Positions 1-64,000 of a DNA stretch of 64,000 bases are shown here, piece by piece (within the stretch, counting starts at the first letter, position 1; each line of letters opens with the position of its first letter). A model generated the notes under the pieces. It saw only the letters and a list, made by a program, of their open reading frames with translations. It was not told the DNA's origin and made no database searches. The stretch is taken from the NCBI RefSeq assembly GCF_900096945.1, contig NZ_FMKA01000001.1, forward strand, positions 186,001 to 250,000, read 5' to 3'. A program made the position numbers and the translations under genes. The stretch comes from Anaerobium acetethylicum (GTDB lineage: Bacteria; Bacillota; Clostridia; Lachnospirales; Lachnospiraceae).

Positions 1-54
1 GCTTTCATCAAGTCTGTTACATGTGACAGGACCTGCGTTGATTTTGAAGAATAA
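1..54 (+). CDS. 3' end of an upstream gene (partial)
   Basis: The first reading frame stays open from the window edge and stops at TAA 52-54, giving 17 residues ending in VDFEE. A terminator-like hairpin follows 16 bases later, which is where the end of a gene would be expected. The fragment is too short for any family assignment, and it could be chance. Confidence 0.35.
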   Translation, partial: AFIKSVTCDRTCVDFEE

Positions 55-70
55 ATGCAACTGCGACGAA

Positions 71-107
71 GGGGCTGCCTGCTATTGTACGGCAGCTCCT
101 TTTTTTG
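71..107 (+). terminator. Intrinsic terminator
   Basis: A GGGGCTGCC arm and a GGCAGCTCC arm pair with one G-T wobble around a short loop and are followed by seven T residues. It separates the upstream gene end from the Cof-type phosphatase. Confidence 0.75.
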
Positions 108-124
108 AAAAGTGAGTGGGAAAA

Positions 125-931
125 ATGAAAAGAAAAATTATATTTTTTGATATTGACGGAACCATATTGACAGAAGATACACGCATAATTCCAGACAGCG
201 CTGTAAATGCTATCAGGGAGGCCAGGAAAAACGGTCATCTGGCTTTCATCAATACAGGAAGAACCTTTGTGAATATCGAGGAACGAATCAAAGAGATCGG
301 TTTCGACGGCTATGTGTGCGGATGCGGAACCTATATCAATATCGACGGAAAAGTGCTCCTCGAGAAACCGATTCCAAAGGATACCTGCCGGGATATCATA
401 AATAAACTCAGGGAATGCAAAATAGAAGCGCTCCTGGAAGGCCTGGAAGATATTTATTTCGACAATGCTGAATTTACAGACAAAGAAATGTTCAAGATGA
501 AGCAGCGTTTTGAAAAGAAGGGCCTGGGAATCAGCAAAAACTGGAACAGCGAAGGAATTCAATTCGATAAAATTTTCGCTGTTGAAGATGAACAATGCAA
601 TATGCAGGGATTCAGATCGTATTTTGAGAAAGAGTTTGATTTCATCGACCGCGGACAGAATCGCTGGGAGATCATACAGAAGGGATATTCGAAGGCAACA
701 GGAATCGAATATCTATTGAATTACTATAACATCCCCCGTGAAAATTCCTATGCCGTTGGCGACAGCTCGAATGATTTGTCGATGCTGGAATATGTAGAAA
801 ATGCCATCGCGATGGGGAAGAGCGATAAGTGTGTATTTAAAATCGCTTCATTCATAACCAAAGACATAAATGATCATGGAATCTGGCATGCGCTGAAGCA
901 TTACCGGATCATTATGCCAGGCACTGTATAA
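125..931 (+). CDS. Cof-type HAD-IIB phosphatase
   Basis: This 268-residue protein is a cytoplasmic haloacid-dehalogenase hydrolase of the Cof/IIB subfamily, whose members dephosphorylate sugar phosphates and related metabolites. Motif I is FFDIDGT (nucleophile Asp9, acid/base Asp11), motif II is the NTGR threonine (Thr44), and motif IV is GDSSND near the C terminus. The long cap between motifs II and III is typical of class IIB. ATG 125 was preferred to an in-frame GTG at 116 because family members start immediately before the first strand. It is a single-gene unit between two terminators. The substrate cannot be told from sequence. Confidence 0.9.
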   Translation: MKRKIIFFDIDGTILTEDTRIIPDSAVNAIREARKNGHLAFINTGRTFVNIEERIKEIGFDGYVCGCGTYINIDGKVLLEKPIPKDTCRDIINKLRECKIEALLEGLEDIYFDNAEFTDKEMFKMKQRFEKKGLGISKNWNSEGIQFDKIFAVEDEQCNMQGFRSYFEKEFDFIDRGQNRWEIIQKGYSKATGIEYLLNYYNIPRENSYAVGDSSNDLSMLEYVENAIAMGKSDKCVFKIASFITKDINDHGIWHALKHYRIIMPGTV

Positions 932-1015
932 AAAATATTCTGCATCCTTTGCAACATGGATGCACAGTATAAAAAATACCCTGCATCCTTTGTAACATGG
1001 ATGCAGGGTATTTTC
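932..1015. terminator. Tandemly duplicated bidirectional terminator
   Basis: Two near-identical 40-base units lie head to tail (about 932-970 and 971-1011), each with a CTGCATCC...GGATGCA hairpin. The second has a perfect 13-base stem (ATACCCTGCATCC/GGATGCAGGGTAT) flanked by A and T runs, so it can stop transcription both ways between the convergent phosphatase and zinc-ribbon genes. Confidence 0.75.
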
Positions 1016-1033
1016 ATACTGAAAGCAGGAAGC

Positions 1034-1885
1034 TTATTCAAAAATTTTCTGATAGAGGTCTTCCGTAATCTTGTCAAGATAAGATTCATCCAGGTTTTCG
1101 TAGGTGGTGCTGATGATCTCTTTGATCTTTTCACAGCGTCTGAAATATCTTACTTCATCAGATATCTTTTCATCATTGGCAGTATCTGCCGAGACTTCGA
1201 AGGCTTCCTTTGAAAAACCCTTTATAAACCAATCCATGATCGCTTCGGTCAGTTCCTTTTCTTCGACTGCTTCTTTCGCAAGGACTTTGGCACTCTTGAA
1301 GGAATAGACTGATATCACGAGGAAGATGACGAACATTGCTCCCATTACGATATAGATCAGGTATTTAGACCCGCCGGCCAGGTTGAGGGGGATCACGTTG
1401 GTGGCAACGAGAAACAGTGCAATCAGCCCGATCACGCCCACGAGCAAAAATGTATAAGCAGAGGAAATGACCTCATCATAACGGTCTGCTTTTTTCACAT
1501 AGGCGAACGCTGGCTTTTCCTTAGCTTTTTCAGGCAGAGCAGGAGATTCTTCCGTATCTTCAGCCACCATTGCGCCTTCGCTTTCCGCCAGCATTTTTTC
1601 CTTTGTGTTCTTGAAGACGTTCGTATATTTCATGGCTTCCCGGTCATATTTCTCGGGTGCAAGGACTTCATACATGGCATACTCTTCGTTGTATGCAACC
1701 TGTACGCCTGTTATATTTGAATATGCAAGGAATTCAGCCAGCTCCTTGGCCAGCTCTTCTTCAGCAAAAAGAAGGGTCGACATTTTCTCTTCCAGAGGCA
1801 GTTCCTCAACAAGTTCAACATGGCAGTCGGCACATTCAGTGATGCCTTCTACATATTCGTTTTTACAATTTGGACACCAGGGCAT
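1034..1885 (-). CDS. Zinc-ribbon membrane protein, function unknown
   Basis: This 283-residue protein starts with a four-cysteine zinc ribbon (Cys4, Cys7, Cys18, Cys21), followed by an acidic and variable region to about residue 130. Two hydrophobic segments follow (about 143-165 and 175-195), and then a charged, probably helical C-terminal tail. The topology suggests both ends face the cytoplasm with a short loop outside. Similar zinc-ribbon/two-helix proteins are common in Clostridia, but no function is established that I can name. It is transcribed divergently from rlmH across a 255-base intergenic region that holds no other gene. Confidence 0.75.
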   Translation of the reverse strand: MPWCPNCKNEYVEGITECADCHVELVEELPLEEKMSTLLFAEEELAKELAEFLAYSNITGVQVAYNEEYAMYEVLAPEKYDREAMKYTNVFKNTKEKMLAESEGAMVAEDTEESPALPEKAKEKPAFAYVKKADRYDEVISSAYTFLLVGVIGLIALFLVATNVIPLNLAGGSKYLIYIVMGAMFVIFLVISVYSFKSAKVLAKEAVEEKELTEAIMDWFIKGFSKEAFEVSADTANDEKISDEVRYFRRCEKIKEIISTTYENLDESYLDKITEDLYQKIFE

Positions 1886-2140
1886 TATTTTAATCTCCTT
1901 TATGTTATGTATTCTAAACCATTCAGTTTTTCGTTCTTTCTGGGGCGCCGGACTGATACTTTCGTATGAAAGGCCGCATTTCAGACGGTTCCAGAAAGCA
2001 CTATACTTGTAAAATTATATAACAAATCGGCAAAGTAAACAACAAAAAACGGGATTTCATGTTATAATCTCAATGGATTGAAATTCACAATCGGAAACTT
2101 CCTTGATATATTTAAAATATATAATGAATGGAGACAGGAA

Positions 2141-2620
2141 ATGAAACTTACACTGATTACTGTTGGAAAGATAAAAGAGAAATATTTCACCGGTGCAATA
2201 GATGAATATGCAAAAAGGCTGAGCCGGTACTGCAGCCTGGAAATCCTTGAGACCCCGGACGAAAAGACGCCGGACAATGCAAGCGCCGCCCAGGAACTCC
2301 AGATCAAGGAGAAGGAGGGAGACCGGATCCTGAAGCTGATCAAGGACGGAAGCTATGTGATAGCCCTCGCCATTAACGGAAAGATGCTGGATTCCGAAGA
2401 ACTTGCCGATAAAATCGACAAGCTCGGCGTGAACGGCTGCAGCCACATCACATTCGTCATAGGAGGTTCGCTGGGTCTTGACGAAAGGGTGCTGAAGCGC
2501 GCGGATTTCCTGCTGAGTTTTTCGAAAATGACGTTCCCGCACCAGCTTATGAGGGTGATACTGCTTGAGCAGATTTACCGCAGTTACAGGATAACGAATC
2601 ATGAACCGTACCATAAGTAG
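2141..2620 (+). CDS. rlmH: 23S rRNA pseudouridine-1915 N3-methyltransferase RlmH
   Basis: This SPOUT-class methyltransferase modifies pseudouridine 1915 in helix 69 of 23S rRNA on assembled 70S ribosomes. The 159-residue length matches the family exactly. The SAM-binding knot signature appears as [11 protein letters not shown] (about 106-115), followed by [13 protein letters not shown] and the invariant C-terminal YHK. ATG 2141 follows GGAGACAGGA at good spacing; in-frame sequence upstream to 2078 lacks family similarity. A TATAAT at 2063-2068 is a likely -10 element, but no convincing -35 was seen. Confidence 0.97.
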
Positions 2621-2650
2621 TTACAAATCCCCCGAAAGAAAGGACCAGAC

Positions 2651-3601
2651 ATGAGTAGAAAAAAGTACAAAGCGGCAGCAGTAACCCTCATCATTGTCTG
2701 CATTCTCCTCCTGCTTCCTTACCTAATACCGGACCGGCCAGGAACCACGACTCCGGACAAGCCATTCCCAGAGAGCCACTCCGTTCTTATAGAAGGAGTA
2801 CTTATTCATTACCGCAGCTTCGATGCCGTTGGAGAGGAACAGGGGAAAATCCTCCTCGTCCACGGAATGGGCGGCTCCACCTTCTCCTGGCACAATAACA
2901 TTCAGGCTCTTGTCGACGCCGGTTACCGGGTCTTGGCGGTGGATCTTCCGGGATTCGGCTACAGCAGCCGGATAGCCGGACTGGACCACAGCCAGCAACA
3001 AAGAAGCAGGCTTTTATGGAACCTTCTGGAGATGGAGGGAGAGACCGGAGCTCCCTGGGTTCTGGCAGGCCATTCCATGGGCGGAGGCACTATCGCAGCC
3101 ATGGCTCTTGATCATCCTGAACGGACAGCCGGCCTGCTTTTTGTCGACGGAGTCCTGGAAAACAACAACCGGACCGTTGTGCCGTCCCTGTTGCGTTTCC
3201 CGCCTATAAGACGCTGGGCGGATGTGCTGCTCCAGTATATGATTGACAAGGATGACTTATCGAAAATCCTGGAGTCAGCTTATGGCAGGGTCCCCTTACC
3301 GGAAGAAGTCGAAGGCTATGCCACGCCCCTTCTGCAAAAAGGCACTGCAAGAGCGCTGCTGGATATGACAAGCACCGCATCCGGCGTGGAACCGAGTAGA
3401 CTTGCAGGGTCGGATTTCCCCATCCAGTACATCCGTGGCGAACAGGATGACTGGGTGCCGCCGGACACGGCTGAGGAGCTTAAGGAAATTCTGCCGTCCA
3501 TGGATGTGGAGACTATCCCCGGAGCTTCACATTGCCCCATGGAAACCCATCCCGAGGAATTTAACCGGCTTCTGCTGAAATTCATTGCGGAAATCAAATG
3601 A
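2651..3601 (+). CDS. Membrane-anchored alpha/beta hydrolase
   Basis: The 316-residue protein has an N-terminal hydrophobic anchor (about 8-26) after KK charges, so the catalytic domain probably lies outside the membrane. The alpha/beta-hydrolase fold is shown by the oxyanion segment LLVHGMGGSTFSW (about 68-80), the nucleophile elbow GHSMGG (Ser142), an Asp in GEQDDWVP (266/267) and a His in GASHCP (His294). That gives an intact catalytic triad. Substrate is unknown; lipase, esterase and haloperoxidase-like activities all occur in this group. It lies 30 bases downstream of rlmH with its own AAAGGA site and converges on the MFS gene. Confidence 0.85.
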   Translation: MSRKKYKAAAVTLIIVCILLLLPYLIPDRPGTTTPDKPFPESHSVLIEGVLIHYRSFDAVGEEQGKILLVHGMGGSTFSWHNNIQALVDAGYRVLAVDLPGFGYSSRIAGLDHSQQQRSRLLWNLLEMEGETGAPWVLAGHSMGGGTIAAMALDHPERTAGLLFVDGVLENNNRTVVPSLLRFPPIRRWADVLLQYMIDKDDLSKILESAYGRVPLPEEVEGYATPLLQKGTARALLDMTSTASGVEPSRLAGSDFPIQYIRGEQDDWVPPDTAEELKEILPSMDVETIPGASHCPMETHPEEFNRLLLKFIAEIK

Positions 3602-3615
3602 GACACTGTATCCTC

Positions 3616-4881
3616 TTACTGATGCCTTGGAAGTACATCTGTAAGGTCGTCAATAACTCTTTTCTTCCTTCTTTCGATCATGAAAATGCAGAACATACCT
3701 ATGCTTCCAAGGATGGAAATCAAAAAAGTCAGCGGCCATATGTAATTCAGACCAATCTCGTGAATGAATTTTCCAGCAATGGAAGTGCCTAAAGCGGCTC
3801 CAAAAGACCAGCTCAGGGAACCTGCAGAATTGAATCTTGCTCTGAAGTTGCTTGGGCTATTATTTGCTAAATATACGCCAAAATTCGTAACTGCAAGAAT
3901 TTCTCCCAGGGTCCAGATCACTGTTGACAGTATGAACATGTAATAGCTGTGAACCACGCCAAGCATTCCGAAGCCGACTGCATAGAGCAGGCCAACTATG
4001 ATCATGTTGGCCAGCGGCTTCAGATGCTTCGTCAGTGAAGTGACAGGCACGGTACAAAAAAGGACCGTGCAGGCGTTTATACTCATTAATAGTCCGAACC
4101 TGCCAGGGCCTGCACTGCCAAAAACCGCAGCTGCTGTCAGCGGCAGCGAGAAGCTGTTCTGGGAATAAACAAAGCTGTAAAGTATATATATGACCAGGAA
4201 CATTGCGATTTGAGGCCTTTTCATCAAGGCATTTATTGTGTTTCCTTTTTCTTCCTTTTCCATTTTTGAATAAGCAGTTTCCTTTAAATGTTCAGGCTTT
4301 ATTTCGTCAATGTTTTTCCATACCAGATAACATGCTATAAAAGAAGTAATGGCATCGCCTATAAAAAGCATTGGCAGGAAATGATTAAATAGAAACCCTG
4401 CAACGATGGGTCCCAAAGCTACTCCTGCATTAATGCCTAAATATTGGAGCGAAAAGCCCTGCTGCCTTTGATGGGGCGGCAGTATATCCGTTACGATCGC
4501 ATTCATGGGAGGTCTTACTGCGCCAGTGAAAAACGTAGATATTAAAAGAAAGACTACGATTAGTACTGGATTCTTCAAAAAGGCGCAGGGCAGCAAGGAC
4601 AATGCGGCACCTCCCTGCGCAATCAGGTATGTCTTTTTTCTCCCGAACTCATCAGCAAGTTTGCCGCCAAGGAGGGAAGAGGGAATGCATATCAGGGCTG
4701 TTATCGTGACAATAATTCCTGAAATTTCGGAGGAAAGACCTATTTTCGCGGTGAGATACATCGCTAAAAAAGGCATGACAAAATCTCCAAATCTGTTAAT
4801 TACAGTAGCTCCGAACAGTATATACATGTTTCTTGGAAGCCCCCTGTAAGTGTCTATCATTCTTAATCTGATTATAATCAT
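3616..4881 (-). CDS. MFS family efflux transporter
   Basis: This 421-residue protein has the twelve hydrophobic segments of a major facilitator. It also has the motif-A-like loop GGKLADEFGRKKTY between helices 2 and 3, as in drug and metabolite exporters of the DHA1 kind. It starts IIIRLRMIDTYRGLP; an internal ATG at 4860 is an alternative start, but neither has a strong ribosome binding site. It lies 81 bases downstream of, and in the same direction as, the TetR regulator, so it may be cotranscribed or TetR-controlled. The substrate cannot be inferred. Confidence 0.88.
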   Translation of the reverse strand: MIIIRLRMIDTYRGLPRNMYILFGATVINRFGDFVMPFLAMYLTAKIGLSSEISGIIVTITALICIPSSLLGGKLADEFGRKKTYLIAQGGAALSLLPCAFLKNPVLIVVFLLISTFFTGAVRPPMNAIVTDILPPHQRQQGFSLQYLGINAGVALGPIVAGFLFNHFLPMLFIGDAITSFIACYLVWKNIDEIKPEHLKETAYSKMEKEEKGNTINALMKRPQIAMFLVIYILYSFVYSQNSFSLPLTAAAVFGSAGPGRFGLLMSINACTVLFCTVPVTSLTKHLKPLANMIIVGLLYAVGFGMLGVVHSYYMFILSTVIWTLGEILAVTNFGVYLANNSPSNFRARFNSAGSLSWSFGAALGTSIAGKFIHEIGLNYIWPLTFLISILGSIGMFCIFMIERRKKRVIDDLTDVLPRHQ

Positions 4882-4962
4882 CTCTTTTCTGTTTTTATCC
4901 TATATGGTTTTAATGCCGATTTAAAAAAAGCAATCCGGCTTTACACGTCATTTTGAAAAAGG

Positions 4963-5532
4963 CTATTCATCGGTTCCTGTAATTCCTGCAATACAGCTAA
5001 CCTCCATATAATACCTGGCTGTCTCTTCGGGTGTGCATTTCATTTTGTGATCAATCCACCATTTGACTGTTTCGGCAAAGCTGCCTGAAAGATGATACAA
5101 GATGAAATCAGCAGGGGCATTTACTTTGATCTCGCTTAAATATCTGGAAAACATCTCTGAAAGGTACTCCTTAAAATACTTCATAAAGAGTTCGCCGCTT
5201 TCGCAGGACAAAATTCCCACCATGTCTTTTTCACTGTCTTTCAGATGATGTAGAATATGCGAGAGCCTTGCTTCAAGCCCGTTGTTAGTGCCCGAAAAAT
5301 CATGGGTCTTTTCTGATATAAGTTCATCAGAAAACACATGGCTGAACAGATTGGTACACATTGCCTTAAGCAACTCGTCTTTTGTATCGAAATGAGCGTA
5401 AAAGGTGCTTCGGCCAATATTCGCCTCATCAATGATTTCCTGTACGGTTATATTCCCGTACCGCTTTGTTTCAAGGAGTGAGCTGAATGCCCTGAAAATA
5501 GCGTCCCTTGTTTTCTGTTGTCTTCTGTCCAT
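4963..5532 (-). CDS. TetR/AcrR family transcriptional regulator
   Basis: This 189-residue one-domain repressor has an N-terminal TetR helix-turn-helix (about 29-48, ITVQEIIDEANIGRSTFYAHF), followed by a helical ligand-binding domain ending near the stop. ATG 5532 was chosen because GGAAAGGA lies six bases upstream, whereas the ATG at 5547 has no binding site. The gene lies divergent to the P-type ATPase and upstream of the MFS gene, so it probably controls one or both. Two dyads in the divergent region are candidate operators. The inducer is unknown. Confidence 0.9.
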   Translation of the reverse strand: MDRRQQKTRDAIFRAFSSLLETKRYGNITVQEIIDEANIGRSTFYAHFDTKDELLKAMCTNLFSHVFSDELISEKTHDFSGTNNGLEARLSHILHHLKDSEKDMVGILSCESGELFMKYFKEYLSEMFSRYLSEIKVNAPADFILYHLSGSFAETVKWWIDHKMKCTPEETARYYMEVSCIAGITGTDE

Positions 5533-5561
5533 CGCAATCCTTTCCATACAAATGTTATAAA

Positions 5562-5575
5562 ATGTTCCGTAACAT
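5562..5575. promoter_or_regulatory. Candidate TetR operator 1
   Basis: A dyad with perfect five-base arms, ATGTT-CCGT-AACAT, lies 30 bases upstream of the tetR start codon and could mediate autoregulation. Assignment to this TetR protein is inference from position. Confidence 0.45.
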
Positions 5576-5596
5576 ACAGTCTGCCCGATTTGATTG

Positions 5597-5625
5597 TTGC
5601 ACAGGGCATACTGCAGCTATATAAT
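5597..5625 (+). promoter_or_regulatory. SigmaA-type promoter of the P-type ATPase
   Basis: TTGCAC (5597-5602) and TATAAT (5620-5625) are separated by 17 bases. It points toward the ATPase gene, with a predicted start near 5632. Confidence 0.7.
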
Positions 5626-5631
5626 GATAAT

Positions 5632-5644
5632 GAACAATATGTTC
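5632..5644. promoter_or_regulatory. Candidate TetR operator 2
   Basis: The inverted repeat GAACA-ATA-TGTTC lies just downstream of the -10 box, at the expected transcription start of the ATPase. A repressor bound here would block initiation. Its half site resembles that of the dyad at 5562-5575 (TGTT). Confidence 0.45.
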
Positions 5645-5698
5645 GGTAAATGTAAATTATACTATTCTTTAATCAGCGATGCAACAGGAGGTTTCAAA

Positions 5699-7567
5699 AT
5701 GACGAAAAGACTAAATGAATTTTTAGCCGGAGTACCAATGACAATCGTTGGCGGCGTATTTCTGGCTGTGAGCCTCATTCTTATGATGATGAAACTAGAA
5801 GTTCCCGTCGACCCAGCGTGGATTTCGGTCATCATCTCAGGAATTCCGCTTCTATATCTGGCAATATGGAGAATCATCAACAACAAGGGTATGAGCAAGA
5901 TCTCGTCGGCACTCTTGATTTCCATAGCCATGATTGCAGCCATTGCCATCGGAGATATTTTTGCAGCCGGCGAAGTTGCATTTATTATGGCAACTGGGGC
6001 GATTCTGGAGGAGAAAACAGCTGAACGATCCAAAAAGGGGCTTAAGAAACTGATCAGCCTTGCGCCGCAGCAAGGACGCAGAATCATGAACGGAAAAGAA
6101 GAAATGATAAGGGCAGAGGAAATCAAAGCGGGATATATGCTTCGCGTTCTTCCCGGCGAAACCATTCCCGTTGATGGGAGAATCACCATTGGAAATTCAT
6201 CTGTCGATCAGGCTGTCATCACCGGAGAATCGCTGCCTGTGGACAAGGAAGCAGGTGACAGCGTTTACTGTGGGACCATCAACCGGTTTGGAGCAATCGA
6301 CATGGAAGCAACGGAAGTCGGCGAGGACAGCTCATTGCAGAAGTTGATTCGTATGGTTCAGGATGCTGAAAACAAACAGGCGCCAATACAGCGTATCGCA
6401 GATAAATGGGCGACCTGGCTTGTGCCGGCGGCATTGCTGATTGCCATTGCAGCATATGTATTTACGCAGGACATCATCCGCGGTGTCACGGTGCTGGTGG
6501 TATTTTGCCCCTGTGCACTGGTGTTGGCTACTCCTACCGCAATCATGGCGGCTATCGGACAGGCTGCCAAACATGGGATCATCATCAAATCCGGCGAAGC
6601 CCTCGAAAAGATGGGCAAAGTGGATACCATCGTTTTTGATAAGACCGGAACCCTTACATTTGGAAGACCTGAGGTCAGCGACATTATCACTTTCCTTGGA
6701 GAACCTGATGAAAACGAGCTTCTTGCTTTGGCTGCTTCGGCAGAATCCCGCAGCGAACACCCTTTAGGAAAGGCAATCGTCGCACACGCCATAGAAAAAA
6801 AGCTTGTTTTGAAAGATGCTGAAGGATTCAGAATGGAGGCCGGCAAAGGAATCTACGCCAACGTCTCTGGACGGGATCTGTTCTGCGGCAATGAAAACTA
6901 CCTGAAAGAGAATGGCATTGGCATCCCGCAGCAGGCTATTGATACTCTGAATCTTTTGCGCAATCAAGGTAAAGCTTCGGTTCTGGCAGCTGCAGACGGG
7001 CTTTGTGTGGGTGTCATTGGTCTTTCTGATGTATTGCGCCCTGCGGCTGTTGAGATGGTAGCTGAACTGCATGAGATGGGTACGCAGACAGTATTGCTCA
7101 CTGGGGACAACCATAGGACGGCTGCTTATTTTGCAGAACAGGCAGGCATTACCGATGTGAAGGCAGAATTATTGCCTGAGGAAAAGGTGCAGAACATTCT
7201 GCAGCTGCAGCAGGAAGGCAAGGCTGTTTGTATGATCGGTGACGGCGTGAATGACGCACCCGCCCTCAAAACGGCATCTGTAGGGGTAGCGATGGGAGCC
7301 ATGGGAAGCGATATTGCTGTGGAAGCCGCGGATATTGCCCTTATGAGTGATGATATTTCAAAAATTCCTTATCTGAAACGGCTTTCCAATGCGACTGTAA
7401 GTACCATAAAATTCAGTCTCTTTTTATCTCTGTTAATTAATTTTGTGGCTATTTTAATGTCATTTATGGGATGGCTGACCCCTACAACAGGTGCATTGGT
7501 CCATAATGCAGGATCGATCGTTGTTGTGCTGATTGCCGCGCTGCTATATGACAGGAAATTCGATTAG
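5699..7567 (+). CDS. P1B-type heavy-metal transporting ATPase
   Basis: This 622-residue membrane pump uses ATP to export a transition metal. The actuator motif TGES (175-178), metal-site CPC (270-272), phosphorylation motif DKTGTLT (Asp314), the HP pair (354-355) and the hinge GDGVNDAP (515-522) are all present. No N-terminal metal-binding CxxC domain is present, so the pump is short. The last helix carries HNAGS instead of the Asp-containing motif of classical Zn/Cd pumps, so the metal (Zn, Cd, Cu, Ag or Mn) is uncertain. ATG 5699 follows CAGGAGGT; the open frame upstream to 5594 overlaps the promoter. Expression is likely repressed by the divergent TetR protein. Confidence 0.93.
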   Translation: MTKRLNEFLAGVPMTIVGGVFLAVSLILMMMKLEVPVDPAWISVIISGIPLLYLAIWRIINNKGMSKISSALLISIAMIAAIAIGDIFAAGEVAFIMATGAILEEKTAERSKKGLKKLISLAPQQGRRIMNGKEEMIRAEEIKAGYMLRVLPGETIPVDGRITIGNSSVDQAVITGESLPVDKEAGDSVYCGTINRFGAIDMEATEVGEDSSLQKLIRMVQDAENKQAPIQRIADKWATWLVPAALLIAIAAYVFTQDIIRGVTVLVVFCPCALVLATPTAIMAAIGQAAKHGIIIKSGEALEKMGKVDTIVFDKTGTLTFGRPEVSDIITFLGEPDENELLALAASAESRSEHPLGKAIVAHAIEKKLVLKDAEGFRMEAGKGIYANVSGRDLFCGNENYLKENGIGIPQQAIDTLNLLRNQGKASVLAAADGLCVGVIGLSDVLRPAAVEMVAELHEMGTQTVLLTGDNHRTAAYFAEQAGITDVKAELLPEEKVQNILQLQQEGKAVCMIGDGVNDAPALKTASVGVAMGAMGSDIAVEAADIALMSDDISKIPYLKRLSNATVSTIKFSLFLSLLINFVAILMSFMGWLTPTTGALVHNAGSIVVVLIAALLYDRKFD

Positions 7568-7721
7568 TTCAGGAAAAGATTGAAAGGCGTTCAGATTAGG
7601 TATATACTTTGTGTGTAATTAGATACATGCAGGCACTGGAACAATCGGGGCGCAGTATTTATTTTGATTCCCTGATTCGGGCTGTCGGCGCAACCTATCA
7701 GTTGAGAAAGGGGTCAGTAAT

Positions 7722-7925
7722 ATGTCAGTTGTAAAAGTAATCGAACTTATCGGAGAATCCACTGAAAGCTGGGAGGCCGCTACAAAAGATACTGTAGCAG
7801 AGGCGGCAAAAACTATTGATAATATCAAAACTGTTAACATTGAAAACCTGCAGGCACTTGTGGAAGACGGCAAAATAACAAAATATCGCGCAAACGTTAA
7901 AATCACATTCGTAGTAAAAGACTAA
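7722..7925 (+). CDS. Dodecin flavin-binding protein
   Basis: The 67-residue protein matches the dodecin family in length and pattern: VVKVIELIGES, then an amphipathic helix with SWEAATKDTVAEAAKTI, then two strands ending ITFVVKD. Dodecins assemble as hollow dodecamers that store or sequester riboflavin or FMN. The family Trp (Trp17, in SWEAA) that stacks on the isoalloxazine is present. The AGAAAGGGGT site upstream supports ATG 7722. It is a monocistronic gene with its own hairpin terminator. Confidence 0.93.
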   Translation: MSVVKVIELIGESTESWEAATKDTVAEAAKTIDNIKTVNIENLQALVEDGKITKYRANVKITFVVKD

Positions 7926-7957
7926 GAAATCATATAATGCAGGATGAAATTTCCTGA

Positions 7958-8002
7958 TCAAAGAAGGGTTCTCCTGAAAATAGAAGGGGAACCCTTCTTT
8001 GA
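7958..8002. terminator. Hairpin terminator after dodecin
   Basis: A perfect 14-base stem (TCAAAGAAGGGTTC/GAACCCTTCTTTGA) lies 33 bases after the dodecin stop. There is no long T run beyond the stem, so efficiency is uncertain. Confidence 0.6.
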
Positions 8003-8075
8003 TTAGTGGCACGAGCAGTCAAACCTGCAAAAAACTGAATCCGAATGAGCGATTGGCGATTTCTTTAAAAACATA

Positions 8076-8104
8076 TTGACATATCGTTTCACCAGTGGTA
8101 TTAT
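8076..8104 (+). promoter_or_regulatory. Strong sigmaA promoter of cspA
   Basis: A consensus TTGACA (8076-8081) and TATTAT (8099-8104) lie 17 bases apart. Transcription would start near 8111 and give a leader of about 127 bases. Confidence 0.8.
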
Positions 8105-8133
8105 TAAGAAGTATTTTAGGTGTTAGTTTTGAT

Positions 8134-8197
8134 TCACATATTTTTGTAAATCATTAATCTATTTAATGACTTACAAAAATATGTGATTTTTTATTTT
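8134..8197 (+). promoter_or_regulatory. Long hairpin in the cspA leader (attenuator or thermosensor candidate)
   Basis: TCACATATTTTTGTAA (8134-8149) pairs with TTACAAAAATATGTGA (8171-8186), and the stem continues inward through TCATTA/TAATGA. The result is a nearly perfect AT-rich stem of more than 20 base pairs inside the leader. It is followed directly by a T-rich run (8187-8197), so it looks like an intrinsic terminator placed before the coding region. The ribosome binding site AGGAGGT lies 38 bases further on, outside the stem. Confidence 0.6.
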
Positions 8198-8237
8198 CAG
8201 TGTAAAGTATAAAAAATTATATTAGGAGGTATCTTTC

Positions 8238-8441
8238 ATGAATAAAGGTACAGTAAAGTGGTTTAACTCACAAAAAGGATTTGGATTTATCACAAACAGC
8301 GAAAATGGAGAAGATTTATTCGTTCATTTTTCAGGAATCGCGACTGAAGGCTTCAAGAGCCTTGAAGACGGACAGAACGTTAGTTTTGATATTACAAATG
8401 GCGCTCGTGGCTTACAGGCTACAAACGTTTTAGCAATTTAA
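8238..8441 (+). CDS. Cold-shock protein (CspA family)
   Basis: This 67-residue OB-fold protein binds single-stranded RNA and DNA and melts RNA structure in the cytoplasm. It has the family start [12 protein letters not shown]1 KGFGFI (13-18) and RNP2 LFVHF (27-31), and the usual length. The AGGAGGT site sets the start. The strong promoter and long structured leader imply post-initiation control, as is known for other csp genes, though the element here is different from the E. coli cspA leader. Confidence 0.97.
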
Positions 8442-8501
8442 CCTTATCAGGCAGGTCGCTTTAGCGGATTGTGAATATCCGCTTTGACTCAGTCCATCCC
8501 T

Positions 8502-8530
8502 AAAAAGCCGGTTTTATACCGGCTTTTTTT
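8502..8530 (+). terminator. Intrinsic terminator of cspA
   Basis: AAAAAGCCGG and CCGGCTTTTTTT form a perfect stem ending in a T run. A smaller hairpin (GCGGAT/ATCCGC, 8464-8482) precedes it. Confidence 0.9.
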
Positions 8531-8705
8531 GTGTTGAAAAAATATATCCTCTGATATAATTGATATAGAAGCTGATGAGTTAGTCAATGCATGAAAATAT
8601 GTGGTATAATTCTTAAACGAAGGAAAAGAACCGGCAATGCGGCGATTTCCTGAACAGCCACAAAGAATTTCTACTATTATTTAAACTAAAGGAGCAATTA
8701 TAATA

Positions 8706-9647
8706 ATGAATTTTTATTTCGCACCCATGGAAGGCCTGACAGGATACATCTATAGAAATGCCTACCACGATTTTTTCAATCAGATCGATAAATACTTTTC
8801 ACCGTTTATTGCCGCAACTCAGAACTATACATTTAAAAGCCGCGACTGGAATGATATTTTGCCCGAAAACAACCAGGGGCTTATTCTGGTTCCCCAGCTG
8901 CTGACCAATAATGCAACGGATTTCATCAATGCTTCTAAAAAAATAAAAACACTGGGTTATAACGAAATCAATCTGAATCTGGGTTGTCCTTCGGGAACTG
9001 TGGTGTCGAAAAACAAGGGATCCGGATTCCTTGCTAAAAAAGCTGAACTGGATGCTTTTTTGGATGAAATCTTCACACATTCGATCACGAAAATTTCCAT
9101 AAAGACCAGATTGGGGAAAGACCAGCATGATGAGTTTTATGAACTGATTGAAATATTCAACAAATATCCCATGGAAGAGCTTATCATCCACCCCAGGATC
9201 CAGAAGGATTTTTATAAAAACACGCCAAATCTGGAGATTTTCAGGGATGCACTGAGCCTGAGCAAAAATCCTGTCTGCTATAACGGTGATATTTTTTCGG
9301 TTGAAGACTACAGGAAGTTTACTGAGGATTTTCCGGATGTGGGCACCCTGATGCTTGGCAGGGGATTGCTTGCGAATCCAGGATTGATACCGGAAATCAC
9401 AGGTGGCCGGCAACTCGAAAAGGCATTGCTGAAAGAATTCCATGACAGAATTTATGAAGATTATCAGAAAATACTCTTCGGAGACAGGAATGTCCTGTTT
9501 AAAATGAAAGAATTATGGTTCTATATGATTCCGCTTTTTGCTGATAGCGCAAAGCATGCAAAAAAAATCAAAAAAGCAGAGCGGCTGTATGATTATGAGG
9601 CAGCAGTTTCAAGCCTGTTCAGAGAAAGGGAAATCCTTTCAGTTTGA
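8706..9647 (+). CDS. tRNA-dihydrouridine synthase family protein
   Basis: This FMN-dependent enzyme of 313 residues reduces uridine to dihydrouridine in tRNA. Seen features are the N-terminal APMEGLTG (6-13), the catalytic-cysteine loop NLGCPSG (Cys94), the FMN/RNA lysine strand SIKTRLG (131-137), the HPR motif and the late MLGRGLLANP phosphate-binding loop. Which of the Dus paralogue classes it belongs to is uncertain because the N terminus is divergent. It stands alone after an extended -10 box (TGGTATAAT near 8601-8609) and is followed by dgkA 57 bases later. Confidence 0.93.
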   Translation: MNFYFAPMEGLTGYIYRNAYHDFFNQIDKYFSPFIAATQNYTFKSRDWNDILPENNQGLILVPQLLTNNATDFINASKKIKTLGYNEINLNLGCPSGTVVSKNKGSGFLAKKAELDAFLDEIFTHSITKISIKTRLGKDQHDEFYELIEIFNKYPMEELIIHPRIQKDFYKNTPNLEIFRDALSLSKNPVCYNGDIFSVEDYRKFTEDFPDVGTLMLGRGLLANPGLIPEITGGRQLEKALLKEFHDRIYEDYQKILFGDRNVLFKMKELWFYMIPLFADSAKHAKKIKKAERLYDYEAAVSSLFREREILSV

Positions 9648-9704
9648 GCGGTTTGCAAATATACCCTTTAACCGGCATTCAGACATATAAGGAGAATCAC
9701 GACT

Positions 9705-10091
9705 ATGAGTTTTCACAAGAAAATCAGAAGAGACAGTGAAAAGACCTTGAAAAGCTTTAAATATGGGTTTGACGGAATTGCCTCTGCCGTCCGATCAGAA
9801 AGAAATATGAAGATACATATCATGATCATGATCCTCGTCATAATAGCAGGATTCCTGCTGAAGATCACCATGGGAGAGTGGATCGCCTGCATCATCCTGT
9901 TCGGAATGGTCATTGCCGGAGAACTGATGAACACGGCAATCGAACTGGTGGTCGATATCATTATGCCCTATCAGCATGAAAAAGCAAGACGGGTGAAGGA
10001 TATTGCAGCAGGATCCGTCCTTGTTTCCGCCATAGCAGCCGCAGTTGCCGGATTCATAATATTCGTTCCCAAAATCATGGCCCTGATCTGA
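9705..10091 (+). CDS. Diacylglycerol/undecaprenol kinase (DgkA family)
   Basis: This 128-residue integral membrane kinase has three hydrophobic segments (about 38-54, 58-82 and 100-125) and the DgkA signature GELMNTAIE (72-80), with the metal-binding glutamates and KDIAAGSV following it. Gram-positive members phosphorylate undecaprenol and so feed the lipid carrier pool for wall synthesis. Family length is about 120-140 residues, so it is complete. The AAGGAGAAT site supports ATG 9705. The N-terminal amphipathic segment is normal for the family. Confidence 0.93.
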   Translation: MSFHKKIRRDSEKTLKSFKYGFDGIASAVRSERNMKIHIMIMILVIIAGFLLKITMGEWIACIILFGMVIAGELMNTAIELVVDIIMPYQHEKARRVKDIAAGSVLVSAIAAAVAGFIIFVPKIMALI

Positions 10092-10182
10092 TGATTCATA
10101 CATAAACGTGGCATTATTTTGTACTTTAGCAGCCAAAATTAAAATCCACCCAAAAATCGTCATGTTTTCCCCGAAATCGTTA

Positions 10183-10211
10183 TTGCCGGTATTTGTGATG
10201 TTTCGTATAAT
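10183..10211 (+). promoter_or_regulatory. Promoter of the GH3-HAD operon
   Basis: TTGCCG (10183-10188) and TATAAT (10206-10211) are spaced by 17 bases, 75 bases before the GH3 start codon. Confidence 0.65.
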
Positions 10212-10285
10212 AATTTCAGGAAAACAGACGGCATAGTTTACAGACATGCCGCTAATCAAGACTGAAAGAAAAGGGAGTATTGTAT

Positions 10286-12046
10286 ATGGTGAATTTAAAA
10301 GCGATGCCTTATAATCTTGACGATGAAGGCGTAAAATGGGTTCAGGAAACGATTGCCGGCATGACACTAGAAGAAAAAATAGGACAGCTGTTCGTCAATA
10401 TGGGGTCAAGCCGTGACGAGGATTATTTGAAGCATGTAGTAGAAACCTATCACATTGCAGGCGTTCGATATAATCCGGGCACAGCTTCAGAAGTATATGA
10501 CCAGAACAAAATCCTTCAGGAAAACAGTAAAATTCCGCTTCTGATCGCTGCCAATACCGAATCAGGCGGAAATGGCGCCTGCACCGACGGAACGTACATC
10601 GGCCACGAGGTAAAGGTTGCCGCTGCGAACGATGTGAAATACGCATATGAACTGGGACGTGTTTCCGGTGTTGAGGCTTCCGGAATCGGATGCAACTGGA
10701 GTTTTGCGCCAATCGTAGACATCAACAGGAACTGGCGCAATCCGATCATTTCGACACGTACCTGGTCCGGTGATGTTGAAAAGACTCTGGAATTGTCTCT
10801 GGCCTACATGAAAGGCATCCAGGAAAGCGGAATAATTGTTCCTGCAGCGAAACACTTCCCTGGCGATGGCATCGACGAACGCGACCAGCATCTGTCGTTC
10901 AGCGTGAATTCCCTCTCGACGGACGAATGGGACAGCACCTTCGGCAAGGTATACGGCGGCTTATTTGAAGCAGGGCTTCCATCCATCATGGCAGGGCATA
11001 TTTCGCTTCCGGGCTATGTGCGTCACTTCCATCCGGAAGCGACTGTTGAAGAACTGGTTATGCCTGCAACATTAAACAAATATATATTGACTGACTTATT
11101 ACGCGGTAAAATGGGCTTTAACGGTCTGGTCGTATCCGATGCCAGCCATATGGTTGCGCTGACATCTGCGATGAAACGTAAAGATATGCTTCCGGCCTCT
11201 ATTGCTGCAGGCGTTGACCTGTTCTTATTTTTCAATGACCCTGATGAAGATTTCCAGTGGATGATGGAAGGCTATCATAACGGCGTGATTACGGAAGAAC
11301 GCCTTACGGAGGCCTTAACACGCACATTAGGCATAAAGGCTTCCCTGAACCTTCACAAAAAGGCAAAGACGGAGATACTGCCGGCGAAAGAAGAATCTAT
11401 GGCCAAAATCGGTCTGCCGGAAAACAAAGCAATTGCTTTAGAAGTTGCTGATAAAGCAATCACCCTGGTAAAAAACAAGGCAAACATCTTCCCTATTTCC
11501 GCTGACAGGGAGAAAAGGGTACTCCTGGTAGAAGTAAAAGGGTTCGAAGGAGGCTTTGGCAGAATGCTTGGCGGCAATGAAAGAACAGTTGATCTGTTAA
11601 AAACCATGCTGGAAAAGGAAGGATTTACTGTTGAGATATGGGAACCTTTAATAGATAAAATTTTCAAAATGCCGAAAGAAGAACAGACAGACGCGCTCAG
11701 GAACATCTATGCCCAGAAACGCCCGATTTCCGAATTGACGGATAACTATGATCTTGTCATAAACGTGGCAAGTGTATCCGCAAGCGTGGATCAGCGTGTC
11801 CAGTGGCCGCCTGCAAAAGGTACGCCGGACATCCCGTTCTACGTAAATGAAGTGCCTACTATCTTTGTGTCGCTACAGTGCCCGTTCCATCTGGCGGATG
11901 TGCCGCAGGTGCAGACATACATCAATTGCTACGATAACAAGGAGATGACATTGAAGGCCTTAGTTGAAAAAATGATGGGCCGTTCTGAATTTACAGGCGT
12001 AAGCCCGGTTGATGCATACTGCGGTCTGCTTGACACCCAGTATTAA
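10286..12046 (+). CDS. Glycoside hydrolase family 3 protein (beta-hexosaminidase-like)
   Basis: This 586-residue protein has a GH3 TIM-barrel domain (about 20-350) followed by a C-terminal alpha/beta domain. The NagZ-like loop AAKHFPGDG (187-195) with a nearby Asp-x-His (D200-x-H202) and the nucleophile strand LVVSDASH (Asp284) are seen. This points to beta-N-acetylhexosaminidase rather than beta-glucosidase activity. There is no signal peptide, so it is probably cytoplasmic and may act on imported disaccharides or muropeptides. ATG 10286 follows AAGGGAG; a TTG at 10280 is less likely. It is cotranscribed with a HAD hydrolase 19 bases downstream. Confidence 0.88.
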   Translation: MVNLKAMPYNLDDEGVKWVQETIAGMTLEEKIGQLFVNMGSSRDEDYLKHVVETYHIAGVRYNPGTASEVYDQNKILQENSKIPLLIAANTESGGNGACTDGTYIGHEVKVAAANDVKYAYELGRVSGVEASGIGCNWSFAPIVDINRNWRNPIISTRTWSGDVEKTLELSLAYMKGIQESGIIVPAAKHFPGDGIDERDQHLSFSVNSLSTDEWDSTFGKVYGGLFEAGLPSIMAGHISLPGYVRHFHPEATVEELVMPATLNKYILTDLLRGKMGFNGLVVSDASHMVALTSAMKRKDMLPASIAAGVDLFLFFNDPDEDFQWMMEGYHNGVITEERLTEALTRTLGIKASLNLHKKAKTEILPAKEESMAKIGLPENKAIALEVADKAITLVKNKANIFPISADREKRVLLVEVKGFEGGFGRMLGGNERTVDLLKTMLEKEGFTVEIWEPLIDKIFKMPKEEQTDALRNIYAQKRPISELTDNYDLVINVASVSASVDQRVQWPPAKGTPDIPFYVNEVPTIFVSLQCPFHLADVPQVQTYINCYDNKEMTLKALVEKMMGRSEFTGVSPVDAYCGLLDTQY

Positions 12047-12065
12047 TTGAGGAGGAACTTTTTCG

Positions 12066-12911
12066 ATGAGTGAATTGCTGTCTGGTTTCAAAAAAACAAA
12101 ACCCTTTTTGATCTGTGTGGATTCTGACGGGTGTGCAATGGATACGATGGACATTAAACACAAGAAATGCTTCGGGCCATGCCTGGTAGATGTATGGAGC
12201 CTTGATGCCTTCAGGGATGAAATACTTAAGAGGTGGAACGACATAAATCTGTATACCATGACAAGGGGAATCAACCGGTTCAAAGGATTGCTGCTGATGC
12301 TTGAAGAGGTCAATGAGCGTATGCAGCCCATTGATGGTCTGGAAGAATACAGAAAATGGGTAGAAAGCACATCTGAACTTTCAAACGCCAGCCTGAAAGA
12401 GAAAATCGGAAGCAGGGATGGCATCTGTCTTAAAAATGCCCTGGAATGGTCAATCGTCCTGAACGAAAAGATTGCACAGCTTGACGAATCTGAAAAGCTG
12501 CCCTTCCCAGGTGCCCTGGAAGGCCTGAAAGCCGCACATGAAGCTGCGGATGTGGCAATCGTTTCTTCCGCAAATCTTCAGGCTATTCTGGATGAATGGA
12601 AACAGCATGGCCTGCTGGAACACACAGACATCGTACTTTCCCAGGATGTCGGCACGAAAGCATACTGTATTGCTGAACTTTTAAAAACCGGCTATGAAAA
12701 GGATCATGTACTGATGGTGGGCGATGCGCCAGGAGATTATGACGCAGCCAGAAAGAACGGAGTGCTCTATTATCCGATTCTTGTAAGCCATGAGAAAAAT
12801 TCCTGGGATAGACTGAAGGAAGAGGCTTTAAGCCATTTTACTTCAGGGACTTACAAAGGCGCTTATGAAGATGCTTTCATAAAAAAATTTTTAGATAATC
12901 TGCAGGCATAA
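12066..12911 (+). CDS. HAD-family hydrolase in GH3 operon
   Basis: The 281-residue cytoplasmic protein has a HAD motif I CVDSDGCAMDT (Asp19, Asp21), a large helical cap, motif II near VAIVSSAN, a lysine in the region GTKAYC, and motif IV VGDAPGDYDAA. All catalytic elements are present. The substrate is unknown. Position after a hexosaminidase-like GH3 gene with a GGAGGAA site suggests it dephosphorylates a sugar phosphate arising from the same substrate, but this is inference. Family members of this C1-capped kind are usually 220-250 residues; the extra length lies in the cap. Confidence 0.82.
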   Translation: MSELLSGFKKTKPFLICVDSDGCAMDTMDIKHKKCFGPCLVDVWSLDAFRDEILKRWNDINLYTMTRGINRFKGLLLMLEEVNERMQPIDGLEEYRKWVESTSELSNASLKEKIGSRDGICLKNALEWSIVLNEKIAQLDESEKLPFPGALEGLKAAHEAADVAIVSSANLQAILDEWKQHGLLEHTDIVLSQDVGTKAYCIAELLKTGYEKDHVLMVGDAPGDYDAARKNGVLYYPILVSHEKNSWDRLKEEALSHFTSGTYKGAYEDAFIKKFLDNLQA

Positions 12912-12950
12912 AAGCAGCCTCGCCTGCAATATGGCTGCCAGCGCTTGCAA

Positions 12951-12993
12951 AAAAGCCCTGAATCCTTGATATGATAAGGAACAGGGCCTTTTT
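12951..12993. terminator. Bidirectional terminator
   Basis: AAAAGCCCTG and CAGGGCCTTTTT form the outer stem with an inner TCCTT/AAGGA pairing. It lies between the convergent HAD and Rieske genes. Confidence 0.8.
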
Positions 12994-13001
12994 AGAATTG
13001 G

Positions 13002-13331
13002 CTATTCGATTCCGATCAATATATCCTCGCCCTCTGTTTTGACAGGATAGCTCATGACTGAATGGGCGCTGAATTTCACAAACAGGAGTTTGCCTTTTCC
13101 GACAGTTTTTCCCGTCTTGATATCAAATACAGAGCCGTGCCTGGGGCAGACTATATTGCTGCCTTCCAGCCTTCCATCATAAAGGGAACCTCCCATATGA
13201 GGGCATTTATTGGCGATTGCATAATAGTCGCCTTCGAATTTTGCCAACAGTATATCGTTGCCCTTTAAAGTTATCCTGATCTTACTGACTGCTGAAAAGT
13301 CAGCTGTCCTGGCAGCTTTTACATATTCCAT
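13002..13331 (-). CDS. Rieske [2Fe-2S] ferredoxin-type protein
   Basis: This 109-residue soluble protein is a stand-alone Rieske domain. Cluster ligands are Cys43, His45 (CPHMGG) and Cys62, His65 (CPRHG), which is the ferredoxin-like pattern found with assimilatory nitrite reductases and dioxygenases. No oxygenase or reductase gene is adjacent, so the electron partner is unknown. The second ATG (13331) was chosen because the GGGAGGA site is nine bases upstream of it, whereas the ATG at 13337 is too close. It is monocistronic. Confidence 0.9.
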   Translation of the reverse strand: MEYVKAARTADFSAVSKIRITLKGNDILLAKFEGDYYAIANKCPHMGGSLYDGRLEGSNIVCPRHGSVFDIKTGKTVGKGKLLFVKFSAHSVMSYPVKTEGEDILIGIE

Positions 13332-13549
13332 AACCATATTCCTCCCATGTTTTCAGATGATTGATCTGGTTGACTGGTTTCCGGCTGAATAACTATCAAT
13401 GATTGCTTTGCATTCATCATACCATAGCAGGATTTGTTAGTAAATAATACCGTAAGAAAGTGATAAGAAATAAAACTAGGCGTATTGTATGGCGTGTCGG
13501 CTCAATTTTTGGTATAATGCATTCAGAATGAAAAAGGGGAGAAACATTT

Positions 13550-15553
13550 ATGACTTATAACAATGACGATGCGATTCGCAATTTTACCAGCAATGAAATG
13601 AAGCATGCACAGCTTCTTTCCAGGCAATATCCGACAATTGCTGCTGCATGTACGGAAATCGTAAACCTGAAGGCAATATTGAACCTGCCAAAAGGTACGG
13701 AACATTTCCTTTCCGATATTCATGGGGAATATGAGTCATTCAATCATGTGCTGAAAAACGGATCCGGCAGTATAAAACGGAAAATCGAAGAGATTTTCGG
13801 TGATTCGCTAAGGGAAAAGGAAATAAAGAGCCTGGCAACCCTCATCTATTATCCGGAACAGAAGCTGGACATTATTCATAGCACGGAAGACGATATAGAG
13901 GAATGGTATGCCGTGACAATATACCGGCTTGTAGAGGTCTGCCGGAAGACGGCCTTCAAATACACGCGCATGAAGGTCAGAAAGGCAATGCCGGAGGACT
14001 TTGCCTATATATTGGACGAGCTTATGCATCAGGGCCCGAGAGAGTCAGACAAGAAGGAATATTACAATGAGATCATAGCAACCATCATTAAGATCGGCAG
14101 GGCGGACGAGTTTATCATCGCAATGTCAAAACTGATACAGAGGCTGGTAATCGACAGGCTCCATATAGTAGGCGATATATTCGACAGGGGACCGGGAGCG
14201 GATATCGTAATGGATACCCTCATGGACTATCATGCAGTTGATATCCAATGGGGCAACCATGACGTCCTATGGATGGGCGCCGCTGCAGGTAGCGAGGCCT
14301 GTATAGCGACCGTCATCAGGATATGTGCCCGGTATGTCAATCTGGCAACCATTGAGGATGGATACGGGATCAATCTGCTGCCTCTGGCAACATTCGCCCT
14401 GGAATTCTACAGAGATGATAACTGTACTGAATTCAAACCCAAGATCGAAAGTGACAGGGTCCATTACGAAAATGACCTGAAGCTTATAGCGAAGATGCAC
14501 AAGGCCATTTCCATCATACAGTTCAAGCTTGAGGGTGAGATCATCAAGAGACGTCCATATTTCAGTATGGAGGACAGGCTTGTATTGGAAAAAATAGATT
14601 ATGAAAAGGGAACGATCAGCCTGGAGGGTAAGACTTATAAACTCAGGGACTGCCATTTACCTACCATAGATCCTGCAGATCCATATGTCCTGACCGCCGA
14701 GGAAAGAAAACTGATTGAGAAGCTCAAGTCGTCATTCCTGAAAAGCGAAAAGCTCCAGAGGCATGTCAGGTTTCTTTTCGCTAAGGGCAGCATGTATCTG
14801 AAGTCGAATTCGAATCTGATGTATCATGGCTGCATCCCTCTCAATGAAGACGGCAGCTTTAAAAAAGTCAGAATAGGCTCGTCCGGAAAATCCTACAGCG
14901 GAAAGGCATTTTTCGACAGACTTGAGATTCTGGTCCGCGAAGGGTACTTCTACAAGAATAATCCCGAAGCGCAGCTTTATGGAATGGACCTGACCTGGTA
15001 TTTGTGGAATGGTACGGATTCGCCCCTTTTTGGAAAGGACAGGATGACTACCTTTGAACGTTACTTTGTCAGCGAAAAAGAAACGCATGTCGAAAAGAAA
15101 AATCCTTACTTCAACCTTGAAGATACCGAAACTCTGACTAAAATGATATTTGAGGAATTTGACCTTGATCCGGAAGTTTCTCATATAATCAACGGACATG
15201 TGCCGGTCAAACTGAAAAAGGGAGAAAGCCCGATAAAGGCAAACGGCAAGCTTCTGGTTATCGATGGCGGTTTTTCCAAAGCTTACCAGAGCACCACCGG
15301 AATCGCCGGTTATACCCTTATCTACAATTCCTACGGCCTTTTGCTGGCAGCCCATGATCCTTTTGAATCGACTCAGAAGGCAATCGAGGAGGAAATAGAC
15401 ATTCATTCGACTTCAATGGTACTGGAGCAGGAAGTTGATCGTAAGAGGGTGCGCGACACGGACATAGGAGACGAACTGATCATCCAGATAAGGGATCTGG
15501 AGAATCTTTTGGATGCCTACAGGCTTGGATTTATTAAAGAGCAGCGCTATTAG
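13550..15553 (+). CDS. fbp: Fructose-1,6-bisphosphatase class III
   Basis: The 667-residue enzyme hydrolyses fructose 1,6-bisphosphate to fructose 6-phosphate in gluconeogenesis. It belongs to the large class III found in Firmicutes, built on a metallophosphatase fold. The metal-binding blocks SDIHGE (55-60), [16 protein letters not shown] and INGHVP are intact, and the length is normal. An extended -10 box (TTGGTATAAT, 13509-13518) lies upstream with a GGGGAGA binding site. It is monocistronic, and the next transcript starts about 50 bases after its stop. Confidence 0.97.
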
Positions 15554-15573
15554 TTCTGAATATTCATATAATT

Positions 15574-15605
15574 TTGTTTAAAATAACTGAAAGCTGTGGT
15601 AGAAT
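15574..15605 (+). promoter_or_regulatory. Putative promoter of the rubredoxin-like gene
   Basis: A TAGAAT -10 box (15600-15605) has TTTAAA 17 bases upstream or TTGTTT 20 bases upstream. The -35 match is poor, but the position fits the structured leader that begins at about 15612. Confidence 0.4.
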
Positions 15606-15611
15606 ATAGTC

Positions 15612-15790
15612 AAATGAGCGGATACTCACATGTCATATGCGAATATAAGGTGACGGATATAAATAAAGAGCTTGAGATAAAGCCGCCACTGTGACGCATG
15701 CTACATGTTGATGAGTATAAATTGGTAACTGGTCAGTCTATACGGCTGAACGTTACTGAATTTTTTCAAAAGCAGCAGGTAACCGAGTAT
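15612..15790 (+). promoter_or_regulatory. Structured leader RNA, candidate riboswitch-like element
   Basis: Nested stems are visible: GATACTC 15621-15627 with GAGTAT 15713-15718; ACATGT 15628-15633 with ACATGT 15703-15708; ATGCG 15637-15641 with CGCAT 15695-15699; GTGACGG 15650-15656 with CCGCCAC 15683-15689 (one mismatch). A second hairpin (GTAAC..GTCAG/CTGAAC..GTTAC, 15724-15757) is followed by six T residues (15761-15766), as in an intrinsic terminator. GGTAAC and GAGTAT recur downstream (15778-15783 and 15785-15790), so the arms have alternative partners. I recognise no known riboswitch class. Confidence 0.55.
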
Positions 15791-15848
15791 TGAAATTGCA
15801 TTGGACGAGATCAGCAATGCAGCAGGTAGAAGAAAGGAGACGGAAATT

Positions 15849-16178
15849 ATGTTATGGAAATGTTCAGTTTGCGGATTTATTCATGAGGGAGATGATGCTC
15901 CCGAAGTATGCCCGAAATGCGGTGCACCAAAAGAAAAATTCACAGCCCTGTCTGATGAAGAAGCTCAGAAAATTTATACATCAGACCGTACCAATGATAT
16001 CCATATGGAAATCATAAAACTGGCTATGGAAATCAAGGATTTGGCAAAAGAGGGCATGGAAATCAACCTTGATCCTCCATGTTTCAGCGTATTCCAGAAG
16101 GCCCATGACGAAGCATGGGTGATGAAACAGAGAAGCAAAGCCGAAATTGCCGGCCATGTAAGCAGAGGAAAATGGTAG
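15849..16178 (+). CDS. Rubredoxin-like iron protein
   Basis: The 109-residue protein opens with a rubredoxin-type ribbon, Cys5-x2-Cys8 and Cys21-x2-Cys24 (KCSVCGFIHEGDDAPEVCPKCG), of the kind found at the end of rubrerythrins and NADH-peroxidase-type proteins. A helical region of about 70 residues follows that I do not recognise as a named domain. It probably carries electrons in the oxygen or peroxide defence of an anaerobe, which is inference. ATG 15849 follows AAAGGAGA; upstream in-frame sequence is leader RNA. A perfect terminator follows. Confidence 0.85.
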   Translation: MLWKCSVCGFIHEGDDAPEVCPKCGAPKEKFTALSDEEAQKIYTSDRTNDIHMEIIKLAMEIKDLAKEGMEINLDPPCFSVFQKAHDEAWVMKQRSKAEIAGHVSRGKW

Positions 16179-16273
16179 GTTATATGAAAATATACTGCAG
16201 CTGTGCAGATGGCTCGATCAGGGATACAATACTGAATCGTTCAGGAATAATATGTTCTCTGTAGGAGACAACC

Positions 16274-16312
16274 AATCAGGACATTATCCAGACGGATAAT
16301 GTCCTGATTTTT
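16274..16312. terminator. Bidirectional terminator
   Basis: AATCAGGACATTATCC and GGATAATGTCCTGATT form a perfect 16-base stem with a four-base loop, ending in T residues on the plus strand and, read backwards, after A/T residues. It separates the rubredoxin-like gene from convergent aarF. Confidence 0.92.
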
Positions 16313-17897
16313 ACATTCCTGATTTTATGATCAGTATGATGAGCCATAATCCCATTAACAGTGCACCGACATAGCCGACCACTGCTATTGCAGAAATTCC
16401 ATAGAACTGGGGGCCGGTCTCAGTACTTACAATCATGGAGGAGCCTATGATAACAGCAGCAATGATAATGCTGAATACGACCCTGTTCACCATATGGTTG
16501 AGCCGGTCTGCAGGACCTTCCAGATTTGTATGCTCCATCTGGATTTTAAACTTACCGGAAGAAGCATTCTTGAGAAGACGGCCTGTTTCTTTTATGATTT
16601 CCGGCCCTGACTTGGACAGCAGATACAGAGACAGCAGATTTTCCGCTATTTCTTTTTTTGGATCTATGGTTTTGAATATCCTGCCTTTTACGTACGGCAT
16701 CAGCATATCCATAATCCTGATGCCGGGAGAGAGCTTCTCAAGAACGCCTTCTATCGTCAGCATGCCCTTGAGGAGCATCGTGATCTCCTTTGGCATTGAA
16801 AGCTGGTTGTTCCTGCAAATTTCAAGCAGATCGCCTATAAGCTGGCCAAGGTCGAGCTCTGAAAGCGAGGTATCGATATATTTTGTATAGATGGATTCTA
16901 TTTCGGAACGGAAAGACTGCATATCGATGGGACCTTTTTTTATGGCGATTTTGAAGACGGCCTGTGCCATGTCATCCGCATCTCCGGCTATGAGCCCATA
17001 TAGCAGTAAATTGAACCGTTCCTTTAATTGACCGCTTAAAGTACCCATCATTCCGAAATCGATATAGGCTATCTGGTTTTTGTTGATCATAACGTTTCCT
17101 GGATGAGGATCCGCGTGAAAAAAACCGTCTTCAAAAATCTGTTTGAAGTAATTAAAGGCCAGCTTCCGGCATATCTCATCAATATCGTAACCTTCGTTCA
17201 CCAGCTTATCAGTGTCAGATATTTTTATCCCGTCTATAAAGTCCATGACCAGTACGTTATGTGTCGTGTATTCCGTATATACCGAGGGGCAGGTTATAAA
17301 CCTGACGTCACTATTATTCTTTGAAAACTCCCTGATATTGTCAGCCTCATACAGAAAATCCAGCTCCTTTGCCGCTGAGGCCTCCAATTCTCCAAGTATC
17401 TCCTCAAAGTTCATGATCTTGTTCTGAGGCGTATACCGGACATATCTGGAGAGCCGTTTGAGGATTCTCAGATCGTTCATCATAGTTTCCCTGACTCTGG
17501 GACGCAGGACCTTGACCACAACCTTGCGTCCATCCCTCAGGCAGGCTGCATGTACCTGAGCTATTGAGGCGCTTGCAATAGGTACTGGGTCGAGGCACGA
17601 AAAGATATCGGACACAGGTCTTCTCAAATCTGCTTCTATTACAGCCTTAACAGCTTCAAACGTTTCAGGTCTTGCATTATCCTGGAACTTCTGGAATTCA
17701 GCAATGTAAGCCTGAGGAAGCAGGTCCGAGCGCATGGACAGCATCTGGCCGATTTTAACAAAGGTCGATCCAAGCTCATCAAAAGATTCCCTCAGGCTGA
17801 CCGGCATATTTTTGCTTTTAAATCCCCTCAGTATGCCGTGGTTCAGAAATACAGAGACGATTTCATGCATCCGTTCCTTTTCAGTGTGTTTTTCCAT
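16311..17897 (-). CDS. ABC1/AarF/UbiB family atypical kinase
   Basis: The 528-residue protein is an atypical protein-kinase-like ATPase of the UbiB/ADCK group. Family marks seen are the KxGQ helix (VKIGQ, 47-51), the A-rich nucleotide loop PIASASIAQVH (106-116), the VVVKV lysine strand (Lys129), FHADPHPGN and IDFGMMG. Two C-terminal membrane helices (about 470-525) anchor it. UbiB proteins serve quinone biosynthesis, but Clostridia often have a homologue without quinones, so the role here is unknown. It is cotranscribed with a phasin-like gene nine bases upstream. Confidence 0.93.
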   Translation of the reverse strand: MEKHTEKERMHEIVSVFLNHGILRGFKSKNMPVSLRESFDELGSTFVKIGQMLSMRSDLLPQAYIAEFQKFQDNARPETFEAVKAVIEADLRRPVSDIFSCLDPVPIASASIAQVHAACLRDGRKVVVKVLRPRVRETMMNDLRILKRLSRYVRYTPQNKIMNFEEILGELEASAAKELDFLYEADNIREFSKNNSDVRFITCPSVYTEYTTHNVLVMDFIDGIKISDTDKLVNEGYDIDEICRKLAFNYFKQIFEDGFFHADPHPGNVMINKNQIAYIDFGMMGTLSGQLKERFNLLLYGLIAGDADDMAQAVFKIAIKKGPIDMQSFRSEIESIYTKYIDTSLSELDLGQLIGDLLEICRNNQLSMPKEITMLLKGMLTIEGVLEKLSPGIRIMDMLMPYVKGRIFKTIDPKKEIAENLLSLYLLSKSGPEIIKETGRLLKNASSGKFKIQMEHTNLEGPADRLNHMVNRVVFSIIIAAVIIGSSMIVSTETGPQFYGISAIAVVGYVGALLMGLWLIILIIKSGM

Positions 17898-17906
17898 AAT
17901 CTCACA

Positions 17907-18203
17907 TCATCTGTCTTCAATATTTTTGATTCGTTCCTCGAGGTTTCTGATATCATCTCTTGTTGCAAGATTCAGGTCCAGGAGCATCTTTTTCAAATCG
18001 TCAGGCGTAATGCCACCGGATGCATTCTCCGTTTCTTGTTCATGTACTTTTTTTCGTTTCAGCTCTTCATTCAGTTCTTTTCCCTGTTCTACAGTAAGTT
18101 CCCCTTTTTTGATCAGGCTGTCGATCAGTTCCGAGCTTTTTTCGAATGAATATGCCATTGAACCGATTCCCGCAAGTACAATTTTTTTGAATGAAATATC
18201 CAT
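17907..18203 (-). CDS. Phasin-like small helical protein
   Basis: The 98-residue protein is almost entirely helical and charged, with a short N-terminal hydrophobic patch (KKIVLAGIGSMAYSFEK). It then has heptad-like stretches containing LIKKGELTVEQGKELNEEL and a C-terminal coiled coil. It resembles the small PHA-granule regulator (phasin/PhaF-like) proteins, which often precede AarF-type kinases in Firmicutes. ATG 18203 follows AGAGGTG; a GTG at 18212 overlaps that site. Tight linkage with aarF suggests a shared function. The function itself is unknown. Confidence 0.7.
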   Translation of the reverse strand: MDISFKKIVLAGIGSMAYSFEKSSELIDSLIKKGELTVEQGKELNEELKRKKVHEQETENASGGITPDDLKKMLLDLNLATRDDIRNLEERIKNIEDR

Positions 18204-18384
18204 AAAACGCACCTCTTTCTAAATCCGTATGCTTTAGAAGGTCTGCCGGCTAACATGCCTGAAGCGCAAGGCAGCCTTCTGGCTGTTTGTTTACTCCCTA
18301 ATTATACCACATTTAAGCAAATTGACATACAACTAGCTTTAAAAGATATATTTGACGTGCTATTATTATACATTTTTCTCTTTG

Positions 18385-18403
18385 TATAGTATAATATACT
18401 ATA
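18385..18403. promoter_or_regulatory. Perfect 19-base palindrome (operator candidate)
   Basis: TATAGTATA-A-TATACTATA is a perfect 9-1-9 inverted repeat, 74 bases before the membrane protein gene, and it contains a TATAAT hexamer (18390-18395). Such AT-rich dyads are typical of repressor operators, but no cognate regulator is adjacent. A TTGACA at 18322-18327 may belong to another start. Confidence 0.45.
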
Positions 18404-18476
18404 ACAGATTGCTCTTCATTGTTGTTTTGATTTGAAGCAATTTTATATTTCAATCTGTAAGAGAGGAGGGGGTAAA

Positions 18477-18782
18477 ATGAACGACTCTTACTTTGACGGC
18501 GGACTTCTGCAACTGATCGGCTGGAAGCTTCTTGGAGGGCTCATCACCTTATGTACGCTTGGAATATGCTATCCATGGGCACTTTGCATGGTATACGGCT
18601 GGAGAATCAACCATACAGTGATTGAAGGAAGACGGCTTGTATTCACAGGCACTGCAATCCAGCTTTTTGGAAGTTGGATCAAATGGCTTTTGCTGACAAT
18701 CATCACTTGTGGAATCTATGGATTCTGGCTGGAGATTACCCTTGAGAAATGGAAAGTAAAGCATACTGAGTTTGCCAGATAG
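18477..18782 (+). CDS. DUF898/YjgN-like small membrane protein
   Basis: The 101-residue protein has two or three hydrophobic segments (about 12-42 and 63-85) separated by a polar stretch with YGWRINHTVIEGRRL. The repeated pattern ICYPWA...Y and CGIYGFWL is like the YjgN/DUF898 membrane family. Family function is unknown. ATG 18477 follows a very strong AGAGGAGGGGGT site. It is probably monocistronic, with an AT-rich palindrome in its promoter region. Confidence 0.72.
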   Translation: MNDSYFDGGLLQLIGWKLLGGLITLCTLGICYPWALCMVYGWRINHTVIEGRRLVFTGTAIQLFGSWIKWLLLTIITCGIYGFWLEITLEKWKVKHTEFAR

Positions 18783-18870
18783 CAATTCATTCGTCTTTAT
18801 ACGGCTGTTTAAGAATATGCTGTAGCGCTCAAGAACCGCATAACTTATGGGAAGGATTGGAGGAATGGCT

Positions 18871-19869
18871 ATGAAAAAATTCATCAATAACCCGGAACGG
18901 GTAGTCGACGAAATGCTCGAAGGCATGGTTGCGGCACATCCGGAATATATACGAAAACTCGAGGGTTTTAACGTTCTTGCAAGGAAGAATGCTCCAGTGA
19001 TAGGAAAAGTAGCCCTCGTCAGCGGAGGAGGCAGTGGCCACGAGCCTGCACATGGCGGCTATGTGGGGAAAGGGATGCTGGATGCAGCTGTGTGCGGCAA
19101 CGTATTTACTTCACCGACGCCTGATCCGATTCTTGAGGCTATAAAAGCGGTTAATGGAGGCGCAGGCGTTCTTCTCATTGTCAAGAACTATACAGGCGAT
19201 GTCATGAATTTTGAAATGGCAAGGGACATAGCCGAAATGGAAGGCATCAACGTGGATTATGTCATAGTAAACGACGACGTGGCCGTAGAGAACAGCACCT
19301 ATACTGCCGGAAGGCGGGGAATAGCAGGAACCGTTTTTGTACACAAGATAGCAGGGGCAAAAGCCGAAACAGGGGCAGGCATCAAGGAAATAAAGGCAAC
19401 CGCATTGAAAGTCATCAGCAATGTCAGAAGCATGGGGATGGCTCTGAGTCCCTGCATTATTCCTGCTGCCGGCAAACCGAATTTTACACTGCTGGAGAGC
19501 GAAATGGAAATCGGCATGGGCATACACGGTGAACCTGGGACCCATAGGGAGAAAATAAGGACTGCCGATGAACTTGCAGCTCAGCTGATGGATAAAATTT
19601 TAGAGGACATGTCCCTGCATGCAGGAGATGAAGTTGCCGTCATGATTAACGGCCTTGCCGCAACTCCCCTTATGGAGCTCTATATCATCAATAGAAGGGT
19701 ACATGATATTCTGAAACAGAATGAGATCAAAATCTATAAGACTTTTGTAGGCGAATTCATGACTTCCCTGGAGATGGCTGGCTGCTCAGTCAGTATACTG
19801 AAACTGGATGATGAACTGAAGCTGCTCCTGGATGCGGAAGCAGATACGCCTGCCTTTAAGGTGATATAG
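18871..19869 (+). CDS. dhaK: Dihydroxyacetone kinase subunit DhaK
   Basis: DhaK binds dihydroxyacetone covalently through a histidine hemiaminal and receives phosphate from DhaL-ADP. The 332-residue length is typical. The substrate loop SGGGSGHEPAHGGYVG (51-66) and the catalytic histidine in GMGIHGEPG (His219) are intact. ATG 18871 was preferred because GGAGG lies seven bases upstream; ATGs at 18847 and 18865 are too early or too close. It leads a three-gene operon dhaKLM. Dihydroxyacetone phosphate produced here enters glycolysis. Confidence 0.96.
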   Translation: MKKFINNPERVVDEMLEGMVAAHPEYIRKLEGFNVLARKNAPVIGKVALVSGGGSGHEPAHGGYVGKGMLDAAVCGNVFTSPTPDPILEAIKAVNGGAGVLLIVKNYTGDVMNFEMARDIAEMEGINVDYVIVNDDVAVENSTYTAGRRGIAGTVFVHKIAGAKAETGAGIKEIKATALKVISNVRSMGMALSPCIIPAAGKPNFTLLESEMEIGMGIHGEPGTHREKIRTADELAAQLMDKILEDMSLHAGDEVAVMINGLAATPLMELYIINRRVHDILKQNEIKIYKTFVGEFMTSLEMAGCSVSILKLDDELKLLLDAEADTPAFKVI

Positions 19870-19887
19870 GGAACTGGGGTGATTTCA

Positions 19888-20532
19888 ATGGTCGTAAACG
19901 GAAAAAAACTAATCGAAATACTGGACAGAATAGCCGATGTAATCGAAGAAAATAAGCTCATGCTGACCGAGCTTGATGCAGCAATCGGGGACGGAGACCA
20001 TGGGATCAATATGAGCAGGGGATTCCATGCAGTACGGGAAAAGCTGAAGGATGATGACGGGAGCGATATCGGCATAATCTTAAAAAAGGCCGGGATGGCA
20101 TTGGTATCGAATGTCGGCGGTGCAGCAGGCCCGCTTTACGGAACGGCTTTTTTAAAAGCAGGTGCCGTGGTGGAAGGAAAGCAGACTGTTGATGTCGCTG
20201 ATCTGGAAAACATGCTGAAATCTGCTCTTGAAGGGATTAAAATGAGAGGTCATGCAGAACCTAAAGATAAGACCATGGTAGATGCGGCAGAAGAGGCGCT
20301 GAATGCGCTGAATTCCTCCAATGCAGCAGGCGAATCGCCCCAACAAGCCATAAAGGCAGCAGTTGATGCTGCATACCTGGGGTTGGAGAACACAAAAGAC
20401 ATGATTGCCAGGAAGGGAAGGGCAAGCTACCTGGCGGAACGCAGCATAGGCCATAAAGACGCAGGAGCAGCATCCTTCGCACTTATACTGAAAACTATAT
20501 TTGATGAATTATATGGACAGGAGAGTAGCTGA
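19888..20532 (+). CDS. dhaL: Dihydroxyacetone kinase subunit DhaL
   Basis: DhaL carries a permanently bound ADP that DhaM rephosphorylates, and it passes the phosphate to DhaK-bound dihydroxyacetone. The 214-residue protein shows the Mg/ADP-binding block LDAAIGDGDHGINM (29-42), the GGAAGPLYG loop and the DKTMVDA segment. The gene lies 18 bases after dhaK, and its stop overlaps the dhaM start by one base (TGATG), so it is translationally coupled. ATG 19888 follows GGGGTGA; GTG 19879 is a less likely start. Confidence 0.96.
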   Translation: MVVNGKKLIEILDRIADVIEENKLMLTELDAAIGDGDHGINMSRGFHAVREKLKDDDGSDIGIILKKAGMALVSNVGGAAGPLYGTAFLKAGAVVEGKQTVDVADLENMLKSALEGIKMRGHAEPKDKTMVDAAEEALNALNSSNAAGESPQQAIKAAVDAAYLGLENTKDMIARKGRASYLAERSIGHKDAGAASFALILKTIFDELYGQESS

Positions 20533-20921
20533 TGGTTGGTATTGTAATCGTATCCCACAGCCGGAATGCAGCTGAGGGAGCCAGAGAAATAGCCGCTCAG
20601 ATGGCACCGGAAGTTTCCATAGCTGCTGCCGGCGGCACTGCGGACGGAAGACTTGGAACAGATATAAACAGCATTCTGAAGGCTATCAGGGAAGTCTATA
20701 CGGATGATGGCGTTCTGATCATTTTCGATCTTGGAAGCGCCTATATGAATGCGGAAATGGCAGTGGAAATGCTTGATGAGGACATGCGGAAAAGGGTTGA
20801 AATTTCTGATGCTGCAATGGTCGAGGGAGCAGCCATTGCAGCTGTAAACAGTGGCTTGTCCAAACCCCTTTCCGAGATAATGAAGGAGCTGAAGCACTGC
20901 CGTATCTCAAAGATGCCTTGA
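20532..20921 (+). CDS. dhaM: PTS-dependent dihydroxyacetone kinase phosphotransferase DhaM
   Basis: This 129-residue protein is an EIIA-mannose-like domain. It takes phosphate from HPr on His9 (VIVSHSRN) and gives it to DhaL-bound ADP. The conserved AAAGGTADGRLGT loop and LIIFDLGSAYMN strand are seen. It has only the EIIA-like domain, without the HPr and EI modules fused to E. coli DhaM, which is the usual Firmicute form. Its presence shows that the kinase here uses PEP through the PTS rather than ATP. Confidence 0.95.
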   Translation: MVGIVIVSHSRNAAEGAREIAAQMAPEVSIAAAGGTADGRLGTDINSILKAIREVYTDDGVLIIFDLGSAYMNAEMAVEMLDEDMRKRVEISDAAMVEGAAIAAVNSGLSKPLSEIMKELKHCRISKMP

Positions 20922-20927
20922 TGCCGC

Positions 20928-21659
20928 TTATCGCCACACCGTTTCTGGAACTTCAATTGCAATTGGATCGGATCCGGCATCCAGAGACGATATTTCGAAT
21001 GCAGAAGAAGGTTTCGATTCGTCAAATCTGTGCCTGAGGTCGATTCTGGCCCAATCATGAGGAGGTATCATGATGTGCCATTCGACATGCATCTCCCATT
21101 CGTCAGAGAAAAAAAGATAGTGTGAAACAACCAGCCATTGTGGACTTACCATGGTTCCTGCCCATTCCATCCCGTACGTAATCCCTAATTCAGGATGGTT
21201 CGCTTCGAGCCATACGGCAAACTTGTCCCTGAGCTCTGATGCATATTTCTGCCTGTCATCCTCGCCGTCAATGACCTGGAACGTGACCGATTTCTGATCG
21301 GTAAAACCGTTCCGACTGCCTGAGACCGTTAATTTTACGGTTTCACCGACAGAGGATTTTCGCGGTATAGCAACAATCTCGGCGACCTGTTCTTCTGTTA
21401 TTGCATGTTTATATATTATAATGTCGGCATTCGAAGCTTCAGCAGAAAGCTCAACCGGATTTTCACCTGTCGGGCTTTCGTCCGTAATTGTAACCAGGAA
21501 CACGCAGCGCTGTCCAGGTATAGAATCTCCGTTCAGCTGCTCAGGCATCATTTCGAGGCTGAACGGACTTCCTTCTTCTGTCGGTTTTGAACACCCTGAG
21601 GTCAGAAACAAGATTGATGTAAGGAGCATGAATGTCATAAATAAACGTAGTTTATGCAT
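20928..21659 (-). CDS. Putative lipoprotein, function unknown
   Basis: The 243-residue protein has a short positively charged N terminus, a hydrophobic core and a lipobox LTSGC (Cys23), so it should be lipid-anchored outside the cytoplasm. The mature part starts with a strand-rich segment of about 110 residues resembling an immunoglobulin-like fold (VETVKLTVSGSRNGFT region). It is followed by a segment with many Trp and His residues (EWAGTMVSPQWLVV, HVEWHIMIPPHDW). ATG 21659 follows AAGGAGGG. No family was recognised. It converges on dhaM with only six bases between stops. Confidence 0.8.
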   Translation of the reverse strand: MHKLRLFMTFMLLTSILFLTSGCSKPTEEGSPFSLEMMPEQLNGDSIPGQRCVFLVTITDESPTGENPVELSAEASNADIIIYKHAITEEQVAEIVAIPRKSSVGETVKLTVSGSRNGFTDQKSVTFQVIDGEDDRQKYASELRDKFAVWLEANHPELGITYGMEWAGTMVSPQWLVVSHYLFFSDEWEMHVEWHIMIPPHDWARIDLRHRFDESKPSSAFEISSLDAGSDPIAIEVPETVWR

Positions 21660-21829
21660 ATGAACCCTCCTTATGTGCGATACTTTTTCTGTCATTCCGA
21701 TACTATAAGAATCTATCTACATTATACATCCTGGCGGTTAAATTGCATAGCATATTCAACTTGTTTTCTGACAACACGACTGTGTTCCATACGTTTCAAA
21801 ACAATATAAAACGACTGGAAGTGAAGCGC

Positions 21830-22507
21830 ATGAATAATATGAAACACCATCCGGCTGCATGGCTGATACGAAAAATAATGAAAAAGCCGGAAATAACGGG
21901 ATTGGATAACATAGCGTCCGGAGTCCCCGCTTTTTTCGTCTCAAATCACGTCGGCTATTATGCTCCCGTGAAACTGCTTGTGTTCACCGATTTAAAATTG
22001 ATTCCCTGGGTAGCCCATGAGCTTACAGAACGGAAATACTGCAGAAGATATCTGAAAACAGCCTTTTTTGAAACAGCTCTTAACCTTAAGTCACCGCTCA
22101 GCACGATTGCAGCTGCATTGATCAGCCCAGCTTGTGTTGCAATCATGCGATATATCGGGGCAATTCCTGTTTTCAGAAAAAGCCGGAGCATAATCCTGAC
22201 AATTGACATGACCGTTAAAAATCTCGAAAAGGGTAACAATATCCTTGTTTTTCCGGAAATTTCAGGGCAGCCTTTAAATGATGTAATTTGCAGATTCGAT
22301 AGCGGATTTATAAATCTCGCAAGGGTGTACTATGAACAAACCAATAAAAATATGGTTTTTTATCCAGTGTGCGTGAATAGAACGACCAACAGGATCAGCA
22401 TTGGCAGCAGGATAACCTTTGACCCCGACAAAAAGTTTCATTCTGAAAAGCAACGTATTATCGAAGGCCTTACAGGCAGCATAACTGCAATGTATGACAG
22501 TAAGTAA
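21830..22507 (+). CDS. PlsC-like lysophospholipid acyltransferase family protein
   Basis: This 225-residue protein resembles 1-acylglycerol-3-phosphate acyltransferases. Motif I appears as SNHVGYYAP (N39 H40), motif II as IGAIPVFRKS (109-118) and motif III as VFPEISG (140-146). The usual HX4D aspartate is replaced by Ala45, and FPEGTR by FPEISG, so catalytic competence is doubtful or the substrate is unusual. ATG 21830 follows GGAAGTGA; the upstream open frame back to 21743 lacks similarity. It sits alone between a lipoprotein gene and a long leader region. Confidence 0.72.
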   Translation: MNNMKHHPAAWLIRKIMKKPEITGLDNIASGVPAFFVSNHVGYYAPVKLLVFTDLKLIPWVAHELTERKYCRRYLKTAFFETALNLKSPLSTIAAALISPACVAIMRYIGAIPVFRKSRSIILTIDMTVKNLEKGNNILVFPEISGQPLNDVICRFDSGFINLARVYYEQTNKNMVFYPVCVNRTTNRISIGSRITFDPDKKFHSEKQRIIEGLTGSITAMYDSK

Positions 22508-22606
22508 GGGATATTTCTGATATTTTGTCATACTGCAGCTGTTGTTACGGAAAAGTTAAAAATGTATTGCAAATACAATAATTGTGAGTTAAAGGCATTG
22601 AAATTG

Positions 22607-22635
22607 TTTACATAATAGATAAAAAGTAGTATTAT
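22607..22635 (+). promoter_or_regulatory. Promoter for a short leader transcript
   Basis: TTTACA (22607-22612) and TATTAT (22630-22635) are exactly 17 bases apart. Transcription would start near 22642. Confidence 0.55.
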
Positions 22636-22641
22636 TAGATT

Positions 22642-22757
22642 GTAAAAAAGAACTGAATCGATATTTTGGGAAGGTAGCAGCATATGGCTATAATTAGATA
22701 CTTATCCTAATTCGAGACCGTATTGCAGCCGACCAGAGATGGCCGGTTTTTGTTTTA
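22642..22757 (+). promoter_or_regulatory. Short leader transcript with mini-ORF and terminator
   Basis: Between the promoter and a terminator lies an eight-codon frame (22684-22710, MAIIRYLS) with a weak GGGAAGG site six bases or more before it. The terminator is CCGACC/GGCCGG (22728-22746, one mismatch) followed by TTTTTGTTTT. This is the geometry of an attenuation leader or of a stand-alone small RNA of about 115 bases. Confidence 0.4.
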
Positions 22758-23057
22758 TTATAAACGAAACCGCTTCTCAGAAAATCAGCTTTACTCACAA
22801 TAGAGACATTCTTATATCCAATCTTATATGCAATATAATTACATATTTTTTACCTGAACTGCAGAGATTACAAATTCTGTTACCGGACTTTTTATTTTAA
22901 TTCGCGACTTGGTAAGAACTGTCCAACCCTGTGATGGCAGCACGACTGCCCGTAAATTTACGGAGGTGTTGAGATATCAAGAGAGCTGATTTATTTTGAA
23001 AAAGTTTGAAAATCTGTTTGTAACGATGTTTACAACAACAGTAAGGAGGTAATTAAT
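22758..23057 (+). other. Second part of the leader region, with small hairpins
   Basis: No gene is seen. Positions 22909-22963 contain three closely packed dyads: TTGG/CCAA (22909-22926), GGCAG/CTGCC (22936-22950) and the perfect palindrome CCGTAAATTTACGG (22950-22963). A GGAGGTG follows but has no good open frame. The segment just before the next gene is AT-rich and ends in TAAGGAGGT. No known riboswitch consensus was found. Confidence 0.4.
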
Positions 23058-23483
23058 ATGAAAAAAAGGTATGCTATAATAGCTTTGGCTATGGTTATGA
23101 TGTTAGCTGTATCATTACCGGTATCCGCATGCGGCATATTATATACCCAGGGATATTGGAAGAATCATACAGAAGTATGGGATGAGCGCTGTGAATCAAC
23201 ACTTTTACCAAGTGATACATTTTTTGGTTCTGGTATGACCTGGATACAGATGCTGAAAGTTCCGACAAAGGGAGATGCATATATTATACTTGCACATCAG
23301 TATATTGCTGCAAAACTGAATTTGTGGACATCCAATGCAGTTCCGACTGAAGCAGTTCTCAATGCATTGTACCGGGCTGAAATTCTTTTCAATGCTTACG
23401 ACCCTGGAATGATTCCAGAAGGTCTTCGCGAACAGGCAATCCATGATGCTGGAATTCTGGATGCATGGAACAATGGCATTTAG
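23058..23483 (+). CDS. Secreted GYWKNH-motif protein
   Basis: The 141-residue protein has a clear signal peptide (KKR, then a hydrophobic core of about 17 residues). Processing is likely at Ala24/Cys25; the sequence VSAC also fits a lipobox, so it may be lipid-anchored. The mature region starts CGILYTQGYWKNHTEVW, with a GYWKNH motif seen in various secreted bacterial proteins of unknown role, followed by a helical part with HQYIAAKLN and ALYRAEILFNAY. Cys25 and Cys45 could form a disulfide. ATG 23058 follows AAGGAGGT. The preceding 550 bases look regulatory. Function unknown. Confidence 0.78.
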   Translation: MKKRYAIIALAMVMMLAVSLPVSACGILYTQGYWKNHTEVWDERCESTLLPSDTFFGSGMTWIQMLKVPTKGDAYIILAHQYIAAKLNLWTSNAVPTEAVLNALYRAEILFNAYDPGMIPEGLREQAIHDAGILDAWNNGI

Positions 23484-23573
23484 CGGAATTCAGATGAAAA
23501 TTTTTGTTAGTTCCAGTAATCTTAACAAAGTTGCGAATGCAAAATGATATAAACGTTACTGTTCACTAAATCT

Positions 23574-23606
23574 GCCCTGCCAGAATGAACTGGCAGGGTT
23601 TTTTTT
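23574..23606 (+). terminator. Intrinsic terminator
   Basis: CCCTGCCAG and CTGGCAGGG form a perfect nine-base stem with a six-base loop followed by eight T residues, ending the GYWKNH transcript. Confidence 0.92.
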
Positions 23607-23643
23607 CTTTACTTACAAGCAGAAGATGGAATATAATATGATA

Positions 23644-24142
23644 CCAAGGGTCCAAAGGTCATGTGTTTCATGCTTGCATGAAAAAACATGACTTTGGGAC
23701 CCGCAAAACATGAGAAAGGAGCCCTAACAGGGCGGATTTCTCATGTTTTAGGATTGTGAGAGCACAAAGTGCGGAACAATCCGTTGGTATCCAAGGGTCC
23801 AAAGGTCATGTGTCTCTTGCTTGCATGAAAAAACATGACTTTGGGACCCGCAAAACATGAGAAAGGAGCCCTAACAGGGCGGATTTCTCATGTTTTAGGA
23901 TTGTGGGAGCACAAAGTGCGGAACAATCCGTTGGTATCCAGGGTCCAAAGGTCATGTGTTTCATGCTTGCATGAAAAAACATGACTTTGGGACCCGCAAA
24001 ACATGAGAAAGGAGCCCGAACAGGGCGGATTTCTCATGTTTCTAGGATTGTGGGAGCACAAAGTGCGGAACAATCCGTTGGTATCCAGGGTCCAAAGGTC
24101 ATATGCTTCATGCTTGCATGAAAAAACATGACTTTGGGACCC
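23644..24142. repeat. Tandem array of a 147-base structured repeat (3 full copies and 1 partial)
   Basis: Units start at 23644, 23791, 23938 and 24085 with an exact 147-base period and few substitutions; the fourth copy ends after about 57 bases. Each full unit contains three nested hairpins. The first is GGGTCC..TCATG/CATGA..GGGACCC with an inner TTTCATGC/GCATGAAA. The second is AAACATGAGAAA/TTTCTCATGTTT with inner GCCCT/AGGGC. The third is GGATTGT/ACAATCC with inner GCAC/GTGC. A minus-strand open frame of 110 codons through the array is repetitive translation, not a gene. The last partial unit ends 23 bases before the GNAT start. Confidence 0.92.
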
Positions 24143-24164
24143 GTTGATCAAGGAGGATAAAATT

Positions 24165-24746
24165 ATGGAACTATCGATACGTCCAGCTACACTTGAAGAT
24201 GCAGAAGCTATACTTGCCATATACAGGCCCTATATAGAATCGACCTCAATAACGTTCGAGTATGAAGTCCCGTCAGAGGAAGAATTCAGACTTCGCATGA
24301 AAACAATTTGCGAGAAATTCCCGTGGCTTGTATGCATGGTGGATGGAAAAACAGCGGGGTATGCCTATGCTTCCCCACATCATGAAAGGGCTGCTTACCA
24401 GTGGAACGCAGATCTTTCTGTATACGTAAGCAACGAATGCCAGGGGATGGGAATAGGCACGATTCTTTATGCGGCACTTATTAATCTTTTAAAGGCCCAG
24501 GGCTTCTACAATCTATATGTCCTGATTGCCTATCCAAACAAAAAAAGCGAATCCCTGCACAGGCATTTCGGCTTCACTGATGTCGGCCTCTATAAAAATA
24601 CGGGCTACAAGTTCGGCGAGTGGCATGATGTACTGTGCATGGTAAAGACATTAAGAGATTTTGGAGGCAGTCCCACCGCGTCTGTTCCGTTTTCAGCACT
24701 GGGAACCGATCTGATTGCGGATATTCTGAGAAAAAGCCTGCTTTGA
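24165..24746 (+). CDS. GNAT acetyltransferase, phosphinothricin acetyltransferase-like
   Basis: This 193-residue N-acetyltransferase has the Pat/MddA pattern: SIRPATLEDAEAILAIY at the start, the TSITFEYEVPS segment, YAYASPHHERAAYQWNADLSVYV and the acetyl-CoA loop QGMGIGT (P-loop Q/RxxGxG). Relatives acetylate phosphinothricin, methionine sulfoximine or other amino acids; the substrate here is not proven. ATG 24165 follows AAGGAGG. The C-terminal extension of about 25 residues beyond the GNAT core is not conserved as far as I know. The 147-base repeat array is immediately upstream, so its transcript may contain part of a repeat. Confidence 0.88.
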   Translation: MELSIRPATLEDAEAILAIYRPYIESTSITFEYEVPSEEEFRLRMKTICEKFPWLVCMVDGKTAGYAYASPHHERAAYQWNADLSVYVSNECQGMGIGTILYAALINLLKAQGFYNLYVLIAYPNKKSESLHRHFGFTDVGLYKNTGYKFGEWHDVLCMVKTLRDFGGSPTASVPFSALGTDLIADILRKSLL

Positions 24747-24838
24747 CGGCTCATTATGAAAAGATTTGACATATAAAAGGGATAAACATATAATTGTTTT
24801 TAGATAATACCAAATTTGAAATAAGGAAGTAATGATAT

Positions 24839-25399
24839 ATGAGAGTAATTTCCGGCACGGCAAGGCGCCTGCAGCTGAAGACGATAGATGGACTTGATAC
24901 AAGACCAACCACGGACAGGATTAAGGAAACCCTGTTCAACATGATACATAATGAAATCGCGGACTGCCGTTTTCTCGACCTTTACAGCGGAAGCGGTGGA
25001 ATTGGGATAGAAGCACTCAGCCGCGGTGCTGAAGAAGCGGTTTTCGTGGAAAAAAATCCAAGAGCAGTACAATGCATCAAGGAAAATCTGGCTTTTACAA
25101 AGCTTCAGGATAAGGCGCGCGTAATGACAGATGAAGTTGTGACAGCAATCCGGAAACTTGATGGCGAAAAGCCTTTTGATATCATATTTCTTGATCCGCC
25201 ATATCATATGCTTGAAGAGAAGAGGGTCCTTGAGGCACTGCATACTACGACCCTTGTGGATGCCCATACGCTGATTATCGTGGAGGCTTCACTGGATACC
25301 GGGTTTGATTATGTTGGCAGCATGGGATTTGAAATTAAAAAAGAAAAGAACTACAAGACAAATAAACATGTATTTATAATACTGAAGGAAGAGGCATAA
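24839..25399 (+). CDS. rsmD: 16S rRNA (guanine-966-N2)-methyltransferase RsmD
   Basis: This 186-residue SAM-dependent methyltransferase modifies G966 of 16S rRNA. It starts MRVISGTARR with TRPTTDRIKETLFNM, the SAM loop LDLYSGSGGIGIEALSRGA (47-65) and the catalytic LDPPY motif, which defines amino-group methylation. Length is normal. It is followed by coaD, the usual partner in Firmicutes. AAGGAAG supports the start. Confidence 0.96.
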   Translation: MRVISGTARRLQLKTIDGLDTRPTTDRIKETLFNMIHNEIADCRFLDLYSGSGGIGIEALSRGAEEAVFVEKNPRAVQCIKENLAFTKLQDKARVMTDEVVTAIRKLDGEKPFDIIFLDPPYHMLEEKRVLEALHTTTLVDAHTLIIVEASLDTGFDYVGSMGFEIKKEKNYKTNKHVFIILKEEA

Positions 25400-25497
25400 A
25401 AGATTTTATTGTTTCTTGAGACAAGAAGCTGCACAGACCTTTTCTGAGGGGAAGCTGTGTCGTTTCCATGGAGCCGAGAAAGGGCATGGTGGTTAAT

Positions 25498-25983
25498 TTG
25501 GTTAGAGCTGTATATCCCGGAAGTTTTGATCCGGTGACTTTTGGACACATAGATATTATTACCCGTTCTGCCTATATGGTAGACGAACTGGTGATTGGTG
25601 TTTTGAAAAACAAATCGAAAACTCCGTTGTTTTCAACTGAAGAACGTGTTAATATGTTAAAAGAAGTGACAAAAGATTTGAAGAATGTAACAGTTAAGGA
25701 GTTTGGAGGACTGCTTGTGGATTTTGCTTCACAATGTGATGCTAAAATCATAATAAGAGGACTACGGGCCATTACTGATTTCGAATATGAGCTTCAGATG
25801 TCACAGACAAATCGCATAATAGCTCCGCACATAGATACAGTATTTTTGACGACCAGCCTTCAATATGCATATCTAAGTTCAACGACGGTTAAGGAAGTAG
25901 CAGGATTTGGAGGGGACATTTCTGCTTTCGTACCACCATTGGCAGCTAAAAAAATATATGAAAAATACGGCATTTCTAATTAA
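25498..25983 (+). CDS. coaD: Pantetheine-phosphate adenylyltransferase CoaD
   Basis: CoaD makes dephospho-CoA from 4'-phosphopantetheine and ATP, the penultimate step of CoA synthesis. The nucleotidyltransferase signature [13 protein letters not shown] with the H-x-G-H-like GH pair is at the N terminus, and [18 protein letters not shown] is near the end. The start is uncertain: TTG 25498 gives the usual 161 residues and has GGTGG five bases upstream, while ATG 25486 or 25468 would add 4 or 10 residues without a good site. It forms a conserved pair with rsmD. Confidence 0.95.
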
Positions 25984-26006
25984 GGGAAGATTAAGGAGAG
26001 ATAGAC

Positions 26007-26606
26007 ATGAGCAGCAGAATTGAACAGATTATTGACGAGATGGAACAGTACATCGGCGGGTGCAGGCAGCAGCCATTATCAAAAGTAAACATTATCGTAA
26101 ACAGAGATGAAATCAGCGAACTGCTGACTGAACTCAGGTTAAAGACTCCGGATGAAATCAAACGGTATCAGAAGATCATCAACAACAAAGATGCGATACT
26201 GGCGGATGCTCAGGCTAAGGCAGATTCGATACTGGCAGCGGCAACGATACATACGAACGAGCTGATCAATGAGCACGAGATTATGCAGAAAGCCTACGAA
26301 CAGGCAAATGAAATTGTAATGATGGCTACGAACCAGGCGCAGGAGATACTTGACAATGCCACAAATGATGCAAATAACATCCGCATGGCATCCATTCAGT
26401 ATACCGATGAAATGCTTGCCAGCCTACAGAATATTGTTTCTCATTCAATGAATAATTTCAGTTCAAAGTATGAAGGACTCATGAGTGCGATGCAGAATTC
26501 AATGGATGTCGTGGCGGCGAACAGGGCTGAGTTGAATCAGTCAGAAGAGACTGCTTCTGCATCAGACGCAGGAAATGAAGCAGACGAAGATTTTGAATTA
26601 GATTAA
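26007..26606 (+). CDS. Coiled-coil protein downstream of coaD, function unknown
   Basis: The 199-residue protein has no signal or membrane segment. After an N-terminal region (about 1-55) with IIVNRDEISELLTELRLKTPDEI, it is a long Ala/Asn/Gln-rich helix (about 60-145) with heptad spacing. It ends in an acidic disordered tail. Proteins of this type follow coaD in many Clostridia and are often mislabelled as ATPase or ATP-synthase-B-like. A role in division or membrane organisation has been guessed but not shown here. AAGGAGAG supports the start, and a terminator follows. Confidence 0.75.
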   Translation: MSSRIEQIIDEMEQYIGGCRQQPLSKVNIIVNRDEISELLTELRLKTPDEIKRYQKIINNKDAILADAQAKADSILAAATIHTNELINEHEIMQKAYEQANEIVMMATNQAQEILDNATNDANNIRMASIQYTDEMLASLQNIVSHSMNNFSSKYEGLMSAMQNSMDVVAANRAELNQSEETASASDAGNEADEDFELD

Positions 26607-26652
26607 TTCTGGTGCAGCGTTCAGATATCAACGTGCGCAAGCTGTTTATATA

Positions 26653-26699
26653 AGGCATCTGGCATTTCAAATCAATGTTGAAATTCAGATGTCTTTTTT
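26653..26699 (+). terminator. Intrinsic terminator
   Basis: GGCATCTG-GC-ATTTCAA and TTGAAAT-T-CAGATGTC form a long stem followed by six T residues. It ends the rsmD-coaD-coiled-coil unit. Confidence 0.88.
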
Positions 26700-26782
26700 G
26701 GCGGACATTTACAGCGGGCGTAAATATTGATTTTTTTCTGGCATTATGCAACAATGAACATAGAGAATGGAAGGTTGAAGAA

Positions 26783-28231
26783 ATGAAAAAATTATCACAA
26801 TTAGAGCCTGTTAAGGTATTTGAATATTTTGAAGAAATTTCCGGGATTCCGAGAGGATCAGGGGATACAAAAAGGATAAGCGATTATTGCGTTGAATTTG
26901 CGAAAAACCGCAGGCTTGAATATCATCAGGATGGCCTTAATAATATAATTATAATAAAAGAGGCCTCTAAAGGCTATGACAATGTTCCGCCGGTCATTAT
27001 TCAGGGACATCTTGACATGGTCTGTGAAAAGAAGCCGGGAAGCACTCACGATTTCAGTAAAGATGGACTTGAACTCGTTATGGACGGAGACTTTGTTTCA
27101 GCAAAGGATACTACCCTCGGTGCAGATGACGGGATTGCCATTGCATACGCCCTCGCCCTCCTTGACGATGAAGAAATCAGCCATCCAAGGCTGGAAGTGA
27201 TCTTCAGCGTTGATGAAGAAACAGGAATGGACGGAGCCCATGGACTCGACATGACACCGATCAAAGGAAAAAGACTGCTGAACATCGATTCGGAAGAAGA
27301 GAACATACTTCTTACCAGCTGTGCAGGAGGGCTCAAAGGACATTGCTGCCTTCCGGTGGAATATGTGGAAGAAACCAGGGTAAAATACCAGGTTTCCATC
27401 AGCGGGCTGATCGGAGGCCACTCGGGTACGGAAATCGACAAATGCAGGGCAAATTCCAACAAGCTTATGGGAAGGCTGCTCCATTATATAGACAGTGAAC
27501 TGTGCTTTGGCATAATCAGTCTTGCCGGCGGGCAAAAGGACAATGCCATACCAAGGGAGACATCAGCCGAGCTTTTCATAGACGAAAGCGATACGGAAAT
27601 CTTTGAGGAAATCATTGCAGAATTCGACGATATACTCAGGAACGAATACAAAACTGCTGATCCCGGAATCAGGGTTGCATGCAAAAATATGGGACTCCAG
27701 ACCGGCAGGATGCTTTCACCGCGCAGCCGTGAAATTGTCATTTTCATGATCATGAATGCACCGAATGGCATCCAGTCTATGAGCGCAGATATTCCGGGAC
27801 TGGTTGAAACATCTCTCAATATGGGGGTTCTGAAACTCGAAGAGTCAGACCTTAGAATGATATTTGCAGTCAGAAGCTCAATCCGTTCTGCGAAAGAAGC
27901 CCTTAGCAGCCAGCTGAAATATCTGACGGAATTCCTGGGCGGAGAATACACGATTTCCGGAGATTATCCCGGGTGGGAATTTAAAAAGGATTCGGAATTC
28001 AGGAAACTTATGGTAGATATCTATAGAAAGCAGTACGGTGCAGAGCCTCAGATACAGGCGATACATGCGGGGCTTGAATGCGGAATACTATGCTCGAAGA
28101 AGGAAGATCTTGATATCGTGTCTGCAGGACCGGATATTTTTGATATCCATACTACTGAAGAAAGGCTCAGCATATCATCCGTTCAGAGATTCTGGGATTA
28201 CCTTTTAGAGATCCTTAAGGCCGGCGTATAA
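26783..28231 (+). CDS. pepD: Aminoacyl-histidine dipeptidase (PepD, M20 family)
   Basis: This 482-residue zinc dipeptidase cleaves Xaa-His and other dipeptides in the cytoplasm. Metal and catalytic residues of the M20 family are visible: GHLDMV (His76, Asp78), LGADDG (Asp115/116), DEETGMDGA (Glu145/146) and a late His in IHAGLECG. A lid domain with SGLIGGHSG lies in the middle. ATG 26783 follows GGAAGG; the upstream open frame covers the terminator and is not coding. It is monocistronic, and a small hairpin repeat follows. Confidence 0.94.
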   Translation: MKKLSQLEPVKVFEYFEEISGIPRGSGDTKRISDYCVEFAKNRRLEYHQDGLNNIIIIKEASKGYDNVPPVIIQGHLDMVCEKKPGSTHDFSKDGLELVMDGDFVSAKDTTLGADDGIAIAYALALLDDEEISHPRLEVIFSVDEETGMDGAHGLDMTPIKGKRLLNIDSEEENILLTSCAGGLKGHCCLPVEYVEETRVKYQVSISGLIGGHSGTEIDKCRANSNKLMGRLLHYIDSELCFGIISLAGGQKDNAIPRETSAELFIDESDTEIFEEIIAEFDDILRNEYKTADPGIRVACKNMGLQTGRMLSPRSREIVIFMIMNAPNGIQSMSADIPGLVETSLNMGVLKLEESDLRMIFAVRSSIRSAKEALSSQLKYLTEFLGGEYTISGDYPGWEFKKDSEFRKLMVDIYRKQYGAEPQIQAIHAGLECGILCSKKEDLDIVSAGPDIFDIHTTEERLSISSVQRFWDYLLEILKAGV

Positions 28232-28233
28232 TA

Positions 28234-28275
28234 TCATATGTGACTATGAAGGACATAGCCCTGAATAGTTACATA
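28234..28275. repeat. Short hairpin repeat, copy 1
   Basis: CATATGTGACTATGAAGGAC and the following AT-rich half form a hairpin (TGTGACTAT/ATAGTTACA). About 35 of 41 bases match the segment at 63214-63255 before murF. The shared sequence is intergenic in both places. Confidence 0.7.
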
Positions 28276-28307
28276 TTTTCACAATTTGATGTAAGGAGAG
28301 GGTTTTT

Positions 28308-29120
28308 ATGGAAATACAATTATGGAGGGAAATACTCAATCCCTATGAACTGGCGGTAGAGGAGCTGACTGTAAAATTCGATCATCTGGTCAGGGAGCAT
28401 AAAGCCAGCGGTCTTTATTCTCCGATCGAACAGGTTGACGGGAGGGTCAAAGCAATCTCAAGTATTCTTGAAAAAGCCCAGAAGAAGCATATCCCGCTGG
28501 ATGAAATAGAGGAAAAGATAGAGGACATTGCCGGAATCCGAATCATATGCCAGTTCGTAGAGGATATCAATAAAGTGGTCGAACTCATAAAACAGCGGAA
28601 TGACATGGAGGTCAAAAGCGAAAAGGACTACATTACAAACATGAAGTCCAGCGGATACCGAAGCTACCACATGATTGTCTACTACCAGATCCAGACGCTG
28701 AAAGGCCCAAAAAAACTGCAGGTAGAGATCCAGATCAGGACTCTGGCAATGAATTTCTGGGCTACCATCGAGCATTCGCTTCAGTACAAATACAAGAAGA
28801 ACATGCCTGAACATATCAGAAGCAGGCTGACAGGAGCGGCTGACGCCATTATCCTTCTCGACAAGGAAATGTCCCTGGTGAGAAACGAAATTATGGATGC
28901 CCAGAACTCCTTCCAGATAAAAGCCAATATTGTGGCCGATATCCTGAACAACATACAGAACCTCTACAAGGTAGCTAACAAAAGAGAGGTCCTGAAGATA
29001 CAGGACGAATTCTACAGAATATACGAATATGACGATATAGAGCAGCTGGAGCGCTTCAACAAGCAGCTTGATATCATTGCTGAAGGCTACAGGGCACAGA
29101 ATCTGTCGGATATACACTAA
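28308..29120 (+). CDS. GTP pyrophosphokinase, small alarmone synthetase
   Basis: This 270-residue protein is a single-domain (p)ppGpp synthetase of the RelQ/YjbM type. The RelA/SpoT synthetase core (about 45-180) shows DIAGIRIICQFVEDI, KDYITNMKSSGYRSYH and VEIQIRTLAMNFWATIEH, with the catalytic EIQIRT motif intact. No hydrolase HD or TGS/ACT domains are present, so it makes but does not degrade alarmone. The C-terminal helices form the usual tetramerisation element. AAGGAGAGG supports the start. Confidence 0.95.
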   Translation: MEIQLWREILNPYELAVEELTVKFDHLVREHKASGLYSPIEQVDGRVKAISSILEKAQKKHIPLDEIEEKIEDIAGIRIICQFVEDINKVVELIKQRNDMEVKSEKDYITNMKSSGYRSYHMIVYYQIQTLKGPKKLQVEIQIRTLAMNFWATIEHSLQYKYKKNMPEHIRSRLTGAADAIILLDKEMSLVRNEIMDAQNSFQIKANIVADILNNIQNLYKVANKREVLKIQDEFYRIYEYDDIEQLERFNKQLDIIAEGYRAQNLSDIH

Positions 29121-29141
29121 AACGAAATGGAGTTATGAAAC

Positions 29142-30608
29142 ATGGAATTACCGGTTCAATTTGCGGAATTAATGAAAAACCTTCTTGGGAATGAGTATGA
29201 GGATTATCTGGCCAGTTATGCCAATCCAAGACTCTACGGCTTAAGGGTTAATACGAATAAAATAAGCTGTGAGGAGTTTGAAAAGATTTCTCCCTTCCAT
29301 CTGAAGAAAATTCCATGGATACCGAACGGCTATTATTATGGCGAGGAGGAATCCCCTGCCAAACATCCATATTATTTTGCCGGGCTTTATTACCTTCAGG
29401 AACCGAGTGCGATGACGCCAGCCAGCCTGCTGCCCATAGAGGAAGGGGACAGAGTCCTTGATCTCTGCGCCGCACCTGGTGGAAAGAGCACCGAGCTTGG
29501 CGCAAAGCTGAAAGGAACCGGAGTCCTAGTGGCAAATGACATCAGCGTTTCAAGGGCGAAAGGGCTCCTGAAAAACATTGAGCTGTTCGGGATCAGCAAT
29601 TCCCTCATCGTAAGCGAGACACCTGAAAAGCTTGAGCAATATTTCACGGGATATTTCGACAAGATTCTGATTGATGCTCCCTGTTCCGGGGAAGGGATGT
29701 TCAGGAAGGATCCGGCCATGATCAAGAGCTGGATAGAAAAAGGCCCTGAGTTCTATGCGGAAATACAGAAGGGAATCATTCTTTCGGCTGCAAGGATGCT
29801 TAAGCCCGGCGGCATGATGCTTTTTTCCACCTGCACGTTCTCTCCTGTTGAAAATGAAGGGACCATCGCATATCTCCTCGAGAACTGCAGCGGCTTTTCT
29901 ATCATGGAGCTTCCACAATATGAAGGCTTCTCCCATGGATTAGGAGGAGGAGAGTTTGAAAAATGTGTCCGTATCTGGCCCCACAAAGCGCAGGGCGAAG
30001 GGCATTTCATCGCACTTCTAAAGAAAGCAGAAGATGATGGCGTTACCGCTTCGCATATTCGTGAAAACAGGGATGATAAGGTTCTGTACACGGAAACAAA
30101 GCCTGCTAAAAACAAAAAGGACAGACCGGATAAGAATCAGAAAAAGCGGGGCAGATCTGTATCCGTAGAAGAAGATCCAGATAGCGGATTACGAGAGCTA
30201 GAGAACTTCATCGCAGATGCAGGGATAAACAGGGAAGGCAGGATCCTCAAAGTACACGAAGGGAATGCCTACCTGGTCCCGGAAGGCACAGAAGGCATCA
30301 GGGGGTTCAGATTCCTGCGTACGGGCCTTTTCCTCGGTGAACTCAAGAAGAACCGTTTTGAGCCCAGCCAGGCCCTTGCAATGAGTTTTATGAAAGAAGG
30401 ATATCCGAATACCGTAAACCTTCCTGTTTCTGATCAAAGGGTGATCCGATACCTGAAGGGCGAGACCATAGAGCTGGAGGATATAACGGACCAGAAAGCG
30501 TCGGGATGGCGTCTTGTGTGTGTCGACGGTTATCCTCTTGGATGGGGGAAACTCACATCCTGTTCGCTAAAGAACAAATATTATCCGGGATGGAGATGGC
30601 AGATATGA
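29142..30608 (+). CDS. RsmF/NSUN-type RNA m5C methyltransferase
   Basis: This 488-residue SAM-dependent enzyme makes 5-methylcytosine in rRNA or tRNA. The SAM loop LDLCAAPGGKST (107-117), DAPCSGEGMFR (catalytic Cys181) and STCTFSP (Cys231) show both family cysteines. A C-terminal PUA-like RNA-binding region follows a Lys-rich linker (about 325-345) that may be disordered. Its stop overlaps the next start by four bases (ATGA). Which base is modified is unknown; Firmicute members are annotated RsmF or YtfM-like. Confidence 0.93.
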   Translation: MELPVQFAELMKNLLGNEYEDYLASYANPRLYGLRVNTNKISCEEFEKISPFHLKKIPWIPNGYYYGEEESPAKHPYYFAGLYYLQEPSAMTPASLLPIEEGDRVLDLCAAPGGKSTELGAKLKGTGVLVANDISVSRAKGLLKNIELFGISNSLIVSETPEKLEQYFTGYFDKILIDAPCSGEGMFRKDPAMIKSWIEKGPEFYAEIQKGIILSAARMLKPGGMMLFSTCTFSPVENEGTIAYLLENCSGFSIMELPQYEGFSHGLGGGEFEKCVRIWPHKAQGEGHFIALLKKAEDDGVTASHIRENRDDKVLYTETKPAKNKKDRPDKNQKKRGRSVSVEEDPDSGLRELENFIADAGINREGRILKVHEGNAYLVPEGTEGIRGFRFLRTGLFLGELKKNRFEPSQALAMSFMKEGYPNTVNLPVSDQRVIRYLKGETIELEDITDQKASGWRLVCVDGYPLGWGKLTSCSLKNKYYPGWRWQI

Positions 30609-31354
30609 AACCTATCAGATTAGATAAATACCTGGCAGATATGGGTGCCGGGACCAGAAGCGAGGTCAAGAACTTTGTAAGAAAAGGGCTTATCAGGGTG
30701 AACGGCGAAACCGTAAAATCACCTGAGCTGAAAGTCGATGCCGACAGGGACATCGTCGAGTACAATGGAAGATGTGTCGGTTATGCCGATTTTGAATACT
30801 ACATGCTTAACAAACCGGCTGGATGCGTCTCGGCAACACGTGACAACGTTTCTGAAACGGTCCTTGAACTTATCGTTGATAAAAAGCGGAAGGACCTCTT
30901 CCCGGCAGGACGACTCGATAAAGATACGGAAGGGCTCCTTTTTATAACAAATGACGGGGATCTTGCCCACAGGCTTCTTTCACCGAGACACCATGTAGAG
31001 AAGACGTATTTTGCTTTGATTGACGGAATAGTAACAGAGGAAGACAGGGCGCTTTTCAAAGAAGGCGTGGATATAGGCGAAAAGGAGCTGACCCTGCCTG
31101 CCGATCTTAAGATACTCACAAGCGGGATCCAGTCCGAAATTGAGCTTACGATTACCGAAGGGAAATTCCATCAGGTAAAAAGGATGTTTGAAGCTGTCGG
31201 GAAAACGGTAACCTACTTAAAGCGGGTTTCAATGGGCGGAATTGCCCTTGATCCAGGACTCAGACCAGGTGAATACAGAAAGCTGACGGAAGAAGAACTT
31301 GAAATACTGCGCAGCCAGGATTCAGCTGATATCCAGAGGAGAATAGAATGTTAA
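30605..31354 (+). CDS. RsuA/RluB-family rRNA pseudouridine synthase
   Basis: This 249-residue enzyme has an N-terminal S4 domain (about 1-60, RLDKYLADMG...RVNGETVKSP) and a pseudouridine synthase domain. The catalytic loop is AGRLDKDTEGLL (Asp105). The KMFEAVGK-like end segment is GKFHQVKRMFEAVGK. It belongs to the RsuA/RluB/RluE/RluF group; the exact uridine is not determined. ATG 30605 overlaps the previous stop (ATGA), and the GGAG site lies in that gene. The next HAD gene starts inside its last codons. Confidence 0.93.
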   Translation: MKPIRLDKYLADMGAGTRSEVKNFVRKGLIRVNGETVKSPELKVDADRDIVEYNGRCVGYADFEYYMLNKPAGCVSATRDNVSETVLELIVDKKRKDLFPAGRLDKDTEGLLFITNDGDLAHRLLSPRHHVEKTYFALIDGIVTEEDRALFKEGVDIGEKELTLPADLKILTSGIQSEIELTITEGKFHQVKRMFEAVGKTVTYLKRVSMGGIALDPGLRPGEYRKLTEEELEILRSQDSADIQRRIEC

Positions 31355-32022
31355 AAAATGTTAAAACAGCCATTTTTGATTTGGACGGCACACTTGTCGA
31401 TTCCATGTGGATGTGGAAAACGATCGATATCGAGTTTCTGGGCAGGTACGGTATCAGTCTGCCGGATGACCTCCAGAAGGAAATCGAAGGAATGGGATTT
31501 TCCGAAACAGCTGTCTATTTCAAGGACAGGTTCGGCCTAAAGGAGTCCCTTGATGAAATAAAGCACGAATGGAACAGGATGGCGTTCGATAAATATCAGA
31601 ACCACGTTCCGATGAAAAAAGGAGCAGTCCACTTTCTGCAGCAGCTCAAGGATAACGGCATCAGCCTTGGAATTGCCACAAGCAACTCCAGGGAGCTGGC
31701 TGAGACTGTGGCAAAGGTCCACGGACTTGACCGCATGTTTGACACGATTATAACAGCCTGCGACGTAAGGGCCGGGAAGCCTGCTCCGGACATCTATCTG
31801 AAGGCAGCAGGAGACTTGGGAGCCCATCCGGACCACTGCCTTGTTTTCGAGGACGTGCCGATGGGAATCCTTGCAGGAAAAAATGCAAGAATGCGTGTAT
31901 GCACCATTTACGACGAGTTCTCGGCTGACCAGGAAGAAGAAAAACGCTCACTCGCTGATTACTATATAAAGGATTATGAAGATATAAAATTCGGAACATA
32001 TGAGGTATTAAAAAATGATTAA
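31348..32022 (+). CDS. HAD-family phosphatase (beta-PGM-like)
   Basis: The 224-residue protein has motif [12 protein letters not shown] (Asp11, Asp13), a four-helix cap, motif II IATSNS, the lysine of [10 protein letters not shown] and motif [16 protein letters not shown]. This is the classic beta-phosphoglucomutase/phosphatase subgroup. The substrate is unknown. Its start lies inside the end of the pseudouridine synthase gene (7-base overlap), and its end overlaps the YgiQ gene by 8 bases, so translation is coupled along the cluster. Confidence 0.92.
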
Positions 32023-33910
32023 AGATTTTCTCCCAATCAGCAGAGCTGATATGGAAAAACGAAACATAGAAACTCTGGACTTCGTCTATGTGACAGGCGA
32101 TGCATATGTCGACCATCCGTCCTTCGGACCTGCAATCATAAGCAGGATTCTCGAAGTGAACGGATATACAGTCGGCATAATAGCGCAGCCTGACTGGAAA
32201 GACAGGAATAGTATCAACATCCTTGGAACGCCGAGGCTCGGCTTTCTCGTAAGCGGCGGAAATATGGATTCCATGGTAAACCACTATTCGGTTTCCAAGA
32301 AAAGACGTACTACGGATTCCTATACCCCGGGCGGTGTAATGGGAAAAAGGCCTGATTATGCAGCGACTGTATACTGCAATCTGATCAGGCAGACCCATAA
32401 GGAAACACCGGTCATTGTCGGCGGAATAGAAGCCAGCCTGAGAAGGCTGGCCCATTATGACTACTGGTCAGATGGCATCAAACGCTCGATGCTGCTGGAT
32501 TCCGGAGCAGATATTATCTCCTATGGCATGGGCGAACGCTCAATCGTAGAAATTGCGGATGCACTGAACAGCGGCATCGCCATCCAGGACATCACCTTCA
32601 TCGAGGGGACCGTCTACAAGACGAAAGACCCGTCATCCGTATATGGAGGCATTTTCCTTCCGGAATTCAGGGAGATCAAGGAATCAAAAGAAGCCTATGC
32701 AAGGAGTTTCGCCATACAGGACCGCAACACGGACCCTTTTTCCGGCAAGCCTCTTATTGAAAAGTACGCTGATAACCTCTATGTGGTGCAGAACACTGCT
32801 TCAAAGCCTCTTTCCATGTCTGAAATGGACAGGGTATATGCCCTGCCGTACATGAGGGATTACCATCCTTCTTACAAGGAGGCAGGCGGGATTCCGGCGA
32901 TCCAGGAAGTCAGATTCAGCATCATCAGCAACAGGGGATGCTTCGGCGGATGCAGCTTCTGTGCCCTTACATTCCATCAGGGCAGAATCATACAGGCAAG
33001 AAGCCATGAATCCATCCTTTCTGAAGCTGAACAGATGACCTGGGAGGATGACTTCAAAGGGTACATCCACGATGTCGGTGGACCAACTGCAAATTTCAGG
33101 GCTCCTGCCTGCGACAAGCAGCTTACAAAGGGTGCCTGTGTCAATAAGCAGTGCCTCTTCCCGAAACCGTGCAGCAATCTCAACGCGGACCACAGCGATT
33201 ACCTTGGTCTCCTCAGGAAACTGAGGGAGCTTCCAAGAGTAAAAAAAGTGTTTATCCGTTCGGGGATCCGTTTCGACTACATGCTCGCAGACAAGGATGA
33301 GACTTTCTTCAGGGAGCTTTGCGAGCATCATGTAAGCGGACAGCTGAAGGTTGCGCCTGAGCATGTGTCGGATAAAGTACTTCAGAAAATGGGAAAACCG
33401 GAGAACAGCGTATTCAAAAAATTTTCAAAGCGCTTCAAAGAAATAAATGAAGAAATCGGCAAGAAACAGTTTATGGTTCCATACCTGATGTCTTCCCATC
33501 CGGGTTCGACACTGAAGGAAGCCGTGGTTCTGGCTGAATACCTGAGAGACCTGGGATATATGCCGGAGCAGGTGCAGGATTTCTATCCGACCCCATCGAC
33601 AGTTTCAACATGCATGTATTACACAGGCCTCGATCCAAGGACAATGGAAAGCGTATACGTACCGACAAATCCTCATGAAAAAGCCATGCAGAGGGCGCTG
33701 ATCCAGTACAGGAATCCGAAAAATTACGATCTTGTAGTAGAAGCACTGACACTGGCCCACCGCACAGACCTCATCGGCTTTGACAAGAAATGCCTGATAC
33801 GTCCCCGCCAGGGAGACAGGCGATTTGCCCCGGGCGTGCAGAAACAGAAGCAGCAGGAGAAGAAGCCTGTTAAGAAAAAAACAATAAGAAACGTACATAA
33901 GAAAAAATAA
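32015..33910 (+). CDS. YgiQ family radical SAM protein
   Basis: This 631-residue protein has the YgiQ layout: an N-terminal domain with [16 protein letters not shown], a GGIEASLRR segment, and then the radical SAM site CFGGCSFC (Cys309, Cys313, Cys316). A later Cys-rich loop ([15 protein letters not shown]...KPC) may hold another metal. The Lys-rich C-terminal tail (about 600-631) is typical. The reaction of YgiQ proteins is not established. It overlaps the HAD gene by 8 bases. Confidence 0.93.
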
Positions 33911-33932
33911 AGGAATGACAGGGGGAAGCATT

Positions 33933-34697
33933 ATGCAGATAGCGATCGTCACAGGCGCATCTTCAGGTATTGGAAAGGAATTTGTATTTCAGCTGACAAA
34001 GGCATACAGGAATCTTGATGAAATATGGGTAATTGCAAGGCGTGAGGAACGCCTTGTTGAACTGCAGAAAAAACTGCCGCTAAAACTCCGGATCCTGACC
34101 TATGACCTCACTGAGGAAGGAAGCATCACAGCCCTTAAGGAACTGCTGGCTGAAGAAAAGCCGCAGATCAAGGTGCTTGTCAATTCCTCCGGGTTTGGAA
34201 AAAGAGGGTATTTTGAGGAGAATTCCTACGAGGATATCAAGGGGATGATCGACCTGAACTGCAGGTCCCTTACCGAAATCACCTATGTGTGCATACCATA
34301 CATGTCGAAAGGAAGCCGCATCATACAGCTCGCCTCTTCAGCTGCATTTATGCCGCAGCCGAACTTTGCTGTCTATTCTGCCAGCAAATCCTTTGTCTTC
34401 AGCTTTTCAAGAGCCCTCAGAAGGGAACTGTCCGGCAAAGGCATCTACGTAACCACGGTATGCCCTGGGCCCGTAAGAACGGAGTTTTTCGGAATAGCGG
34501 ACAGCGAATGTCCAAGGCCCATGTTTAAAGATGCCTTTATGGCAGATCCAGTCAAAGTGGTCAGCAAGGCGATCAGAGATTCCCATAAAAAGAAGGAGTA
34601 TTCCATCTATGGCGGAGTCATGAAAGCATTTTATGTCCTGTCCAAAGCAGCGCCCCACAGGGTCCTCATTTTTTTCGCAGATAAATTTTTTTCATAA
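33933..34697 (+). CDS. Short-chain dehydrogenase/reductase
   Basis: This 254-residue NAD(P)-dependent oxidoreductase has the cofactor motif VTGASSGIG (6-14), NSSG in place of NNAG, and the catalytic YSASKS (Tyr/Lys). The upstream Ser is in LASSAAF. The pattern is that of the DltE/YqjQ classical SDR group, and a hydrophobic C-terminal stretch may bind the membrane. The substrate is unknown. ATG 33933 follows AGGGGGA; ATG 33915 has no spacing from its site. Confidence 0.88.
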   Translation: MQIAIVTGASSGIGKEFVFQLTKAYRNLDEIWVIARREERLVELQKKLPLKLRILTYDLTEEGSITALKELLAEEKPQIKVLVNSSGFGKRGYFEENSYEDIKGMIDLNCRSLTEITYVCIPYMSKGSRIIQLASSAAFMPQPNFAVYSASKSFVFSFSRALRRELSGKGIYVTTVCPGPVRTEFFGIADSECPRPMFKDAFMADPVKVVSKAIRDSHKKKEYSIYGGVMKAFYVLSKAAPHRVLIFFADKFFS

Positions 34698-34767
34698 ATA
34701 TTTTTATTCAGCGGCGGCCTAAACCGCTTCTGTTATTTGACAATGAACATGGAAAGGTAATACGGGA

Positions 34768-35376
34768 ATGAAAGCGGTAAAAGGAACATTTGGCTATTTG
34801 GAGACGCATAAAAGAAGGATGATCAGGAACACGCTGCTGACTTTCGGCCTGGTTTTGGCAATTTTTCTGGCGGGTATCCTGACCCAGAAAACGAAACTGA
34901 ATGGCTTTACGATTTTTGCCATATTATGGTGTCTGCCTGCCAGCAGGCTTGCAGTCAACCTGATCGCCCTATTTCCAAGAAAAGGGATTGCGGAAGACAG
35001 ATACCGTGAGCTGGAAAGCAGATACGGAGACAGGCGGCTGCTCTATGAAGTCGTAATCACATCCTATGACAGCGTCATGCCCTTTGACTGCATTGCCCTT
35101 GATGGCGGCAGCATCTTCGGACTCATAAAAGATGAGAATTCTGATACCTATGCAGCAGCAAAGTTTATCCGGGAAACGCTGGGTAAAAGCGGCCATGAAA
35201 CAAATGTGAAGATATTTACAGATTACAAAAAATTCACAGAAACTCTGGATGGAATCCAGGCGCAGCCAGAAGAGGCGGAAACTGCAGAATCTGCAGAGAC
35301 AGAAGAAGGCGGGAAACTGACAAAGAAAGAGCAGGAAGACAGGATCATCAAAACTCTTCTTTCGATTTCCCTATAG
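34768..35376 (+). CDS. Two-helix membrane protein, function unknown
   Basis: The 202-residue protein has a charged N terminus (YLETHKRRMIRN), two hydrophobic helices (about 22-40 and 47-68) and a soluble alpha/beta domain (about 75-170) with LYEVVITSYDSVMPFDC and HETNVKIFTDYKKF. An acidic linker (QAQPEEAETAESAE) leads to a C-terminal helix. No family was recognised. It is 12 bases upstream of the RluC/D-type gene and probably cotranscribed. Confidence 0.72.
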   Translation: MKAVKGTFGYLETHKRRMIRNTLLTFGLVLAIFLAGILTQKTKLNGFTIFAILWCLPASRLAVNLIALFPRKGIAEDRYRELESRYGDRRLLYEVVITSYDSVMPFDCIALDGGSIFGLIKDENSDTYAAAKFIRETLGKSGHETNVKIFTDYKKFTETLDGIQAQPEEAETAESAETEEGGKLTKKEQEDRIIKTLLSISL

Positions 35377-35388
35377 GAGAAACAATAA

Positions 35389-36345
35389 ATGAAACAGATA
35401 CAGGTAAGCAAGAACGAGGCGGGGCAGCGTCTGGATAAACTGCTGGCGAAATACCTGAACAAGGCGCCAAAAAGCTTTATCTATAAAATGCTCAGGAAAA
35501 AGAACATCACACTCAATGGAAAGAAAGCTGCAGGCAACGAGATGCTTACGTTAAACGATGAAATCAAGATGTTTCTCGCAGATGAGACGATTGAAAATTT
35601 CTCTGAACTGAAAGTAGACAGGATCAAGCCGAATCTTAAAATACTCTATGAAGATACAAACATCATGATCATCAACAAGCCGGCCGGAATCCTTTCTCAG
35701 AAGGCAGAAACATCGGATGTCTCCATGGTTGAACATGTGATTTCCTATCTGCTTGACAAAGGCGAAATCACAATGGACAGCCTGCAGAGCTTTAAACCTT
35801 CGGTATGCAACAGGCTTGACAGGAACACGAGCGGCATCATAGTCGCAGGGAAATCCCTTGCAGGGCTGCAGACCATGTCCGAAATATTCAAGGAGCGTAG
35901 CCTCCATAAATACTACAGGTGCATCGTCAACGGAAGGCTTGAAGGCAGGCAGCTGATCGACGGATATCTTGTAAAGGATGAAAAGACCAATAAGGTGAGG
36001 ATCCTGAAAGAAGAGACTCCTGATTCCAAATATATCAGAACGGAATACGAACCGCTCTTTTCAGATGAAAGGATAACCTATCTCGAAGTTAAACTGATAA
36101 CGGGAAGGTCCCATCAGATCAGAGCCCATCTGGCTTCCATAGGCCATCCCATCATTGGGGATGTCAAATACGGCAACCGGACAATCAACGAAGAGTTCAG
36201 GAAAAAATGCGGAATCAGCCGCCAGCTCCTGCACTCGTACCGCCTGGAAATGCCACAGATCAAAGGGCCGCTGAAATACCTTTCAGGACGGGTTTTTGAG
36301 GCAGAGGTGCCACAGGATTTCAAAAAAGTTTTAAAAGGCTTCTAA
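35389..36345 (+). CDS. RluA-family (RluC/RluD-type) pseudouridine synthase
   Basis: This 318-residue enzyme has an N-terminal S4 domain (RLDKLLAKYLNKAPKSFIYK, about 14-33) and the RluA-type catalytic loop CNRLDRNTSGI (Asp144). INKPAG and TGRSHQIRAHLASIGHPIIGD are also intact. It isomerises uridines in 23S rRNA; the RluC pattern (KYYRCIVNG) is a little closer than RluD, but the site cannot be fixed. AGGAGA supports the start. It is the last gene before a 140-base spacer with only a weak hairpin. Confidence 0.93.
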   Translation: MKQIQVSKNEAGQRLDKLLAKYLNKAPKSFIYKMLRKKNITLNGKKAAGNEMLTLNDEIKMFLADETIENFSELKVDRIKPNLKILYEDTNIMIINKPAGILSQKAETSDVSMVEHVISYLLDKGEITMDSLQSFKPSVCNRLDRNTSGIIVAGKSLAGLQTMSEIFKERSLHKYYRCIVNGRLEGRQLIDGYLVKDEKTNKVRILKEETPDSKYIRTEYEPLFSDERITYLEVKLITGRSHQIRAHLASIGHPIIGDVKYGNRTINEEFRKKCGISRQLLHSYRLEMPQIKGPLKYLSGRVFEAEVPQDFKKVLKGF

Positions 36346-36485
36346 ACTATACACAGGTTACTCAACATCCAAAATGAAAGCGGATTAGGGTATCAGCTTT
36401 CACTACGGATGCATGGCGCGCTGTTTCAGCATGCCTGCATCTGTTTTTATCTCATAGGAAATCAGGAAAGCAGGTTTTAGAATAT

Positions 36486-37019
36486 ATGGCAGCATGGACA
36501 TCAAGAGGATTAAGGGGATCGACCTTAGAGGAACTACTAAACAGGACGAATGAAAAGTACCGCCAGGCGGGGCTTGCCTTGATTCAAAAAGTACCCACCC
36601 CCATAACCCCTATCAAGATAGATAAGGAGAAAAGGCATATAACCCTTGCCTATTTTGAACAAAAGAGTACAGTGGACTATATAGGAGCGATACAGGGCAT
36701 TCCAATCTGCTTCGATGCAAAGGAGTGCAACTACGATACCTTTGCGCTTCAGAACATACACCGGCATCAGGTGGAATTTATGGGTGAGTTTGAAAAGCAG
36801 AACGGTGTCTCTTTCCTTATCATATACTTTTCGGCCAGGCAGGTTTTCTATTATCTGACCTATGCAAAGATGAAGGAATTTGTCGACAGGGCAGACAGCG
36901 GCGGCCGCAAAAGCTTCACCTATGACGAACTGGATCCTGCCTTTCAAATACCGTCAGGAAACGGGGTGTTCGTCAATTACCTGGAGGTGCTCCAGAAAGA
37001 TTTGGATTTAAGGGATTGA
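36486..37019 (+). CDS. recU: Holliday junction resolvase RecU
   Basis: RecU cleaves Holliday junctions in Firmicutes and works with RuvAB in place of RuvC. The 177-residue protein shows SRGLRGSTLEELLNRTN at the start, then KVPTPITPIKI, FEQKSTVDYIG (Asp64) and ICFDAKE (Asp77, Lys79), the nuclease core, and QNIHRHQVEFM. Length is about 20 residues below B. subtilis RecU because the N terminus is shorter, which is common in Clostridia. The ribosome binding site is weak (AGCAGG). The his promoter overlaps its last codons. Confidence 0.95.
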   Translation: MAAWTSRGLRGSTLEELLNRTNEKYRQAGLALIQKVPTPITPIKIDKEKRHITLAYFEQKSTVDYIGAIQGIPICFDAKECNYDTFALQNIHRHQVEFMGEFEKQNGVSFLIIYFSARQVFYYLTYAKMKEFVDRADSGGRKSFTYDELDPAFQIPSGNGVFVNYLEVLQKDLDLRD

Positions 37020-37044
37020 CAATTTTATAACTGTACAATATAAT
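37016..37044 (+). promoter_or_regulatory. Consensus promoter of the histidine operon
   Basis: TTGACA (37016-37021) and TATAAT (37039-37044) lie 17 bases apart; the -35 box overlaps the recU stop. The predicted leader is about 65 bases, too short for a T-box, and no T-box sequence was found. Confidence 0.85.
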
Positions 37045-37116
37045 TTTACTTGATTTACCTTGCTAACCAATTATCACACTACCAATTTACCATGATAAAG
37101 TAAAGGAGTTAATTAT

Positions 37117-38382
37117 ATGAAAAACAGACTGCTTCATACCCCTGACGGTGTTAGAGATATTTATAACGGAGAATGCCAAAAAAAGATTGTTCTGCAGGAA
37201 AAGCTGCAGGATGTCCTCAAACTGTACGGATACAGGAACATCCAGACGCCTACTTTTGAATTTTTTGACATATTCAGCAGCGAGAGAGGCACCATCCCGT
37301 CGAAGGATATGTATAAATTCTTTGACACGGAAGGAAACACCCTCGTCCTCAGGCCTGACTTCACGCCTTCCATAGCGCGCTCGGCAGCAAAATACTATAT
37401 GGAGGACGACATGCCGATCCGCCTCTGCTACATGGGCAATACCTTCATCAATAATTCAAGCTACCAGGGAAGGCTGAAGGAAACCACCCAGCTCGGCGCA
37501 GAACTCATCGGCGACGACACAGTGGAAGCAGATGCTGAGATGATCGCGCTTGTGGTCGATATCCTGAAAAAATCAGGACTCACCGAGTTCCAGGTTGAAA
37601 TAGGCCAGGTTGATTTCTTCAAAGGCCTTCTTGAAGAGGCAGGGATTGACGAGGACACGGAAGAGACCCTCAGAGAGCTTATTTCAAACAAGAACTTCTT
37701 CGGCGTAGAGGAGCTGGTTTCAGAGCAGGACATGAGCGACCAGCTGAAGAAGACATTCCTGAAGCTGCCTGAGCTTTTCGGATCCCTGGAAAAGCTTGCC
37801 GAGGCAAAGACCCTTACAACAAACGAAAGAGCCCTCCGGGCAATAGACAGGCTTGAAGAACTCTATGGGGTCCTGAAGGATTACGGAATGGAAAAATACA
37901 TCTCCTTTGATCTCGGAATGCTCAGCAAATACAAATACTACACAGGCATAATCCTGAAAGCATATACCTACGGAACGGGAGAAGCCCTGGTTACAGGCGG
38001 AAGGTATGACAACCTGCTGAAGCAGTTCGGTAAAAAGGCGGCTTCCATCGGTTTTGCTGTCGTAATCGACCAGCTGATGCTTGCCCTTTCAGGACAGAAG
38101 ATTGCAATCCCGGTTGCATGCAGCAAAACTCTCGTTTTATACAGAAAGCCTGAACAGAAGCAGGCAATCGAACTTACGAACCATCTCCGTTCAAAGGGAA
38201 CCAATGTTGAGCTGATGAAGATCGACGAAAACAGGACACTCGACGACTATAAGGATTTTGCCGGAAGAAACGACCTGTCTGAGATTCTTTCCTTCGAAGA
38301 TGAGGAACGGATCCAGGTCATCAGTCTGGAAACAGACAGCGTACAGACAGCATCATTATCAGATTATGTGGAGGGGATATAA
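37117..38382 (+). CDS. hisZ: ATP phosphoribosyltransferase regulatory subunit HisZ
   Basis: HisZ is a catalytically inactive paralogue of histidyl-tRNA synthetase that activates the short form of HisG and carries histidine feedback. The 421-residue protein has class II synthetase features (motif 2-like LRPDFTPSIARSAAKY, and GGRYDNLLKQFG) but lacks the full histidine-specific loops. Direct linkage to a 211-residue HisG confirms HisZ over HisS. It is the first gene of the operon, with AAGGAG before the ATG. Confidence 0.95.
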   Translation: MKNRLLHTPDGVRDIYNGECQKKIVLQEKLQDVLKLYGYRNIQTPTFEFFDIFSSERGTIPSKDMYKFFDTEGNTLVLRPDFTPSIARSAAKYYMEDDMPIRLCYMGNTFINNSSYQGRLKETTQLGAELIGDDTVEADAEMIALVVDILKKSGLTEFQVEIGQVDFFKGLLEEAGIDEDTEETLRELISNKNFFGVEELVSEQDMSDQLKKTFLKLPELFGSLEKLAEAKTLTTNERALRAIDRLEELYGVLKDYGMEKYISFDLGMLSKYKYYTGIILKAYTYGTGEALVTGGRYDNLLKQFGKKAASIGFAVVIDQLMLALSGQKIAIPVACSKTLVLYRKPEQKQAIELTNHLRSKGTNVELMKIDENRTLDDYKDFAGRNDLSEILSFEDEERIQVISLETDSVQTASLSDYVEGI

Positions 38383-38385
38383 GCC

Positions 38386-39021
38386 ATGAGATATTTAACA
38401 TTCGCACTTGCAAAAGGACGTCTTGCAAAGAAGACGCTGGAGATATTTGAAAAAATCGGAATCACATGTGAAGAGATCAAGGATCCGACCTCCCGAAAAC
38501 TGATTTTCGTAAATGAAGAGCTGAAACTCAAGTTCTTCCTTTCAAAAGCTACCGATGTGCCTACCTACGTCGAATACGGGGCAGCCGACATCGGAATCGT
38601 AGGAAAGGACACCATCCTGGAAGAAGGCAGGAAGATGTACGAGGTGGTCGACCTTGGAATCGGCAAATGCAGGATGTGCGTAGCCGGACCGGAATCAGCA
38701 AGGGAACTCCTTCAGCACCATGAACAGATCAGGGTGGCATCAAAATACCCGAATATCGCAAAAGACTATTTCTACAACAAGAAGCACCAGACTGTTGAGA
38801 TCATCAAGCTGAACGGATCCGTTGAACTTGCGCCTATAGTCGGCCTTGCGGAAGTCATCGTGGATATCGTCGAAACGGGAGCAACATTAAGGGAGAACGG
38901 CCTCGACGTGCTGGAAGAAATCTGCCCGTTATCAGCAAGGATGGTTGTAAACCAGGTGAGTATGAAAATGGAAAATGAGAGGATCACGAAGCTGATCAAC
39001 GACCTGAAATCAGTTCTGTAA
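38386..39021 (+). CDS. hisG: ATP phosphoribosyltransferase, short form HisG
   Basis: HisG condenses ATP and PRPP in the first step of histidine synthesis. At 211 residues it is the short form without the C-terminal regulatory domain, so it needs HisZ. Characteristic segments are [30 protein letters not shown] and the PRPP loop [18 protein letters not shown]. It starts four bases after the hisZ stop. Confidence 0.97.
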
Positions 39022-39089
39022 TCAGGTCTGCTGAGCAGGAAATGACCGTATGACATATAAGCGTGCATGAGGCACAGACAGGAGAGCAT

Positions 39090-40382
39090 ATGAAGACAAT
39101 CAGATTAGATGAAAATACAAAGAAAAACCTTCTTGAGGATCTGCTTAAAAGAAGCCCGAACAACTACGATGAATACACCGACCGTGTAAACGGCATCATA
39201 ACTGCTGTAAGGAAAGACGGTGACAAAGCCCTATTTGATTTCACGAAGAAGTTTGACGGCGCTGATATATCTGCAGACAATATCAGGGTAACAAAGGAAG
39301 AAATCAAGGAGGCATATTCTCTGGTGGCACCAGCACTCATTGACATCATCAGGAAAGCCCTTGTGAACATCGAAAACTACCACAGCAAGCAGAAACAGTA
39401 CAGCTGGTTTGACAGCACGGAGGATGGCACCATCCTCGGACAGAAAGTAACTCCTATGTCCTGTGTGGGCGTATATGTTCCGGGCGGAAAGGCTGCTTAT
39501 CCTTCATCAGTGCTGATGAACATCATGCCTGCCAAGGTTGCAGGCGTCGGCAAGATCGTAATGGTCACGCCTCCTGGAAAAGACGGAAAGGTCAATCCCG
39601 GAACCCTGGTAGCAGCCAACGAGGCCGGAGCCGACGAAATCTATAAGGTGGGCGGAGCACAGGCAATCGCTGCACTCGCCTACGGAACTGAAAGCATACC
39701 GAAGGTGGATAAAATCGTAGGACCTGGAAACATCTACGTAGCCCTTGCGAAAAAAGCCGTTTACGGCCACGTCAGCATCGACTCCATTGCAGGACCAAGC
39801 GAAATCCTTGTGCTTGCAGATGAAACGGCAAATCCAAGATTCGTTGCAGCCGACCTGCTTTCACAGGCAGAACATGATGAGCTCGCATCCGCAATCCTTG
39901 TGACTACTTCTGAAGAGCTTGCAGCAAAAGTATCTGTAGAAGTGGACAAATTCGTGGCGGAACTTTCAAGAAGTGAAATCATGCAGAAATCGCTGGATAA
40001 CTACGGATATATCCTGATAGCGGACAGCATGAAGGAAGCTATTGAAACTGCCAACGACATTGCTTCCGAGCATCTTGAGATCGTGACCAGAGATCCATTT
40101 ATGGTTATGACAAAAATCAGGAATGCAGGTGCCATCTTTATCGGGGAATACAGTTCGGAACCTCTCGGCGATTATTTTGCAGGACCGAACCATGTGCTTC
40201 CGACTAACGGTACGGCAAAATTCTTCTCTCCTTTAAGCGTTGACGATTTCATCAAGAAATCAAGCATTATCGCATATTCAAGGGAAGCCCTTGAGCCGAT
40301 CCACAAGGACATCATTAAATTCGCTGAAGCCGAAAGACTTACAGCCCATGCAAATTCAATCAAGGTACGATTCGAAGACTAG
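39090..40382 (+). CDS. hisD: Histidinol dehydrogenase HisD
   Basis: This zinc enzyme oxidises histidinol to histidine in two NAD steps. The 430-residue length is normal. Seen blocks are GVYVPGGKAAYPSSVLM, VGGAQAIAALAYGTES, the zinc region SIAGPSEILVLAD with QAEHDELASA, and GDYFAGPNHVLPT. ATG 39090 follows AGGAGA; the frame upstream to 39063 is not conserved. It lies 68 bases after hisG. Confidence 0.97.
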   Translation: MKTIRLDENTKKNLLEDLLKRSPNNYDEYTDRVNGIITAVRKDGDKALFDFTKKFDGADISADNIRVTKEEIKEAYSLVAPALIDIIRKALVNIENYHSKQKQYSWFDSTEDGTILGQKVTPMSCVGVYVPGGKAAYPSSVLMNIMPAKVAGVGKIVMVTPPGKDGKVNPGTLVAANEAGADEIYKVGGAQAIAALAYGTESIPKVDKIVGPGNIYVALAKKAVYGHVSIDSIAGPSEILVLADETANPRFVAADLLSQAEHDELASAILVTTSEELAAKVSVEVDKFVAELSRSEIMQKSLDNYGYILIADSMKEAIETANDIASEHLEIVTRDPFMVMTKIRNAGAIFIGEYSSEPLGDYFAGPNHVLPTNGTAKFFSPLSVDDFIKKSSIIAYSREALEPIHKDIIKFAEAERLTAHANSIKVRFED

Positions 40383-40460
40383 CCGGTTCCATTGAAACCT
40401 GTAGTCAGTCAGCCGGACATTACAGACCGTAACCATTTATGCAGAAAGGCAGGTAGGAAT

Positions 40461-41051
40461 ATGACAGAAAGAAAAGCGGAAGTACAACGCAAGACTAGCG
40501 AAACGGACATCAGACTCAAACTTGATTTAGACGGAAGAGGCACGGCAAAAATTGATACCGGCATCGGTTTTTTCGATCATATGCTCAACGGCTTCACAAG
40601 GCATGGCCTCTTCGATATGGAGCTTGAGGCAATCGGCGATCTTTTTGTCGACTGCCATCATACGATCGAAGATACAGGAATCGTCCTTGGGCAGGCAGTC
40701 AAAGAAGCACTGGGAGACAAAAAGGGGATCAGGAGATACGGCAGCTCCATACTTCCTATGGACGAGGCGCTCGTTCTCTGCGCAATTGACCTTTCCGGAA
40801 GACCATACCTTGTTTTTGATGTCGATTTCACGGCAGAGAAATCAGGAGACATGGATTCGGAGATGGTGAAGGAATTTTTTTATGCAGTATCCTATGCAGC
40901 AGGAATGAATCTTCATATCAAGCTCCTGGCTGGCGCCAACAACCATCACATTATCGAAGCCGTCTTCAAGGCATTTGCAAAAGCGCTTGACGAGGCTGTA
41001 CAGTACGACCCGCGTATTACAGACGTGTTATCGACAAAAGGGACTCTTTAG
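40461..41051 (+). CDS. hisB: Imidazoleglycerol-phosphate dehydratase HisB
   Basis: This 196-residue monofunctional dehydratase removes water from imidazoleglycerol phosphate. The metal-binding repeats FFDHMLNGFTRHG, DCHHTIEDTGIVLG, NLHIKLLAGANNHHIIEA and the FFYAVSYAAGMNLH motif are present. There is no fused phosphatase domain, as is normal outside enterics. ATG 40461 follows GGTAGGA; the longer frame from 40392 includes the intergenic spacer. Confidence 0.97.
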   Translation: MTERKAEVQRKTSETDIRLKLDLDGRGTAKIDTGIGFFDHMLNGFTRHGLFDMELEAIGDLFVDCHHTIEDTGIVLGQAVKEALGDKKGIRRYGSSILPMDEALVLCAIDLSGRPYLVFDVDFTAEKSGDMDSEMVKEFFYAVSYAAGMNLHIKLLAGANNHHIIEAVFKAFAKALDEAVQYDPRITDVLSTKGTL

Positions 41052-41099
41052 GATGCAGGGCATCCTGACAGTCTGAAGGCAGGAAAGGACGTAATTTAT

Positions 41100-42386
41100 A
41101 TGGAAAATAAAAAGCTTATACCATGCATCTATATTTCAAAAGGAAAGGCTGTAAAGGGGTTTGGGAAAACAGGCGCTCTCGAGAACGATGATATCCTGAT
41201 GCTTGCCAAGACCTATAGCGACGGCGGGGCTGATGAGCTCCTGATCTTCGATTTCTCTGACGGAGACGAGGAACACGAACAGTCAATCGGCATCATAAAG
41301 GAAATTTCAAGAGTAATCGACATGCCAATGATCGTCGGCGGCAACGTCAAACGCCTTGAGGACATTAAGAAACTGCTCTATGCAGGCGCCGGGAAGGTAA
41401 TGCTCAACTACTCCAAGCAGGAGAACATAGACCTGACAGAAGAAGTTTCAAAACGTTTCGGAAGGGATAAGATTGCAGCATGCGTCAATTCGGCTGAATC
41501 CGTGGAATCCAACCGCGAACTCATCAAAGAAATGACCGGTACGATCGTCCTTATGGAAGAAGATCTAGTCGATGAAGTTTCTGAACTCTGTGATAATCCG
41601 ATCATAGTGGTTTCAGATGCGAGGACAGAAAATACGGTCGTCAGACATCTGAAGAAGCCGTCTGTAGCAGGCGTTGCAGGAAAGCTGATCAGCAATATGG
41701 ATACGGATATCATGAAGCTGAAATATCTATGTTCACAGGAAGATATCCCGATGAACACATTCAAAAGCGCCCTTGCATTCCATAAGTTCAAGCTTAACAA
41801 CGACGGGCTGATTCCTGTAATCGTACAGGATTATAAGACCGACGAAGTGCTCATGCTTGCCTATATGAATGAGGAGGCCTTTGATCATACAATAAAGACA
41901 GGAAAGATGACCTATTATAGCCGAAGCCGCAAGGAACTCTGGCTGAAAGGGGAAACATCCGGACATTTCCAATATGTGAAAACGCTCATGCTTGACTGCG
42001 ATAACGACACAATCCTGGCGAAGGTAGCCCAGGTAGGTGTTGCCTGCCATACCGGCCGCCATTCATGCTTCTTCCAGACGCTGGTCATGAAGGAATATCA
42101 GAGCACCAATCCGCTGAAAGTATTTGAAAATGTATATGACGTGATCGCGGACCGCAAGGCCAATCCGAAGGAAGGTTCCTATACGAATTATCTGTTCGAC
42201 AAGGGGATTGATAAGATTTTGAAGAAGGTCGGCGAGGAAGCCACAGAGATCGTAATTGCTGCAAAGAACCCTGATTCAGAAGAAATCAAATATGAAATTT
42301 CAGACTTTTTATACCACGCCATGGTGCTTATGGTTGAAAAAGGTGTTACCTGGGAAGATATTACAAAGGAACTTGCGCAGAGATAG
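41100..42386 (+). CDS. hisIE: HisF-like/HisI/HisE three-domain fusion
   Basis: This 428-residue protein joins a TIM-barrel domain resembling HisF/HisA (about 1-220) to phosphoribosyl-AMP cyclohydrolase HisI (about 223-327) and phosphoribosyl-ATP pyrophosphatase HisE (340-428). HisI metal ligands (DCDND at 299-303, Cys316, Cys323) and the HisE pattern [16 protein letters not shown] are intact. The barrel starts [15 protein letters not shown] like HisF, but catalytic Asp11 is Tyr11, the second catalytic Asp loop is not recognisable, and the phosphate loop GGG is GGN. The barrel is probably non-catalytic for the HisF reaction. No separate hisA, hisF, hisH or hisC lies in the window. Confidence 0.9.
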
Positions 42387-42402
42387 CATTTGTTCAGAAG
42401 AT

Positions 42403-42440
42403 AAAAGACATGCCGTCGTGAATTCGACGGCATGTCTTTT
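42403..42440 (+). terminator. Histidine operon terminator
   Basis: AAAAGACATGCCGTCG and CGACGGCATGTCTTTT form a perfect 16-base stem with a six-base loop. It ends the his operon. Confidence 0.93.
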
Positions 42441-42521
42441 ACCATGTTGTAAATATGATTTCCGTATGTTATTATATTTTCTATATGACTTTTTGAGAAC
42501 ATTAAGTCACGGAGGTTGATT

Positions 42522-44381
42522 ATGAATAAATTAGCGTTATCAGATGAAATATTATTAAGCATTGAAAAGCCGGCGCGCTATATCGGCAATGAGGTCAACA
42601 GCGTCAGAAAAGACCTGTCGGAAATAGATGTACGTTTTGCCATGTGCTTTCCGGATGTTTATGAAATAGGCATGTCCCATCTGGGAATCCAGATCCTTTA
42701 CGACATGTTCAACAGGCGTGAAGACGTATGGTGCGAAAGGGTGTATTCACCCTGGGTAGATCTTGACCGGATTATGAGAGAGCGGAATATCCCGCTTTTT
42801 GCCCTGGAGTCCCAGGACCCAATTAAAGAGTTCGATTTTCTTGGCATTACGATCCAGTACGAAATGTGCTACACGAACATCCTGCAGATTCTCGAACTGA
42901 GCCAGGTTCCGATTTTTGCAAAAGACAGAAGCGAGTCTGACCCCATCGTAATAGGAGGCGGTCCATGTACGTACAATCCGGAGCCCCTGGCGGAGTTCTT
43001 CGACCTCTTTTACATAGGAGAAGGCGAAACCGTTTACTTTGAACTTTTAGATGCTTACAAGGAAAATAAAAAGAACGGCGGCAGCAGGCGTGATTTCCTT
43101 GAAAAGGCGGCACACATACCTGGAATCTACGTGCCTTCCTTCTACGACGTGGAGTATGATGCGGATGGCATGATTGTGAAGTTTGCACCGAACAATGCAA
43201 ACGCACCGGAGAAGATCAAAAAGGAAATCGTGATGGATATCACGGACACCTATTACCCGAAGAAACCGGTAGTTCCTTTCATTAAGGCGACTCAGGACAG
43301 GGTTGTGCTGGAAATACAGCGCGGATGCATCCGCGGATGCCGTTTTTGCCAGGCCGGCATGGTATACCGTCCTACCAGGGAACGGAACCTTGAGATGCTC
43401 AAGGAATATGCATACGATATGCTGAAAAATACAGGGCATGAGGAAATCTCCCTGAGCTCCTTAAGCTCCAGCGATTATTCCCAGCTGGAAAAACTTGTGA
43501 GCTTCCTCATCGATGAATTCAGGTCAAAGGGTGTCAACATCTCCCTGCCTTCCCTGAGGATCGATGCCTTTTCTCTTGACGTCATGAGCAAGGTCCAGGA
43601 TGTGAAAAGGAGCAGCCTTACCTTTGCTCCTGAAGCGGGTTCACAGAGGCTCAGAGACGTCATCAACAAAGGCCTCACGGAAGAAAACATACTCGAAGGC
43701 GCAGGCCAGGCATTCGAAGGCGGCTGGAACAGGGTGAAGCTCTATTTCATGCTAGGCCTTCCTACGGAGACCCAGGAGGATATGGAAGGCATCGCTGTCT
43801 TATCCGACAAGATCGCACGGAGATACTACGAAATCCCAAAAGAACAACGAAACGGAAAGGTGCAGATCACTGCCAGCACCTCATTCTTTGTCCCGAAGCC
43901 ATTTACCCCGTTCCAGTGGTCGAGGATGAACACCAGGGAAGAATTCCTTGGAAAAGCCAGGATTGTAAATGCTGCTATGAAGGAGCAGCTCAACAGGAAG
44001 AGCCTCAAGTACAACTGGCATGAAGCAGACCTCACGGTCCTTGAAGGCGTCCTTGCAAGGGGCGACAGACGGGTCGGAGCGGTCATCTATGATGCCTACA
44101 GACGGGGTTCGCTGTACGATTCATGGAGCGAATTCTTTGACAACAGGAAATGGATGGCGGCTTTTGAAGCAACGGGAGTCAGCATTGATTTCTATAATAC
44201 AAGGGAGCGAAGCCTTGACGAAATCCTGCCATGGGACTTCATCGACACAGGCGTAACAAAAGAATTCCTGAAACAGGAATGGCAGAAGGCTGTCGGTGAA
44301 AGCGTGACTCCTAACTGCAGGATGTCCTGCTCAGGCTGCGGAGCCGCAATATTTGGAGGAGGTGTCTGCTTTGAAAATTAG
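42522..44381 (+). CDS. TIGR03960 family B12-binding radical SAM protein
   Basis: The 619-residue protein has an N-terminal region with a cobalamin-domain-like layout (MCFPDVYEIGMSHLG, VIGGGPCTYNPEPLAEFFDLFYIGEGE). It continues with a radical SAM site CIRGCRFC (Cys269, Cys273, Cys276) and a long C-terminal part ending in Cys-rich CRMSCSGCGA. TIGR03960 proteins are always next to a TIGR03936 partner, as here. The reaction is not established; association with RNase E/G and L21 suggests an RNA or ribosome role. ATG 42522 follows GGAGG, and the gene overlaps the partner's start. Confidence 0.93.
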   Translation: MNKLALSDEILLSIEKPARYIGNEVNSVRKDLSEIDVRFAMCFPDVYEIGMSHLGIQILYDMFNRREDVWCERVYSPWVDLDRIMRERNIPLFALESQDPIKEFDFLGITIQYEMCYTNILQILELSQVPIFAKDRSESDPIVIGGGPCTYNPEPLAEFFDLFYIGEGETVYFELLDAYKENKKNGGSRRDFLEKAAHIPGIYVPSFYDVEYDADGMIVKFAPNNANAPEKIKKEIVMDITDTYYPKKPVVPFIKATQDRVVLEIQRGCIRGCRFCQAGMVYRPTRERNLEMLKEYAYDMLKNTGHEEISLSSLSSSDYSQLEKLVSFLIDEFRSKGVNISLPSLRIDAFSLDVMSKVQDVKRSSLTFAPEAGSQRLRDVINKGLTEENILEGAGQAFEGGWNRVKLYFMLGLPTETQEDMEGIAVLSDKIARRYYEIPKEQRNGKVQITASTSFFVPKPFTPFQWSRMNTREEFLGKARIVNAAMKEQLNRKSLKYNWHEADLTVLEGVLARGDRRVGAVIYDAYRRGSLYDSWSEFFDNRKWMAAFEATGVSIDFYNTRERSLDEILPWDFIDTGVTKEFLKQEWQKAVGESVTPNCRMSCSGCGAAIFGGGVCFEN

Positions 44382-45081
44382 GATAAAATTCGAAAAAACA
44401 GGCGTAATGAAATTCATCGGGCATTTAGATATCATGAGATACTTCCAGAAGGCCATGAGAAGGGCTGAAATCGACATCGCCTATTCAGAAGGCTTCAGCC
44501 CCCACCAGGTCATGTCCTTTGCCGCGCCTCTTGGCGTCGGCCTTACCAGCGAAGGCGAATACCTGGACATAGAGGTGGGTATGTGCCTGTCATCTGCCGA
44601 TGCCATCAACAGGCTCAATGCGGTAATGGTTGACGGCATGAAAGTCCTTACTTTCAAGAAGCTTCCTGACGACAGTGGAAATGCCATGTCAATAGTGGCG
44701 GCTGCCGATTACAGGGTTATGTTCAGGGAGGGCAGCAGCCTGATTCCTGACGTGGAACTCGAAGCGAAGCTTGCCGAATTCTATAACCGCAATGAGATCG
44801 TGATACTCAAAAAGACTAAGAAGAGCGAAAAGGAAGTAGATATCAAGCCGATGGTATACTCCCTGTCTGCGAAAGACGGAGTGATTTCCATGCAGCTTGC
44901 GACAGGCAGCGTAAACAACCTCAAACCAGAGCTCTTAATGGAGGCCTTTGCAGCATACCTTGGAAAAGAACTCGGTGAATTTGCCATTATGGTGCACAGA
45001 GTGGATGTATATGCCGATTTAGGAGATGAAAATAACCGGGAGCTTGTTTCCCTTGGAGATTTGGGTGAAGATATTGCATAG
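44371..45081 (+). CDS. TIGR03936 family radical SAM-associated protein (DUF2344)
   Basis: This 236-residue protein is the constant partner of TIGR03960 radical SAM proteins. It begins KIRIKFEKTGVMKFIGHLDIMRYF and has AYSEGFSPHQVMSFAAPLGVG, which is diagnostic. TTG 44371 is the likely start, because GGAGGAGG lies eight bases upstream; this overlaps the end of the radical SAM gene by 11 bases. It has no cluster or catalytic motif of its own. The RNase E/G gene begins within its last codons. Confidence 0.9.
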   Translation: MKIRIKFEKTGVMKFIGHLDIMRYFQKAMRRAEIDIAYSEGFSPHQVMSFAAPLGVGLTSEGEYLDIEVGMCLSSADAINRLNAVMVDGMKVLTFKKLPDDSGNAMSIVAAADYRVMFREGSSLIPDVELEAKLAEFYNRNEIVILKKTKKSEKEVDIKPMVYSLSAKDGVISMQLATGSVNNLKPELLMEAFAAYLGKELGEFAIMVHRVDVYADLGDENNRELVSLGDLGEDIA

Positions 45082-46330
45082 TAAACTTGTCATTACCAGG
45101 ATGTCCGATAAATATGCCTCTGACAGCCAGGAAGAGAAGAATCCGGACAATATCATAACAGCGCTTTACGAGGACGGAGATCTTGTTGAACTCAACTGTG
45201 AAAAAGCCGAATCCGACAGGATACTGAACAACATCTATATCGGCAAGGTAAAAAATATCGTATCCAACATACAGGCTGCATTTATCGAGATTGCAGACGG
45301 CCTGATGTGCTACTATTCGTTTGAAGACAACAAATCGCCTATATTCGTAAACCACAAGAATTCTCAGAAGCTGGCCATCGGAGACGAGCTTCTGGTGCAG
45401 GTGAGCAAGGAGAATGTCAAGACAAAGGCTCCTGTCGTTACATCGAACCTGAGCTTTGCCGGGAAATATATGGTACTCACCACCGGAAACTGCCGTATCG
45501 GCATATCAGGCAAAATCCCGGAAGAGCAGAAAAAGCGCCTGAAAAGCTGGGTAAAGCCATATGCAAGCGAGGATTACGGCTTTATCGTGCGGACGAATGC
45601 CAAAGATGCTCAAAAGGAACAGATTGAAAAAGAGATCGAAGCCCTGATCAGGCGCTATAATGACGTAAAGTCAGCAGGATTGCACAGGACCTGTTTCAGT
45701 CTGATCTACCAGGCGCCTCCGGCATATCTCACGAATCTGAGGGACACTTATGCCAGGAACCTGGAAAGCATCATAACTGACGACGGGGAACTGTACGGAG
45801 CTATGAAGGCCTATCTTGAACTGGAGCAGAAAGAAGATGCCGGGAAACTGATGTTTTACGAGGACAGCCTCTTGCCCCTGCAGAAACTGTACAGCCTGGA
45901 AACCCGGCTGAAGGAAGCACTGAGGGAACAGGTATGGCTGAAATCAGGCGCATACCTGATCATCCAGCCTACTGAAGCCTTTGTGGTAATTGATGTCAAC
46001 ACCGGGAAATTCACCGGGAAGAAGAAGCTTCAGGACACCTTCCTGAAAATCAACCTGGAAGCTGCGAAAGAGATTGCGAAACAACTCCGCCTCAGGAACC
46101 TTTCCGGAATCATAGTAGTCGATTTCATCGACATGGAGAGGGAGGAAGACAGGCAGAGCCTTATGGAAAGCCTGGATGAGTGCCTGAAGAAAGATCCTGT
46201 CAAGGCAACCCTGGTCGGAATGAGCAGGCTCAACCTCGTTGAGATAACGAGGAAGAAGGTGCGCAAGCCCCTTAAGGAGCAGATGGTTGTACAATGTCCT
46301 GTATGCGGCGGAAGAGGATATCTTTATTAG
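45065..46330 (+). CDS. Ribonuclease E/G family protein
   Basis: This endoribonuclease of about 421 residues processes rRNA and mRNA 5' ends. Family segments are NIYIGKVKNIVSNIQAAFIEI (S1-like), FIVRTNAKDA, the catalytic magnesium site VVIDVNTGKFTGKK and VVDFIDM, and the zinc-link CPVCGGRG at the C terminus. It is shorter than RNase E and lacks its scaffold tail. The start is not certain: GTG 45065 follows GGAGA and overlaps the upstream gene by 17 bases; TTG 45074 is also possible. A foldback repeat lies six bases after its stop. Confidence 0.93.
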   Translation: MKILHSKLVITRMSDKYASDSQEEKNPDNIITALYEDGDLVELNCEKAESDRILNNIYIGKVKNIVSNIQAAFIEIADGLMCYYSFEDNKSPIFVNHKNSQKLAIGDELLVQVSKENVKTKAPVVTSNLSFAGKYMVLTTGNCRIGISGKIPEEQKKRLKSWVKPYASEDYGFIVRTNAKDAQKEQIEKEIEALIRRYNDVKSAGLHRTCFSLIYQAPPAYLTNLRDTYARNLESIITDDGELYGAMKAYLELEQKEDAGKLMFYEDSLLPLQKLYSLETRLKEALREQVWLKSGAYLIIQPTEAFVVIDVNTGKFTGKKKLQDTFLKINLEAAKEIAKQLRLRNLSGIIVVDFIDMEREEDRQSLMESLDECLKKDPVKATLVGMSRLNLVEITRKKVRKPLKEQMVVQCPVCGGRGYLY

Positions 46331-46335
46331 GAGTG

Positions 46336-46470
46336 GAGTGTCAAAAGCCCATTTACACAATGGTATTCATCAATTTGCACAGGTTTTCGAATGAGGACGT
46401 GATACAAAACATGTTGATTCGCAGCGCGCTCTCGCTTAGATGAAGACGTACAAGGGGGCTTTTGACATGC
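46336..46470 (+). repeat. Foldback repeat, copy 1 (internally deleted)
   Basis: The left arm starts GTGTCAAAAGCCC and matches copies at 51079 and 61135 for about 110 bases, including GACGTGAT-CAAAACATG and CGCTCTCGCTTAGATGAAGACGT. The right arm is missing apart from the terminal GGGGCTTTTGACAT, so the element is 135 bases rather than about 260. It lies directly after the RNase E/G stop. Confidence 0.88.
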
Positions 46471-46493
46471 TGATCTTATTAGCATAAAAAGTG

Positions 46494-46522
46494 TTGACGT
46501 ACCCAGAAGACTGTGATAGTAT
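46494..46522 (+). promoter_or_regulatory. Promoter of the L21-Prp-L27 operon
   Basis: TTGACG (46494-46499) and TAGTAT (46517-46522) lie 17 bases apart; a TATAAT at 46520-46525 overlaps but would give a 20-base spacer. Confidence 0.6.
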
Positions 46523-46530
46523 AATAAGGT

Positions 46531-46604
46531 ATGCCGCACAATGAGGTTTTAAGTTCCGATTACGGACACCGCAGTTGGCGAGTAATGATAATAGGAGGTG
46601 CCAT
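46531..46604 (+). ncRNA. Ribosomal protein L21 leader RNA
   Basis: The short leader before rplU (TGCCGCACAATGAGG..., CGATTACGGACACCGCAG, then TTGGCGAGTAATGATAATAGGAGGTGCC) fits the Firmicute L21 leader in position, size and its GC-rich closing pieces. It is thought to mediate autogenous control by L21. Identification is by memory of the motif, not by a covariance search. Confidence 0.6.
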
Positions 46605-46913
46605 ATGTACGCAATTATAGCAACAGGTGGTAAACAGTACAAAGTAGCTGAAGGCGATATCATTAAAGTAGAAAAACTTGGAGTTGAAGCTGGACAGGCT
46701 GTTACATTTGACCAGGTTCTTGTTGTAAACAACGGTGAATTAGTAGTAGGAAGTCCTACAGTAGCTAATGCAACTGTTTCTGCAACTGTAATGAACGAAG
46801 GCAAAGGTAAAAAAGTCATCGTTTACAAATACAAGAGAAAATCTGGATATCACAAGAAAAACGGTCATAGACAGGCGTTTACTCAGGTTAAAATTGACAA
46901 GATCAATGCTTAA
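46605..46913 (+). CDS. rplU: 50S ribosomal protein L21
   Basis: The 102-residue protein begins MYAIIATGGKQYKV and ends with the RNA-binding VIVYKYKRKSGYHKKNGHRQ segment, both standard for bL21. The length is normal. AGGAGGTG lies just upstream. It leads the conserved rplU-prp-rpmA operon. Confidence 0.99.
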   Translation: MYAIIATGGKQYKVAEGDIIKVEKLGVEAGQAVTFDQVLVVNNGELVVGSPTVANATVSATVMNEGKGKKVIVYKYKRKSGYHKKNGHRQAFTQVKIDKINA

Positions 46914-46934
46914 TTTGAAGTAACAGGTATTGTT

Positions 46935-47258
46935 ATGATCAGAATAACAATTTATAAGAATTCAAACGGCAGCAATGTTGGATTTAAAACTAGCGGTCAT
47001 GCTGAATTTGCTGAATATGGGAAAGATATTATCTGCGCGGCAGTTTCTGCCATTACGATCAATTTCGTCAATTCCATTGAAGCATTTACCAATGACAGGT
47101 TTAAAATCAAAACCGGAGACGGACTTCTGAAATTTCGATTTCAAAAGGAACCAGGACCCGAATCAAAACTGCTGATGGATTCAATGATCCTTGGTTTGCA
47201 AGGAATCCAAAACGATTACAAGAATGAATATATTCAAATAATATTCAAGGAGGTGTAG
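46935..47258 (+). CDS. prp: Ribosomal-processing cysteine protease Prp
   Basis: Prp removes the N-terminal extension of ribosomal protein L27 in Firmicutes. The 107-residue protein has the catalytic dyad His22 (SGHAEF) and Cys34 (DIICAAVSA) in the expected places. The gene sits between rplU and rpmA, as in other Firmicutes, and the L27 here keeps the substrate site. It was long annotated YsxB. Confidence 0.95.
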   Translation: MIRITIYKNSNGSNVGFKTSGHAEFAEYGKDIICAAVSAITINFVNSIEAFTNDRFKIKTGDGLLKFRFQKEPGPESKLLMDSMILGLQGIQNDYKNEYIQIIFKEV

Positions 47259-47261
47259 ACT

Positions 47262-47552
47262 ATGTTAAAAATGAACCTTCAATTTTTCGCTCATAAAAAA
47301 GGAGTTGGTTCTACTAAGAATGGTAGAGATTCCGAATCTAAGAGATTAGGTGCGAAAAGAGCTGATGGACAGTTTGTAAAAGCTGGAAACATTCTTTACA
47401 GACAGCGCGGAACTAAAATTCATCCAGGTGTTAACGTTGGACGTGGCGGAGATGATACTTTATTCGCTTTAGTAGACGGTGTTGTTAGATTTCAGAGAAA
47501 AGGCAGAGACAAGAAACAAGTTTCTATCGTTCCTGTAGAAATCAACGAATAA
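47262..47552 (+). CDS. rpmA: 50S ribosomal protein L27, with cleavable extension
   Basis: The 96-residue protein starts [14 protein letters not shown]. The first nine residues are the Prp-removed extension, and cleavage after Phe9 would expose AHKKG at the peptidyl-transferase centre. The rest ([28 protein letters not shown]) is standard L27. AAGGAGGTG supports the start three bases after prp. Confidence 0.99.
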
Positions 47553-47565
47553 TTAACTATAAAAG

Positions 47566-47645
47566 GCGGCAAGGGCTTCCTGTTTTCATGAGTTAAGGGC
47601 TTCGGACTTGTAATTCATGTTAACAGAGGGACTTGCTGTTTTTTT
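47566..47645 (+). terminator. Large branched terminator after rpmA
   Basis: An 80-base hairpin closes with GGCAAG/CTTGCT and CCTGTT/AACAGAGG, has inner TCATGA/TTCATG and AAG/CTT pairs, and ends in seven T residues. It is much longer than the other terminators in the window. Nothing else is seen in the 47553-47767 gap apart from an AT-rich segment before obg. Confidence 0.75.
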
Positions 47646-47767
47646 GCAGATAATAGTATGTATTTATACATTTTTATTATATAATTGATTTGGCAGATAT
47701 TCAGTCAAACCTGCTGAAGACTGTCTGATTTGATACAATTTAACGGAATTGAAAAGAAGGTGAATTT

Positions 47768-49051
47768 ATGTTTGCTGATAGAGCAAAAATTTTTATAAAA
47801 TCAGGCAAGGGCGGAGACGGACATGTAAGCTTCCGAAGGGAAATTTATGTGCCGAACGGCGGACCTGACGGCGGAGACGGCGGCAGAGGCGGAGACGTTA
47901 TTTTTGTCGTCGATGAAGGACTCAATACCCTGAGTGATTTCAGACACAAGAGAAAATATTGTGCCGAAGACGGCGAACCGGGCGGAAAGAAAAGATGCCA
48001 TGGTAAGGACGGCGCGGACATCATTATCAAAGTTCCCCAGGGAACAATCATCAAGGAAGCGGAATCCGACAAGGTAATTGCCGATATGTCCGAACCCGAT
48101 TCAAAAAAGGTAATCCTGAAAGGCGGAAGAGGCGGGCAGGGAAACCAGCATTATGCAACTTCTACTATGCAGGTGCCTAAATTTGCACAGCCTGGACAGT
48201 CAAGCAAGGAACTGCAAGTCACCCTCGAGCTTAAGGTAATTGCCGATGTTGGGCTTGTTGGATTCCCTAATGTAGGAAAATCCACACTGCTCTCCAGGGT
48301 TTCAAATGCGAAGCCGAAGATTGCCAACTACCATTTCACCACGATAACCCCTAACCTGGGAGTTGTAGATCTTGAAAACGGAAAAGGCTTCGTAATTGCA
48401 GATATCCCCGGACTTATCGAAGGTGCTTCAGAAGGAGTCGGTTTAGGCCATGAATTCCTGAGGCATATCGAAAGAACAAAGGTAATGATACATATAGTAG
48501 ATGCGGCCTCTACTGAAGGCAGGGATCCTGTTGAAGACGTTTATACAATCAACAGGGAACTAGCTGCATATAATGCCGACCTTGCGAAAAGGCCTCAGGT
48601 AATTGCTGCCAACAAGACAGATGCCATTTTTGCAGATGATGAAGATCCGGTCCAGAAGATCCGTGATGAATTTGAGCCTCAGGGAATAAAAGTATTCCCA
48701 ATTTCCGCAGTGTCCGGAAAAGGCCTGAAAGAACTGCTTTACTACGTATATGAACTTCTTCAGACCGTAAATCCGGAACCGATCGTATTCGAACAGGAAT
48801 TTTTCCCTGAAGCCATAGACTATGCAAAACTGCCTCATACAATACATGTGAATGAGGATGGCTTCTATGTTGTGGAAGGTCCTCGTATTGAAAGGCTTCT
48901 CGGATACACGAATCTGGATTCCGAAAAGGGCTTTGCATTCTTCCAGAAATTCCTTAAGGACAGCGGAATACTTGATGAACTTATAGAGGCAGGAATCCAG
49001 GAAGGCGACACCGTAAAGATGTATGGCCTGGAATTCGACTATTACAAATAA
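47768..49051 (+). CDS. obgE: GTPase Obg/CgtA
   Basis: This 427-residue GTPase assists 50S assembly and stress responses. It has the Gly-rich Obg fold (about 1-158), a G domain with G1 GFPNVGKST, switch II DIPGLIEGASEGVGLGHEFLRH, NKTD and a SAVSGKG G5, and the C-terminal OCT domain. GAAGGTG supports the start. Placement after L21-L27 is the usual one. Confidence 0.98.
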   Translation: MFADRAKIFIKSGKGGDGHVSFRREIYVPNGGPDGGDGGRGGDVIFVVDEGLNTLSDFRHKRKYCAEDGEPGGKKRCHGKDGADIIIKVPQGTIIKEAESDKVIADMSEPDSKKVILKGGRGGQGNQHYATSTMQVPKFAQPGQSSKELQVTLELKVIADVGLVGFPNVGKSTLLSRVSNAKPKIANYHFTTITPNLGVVDLENGKGFVIADIPGLIEGASEGVGLGHEFLRHIERTKVMIHIVDAASTEGRDPVEDVYTINRELAAYNADLAKRPQVIAANKTDAIFADDEDPVQKIRDEFEPQGIKVFPISAVSGKGLKELLYYVYELLQTVNPEPIVFEQEFFPEAIDYAKLPHTIHVNEDGFYVVEGPRIERLLGYTNLDSEKGFAFFQKFLKDSGILDELIEAGIQEGDTVKMYGLEFDYYK

Positions 49052-49117
49052 ATTCCAAAGCGGAAAGCCCGGCAGAGCCGGGCTGCCTTATATCTTGCAC
49101 CAGGGAGGTGACAATAA

Positions 49118-49405
49118 ATGACAAGCAAACAAAGAGCATACTTAAAAGGCCTTGCAAGCACAATGGACCCGATTTTTCAGGTAGGAAAAGCAAGCCTTAC
49201 GCCGGAAATTACATCTGCAATCGCAGAAGCACTTGAAGCAAGGGAACTCATAAAAATAAACGTTCTTAAAAACTGCATGGATGACCCGAAGGAAATCGCT
49301 TCAATAGTCGGCGAAAGAACCCATTCGGAAGTCGTTCAGGTAATCGGCAAGAAAATCATCCTCTACAAAGAATCAAAAGACAAGAAAAAGATCATACTTC
49401 CTTAG
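49118..49405 (+). CDS. yhbY: YhbY-type CRM-domain RNA-binding protein
   Basis: The 95-residue CRM-domain protein binds pre-50S particles. It has the start TSKQRAYLKGLASTMDPIFQVGK, the glycine loop and the ALEARELIKINVLKN pattern, and EIASIVGERTHSEVVQVIGKKIILY. A GC-rich hairpin (AGCCCGGC/GCCGGGCT, about 49065-49083) without a T run separates it from obgE. AGGGAGGTG supports the start. Confidence 0.96.
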   Translation: MTSKQRAYLKGLASTMDPIFQVGKASLTPEITSAIAEALEARELIKINVLKNCMDDPKEIASIVGERTHSEVVQVIGKKIILYKESKDKKKIILP

Positions 49406-49415
49406 GAGATACAAA

Positions 49416-50045
49416 ATGAAAATGTTTAGGGATGGAAATGACAGAATCGGCATTATGGGAGGAACATTCAATCCGATCCATATAGGCCATCTGATTCTGG
49501 CTGAGAATGCTTATGAACAATTCAATTTAGACAGAGTGCTGATTATGCCTTCGGGTAAACCGCCTCATAAGGAAAATCTGGAATCCGCCTCAACAGAACA
49601 CAGGGTAAAGATGGCTGAACTGGCTATTGGCAGCAACAATCACTTTGAGCTCTCTCTGATTGAGGTGGAATCTTCCGGATACACGTATACCTATGAAACA
49701 TTAGCTAAATTAAAAGAAAAAAATCCCGACACTGAGTATTATTTTATTATGGGAGAAGATTCGCTTTTTGATTTTGAAAAATGGAAGGAACCTGCAAAAA
49801 TATGCGATAAGACAATCCTTGTTGTCGCATGCCGGGATGTCTACACACAGGCAGACCTGGATGAGCAGATCGGATATATCCGAAAAAAATATGGCTGCCG
49901 TATCTACAAGCTTGATACTCCAAACATAGACATATCTTCCAGCGTCATTCGCAAACGCGTCAGCAAAAAGCAGACAATCAAATATTACGTCCCTGAAGAT
50001 GTGGAGCGTTATATTTACAACAGGAAATTATACCAGAATGTTTAA
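49416..50045 (+). CDS. nadD: Nicotinate-nucleotide adenylyltransferase NadD
   Basis: This enzyme adenylates nicotinate mononucleotide in NAD synthesis. The 209-residue protein has the nucleotidyltransferase signature IGIMGGTFNPIHIGHL (11-26), PSGKPPHK, GEDSLFDFEKWKE and the closing DISSSVIRKR (ISSTxIR-type). It is 10 bases after yhbY and is followed by yqeK, the standard Firmicute order. Confidence 0.97.
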   Translation: MKMFRDGNDRIGIMGGTFNPIHIGHLILAENAYEQFNLDRVLIMPSGKPPHKENLESASTEHRVKMAELAIGSNNHFELSLIEVESSGYTYTYETLAKLKEKNPDTEYYFIMGEDSLFDFEKWKEPAKICDKTILVVACRDVYTQADLDEQIGYIRKKYGCRIYKLDTPNIDISSSVIRKRVSKKQTIKYYVPEDVERYIYNRKLYQNV

Positions 50046-50052
50046 TTGAATA

Positions 50053-50694
50053 GTGAAGGTGAGTACTACGAATCTGAAAAAATTTAAACGTAAACTGAAA
50101 AAGACGCTGGACGAGAATCGATATGTCCATACAATGGGTGTTATGTATACAGCTGCCTGCCTCGCCATGCGGTATGAATGCGATATTTCAAAAGCGCAGA
50201 CTGCAGGTATTCTTCACGACTGTGCGAAATGCATACCCGATGATACCAAAGTGCAGCTTTGCAGGAAATACAATATCCATATGACAGATCTGGAGAAGTC
50301 AAATCCATTCCTTCTCCATGCAAAGCTTGGTGCTTTTTTTGCAATGCATAAATACAAAGTAACAGACAAAGAAGTAATCAGCGCAATCCTGAACCATACA
50401 ACAGGAAAACCGGACATGTCGCTTCTTGACAAAATCATATATGTTGCAGACTATATTGAACCCGGCAGGGAGAAAGCGCCTAACCTGAGTGAAATCAGAA
50501 AGCTGGCTTTCATTGATATCGACCGTGCCGTTTACAGGATTCTGGATGATACTCTGGCATATCTGGAGCATTCCGATGGTGATGTCGAACCGCTCACCAG
50601 GAAGGCTTATGAATATTACAGGGATTATTACAATAATCTTGAAAATCATGATTTGAACGGCTCTGCCGATCTCAAGTCTGCTGAACATGAATAA
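50053..50694 (+). CDS. yqeK: YqeK family HD-domain hydrolase (Ap4A hydrolase)
   Basis: The 213-residue HD protein is of the YqeK group, reported to cleave diadenosine tetraphosphate to ADP. HD metal residues appear in RYVHTMGV, GILHDCAK and ISAILNHTTGKP, followed by DKIIYVADYIEPGRE. The start is uncertain: GTG 50053 or GTG 50059 (AAGGTGAG overlap the site). It lies between nadD and rsfS, as usual. Confidence 0.94.
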   Translation: MKVSTTNLKKFKRKLKKTLDENRYVHTMGVMYTAACLAMRYECDISKAQTAGILHDCAKCIPDDTKVQLCRKYNIHMTDLEKSNPFLLHAKLGAFFAMHKYKVTDKEVISAILNHTTGKPDMSLLDKIIYVADYIEPGREKAPNLSEIRKLAFIDIDRAVYRILDDTLAYLEHSDGDVEPLTRKAYEYYRDYYNNLENHDLNGSADLKSAEHE

Positions 50695-50718
50695 AGGATA
50701 CTGAGAGGAATTAGTAAA

Positions 50719-51075
50719 ATGAATCAATCAAAAGAAATGGCACGTATAGCATGTGCTGCCCTTGCCGATAAAAAGGCAGAAGATATAAAAGTAATCGAAA
50801 TAGGCGGCATCTCCGCTCTTGGCGATTATTTTATAATTGCAAACGGTACAAACAGAAACCAGGTACAGGCTATGATAGACAACGTACAGGACGACCTTTT
50901 CAAAGCAGGCCATGAAGCCAAGCATATAGAAGGCTACAACACTGCAAACTGGATTCTTCTTGATTACGGCGATATCATTGTACATGTTTTCGCAAAAGAG
51001 GACAGATCGTTCTATGATCTCGAAAGGATCTGGAGAGATGGCAAGGAAATTGACGTCGAAGAGCTGTTAAAGTAG
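50719..51075 (+). CDS. rsfS: Ribosomal silencing factor RsfS
   Basis: RsfS binds L14 and blocks subunit joining when nutrients are low. The 118-residue protein has GDYFIIANGTNRNQVQAMIDN and EGYNTANWILLDYGDIIVHVF, both diagnostic of the family. GAGAGGAAT is the ribosome binding site. It ends the obgE-rsfS block; a foldback repeat begins within a few bases of its stop. Confidence 0.97.
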   Translation: MNQSKEMARIACAALADKKAEDIKVIEIGGISALGDYFIIANGTNRNQVQAMIDNVQDDLFKAGHEAKHIEGYNTANWILLDYGDIIVHVFAKEDRSFYDLERIWRDGKEIDVEELLK

Positions 51076-51078
51076 ATT

Positions 51079-51337
51079 CGTGCCAAAAGCCCATTTACAT
51101 AATGGTATTCGTCAATTTGCACAGGTTTTCGAATGAGGACGTGATGCAAAACATGTTGATTCGCAGCGCGCTCTCGCTTAGATGAAGACGTAGTGGTACG
51201 TAAGGCCGCAAAATACGCGGCCCAAGTACCAACGTCTTCATAAAGCTGCTCATCAATTCATGTTTTGTATCACTGTGCTACAGCTAGCGAGTGTGCAAAT
51301 TGATGAAGCCGAGGTTTACGATATGCTTTTGACATTC
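51079..51337 (+). repeat. Foldback repeat, copy 2 (full length)
   Basis: The 259-base element is an almost complete imperfect palindrome. Paired blocks from the ends inward are CCAAAAGC/GCTTTTGAC, TCAATTTGCACA/TGTGCAAATTGA, GTGATGCAAAACATG/CATGTTTTGTATCAC, ATGAAGACGT/ACGTCTTCAT and, at the tip, GGTAC..GGCCGC/GCGGCC..GTACC. It matches copy 3 (61135) along its whole length. It contains no open frame. Confidence 0.9.
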
Positions 51338-51349
51338 TGATCCTATGAT

Positions 51350-51418
51350 GTTGGAGTCAAAAGGTATTTTGACCCTAGATACCTACGGATTGTTACGCAC
51401 TTTGTGGTATCATCCTAT
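51350..51418 (-). repeat. Diverged single copy of the 147-base repeat
   Basis: Read on the minus strand, this segment matches the third hairpin and the unit boundary of the array at 23644-24142: on the plus strand GACCCTAGATACCTACGGATTG corresponds to the array's reverse complement GACCCTTGGATACCAACGGA. The GTTACGCACTTTGTG part also matches. The large first hairpin is reduced to a short TCAAAAggtaTTTTGA stem, and the second hairpin is absent. Confidence 0.65.
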
Positions 51419-51423
51419 AAATC

Positions 51424-51468
51424 AAAAAAACCACAGGCTGCCGAATTGACAGTTCTGTGGTTTTTTTT
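51424..51468. terminator. Bidirectional terminator
   Basis: AAAAAAACCACAG and CTGTGGTTTTTTTT form a strong stem; it can serve transcripts from both sides, including lexA on the minus strand, whose coding end is 66 bases away. Confidence 0.82.
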
Positions 51469-51534
51469 ATCCGAACTTGTATTTGCAGGGCAGGCCTGGC
51501 ATTTAACCGGTCCGCCGCCTGTTTTGTCTGCACT

Positions 51535-52152
51535 TTAATGAAAAAGCCTGAAGACACCGAATACCTTACCCAGTATGGAAAGCTCCTTGAGGATGATAGG
51601 CTCAAGGGAATCATTCTCCGGCTGCAGCCTGTAATGGCCGCTTTCTTTATAATAAGTTTTAACGGTTGCGGAGTCATCAACAAGCGCAACAACGATATCT
51701 CCGTTTTTTGCGGTTGACTGCTTCTGGACAAGCACCTTGTCACCATCAAGGATTCCTGCATTGATCATGCTGTTTCCCTTGACTGTCAGGATGAACGTAT
51801 CCTGATTCGGCACATATTCAGTAGGCATAGGGAAATAAGATTCCACATTTTCAACAGCGAGAATAGGGGTGCCGGCGGCAACTGTTCCAACAATTGGAAT
51901 GTTAACCATTTCCCTGCGTCCGAGGTTGAAGTTGTCATCTATAATCTCTATTGCTCTTGGTTTTGTTGGATCCCTTCGGATATAACCGTTCTTTTCAAGG
52001 GTTTCCAGATGGGAGTGGACGGAGGAAGTCGACTTCAGGTGGACTGCTTCACATATTTCCCTGACTGCCGGCGGATAACCCTTCTTTAATATTTCTTTTT
52101 TTATATATTCGAGGATTTCGGCCTGCTTTGCGCTCAATCTGCCATATTCCAT
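51535..52152 (-). CDS. lexA: SOS repressor LexA
   Basis: LexA represses DNA-damage genes and cleaves itself when RecA is activated. The 205-residue protein has a winged-helix domain (about 1-65), the scissile Ala93-Gly94 (VAAGTP), catalytic Ser128 (GNSM) and Lys165 (ATVKTY). Length and start (AGGGAGG upstream) are normal. LexA boxes lie in its own promoter, so it is autoregulated. The division-inhibitor target yneA is 9 kb away rather than adjacent as in Bacillus. Confidence 0.98.
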
Positions 52153-52245
52153 TTATGTATACCTCCCTGGTTTAGAATGCAACGATCCAGCTGTATAAAC
52201 GGCTGTTATATGCCGCATACTGAATAGTTATTTTGCAATTATCAT

Positions 52246-52280
52246 AACACATACGTTCGGGTTTTGCAAACTAATGTTCG
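52246..52280 (-). promoter_or_regulatory. lexA promoter with LexA boxes
   Basis: On the minus strand TTGCAA and TATGAT lie 17 bases apart. A CAAAC-TAAT-GTTCG box (52267-52280) matches the Gram-positive GAAC-N4-GTTC consensus with one mismatch and overlaps the -35 box. A weaker ACAC-ATAC-GTTC (52247-52258) lies in the spacer. Confidence 0.75.
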
Positions 52281-52298
52281 TATTATTTCTTTTATTTA

Positions 52299-52327
52299 TT
52301 GATACCTCCTTGAAAGTATGCTAAGAT
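52299..52327 (+). promoter_or_regulatory. Promoter of the NusG-II-domain gene
   Basis: TTGATA (52299-52304) and TAAGAT (52322-52327) lie 17 bases apart and divergent to lexA. The LexA boxes are upstream of this promoter, so it may be only weakly SOS-affected. Confidence 0.55.
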
Positions 52328-52358
52328 AGATTCGTATCGTGAAAGGATGAAGCTGCAA

Positions 52359-52745
52359 ATGAAAATGATCAGGAAAACAGATTTTATTGTCATTGGAATA
52401 CTCATTCTGGCGGCGGGTCTGATTTTTTTCTTTAATTCAGTCATACTGGATACATCCGGTGACTACGCAGCAGTGTATGTGGATAATACTCTGATTGCCA
52501 AATACCCCTTAAAAGAAAATACGGATTTGATAATAAATGGCTACGGCGGCGGGACCAACCGCCTGATTATAGAAGACGGCAAAGCTCATATTGAGAGCGC
52601 ATCCTGCCCTGATAAGATCTGTGCTAACCAGCATGCTGTCTCAAAGGCAGGAGAAACCATAGTATGCCTGCCGAATAAAATGGTGATTCGTATCATAAGT
52701 ACTGACGACGGATCAGATGAAGATACCGATTTTATTGCAAAATAA
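52359..52745 (+). CDS. NusG domain II-containing membrane protein
   Basis: This protein of about 128 residues has one N-terminal membrane helix (about 10-28) and an extracytoplasmic NusG-II-type domain. The latter is marked by a strand-rich region and the CPDKICANQ and ETIVCLPNKMVIRI segments. Such proteins are common in Clostridia, often near FMN-binding or Rnf-type genes, and have no assigned role. The two cysteines (CPDKIC) could be redox active. The start may be ATG 52347, 52359 or 52365; AAAGG is slightly far from the middle one. Confidence 0.75.
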   Translation: MKMIRKTDFIVIGILILAAGLIFFFNSVILDTSGDYAAVYVDNTLIAKYPLKENTDLIINGYGGGTNRLIIEDGKAHIESASCPDKICANQHAVSKAGETIVCLPNKMVIRIISTDDGSDEDTDFIAK

Positions 52746-52768
52746 AAACAACCCATCCCTGTACTTTT

Positions 52769-52798
52769 AAAGCATTTCGGCTTCCGCCAGATGCTTTT
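52769..52798 (+). terminator. Intrinsic terminator
   Basis: AAAGCAT-TTC-GGC and GCC-AG-ATGCTTTT form a hairpin with a TTCC loop, 23 bases after the NusG-II gene. Confidence 0.75.
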
Positions 52799-52931
52799 CC
52801 TTATATCACAGGAAAATTCTTCCTATGATCAAAAAAAACGCTACAGGAGTTGAATTGGCGATGCCACTTTGTTTAATGTAAAAGCTGGCTGCCAGAACAG
52901 AAACAAACAAATGATTTCGGAGGAATAGAAA

Positions 52932-53555
52932 ATGATTTCATATATAAAAGGAAAAATCGCAGCAATAGAGGACGACATGCTGATACTCGAAGCAGGCAGC
53001 ATCGGCTACAACATCCGTCTTTCGCTTTCGACAATCGCACAGCTTCCGCCCGCAGGAGCTGATGTGAAGATATTTACCTATTTGAATGTCCGGGAAGACG
53101 CCATGAACCTTTTCGGGTTTATTTCCAGGGATGACCTGAATGTTTTTAAACTTCTGATCGGCATCAACGGCATCGGCCCAAAGGTTGCCCTCGGCATACA
53201 GTCAGCCCTCAGCTCTGATGAGCTGAGGTTTGCAGTTCTGTCTGATGATGTCAAAACAATTTCGAAAGCTCCCGGAATCGGACCAAAAACTGCACAACGC
53301 GTTGTTATGGAGCTTAAAGACAAGATGAAGCTTGAAGATGCCTTTGAGAACCTGCAGGGAAGTTCTGATGCAGGTATGGCTGCCGCAGGCACTGCAGGCA
53401 CCGGAGATGCAAAGAATGAGGCTGTGCAGGCGCTTGTTGCCCTGGGCTATTCAGGCGCGGAAGCCCTCAAGGCACTCAAACAGGCTGAAATCAATGAATC
53501 CATGGACGCGGAAATGATACTGAAAGCCGCACTGAAGAAATTATCTTTTTTATGA
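52932..53555 (+). CDS. ruvA: Holliday junction branch-migration protein RuvA
   Basis: RuvA tetramers bind Holliday junctions and load RuvB. The 207-residue protein has the OB-like N domain (MISYIKGKIAAIEDD), two helix-hairpin-helix motifs (GINGIGPKVALGI, APGIGPKTAQRVV) and a C-terminal RuvB-binding domain after an Ala/Gly linker. It precedes ruvB by 12 bases. No ruvC is present; RecU is encoded at 36.5 kb. Confidence 0.98.
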   Translation: MISYIKGKIAAIEDDMLILEAGSIGYNIRLSLSTIAQLPPAGADVKIFTYLNVREDAMNLFGFISRDDLNVFKLLIGINGIGPKVALGIQSALSSDELRFAVLSDDVKTISKAPGIGPKTAQRVVMELKDKMKLEDAFENLQGSSDAGMAAAGTAGTGDAKNEAVQALVALGYSGAEALKALKQAEINESMDAEMILKAALKKLSFL

Positions 53556-53567
53556 TAGAGGACGGAT

Positions 53568-54554
53568 ATGAGCAAAAGAATAATAACAACAGATTTTACT
53601 GAAGAAGATTCACGGATTGAAAACAGCCTTCGCCCTCAGACTCTTGACGAGTACATAGGGCAGGAAAAGGTCAAAAATACATTGAAGATTTATATAGAAG
53701 CAGCCAAACAGAGAAACGAGTCGCTGGACCACGTGCTGTTTTACGGACCTCCGGGGCTTGGCAAAACCACTCTTGCATCTATAATCGCAAATGAGATGAA
53801 CGTGAACCTGAAAATCACATCCGGCCCTGCTATAGAAAAACCCGGGGAAATGGCTGCTATTTTAAATAATCTGCAGAGCGGCGACCTGCTTTTTGTCGAC
53901 GAGATACACCGCCTTAACAGGCAGGTAGAAGAAGTGCTTTACCCTGCCATGGAGGATTATGCCATTGACATCATGATAGGAAAAGGCGCATCGGCCAGAT
54001 CCATACGCCTTGACCTGCCCCATTTTACCCTGGTAGGTGCAACCACAAGAGCCGGCCTTCTGACTGCACCCCTGCGAGATCGTTTCGGTGTCGTAAACAA
54101 GCTGGAATTCTACACACCTGATGAACTTAAGACTATAATCGTAAGGTCAGCCAGGGTGCTTGGAACCGATATCGATGAAAAAGGTGCTTCGGAGATTGCC
54201 AGCCGGTCCAGAGGAACACCAAGGCTTGCCAACAGGCTTTTAAAGAGGGTGAGGGATTTCGCCCAGGTCAAGTATGACGGTGCGATAACCGAAGAGGTTG
54301 CGAAGTTTGCCCTGGACCTTCTGGAAGTGGACAAACTCGGCCTGGATAACATAGACAGGACCATTCTGACGACAATGATTGAAAAATTCAGCGGCGGGCC
54401 CGTCGGGCTTGACACGCTGGCCGCTGCACTTGGCGAAGACTCCGGCACTATTGAGGACGTTTATGAGCCCTATCTGATTAAGAATGGATTTATAAACAGG
54501 ACACCGAGAGGAAGGGTGGTAACGGAATCCGCATACTACCATCTCGGCCTGTAA
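53568..54554 (+). CDS. ruvB: Holliday junction branch-migration ATPase RuvB
   Basis: This AAA+ motor drives branch migration. The 328-residue protein shows [16 protein letters not shown], Walker [10 protein letters not shown], Walker [28 protein letters not shown] and the winged-helix end [18 protein letters not shown]. The length is normal. It is in an operon with ruvA, with a GAGGA site. Confidence 0.99.
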
Positions 54555-54678
54555 ACTGATCACTGTCGCCTTCGCAGGGAGCACTTTTATATTAAGATAA
54601 AAAAATCATTTCCTAATTAATCAACTAAACGGTATAAAACTTACATGATAAATTACTCTACAGATTGGAGCGGAAATT

Positions 54679-55092
54679 ATGGCATCAAAAAACAACACAC
54701 AGGTGTTAATAGGCGGAAGGGTCCTTACCCTGAGCGGATACGAAAGTGAAGAATACCTTCACAAAGTTGCCAGCTACATCAACAATAAGCAGGCTGAACT
54801 TAACCATATGAAGGGCTACAGCCGGATGACTTTTGACATACAGAGCATGCTTCTTGAGATCAATATCGCAGATGATTATTTCAAAGCAAAAACACAGGTG
54901 GCAGCCCTTGAAAGCGATATAGAGAAAAAGGAAAAAGAAATCTACGACATTAAGCACGAGCTGATTTCTGAACGGCTCAAGTACGAAGATCTCGAAAAGA
55001 AGCACAGGGAATTATACGAAAAAAACCATGAATTACAGAAAGAGATCATCAAGCTGGAAACAGAGATGGATGATTTCACCAGACCACAATAA
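54679..55092 (+). CDS. zapA: Cell division protein ZapA
   Basis: ZapA bundles FtsZ filaments at the septum. The 137-residue protein has the ZapA globular N part (TQVLIGGRVLTLSGYESEEYLHKVASYINNK) and a long C-terminal coiled coil (about 70-130). TGGAGCGG precedes the ATG. It is 12 bases upstream of the U32 peptidase gene, a common Clostridial pair. Confidence 0.92.
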   Translation: MASKNNTQVLIGGRVLTLSGYESEEYLHKVASYINNKQAELNHMKGYSRMTFDIQSMLLEINIADDYFKAKTQVAALESDIEKKEKEIYDIKHELISERLKYEDLEKKHRELYEKNHELQKEIIKLETEMDDFTRPQ

Positions 55093-55104
55093 AGGATCAT
55101 ACAT

Positions 55105-57732
55105 ATGAAAAATAGAAGAGTTGAACTGCTGGCTCCGGCTGGCTCCTACGAAAGTTTTGTCGCTGCTATAAATGCAGGCGCCGATGCCGTCTATATAGGC
55201 GGAAGCATGTTCGGAGCCAGGGCGAACGCAAATAATCTGGATGAGGAAGCCATGCTGAAGGCAATTGATTATGCCCATATTCACGGACGAAGCCTCTACC
55301 TTACCGTAAATACCCTTTTAAAGAATAGCGAGCTTGAAGATGAACTGATCAGATATCTCGAAAAATTTTATGAACAGGGCCTTGATGCGGTAATCGTACA
55401 GGACGTAGGCGTGCTGCGTAAAATCAGAAATCATTTTCCTGACCTGCCCGTACATGCCAGCACTCAGATGACGATAACCGGTCCCGACGGGGCAAAGCTC
55501 ATGGAGGATCTCGGCCTCACCAGAGTCGTGACCGCCAGGGAACTGTCATTAGAAGAGATCCGGGAAATCCATCATAAAAGCAGCGTTGAAATTGAAAGCT
55601 TTGTACACGGTGCCCTCTGTTACTGCTATTCAGGCCAGTGCCTCTACAGCAGCCTCGTCGGGGGAAGGAGCGGAAACAGGGGAAGATGCGCCCAGCCCTG
55701 CAGGCTCCCTTATGATGTGCTGAAAGAAGGGAAATCCATAAACAGCCATGACGAGCATTATGTCCTGAGTCCTAAGGATATGTGCACCCTTGATATCATC
55801 CCTGATATGATCGAAGCCGGAATCTTTTCATTTAAGATTGAAGGACGCATGAAAAAACCGGAGTATGTGGCAGGCGTCGTCAGCATCTACAGAAAATACA
55901 TCGACCTGTATCTGCAAAACGGCCGTAAAGGCTACAAAGTTGACCAGGACGACAGAAATATGCTTATGGACCTTTATAACCGGGGAGGTTTTACAAACGG
56001 CTATTACGGGCAGCATAACGGCAGACAGATGATTTCTCTCTCAAAACCAAATCATTTCGGTGTTCCTGTGGGAAAAATAACAGAAAAGGCTAAAGGAAAG
56101 CTCAGGATTGCCTTAACCGAAGCGATAAACAGCCAGGATGTGCTTGAAATACAGAAAGCACCGGGGGGCTCCGATACAGGCAGGGGACGTTCCGGCTCCG
56201 GGAGCCGTTATGAAAAAAATCCGAATTCTGCAAACAGAAAATACAATTCGTCGAAAAAGGATTTGCAATCCAGGTCTTTCGGCAATGACAGGGGACGCGC
56301 ATCAAATCTGCAGGTCAATGACGGTTCGGCCGGGAAGCCCGAAGAATTCACAGTTAAAAACAGTGCTTCTGCAGGGTCCTCCATTTTCATACCAGTATAC
56401 AATGAACATGCATTTTCAATCGGCCAGACAGTATACCGCACCAGAAACGAGGCTCTGCTTCTCGATCTGAGAAAACGTTTTATAGAGCCTGAAGTCAAAG
56501 AAGCAATCAGCGGGAGACTAATGCTCAGTCCGGGCCTTCCTGCCGAGCTGTCGGTCTCCATGGGCGGCACGGATGTAACTATTTCCGGACAGGTGGTGGA
56601 GACAGCACTCAGCCTGCCTGTCGACGAAAATAAGATCAGAAAGCAGATCATGAAAACTGGCAGCACGCCCTTTGTTTTTTCAGTTCTGGAAACAGACATA
56701 GAGAAACACAGCTTCATACCAATACAGGCATTGAATGAGCTCAGAAGAAACGCATTGGATACGCTGCAGGATGTACTCCTGAAAAACTACAGAAGGAAGC
56801 CGGAAACAGGCATGGATCCATATGATTCCGGCATTTCAATGGCTGGGGCACGCCAGGCGCTGTTTGAACAGGAATCTTCTCCGGGCGGAATGGAGCTGAA
56901 TGCCTATATAGAGCAGGAGCCATACTTCGACGAACTCTTAAGCCTTCCGGAAATCAAAAATATATACATTGATGCGCTTATCCTCATAGAAGGCTTCAAG
57001 GATTCAGCCAGAAGATTTGCAGACGAAAAGCTCAGCAGATTTGCAGAAATGTGCCATCAGCAGGGCAAGGGATGTTTTCTGGTCCTTCCTCATATATTCA
57101 GAAAGGACATCAGAGAATTGTTCGAAGCTCATGCTGTTGTCATAAATGCATCCGGAATAGACGGCTTTCTGATTAAGAATATTGAAGAATTTGCATTTCT
57201 TCGTGAAAACGGATTTCATCAGACCGTCATTGCCGACCACAACCTGTACTCCTTTAACAGGGAAGCTGTTGATTTCTGGCACGAATCAGGAATCAGCCAT
57301 GATACAGCGCCTGTGGAACTGAACAGCAGAGAATTGAAGGAAAGAGGCTGCAATAACAGCGAGCTTATCGTATACGGCTATCTTCCCATGATGGTGTCGG
57401 CCCAGTGTGTGAAAAAGACTACACAAGGCTGCGACCATACTCCGGGAGAACTTTATCTGAAGGACAGATACCAGAAGGACTTCTGTGTCAGGAACCAGTG
57501 CGGCTGCTGCTATAATACAATATACAACTGCCAGCCGCTAGTGCTGATAGACAATGACAGGGAAATCCGGAGCCTGCATCCCAGAGGGCTGAGGCTCAAC
57601 TTCACAATTGAACCCTCCGGCTCCGTAAAAGAGATTGCCCAGGCCTTTATAGACAGATTTATATATGACAGAAAACCTCATGCAGCCTTCGACAATTTTA
57701 CAAGAGGGCACTTCAAAAGAGGAATTGAGTAG
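55105..57732 (+). CDS. U32 family peptidase with C-terminal DUF3656-like region
   Basis: The 875-residue protein starts with a peptidase U32 domain (ELLAPAGSYESFVAAINAGADAVYIGG; signature ESFVHGALCYCYSGQC about 164-179, and GNRGRCAQPCR). It has a long C-terminal part with a Cys-rich segment near the end (CVRNQCGCCYN). U32 proteins include collagenase-like proteases and tRNA/ubiquinone hydroxylation partners (TrhP/RlhA), so the exact role is uncertain. A Ser/Arg/Asn-rich low-complexity insertion (about 352-425) interrupts the middle and is not a known part of the family. Confidence 0.9.
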   Translation: MKNRRVELLAPAGSYESFVAAINAGADAVYIGGSMFGARANANNLDEEAMLKAIDYAHIHGRSLYLTVNTLLKNSELEDELIRYLEKFYEQGLDAVIVQDVGVLRKIRNHFPDLPVHASTQMTITGPDGAKLMEDLGLTRVVTARELSLEEIREIHHKSSVEIESFVHGALCYCYSGQCLYSSLVGGRSGNRGRCAQPCRLPYDVLKEGKSINSHDEHYVLSPKDMCTLDIIPDMIEAGIFSFKIEGRMKKPEYVAGVVSIYRKYIDLYLQNGRKGYKVDQDDRNMLMDLYNRGGFTNGYYGQHNGRQMISLSKPNHFGVPVGKITEKAKGKLRIALTEAINSQDVLEIQKAPGGSDTGRGRSGSGSRYEKNPNSANRKYNSSKKDLQSRSFGNDRGRASNLQVNDGSAGKPEEFTVKNSASAGSSIFIPVYNEHAFSIGQTVYRTRNEALLLDLRKRFIEPEVKEAISGRLMLSPGLPAELSVSMGGTDVTISGQVVETALSLPVDENKIRKQIMKTGSTPFVFSVLETDIEKHSFIPIQALNELRRNALDTLQDVLLKNYRRKPETGMDPYDSGISMAGARQALFEQESSPGGMELNAYIEQEPYFDELLSLPEIKNIYIDALILIEGFKDSARRFADEKLSRFAEMCHQQGKGCFLVLPHIFRKDIRELFEAHAVVINASGIDGFLIKNIEEFAFLRENGFHQTVIADHNLYSFNREAVDFWHESGISHDTAPVELNSRELKERGCNNSELIVYGYLPMMVSAQCVKKTTQGCDHTPGELYLKDRYQKDFCVRNQCGCCYNTIYNCQPLVLIDNDREIRSLHPRGLRLNFTIEPSGSVKEIAQAFIDRFIYDRKPHAAFDNFTRGHFKRGIE

Positions 57733-57740
57733 GTGATGAA

Positions 57741-59096
57741 TTGACTAACGTAATAGTGGAATTATCGAAATATATCATGATTATCCTGATTGCAGTGTAT
57801 ACGTTCCTTTGTTTCACTGTCTTTAAAAATCATACAGAAGAAAAAAAAACATCGATTTTCAGGAGGCAGAACGGATTTATGTTTTCCATCCACCTGATCG
57901 CGTATCTTGTTATTTTCCTGAAAACCGGAAGTACCAGGGCCCTTCTGTTATACGCAGCCCAGGCCGTGTTCCTGATTGGCGTAATAGCGCTTTATAGCGT
58001 GCTTTATCCAAAAGCGTCAAGGCTGATCACAAATAACATGTGCATGCTGATGTCGGTAAGCTTCATTATCCTGACACGGCTCTCCTTTGAAAAGTCCGTG
58101 AAGCAGTTCACAATCATGGCGGCTGCGATGGCAGCCGCACTCGTAATACCATTTATTATCAGCAGAGTGACGTTCCTGAAGAAGCTTGGGTGGATTTATG
58201 CGGTAACAGGAATTGCACTCCTGTCATCCGTCCTGGTGGCCGGAAAGGTTGTGTTCGGCGCAAAGCTCTCGCTTACAATAGGCGGTTTCTCCATTCAGCC
58301 ATCAGAATTCGTCAAAATCATCTTCGTTTTCTGTGTTGCATCAATGCTTTATGAATCAACTGAAATGGAACAGCTGATCAAGGCAACAGCCATAGCGGGA
58401 TTGCATGTCCTGATTCTTGTGGTTTCAAGAGATCTGGGCGGCGCCCTGATTCTTTTTGTTGTTTACCTGATTATGCTGTATGTCGCATCCAGAAGGCTCC
58501 TTTACCTGGTCGGCGGGTTTTCTGCCGGCTGTATGGCGGCTGTGGCGGCATATTTCCTTTTCAGCCACGTGCGGGTACGTGTACTGGCATGGAGCGACCC
58601 CTGGAGATATATTGAAAATGAAGGGTACCAGATTACCCAGTCGCTTTTTGCAATTGGCACCGGAGGGTGGTTCGGTATGGGCCTTTTCCAGGGCATGCCC
58701 AATAAAATACCCGTGGTGGAGCATGATTTTGTGTTCTCTGCCATTTCAGAAGAAATGGGCGCATTTTTTGCGCTCTGCCTGATTCTGATCTGTGTCAGCT
58801 GCTTTATCATGTTTCTGAACATTGCCATGCAGATCAGGGAACCCTTTTCAAGACTTGTGGCGCTTGGACTGGGGATTGCATACGGATTTCAGGTATTTCT
58901 GACAATCGGAGGGGTCACTAAATTTATTCCCTCCACAGGAGTGACGCTCCCGCTTGTAAGTTACGGAGGCAGTTCGGTTTTCAGCACCCTTATTATGTTC
59001 GCAATCATACAGGGGCTGTATATTTTAAGACAGAATGAGGATGGTAGCATTGATAGGCAAAAACAAAAAAGGAATAAAAAAACAAAACAGCAGTAA
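57741..59096 (+). CDS. FtsW/RodA/SpoVE family glycosyltransferase
   Basis: This 451-residue SEDS-family membrane protein polymerises lipid II in partnership with a class B penicillin-binding protein. About ten hydrophobic helices are seen, with the family segments IQPSEFVKI, RDLGGALILF, QSLFAIGTGGWFGMGLFQG, IPVVEHDFVFSAISEEMG and LPLVSYGGSS. TTG 57741 is the start with AGGTGAT five bases upstream. Its stop overlaps the following PBP gene, so the SEDS-bPBP pair is coupled. Division or elongation assignment is not possible from sequence. Confidence 0.93.
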   Translation: MTNVIVELSKYIMIILIAVYTFLCFTVFKNHTEEKKTSIFRRQNGFMFSIHLIAYLVIFLKTGSTRALLLYAAQAVFLIGVIALYSVLYPKASRLITNNMCMLMSVSFIILTRLSFEKSVKQFTIMAAAMAAALVIPFIISRVTFLKKLGWIYAVTGIALLSSVLVAGKVVFGAKLSLTIGGFSIQPSEFVKIIFVFCVASMLYESTEMEQLIKATAIAGLHVLILVVSRDLGGALILFVVYLIMLYVASRRLLYLVGGFSAGCMAAVAAYFLFSHVRVRVLAWSDPWRYIENEGYQITQSLFAIGTGGWFGMGLFQGMPNKIPVVEHDFVFSAISEEMGAFFALCLILICVSCFIMFLNIAMQIREPFSRLVALGLGIAYGFQVFLTIGGVTKFIPSTGVTLPLVSYGGSSVFSTLIMFAIIQGLYILRQNEDGSIDRQKQKRNKKTKQQ

Positions 59097-60558
59097 GAAC
59101 CCCATTCCGCCAGCGGCGCAACCAAAGCAGGACAGGAGTGGAACGAACGGAAAACAAAAGGACAGGAACCGCGAACTTGTGCTCGTCACCTATATATTTA
59201 CAGGCCTGTTTCTTATGCTTATGGGGTATTTCATATATTTCAACTGGTTCCAAAGCAGCGATGTCATTAACAGCCCTTACAATGCCCGTCAGGATACTTT
59301 TTCAGACAGGATAGTCCGGGGCAGCATACTTTCAGATGACGGAGATGTGCTGGCAGAAACCCTCACAGACAGTGACGGGAAAGAGACAAGGAATTATCCC
59401 TACGGGGAAATCTTTTCACATATCGCAGGCTATTCCACGAAAGGGAAATCGGGAATCGAATCTTTGGCAAACTTCAGCCTTCTGCGGTCCAATTCCTTCA
59501 TTCTTGAAAGAATAGCGAATGAAATCAAAGGTGAAAAGAATATTGGCGACAATGTTGTTACAACCCTTGATACGGAACTCCAGCAGGCCGCCTGGAATGC
59601 ACTGGGAGGTTATGACGGAGCTGTCATTGTAATGGAACCGGATACCGGAAAAATCCTGGCCATGGTTTCTAAACCGGATTTTGATCCCAACCGGATAAAC
59701 GAGCTGTGGGACACGCTTCAGACCGACGAAGACGGCAGTGTCCTGCTTAACAGGGCAACCCAGGGATTATACCCTCCTGGATCCATATATAAGATTTTGA
59801 CCACTCTGGAATACATCAGGGAAAATCCTGATTATGAGGCGTATTCCTTTGACTGCAGCGGAAGCCTTACTGTCGAAGGAAGCAGGATAAACTGCTATCA
59901 CAACAAGGCTCACGGCCTGGAAGATCTGACTGCGGCATTCTCCAATTCCTGCAATTCCGCTTATGCGGATCTCGGGCTCCTCCTGGACAAAAAGATGTTT
60001 GTTAAACTCTGCAACAGCTTCCTGTTCAACGACACGCTTCCCTACGAGCTCCCATTCAGCAAGAGCAGCTTCGTGCTGTCAGCAGACGCTTCTGTAGAAG
60101 AGACGATGCAAACAGCAATCGGACAGGGTGAAACCCTTGTGTCTCCGCTGCATATGGCACTGATTACCTCAGCTGTCGCAAATGACGGAATTCTTATGAA
60201 ACCCTTCCTGATCGACCGCATAGAAAATTACGCAGGCGATCTGGTTAAGCAATATGCACCAGCGAAAGAAAAGCAGCTTATGACCCCGGAAGAAGCCGGA
60301 ATCATGACCGGAATGATGCAGAGCGTGGTGACCTCGGGTACAGGCATAAAACTAAACGGTCTGTCCTATACGGTAGCAGGCAAGACCGGATCTGCAGAAT
60401 ACAGTAATGAGAAGGGCGAAAGCCACGCATGGTTTGTCGGCTTTTCATCGGTAGAAAATCCCGAAATAGTAGTCAGCATCATTGTTGAAGGCGCCGGGGC
60501 CGGCAGCGAATATGCGGTTCCAATCGCCCGCAAAATCCTCGACGCATACTACAATTGA
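59050..60558 (+). CDS. Class B penicillin-binding protein (transpeptidase)
   Basis: The 502-residue peptidoglycan transpeptidase has a cytoplasmic Lys-rich N tail, one membrane helix (about 42-62), a short pedestal and a penicillin-binding domain. Active-site motifs are SxxK at Ser245 (PGSIYK), SCN at 300-302 and KTG at 445-447. It resembles PbpA rather than the larger PBP2x types, and its pairing with the RodA/FtsW gene suggests one synthase complex. TTG 59050 follows GAGGATGG; ATG 59035 or 59041 is possible but lacks a site. Confidence 0.92.
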   Translation: MIGKNKKGIKKQNSSKNPIPPAAQPKQDRSGTNGKQKDRNRELVLVTYIFTGLFLMLMGYFIYFNWFQSSDVINSPYNARQDTFSDRIVRGSILSDDGDVLAETLTDSDGKETRNYPYGEIFSHIAGYSTKGKSGIESLANFSLLRSNSFILERIANEIKGEKNIGDNVVTTLDTELQQAAWNALGGYDGAVIVMEPDTGKILAMVSKPDFDPNRINELWDTLQTDEDGSVLLNRATQGLYPPGSIYKILTTLEYIRENPDYEAYSFDCSGSLTVEGSRINCYHNKAHGLEDLTAAFSNSCNSAYADLGLLLDKKMFVKLCNSFLFNDTLPYELPFSKSSFVLSADASVEETMQTAIGQGETLVSPLHMALITSAVANDGILMKPFLIDRIENYAGDLVKQYAPAKEKQLMTPEEAGIMTGMMQSVVTSGTGIKLNGLSYTVAGKTGSAEYSNEKGESHAWFVGFSSVENPEIVVSIIVEGAGAGSEYAVPIARKILDAYYN

Positions 60559-60635
60559 CTTGCAAGAACATAAAAAAAGAGATATACTAGAATGAGTCAA
60601 AAATGACACACCAGTTATAAGCAGGAGGGATTGCA

Positions 60636-61088
60636 TTGATTGAAGCAACGAGCTGTGGAGGTGTGGTTATATTTCGGGGTAAAATATTGCTCTTATATAA
60701 AAATTATAAGAATAAGTATGAAGGCTGGGTTCTGCCGAAAGGTACAGTTGAAGTCGGCGAGGATTACAAAGACACAGCGGCCAGAGAGGTACTTGAGGAA
60801 ACAGGTGTAGCTGCATCAATCATCAAGTATATTGGCAAGAGCCAGTATTCATTTAATATACCGGAAGATACTGTCGATAAGGATGTACATTGGTATCTCA
60901 TGATGGCAGATAGTTACTACAGCAAACCACAACGCGAAGAATATTTCGAGGATTCAGGCTATTACAAGTATCACGAAGCCTATCATCTTCTGAAGTTCGC
61001 AAACGAAAGACAGATATTAGAAAAAGCATATTCGGAGTATTTAGACCTGAAAAAGAGCAACCTTTGGGGAAACCATAAATATTTCTAG
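60636..61088 (+). CDS. NUDIX hydrolase
   Basis: The 150-residue protein has the full NUDIX box, G-x5-E-x7-REVLEETGV (about 36-58). It resembles MutT/Ap4A-type hydrolases of the YfcD group, and the WVLPKGTVEVGED phrase is typical. The substrate, a nucleoside diphosphate linked compound, is not known. TTG 60636 is the start with GCAGGAGGG upstream. A perfect terminator follows, then a foldback repeat. Confidence 0.92.
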   Translation: MIEATSCGGVVIFRGKILLLYKNYKNKYEGWVLPKGTVEVGEDYKDTAAREVLEETGVAASIIKYIGKSQYSFNIPEDTVDKDVHWYLMMADSYYSKPQREEYFEDSGYYKYHEAYHLLKFANERQILEKAYSEYLDLKKSNLWGNHKYF

Positions 61089-61092
61089 AAGC

Positions 61093-61120
61093 AGCACCAG
61101 ACATTGTCTGGTGCTTTTTT
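61093..61120 (+). terminator. Intrinsic terminator
   Basis: AGCACCAGACA and TGTCTGGTGCT (sharing a two-base loop) form a near-perfect stem followed by six T residues. Confidence 0.92.
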
Positions 61121-61134
61121 AATTCATAAGAGCG

Positions 61135-61396
61135 GAATGTCAAAAGCCCATTTACAAAATAGAATCCGTCAATTTGCACAAGTTTTAATAAGGAAGACGT
61201 GATGCAAAACATGTTCATTCGCAGCTCGCTCTCGCTTAGATGAAGACGTAGTGGTACGTAGGGCCGCAGAATACGCGACCCAAGTACCAACGTCTTCATA
61301 AAGCTGCTCATTGAGCCATGTTTTGTATCACTGCGTGATAAATGGCGAATGTGCAAATTGACGAAGCCGAACGTTAGAAGAGGGCTTTTGACATTC
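61135..61396 (+). repeat. Foldback repeat, copy 3 (full length)
   Basis: The 262-base element has perfect 15-base terminal inverted repeats, GAATGTCAAAAGCCC and GGGCTTTTGACATTC. The inner palindrome matches copy 2 (tip GGTAC..GGCCGC, ATGAAGACGT/ACGTCTTCAT, TCAATTTGCACA/TGTGCAAATTGA). It has no coding capacity. It lies between the NUDIX terminator and the yneA control region, in the same orientation as copies 1 and 2. Confidence 0.9.
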
Positions 61397-61486
61397 TAGT
61401 CTTCATTTCTTATGAATTAAAAAGCGCCGCGCAGGATGTAACGCCTTGCCTGTTATTTTTGATTGCTAAGACAAAATATCTACTTT

Positions 61487-61572
61487 CGAAAATATGTTCG
61501 ATTTTATCTTCAAAACGCATTGACAAACACACGTTCGATAGTTATAATATAACCATACAGAACATGTGTTCT
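61487..61572 (+). promoter_or_regulatory. SOS promoter with three LexA boxes
   Basis: A TTGACA (61520-61525) and TATAAT (61543-61548) promoter with a 17-base spacer carries LexA boxes at 61487-61500 (CGAAA-ATAT-GTTCG, one mismatch), 61524-61537 (CAAAC-ACAC-GTTCG, overlapping the -35 and spacer) and 61559-61572 (AGAAC-ATGT-GTTCT, a perfect palindrome near the start site). Confidence 0.88.
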
Positions 61573-61603
61573 TAAAATACGTTTGCATTATGGGGGTAAT
61601 GAT

Positions 61604-61912
61604 ATGGAAGAAAGAAAAACAGGTTTCGCATTCTTATTTACGGTTTGTCTTATTTTTACTTTTTCTGTCTTGTTTGGTGGCTTTTTCTCAAAAGCCGAGT
61701 CTGTACCGGGTTCAGGAAGCTCGTCTGATAAATGCTTCGTTAGTATCGAGATTGAGCCGGGAGACACCCTCTGGAGCATAGCGCAGGAATATGCAACGGA
61801 TGAATATGAATCTATAGAACATTATATCAGTGAGGTAAAAGACATCAATTCCCTTACTGGCGACAATATATGTGCCGGAGCTTTTTTAACACTTCCATAT
61901 TACGAAAATTAG
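61604..61912 (+). CDS. yneA: YneA-like SOS cell-division inhibitor (LysM)
   Basis: This 102-residue protein has the YneA layout: a short N tail, one membrane helix (about 7-29), an extracytoplasmic linker and a LysM domain (about 48-95, IEPGDTLWSIAQEY...INSLTGDNICAGAFLTLP). Bacillus YneA is induced by DNA damage and delays septation. Three LexA boxes upstream strongly support the same role here. ATG 61604 follows GGGGGT; the frame before it starts TTG at 61583. It stands alone. Confidence 0.88.
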   Translation: MEERKTGFAFLFTVCLIFTFSVLFGGFFSKAESVPGSGSSSDKCFVSIEIEPGDTLWSIAQEYATDEYESIEHYISEVKDINSLTGDNICAGAFLTLPYYEN

Positions 61913-61966
61913 AAGGCATGTCTCTTTTTGGCTTGTAAATATAAATGAAATGGTATAGTATAAATA

Positions 61967-61994
61967 ATTGAGGAATTCGAAAGAGTTCCTCAAT
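61967..61994 (+). other. 5'-terminal hairpin of the ddl transcript
   Basis: ATTGAGGAA and TTCCTCAAT pair around a short loop directly after an extended -10 box (TGGTATAGT, 61951-61959). Lack of a T run suggests a transcript-stabilising hairpin rather than a terminator. Confidence 0.4.
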
Positions 61995-62033
61995 AGCTAT
62001 CAATACATTTAAATTACAAAGGAGATCTTCTAA

Positions 62034-63098
62034 ATGAATATAGTAGTTTTAGCAGGCGGATTAAGTACGGAAAGAGATGTATCGCTCATTACCGGAACGA
62101 TGGTAAACAGAGCGCTTAAAAATAGAGGGCACAATACAATTTTGCTTGATGTTTTCTTGGGATATGGAGACGAAAACGATGATCTGAAAGATATATTCGA
62201 ACATACCGATGAAATATCGGAATTGACGAGCAGTATCTGCGAAATGGAACCTGATATCAAGCAGGTAAAGGCTATGAGAAAAGATAAATCCGACTGTTTC
62301 TTCGGACCAAACGTCCTTAACCTCTGTAAGATGGCTGACATTGTTTTTATGGCTTTACACGGCGAAAACGGCGAAAACGGAAAAATCCAGGCCGTATTCG
62401 ACCTGTTTGGAATCAAATATACTGGAACCGGATATCTGAGCAGCGCTATCGCGATGGACAAAGGCATTTCTAAGAAAATGTTTGTTGCTGCCGGAATACC
62501 TACTCCCGGAGGATTTACCTTAAAGAAAGACGGCAAAGGTACCGGAAACCAGAATTCCGAGCTTTCTTATCCTAGAGTTGTAAAACCATGCTGCGGCGGA
62601 TCCAGCATCGGAGTATACATGGTAAACACGGAAGACGAATATATCAAGGCTGTCGAATCGGCTTTCCAATACGAGGATGAAATAGTAGTGGAAGAATGCA
62701 TAAAAGGAAGAGAATTCTCAGTAGGTGTGATAAATGGAAAAGCCCTTCCTGTCATCGAAATTGCACCTGTGCAGGGATTCTATGACTATAAGAACAAATA
62801 TCAGGCCGGAAGCGCTATCGAAACATGTCCTGCAGAACTTTCAGATGATATCACTTCTAAAATGCAGCATTATGCAGAACAGGTATGTGAAGTACTCGGA
62901 CTTGATACCTATGCCAGAATGGATTTCCTTCTTGATGGCAATGATCATATGTACTGCCTGGAAGCAAACACGCTGCCTGGAATGACCCCTACAAGCCTGC
63001 TCCCCCAGGAGGCTAAGGTAGTCGGCATGTCTTTCGAGGATCTTTGCGAAAAAATCATCGAAGTTTCTTTTTTGAAATACGCGAAGGCTGATCAATAG
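62034..63098 (+). CDS. ddl: D-alanine-D-alanine ligase
   Basis: This ATP-grasp ligase makes D-Ala-D-Ala for peptidoglycan. The 354-residue protein has VVLAGGLSTERDVS at the start, then VFMALHGENGENGKIQ, PRVVKPCCGGSSIGV and the omega-loop tyrosine in FYDYKNKY. It ends with CLEANTLPGMTPTSLLPQEA. The tyrosine favours D-Ala as acceptor over D-Lac. AAGGAGAT supports the start. It precedes murF, the next step of the pathway. Confidence 0.97.
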   Translation: MNIVVLAGGLSTERDVSLITGTMVNRALKNRGHNTILLDVFLGYGDENDDLKDIFEHTDEISELTSSICEMEPDIKQVKAMRKDKSDCFFGPNVLNLCKMADIVFMALHGENGENGKIQAVFDLFGIKYTGTGYLSSAIAMDKGISKKMFVAAGIPTPGGFTLKKDGKGTGNQNSELSYPRVVKPCCGGSSIGVYMVNTEDEYIKAVESAFQYEDEIVVEECIKGREFSVGVINGKALPVIEIAPVQGFYDYKNKYQAGSAIETCPAELSDDITSKMQHYAEQVCEVLGLDTYARMDFLLDGNDHMYCLEANTLPGMTPTSLLPQEAKVVGMSFEDLCEKIIEVSFLKYAKADQ

Positions 63099-63128
63099 CA
63101 GTAAAATAAAGTAACTGTTCAGAAACCC

Positions 63129-63253
63129 TGTCTCGCAAGGCGTTTTTATGCTGAATTTGCATAAAAACCCGAGACATGCACGCTCCAAATTGCTGTTTTG
63201 CAATTTGTGCGCATCATATGTGACTATGAAGGACGTAGTCCTTAATAGTCACA
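63129..63253. repeat. Array of three hairpins including short repeat copy 2
   Basis: Three separate stems lie between ddl and murF: TGTCTCG/CGAGACA with inner GTTTTTATGC/GCATAAAAAC (63129-63176), CAAATTGC/GCAATTTG (about 63185-63207) and TGTGACTAT/ATAGTCACA with inner AGGAC/GTCCT (63219-63253). The third is the copy of the hairpin at 28234-28275. No T run follows any of them. Confidence 0.7.
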
Positions 63254-63280
63254 AAATAAATGATAAGAGGTATGAGAAGT

Positions 63281-64000
63281 ATGAGATATATGAAGAACAT
63301 GACATTGTCAAACATTGCAAATGCCTGTAACGGTAAGTACTACGGACCTGAAAACAAAAAGGAGACTTGCGTTTCCGGCATAGCAATAGACAGCAGAAAG
63401 GTCGGAGAGAATTTTCTTTTCGTCCCGATAAAGGGCGAAAAGGTTGACGGGCATGCTTTTATCCCAAATGTGTTCGAAAACAAGGCAGCATGCACCCTCA
63501 CCGAACATCCGCTCGATGAGTCAGCGAATCCATTTATCCTTGTAGAATCGTGTGCGCAGGCCTTAAAAGATCTTGCAGAGTACTACAGAAGCGTACTTGA
63601 TATAAAAGTGGTAGGCATTGCAGGCAGCGTCGGGAAGACCAGCACCAAGGAAATGGTAGCTTCCGTACTCAGCCAGAAATACAGCGTGCTTAAAACGGAA
63701 GGCAATTTCAATAACGAAATTGGGCTTCCTCTCACGATTTTCAATATTACAGATGAACATGATATTGCCGTTGTTGAGATGGGAATCAGTGATTTCGGCG
63801 AGATGCACCGCTTGGCAAAAGTTGCAAAACCTGATATATGTATCATAACCAATATCGGATTCTGCCACCTGGAAAATCTGAAGAGCCGTGAAGGCATACT
63901 CAAGGCAAAATCTGAAATTTTTGATTTTCTTACACCTGACGGCAAAATAATCCTTAACGGAGATGATGACCTGCTCAGCGCAATTTCCGAAGTGAATGGT
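63281..64000 (+). CDS. murF: UDP-N-acetylmuramoyl-tripeptide-D-Ala-D-Ala ligase MurF (5' part)
   Basis: MurF adds the D-Ala-D-Ala made by Ddl to the peptidoglycan precursor. The window ends inside the gene, so 240 codons are seen. The N domain has VSGIAIDSRKVGENFLFVPIKGEKVDGHAF, the ATP loop is VVGIAGSVGKTSTKEM, and EGNFNNEIGLPLTIF and EMGISDFGEM follow; all are typical of MurF. ATG 63281 has GAGGT nine bases upstream; ATG 63272 is too close to it. There is no stop before the window edge. Confidence 0.96.
   Translation, partial: MRYMKNMTLSNIANACNGKYYGPENKKETCVSGIAIDSRKVGENFLFVPIKGEKVDGHAFIPNVFENKAACTLTEHPLDESANPFILVESCAQALKDLAEYYRSVLDIKVVGIAGSVGKTSTKEMVASVLSQKYSVLKTEGNFNNEIGLPLTIFNITDEHDIAVVEMGISDFGEMHRLAKVAKPDICIITNIGFCHLENLKSREGILKAKSEIFDFLTPDGKIILNGDDDLLSAISEVNG

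Follow-up and report, generated by a model that had tools for sequence, protein, structure and literature searches.

A probable MITE-type element with a covarying RNA fold, Clostridiales-1, in a tandem array of Anaerobium acetethylicum

The unit of a tandem array in the 64,000-nucleotide stretch of Anaerobium acetethylicum DNA analysed here (the window) is probably a non-autonomous element of the MITE type that has a covarying RNA fold and has been multiplied locally. On this reading Clostridiales-1, a candidate RNA since 2010, makes up the interior of a MITE-type element. That the element is mobile in nature is very likely because of its inverted ends, its target-site duplications and its dispersal. 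An earlier note on this DNA had offered three options, of which ‘expanded mobile or regulatory RNA element’ is the best supported, there being mobile features, an RNA fold kept by covariation and local expansion. With this the question shifts from what the RNA regulates to why a mini-transposon keeps an RNA fold.

At 23647-24143 TRF finds one tandem array with a period of 147, 3.4 copies, 97% matches and 0% indels, in agreement with the exact 147-base period and few changes noticed earlier. Unit 1 (23647-23793, plus strand, as placed by TRF, the Rfam match and folding) consists of hairpins H1 (23648-23702), H2 (23705-23749) and H3 (23751-23782), followed by the right outer arm GTTGGTATC (23783-23791), all on the plus strand. 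Overlapping its start is the left end of the element, GATACCAAGGGTCCAAAGG (23640-23658, plus strand), which includes the left arm of the outer stem, GATACC (23640-23645), and, compared with the consensus end GATRYYRGGGTCAAAAGG, has one extra base and one substitution; the consensus end motif, used with up to three ungapped mismatches, misses this diverged left end. Unit 2 (23794-23940) has two changes that break H1 pairs, unit 3 as placed by TRF is at 23941-24087, and partial unit 4 (24088-24143), also on the plus strand like the other two, has H1 alone and then GTTGATC, apparently a right outer arm that has been cut short. This partial unit lacks H2 and H3, presumably lost by deletion, as well as the fourth, terminal hairpin dealt with below.

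Together with its flank, unit 1 (23640-23791) folds at -79.7 kcal/mol compared with a mean of -36.0 (sd 3.9) for its shuffles (z = -11.2; 0/200 equally stable), and in the predicted fold an outer stem, GATACC.../...GGTATC, surrounds three hairpins in a row. The left outer arm is present in unit 1 only, units 2 and 3 being without an arm of their own because the duplicated stretch begins just inside the left end. Three strong hairpins per full unit are thus present as the earlier note described, but they are side by side rather than nested, with the outer stem confined to unit 1. Its statement that the differences among units spare the stems does not hold: measured against unit 3, units 1, 2 and partial 4 show 8 distinct differences, and half of these break an H1 base pair (two in unit 2 and two in unit 4). 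H2 itself exists in two states, many copies having an internal loop with GAG opposite GAA, and the window array (23705-23749) and loci L004 and L006 having the loop closed to a perfect stem with GAG opposite CTC. An open frame on the minus strand (23888-24220, 110 aa) overlaps the array and can run through the units because 147 is a multiple of 3; it was considered and rejected as a gene, and other copies vary in unit length.

The family to which the unit belongs is Rfam RF01699, Clostridiales-1 RNA, and all three full units score above its gathering threshold of 48 bits (114.4 bits at 23640-23791, 111.6 bits at 23932-24086 and, from the genome search, 102.3 bits for unit 2 at 23785-23939, i.e. 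G000:C50:209785-209939). It was first described, as a candidate RNA, by Weinberg et al. 2010 (PMC2864571), where a table row gives it as probably RNA, probably not cis-regulatory and probably not a switch, with Clostridiales and human gut as its entry; the main text names it once, in that row, and says nothing there of mobility or tandem arrays. No treatment of RF01699 as a mobile element was found under the family name or accession in the portions of the literature consulted, an earlier remark elsewhere being possible; literature on Lachnospiraceae with MITE, within the same portions, gave nothing relevant. The window units have three hairpins in common with the Rfam family, and the difference is at the edges. 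The Rfam match stops at the outer stem, whereas full genomic copies run past it into a fourth hairpin, where the end recurs in inverted form, and have target-site duplications beyond that. The boundaries of Clostridiales-1 are accordingly to be redrawn, with the fourth hairpin and the inverted ends being outside the Rfam match. In this genome and in related genomes the full form has about 182-222 bases, starting with GATACCAGGGTCAAAAGG and finishing with its inverted counterpart, CCTTTTGACCCCAACATC. The terminal inverted repeats of genomic copies are GATRYYRGGGTCAAAAGG, and the window array keeps a diverged left end only.

Target duplications together with inverted ends are the trace of a DDE-type transposase. 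Pairing by script of left and right ends 34-330 bases apart among the loci examined gave 63 distinct elements, a set that includes one overlapping pair at L101 and also L079 with a wrong right end (by eye, ATAACAT is on both sides of the latter). Their lengths of 35-286 bases, mostly 182-222, are too short for a transposase gene. The best direct duplications are perfect over 7 bases in 30 elements and over 8 bases in 8, with one of 6 and one of 9, and the duplications of the remaining 23 have mismatches. At a fixed length of 7, 30/63 match at 7/7 compared with 2.0% of 3906 flank pairs from different elements, the script having taken the best duplication where several right ends were possible and the mismatched-flank control having had no such choice. 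The perfect 7-base duplications have the consensus ATNNNAT, and the targets are A+T-rich, ATN(3-4)AT. Since AAGTAAG, TACTTAT and TTAAAAT also occur as duplications, the AT is a target preference and not element sequence. This target rule is testable, and the copies are possible markers of strain variation.

Shortened forms are also flanked in this way. A 36-base form consisting of the ends only (L099) has a perfect duplication, as has a 69-base form with H1 alone at L119 and, by eye, another at L218. The window has a second copy of the element, internally deleted to 65 bases with the fourth hairpin and a remnant of H3 (51347-51411, minus strand), between the left and right copies of the target-site duplication ATCCTAT (51340-51346 and 51412-51418, read from the sequence). 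The array itself is without a target-site duplication because its right end is gone. A separate observation concerns genome G062, where three 69-base H1-only elements have both ends (C3:83155-83223, C9:107908-107976 and C22:25751-25819), which suggests, on sequence grounds, that the H1-only derivative may move on its own.

The search for single units that the earlier note had proposed was productive, BLAST giving 45 matches to the array in its own genome. Seven of these are second-strand or self matches of hairpins, and 38 are distinct places, many of them partial and the array included. RF01699 is present in 23/61 genomes (own included), in 17 of them above the cut-off, and in 0/14 control genomes; the carriers have three family labels within one order, and the number of matches reported per genome goes from 0 to 35 (at most 38 candidates having been scored). 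The end motif ATGATRYYRGGGTCAAAAGG is in 34/150 genomes of the family (again with its own included), and a reversed-motif control gave 0 in all. Plasmid and phage occurrences are sparse, which counts against the mobile-element reading, with 2 of 72,556 plasmid records and 10 of 50,697 phage records being similar, mostly partially. A Butyrivibrio fibrisolvens plasmid (Lachnospiraceae) has an RF01699 match and an Agathobacter rectalis plasmid (L228, also Lachnospiraceae) an end fragment. One IMG/VR viral contig carries a copy, the one true copy found with a core-structure pattern, and by eye ATTATAC is on both of its flanks. Viral contigs yielded 0 stretches with the end motif including its AT prefix; two stretches with the motif minus that prefix are identical in sequence, lack an RF01699 match and were taken as chance. 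The end fragment at L228 (4001-4031), a right end, is located between a tetracycline-resistance gene of the TetM/TetW type and an aminotransferase gene. The element is abundant in some gut Clostridia, and the mobile-element reading explains the patchy distribution of Clostridiales-1.

A different reading of this dispersal is that of a trans-acting small RNA gene (the Rfam type being ‘Gene; sRNA’) multiplied by ordinary gene duplication. The strand-biased covariation and conserved loops described below fit it, as does the PMC2864571 row with its probable RNA that is probably not cis-regulatory. As a full account it is rather unlikely, however, as the inverted ends, the duplications, and the end-only and H1-only copies with like duplications mark a mobile element, and a reported copy number as patchy as 0 to 35 per genome also counts against it. 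Each of the two readings may nevertheless hold in part.

The immediate surroundings of the array raise a more local matter. After the upstream ORF there is an intrinsic-terminator-like hairpin with a T run (23574-23599, plus strand; 10 pairs, 7 of them GC, and a T-rich tail in a consensus scan), and directly 5′ of the array is a sigma-70-like promoter, TTTACT-18-TATAAT (23608-23637, plus strand), with 10/12 consensus matches. Promoter-like sites in the array region number 3 compared with 1.5 expected in shuffles, as judged by consensus match only. Just 3′ of the array the sequence AAGGAGG resembles a ribosome binding site (24150-24156, plus strand) for a GNAT acetyltransferase gene (24165-24746, plus strand; PF13420, 3.4e-25). 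The ATG of this gene (24165) is 21-22 bases past the end of the array, and the match of its product to Pfam GNAT families bears out what had been noticed there. The ORF directly upstream (23058-23483, 141 aa) has by eye a signal-peptide-like start with the stretch CGILYTQGYWKNH; at a threshold of E 0.001 Pfam gave no match for it.

From the succession of terminator, promoter, array, ribosome site and GNAT gene it would seem that the GNAT mRNA probably has the array as a highly folded leader some 500 bases long. Whether such a leader acts in cis to regulate the GNAT gene here, and other genes elsewhere, is a further step, and an unlikely one. Apart from the sequence order in the window it would draw on the orientation of genes next to other copies, for among the 63 elements there are 33 oriented copies between two called genes, and the next gene is in the same direction in 22 of these. 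But 22/33 is near chance, 11 being opposed, and 6/63 elements are inside a mechanical frame, so that gene orientation shows no strong cis pattern; moreover, position can be explained by insertion mechanics alone. In this context the frequency of TATAAT beside the ends is pertinent (left 33/53 compared with 11.8, right 36/53 compared with 10.0, in mononucleotide shuffles), though this raw excess is largely expected because it is built into the ATN(3-4)AT target. With matched control sites, promoter-like sites at 9 of 12 matches are at 25/49 insertion points compared with 36% of 176 controls (p = 0.04), with p = 0.04 also at 8 of 12 and p = 0.29 at 10 of 12, all uncorrected. Promoter-targeted insertion, being weakly enriched against these controls, is not claimed.

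The fold is kept across genomic copies, where the earlier note had looked to covariation and to the fate of the stems. The alignment used (A1), our own and not the Rfam seed, has 38 units from at least 16 genomes. RNAalifold gives 43 pairs for it, 29 with compensatory changes, and inclusion of the outer stem brings the number to 49, with 95.4% of 1836 cells paired and double changes in 33/49 pairs (204 cells). In none of five measures did any of 500 shuffles reach the observed value, and a control in which partners were slid by 1-3 columns left at most 16 pairs with double changes. Seven helices each have at least 3 double-change pairs; the outer stem is one of them, its variants being GATACC/GGTATC, GATGCC/GGCATC, GACGCC/GGCGTC and GATTCCC/GGGAATC.

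Which strand folds, and as which nucleic acid, was approached through wobble pairs in a second set (A2), the best 76 of 150 model matches reduced by identity to 37 units (<85% alike) or 23 (<75%) and, being fitted to the covariance model, leaning toward structure. The 37 units have 54 G.U compared with 13 A.C (p = 4e-7), or 38 compared with 10 without the commonest G.U column pair; for the 23 units the figures are 36 and 11, and without the commonest column 26 and 10 (p = 0.011). As G.U exceeds A.C, the reported strand is the folded one. Conserved loops are also pertinent: 30/37 units have G(CTTG)C as their H1 loop, the H2 motif ATGAG is in 34/37 and the H3 motif TTGNGGGAG, with one mismatch allowed, is in 30/37, with conserved unpaired purine-rich residues in both H2 and H3. 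In RNA form G(CUUG)C is an exceptionally stable tetraloop. G.T wobbles occur in single-stranded DNA too, so that RNA is favoured, short of proof, and on balance we lean to RNA being the selected form of the inner part.

What this preference has to be set against is retention of the hairpins as DNA, either as palindromes undergoing template-switch repair or as cruciforms, with no selection on RNA. In its favour, every arm is an inverted repeat, palindromes are known to be sites of tandem duplication, and one H2 internal loop is closed to a perfect stem in the window array, L004 and L006. Repair of arms would, however, erase the conserved unpaired residues of H1, H2 and H3, and for that reason selection on a folded transcript is more likely; the excess of G.U over A.C is also against the DNA reading, which is to be regarded as quite doubtful.

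Sequence comparison makes it very likely that the array arose by local tandem duplication of an inserted copy and not by repeated insertion. Units 1-3 are 97.9-98.6% alike, and of 14 other copies compared the closest is at 95.2%; with units closer to each other than to other copies, duplication on site is the simplest account. The array is not alone in this. Among matches listed above the cut-off, its own genome has four tandem loci (on C34, C42 and C59, and that of the window on C50). G003 has an array with a period of 146 and 3.1 copies, and the single-contig genome G057, which has another family label, one with a period of 149 and 5.0 copies, one unit of which is above the Rfam cut-off. Further tandem loci are in G002, G007, G027 and G028, with some loci having been chosen because they looked tandem, so that no frequency is implied. 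The junctions differ between L002, L003 and the window, which points to separate tandem events. Variation in copy number, raised as a possibility in the earlier note, gains indirect support from arrays of about 2, 3 and 5 copies, but these are at different loci and in different genera.

An assembly artefact multiplying a single real unit might be thought of since the genome is a draft of 105 contigs, but this is very improbable as the units differ at 8 places and the family has arrays in two other genera, with periods of 146 and 149, one of them in a single-contig genome. Mobility as single-stranded DNA, of the IS200/IS605 or attC type, for which one strand being the structured one might be cited, is the least credible alternative of all: the element has inverted ends and perfect duplications of 7-8 bases, neither of which those systems are known to make, and in G126 and G057 matches are on both strands with no evident rule, in small numbers.

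For the MITE-type element the following course of events is envisaged. A DDE-type transposase acting in trans would move the element, as its duplications and inverted ends indicate. In the window, one element would have inserted just after the promoter; tandem duplication of a segment beginning slightly inside the left end and reaching the outer right arm would have followed, leaving no right end, and a deletion would then have removed H2 and H3 from the final unit. In the inner part selection would act on the transcript rather than on the DNA, and the transcript may serve upkeep of the element, for instance through protein binding or by rendering insertions in transcribed leaders tolerable. 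A more speculative extension, for which our expectations are low, is that the transcript is part of the life cycle: a four-way-junction RNA, read from adjacent host promoters, might bind the transposase or a host factor and set where and how often the element moves, with tandem arrays serving as amplified decoys or dosage units.

Candidates for the mobiliser were sought in 12 carrier genomes, all drafts, with five transposase families (PF01609, PF00872, PF12762, PF06782 and PF01610) chosen by the duplication lengths of insertion-sequence families. The numbers of genomes with matches were 10, 5, 0, 1 and 3, respectively; G098 has none of the five, and G163 has a fragment only, below the cut-off. 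Near the matches examined as loci (30/32 for PF01609) the end motif occurs with 3-4 mismatches only, and no autonomous partner with the ends of the element was found among these five families in the 12 genomes. Paired inverted ends 1.7 kb and 1.2 kb apart in G062 were considered as a possible autonomous element, but proved to be two separate small elements, with ORFs between the paired ends that are not transposase-like by eye. Among the loci compared there was no unoccupied locus spanning an insertion site and no second plasmid, nor was there a filled/empty site pair, relatives of the GNAT gene in named genomes being too distant.

Parallels with known small repeated elements are instructive. 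With MITEs the present element shares inverted ends, duplications, lack of an internal transposase gene and internally deleted forms; it differs in that a parent insertion sequence was not found (five families, 12 genomes) and in that a covarying RNA fold is retained in its interior from genus to genus. Like it, the BOX elements of Streptococcus pneumoniae are modular, dispersed and structured, with a varying number of modules. REP/BIME sequences with their RAYT differ in inserting without target-site duplications, which the present element has. Attention is also drawn to bcr1-bcr3 of the Bacillus cereus group, which, according to PMC3446304 and PMC6542083, are non-autonomous, intergenic, likened to MITEs by the authors and often in transcripts, bcr1 having tens of copies; a table row in PMC2267715 has a common fold predicted for bcr1. 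On these descriptions the present element is similar to them in size and in being non-autonomous and intergenic. It is set apart by its ATN(3-4)AT target and three family labels, the bcr elements being linked with TTTAT and confined to a single species group.

The window has other repeats as well. A short tandem repeat at 921-1005 has a period of 41, 2.1 copies and 90% matches. A second repeat family, apparently unrelated and of about 200 bases or more, is at 51108-51307 and around 61286-61309, with ends like TTCGTCAATTTGCACA / TGTGCAAATTGATGAA and the core ACCAACGTCTTCATAAAGCTGCTC; this core is in the window twice, with no mismatch, and in L022, L027 and L042 it lies next to copies of the Clostridiales-1 element.
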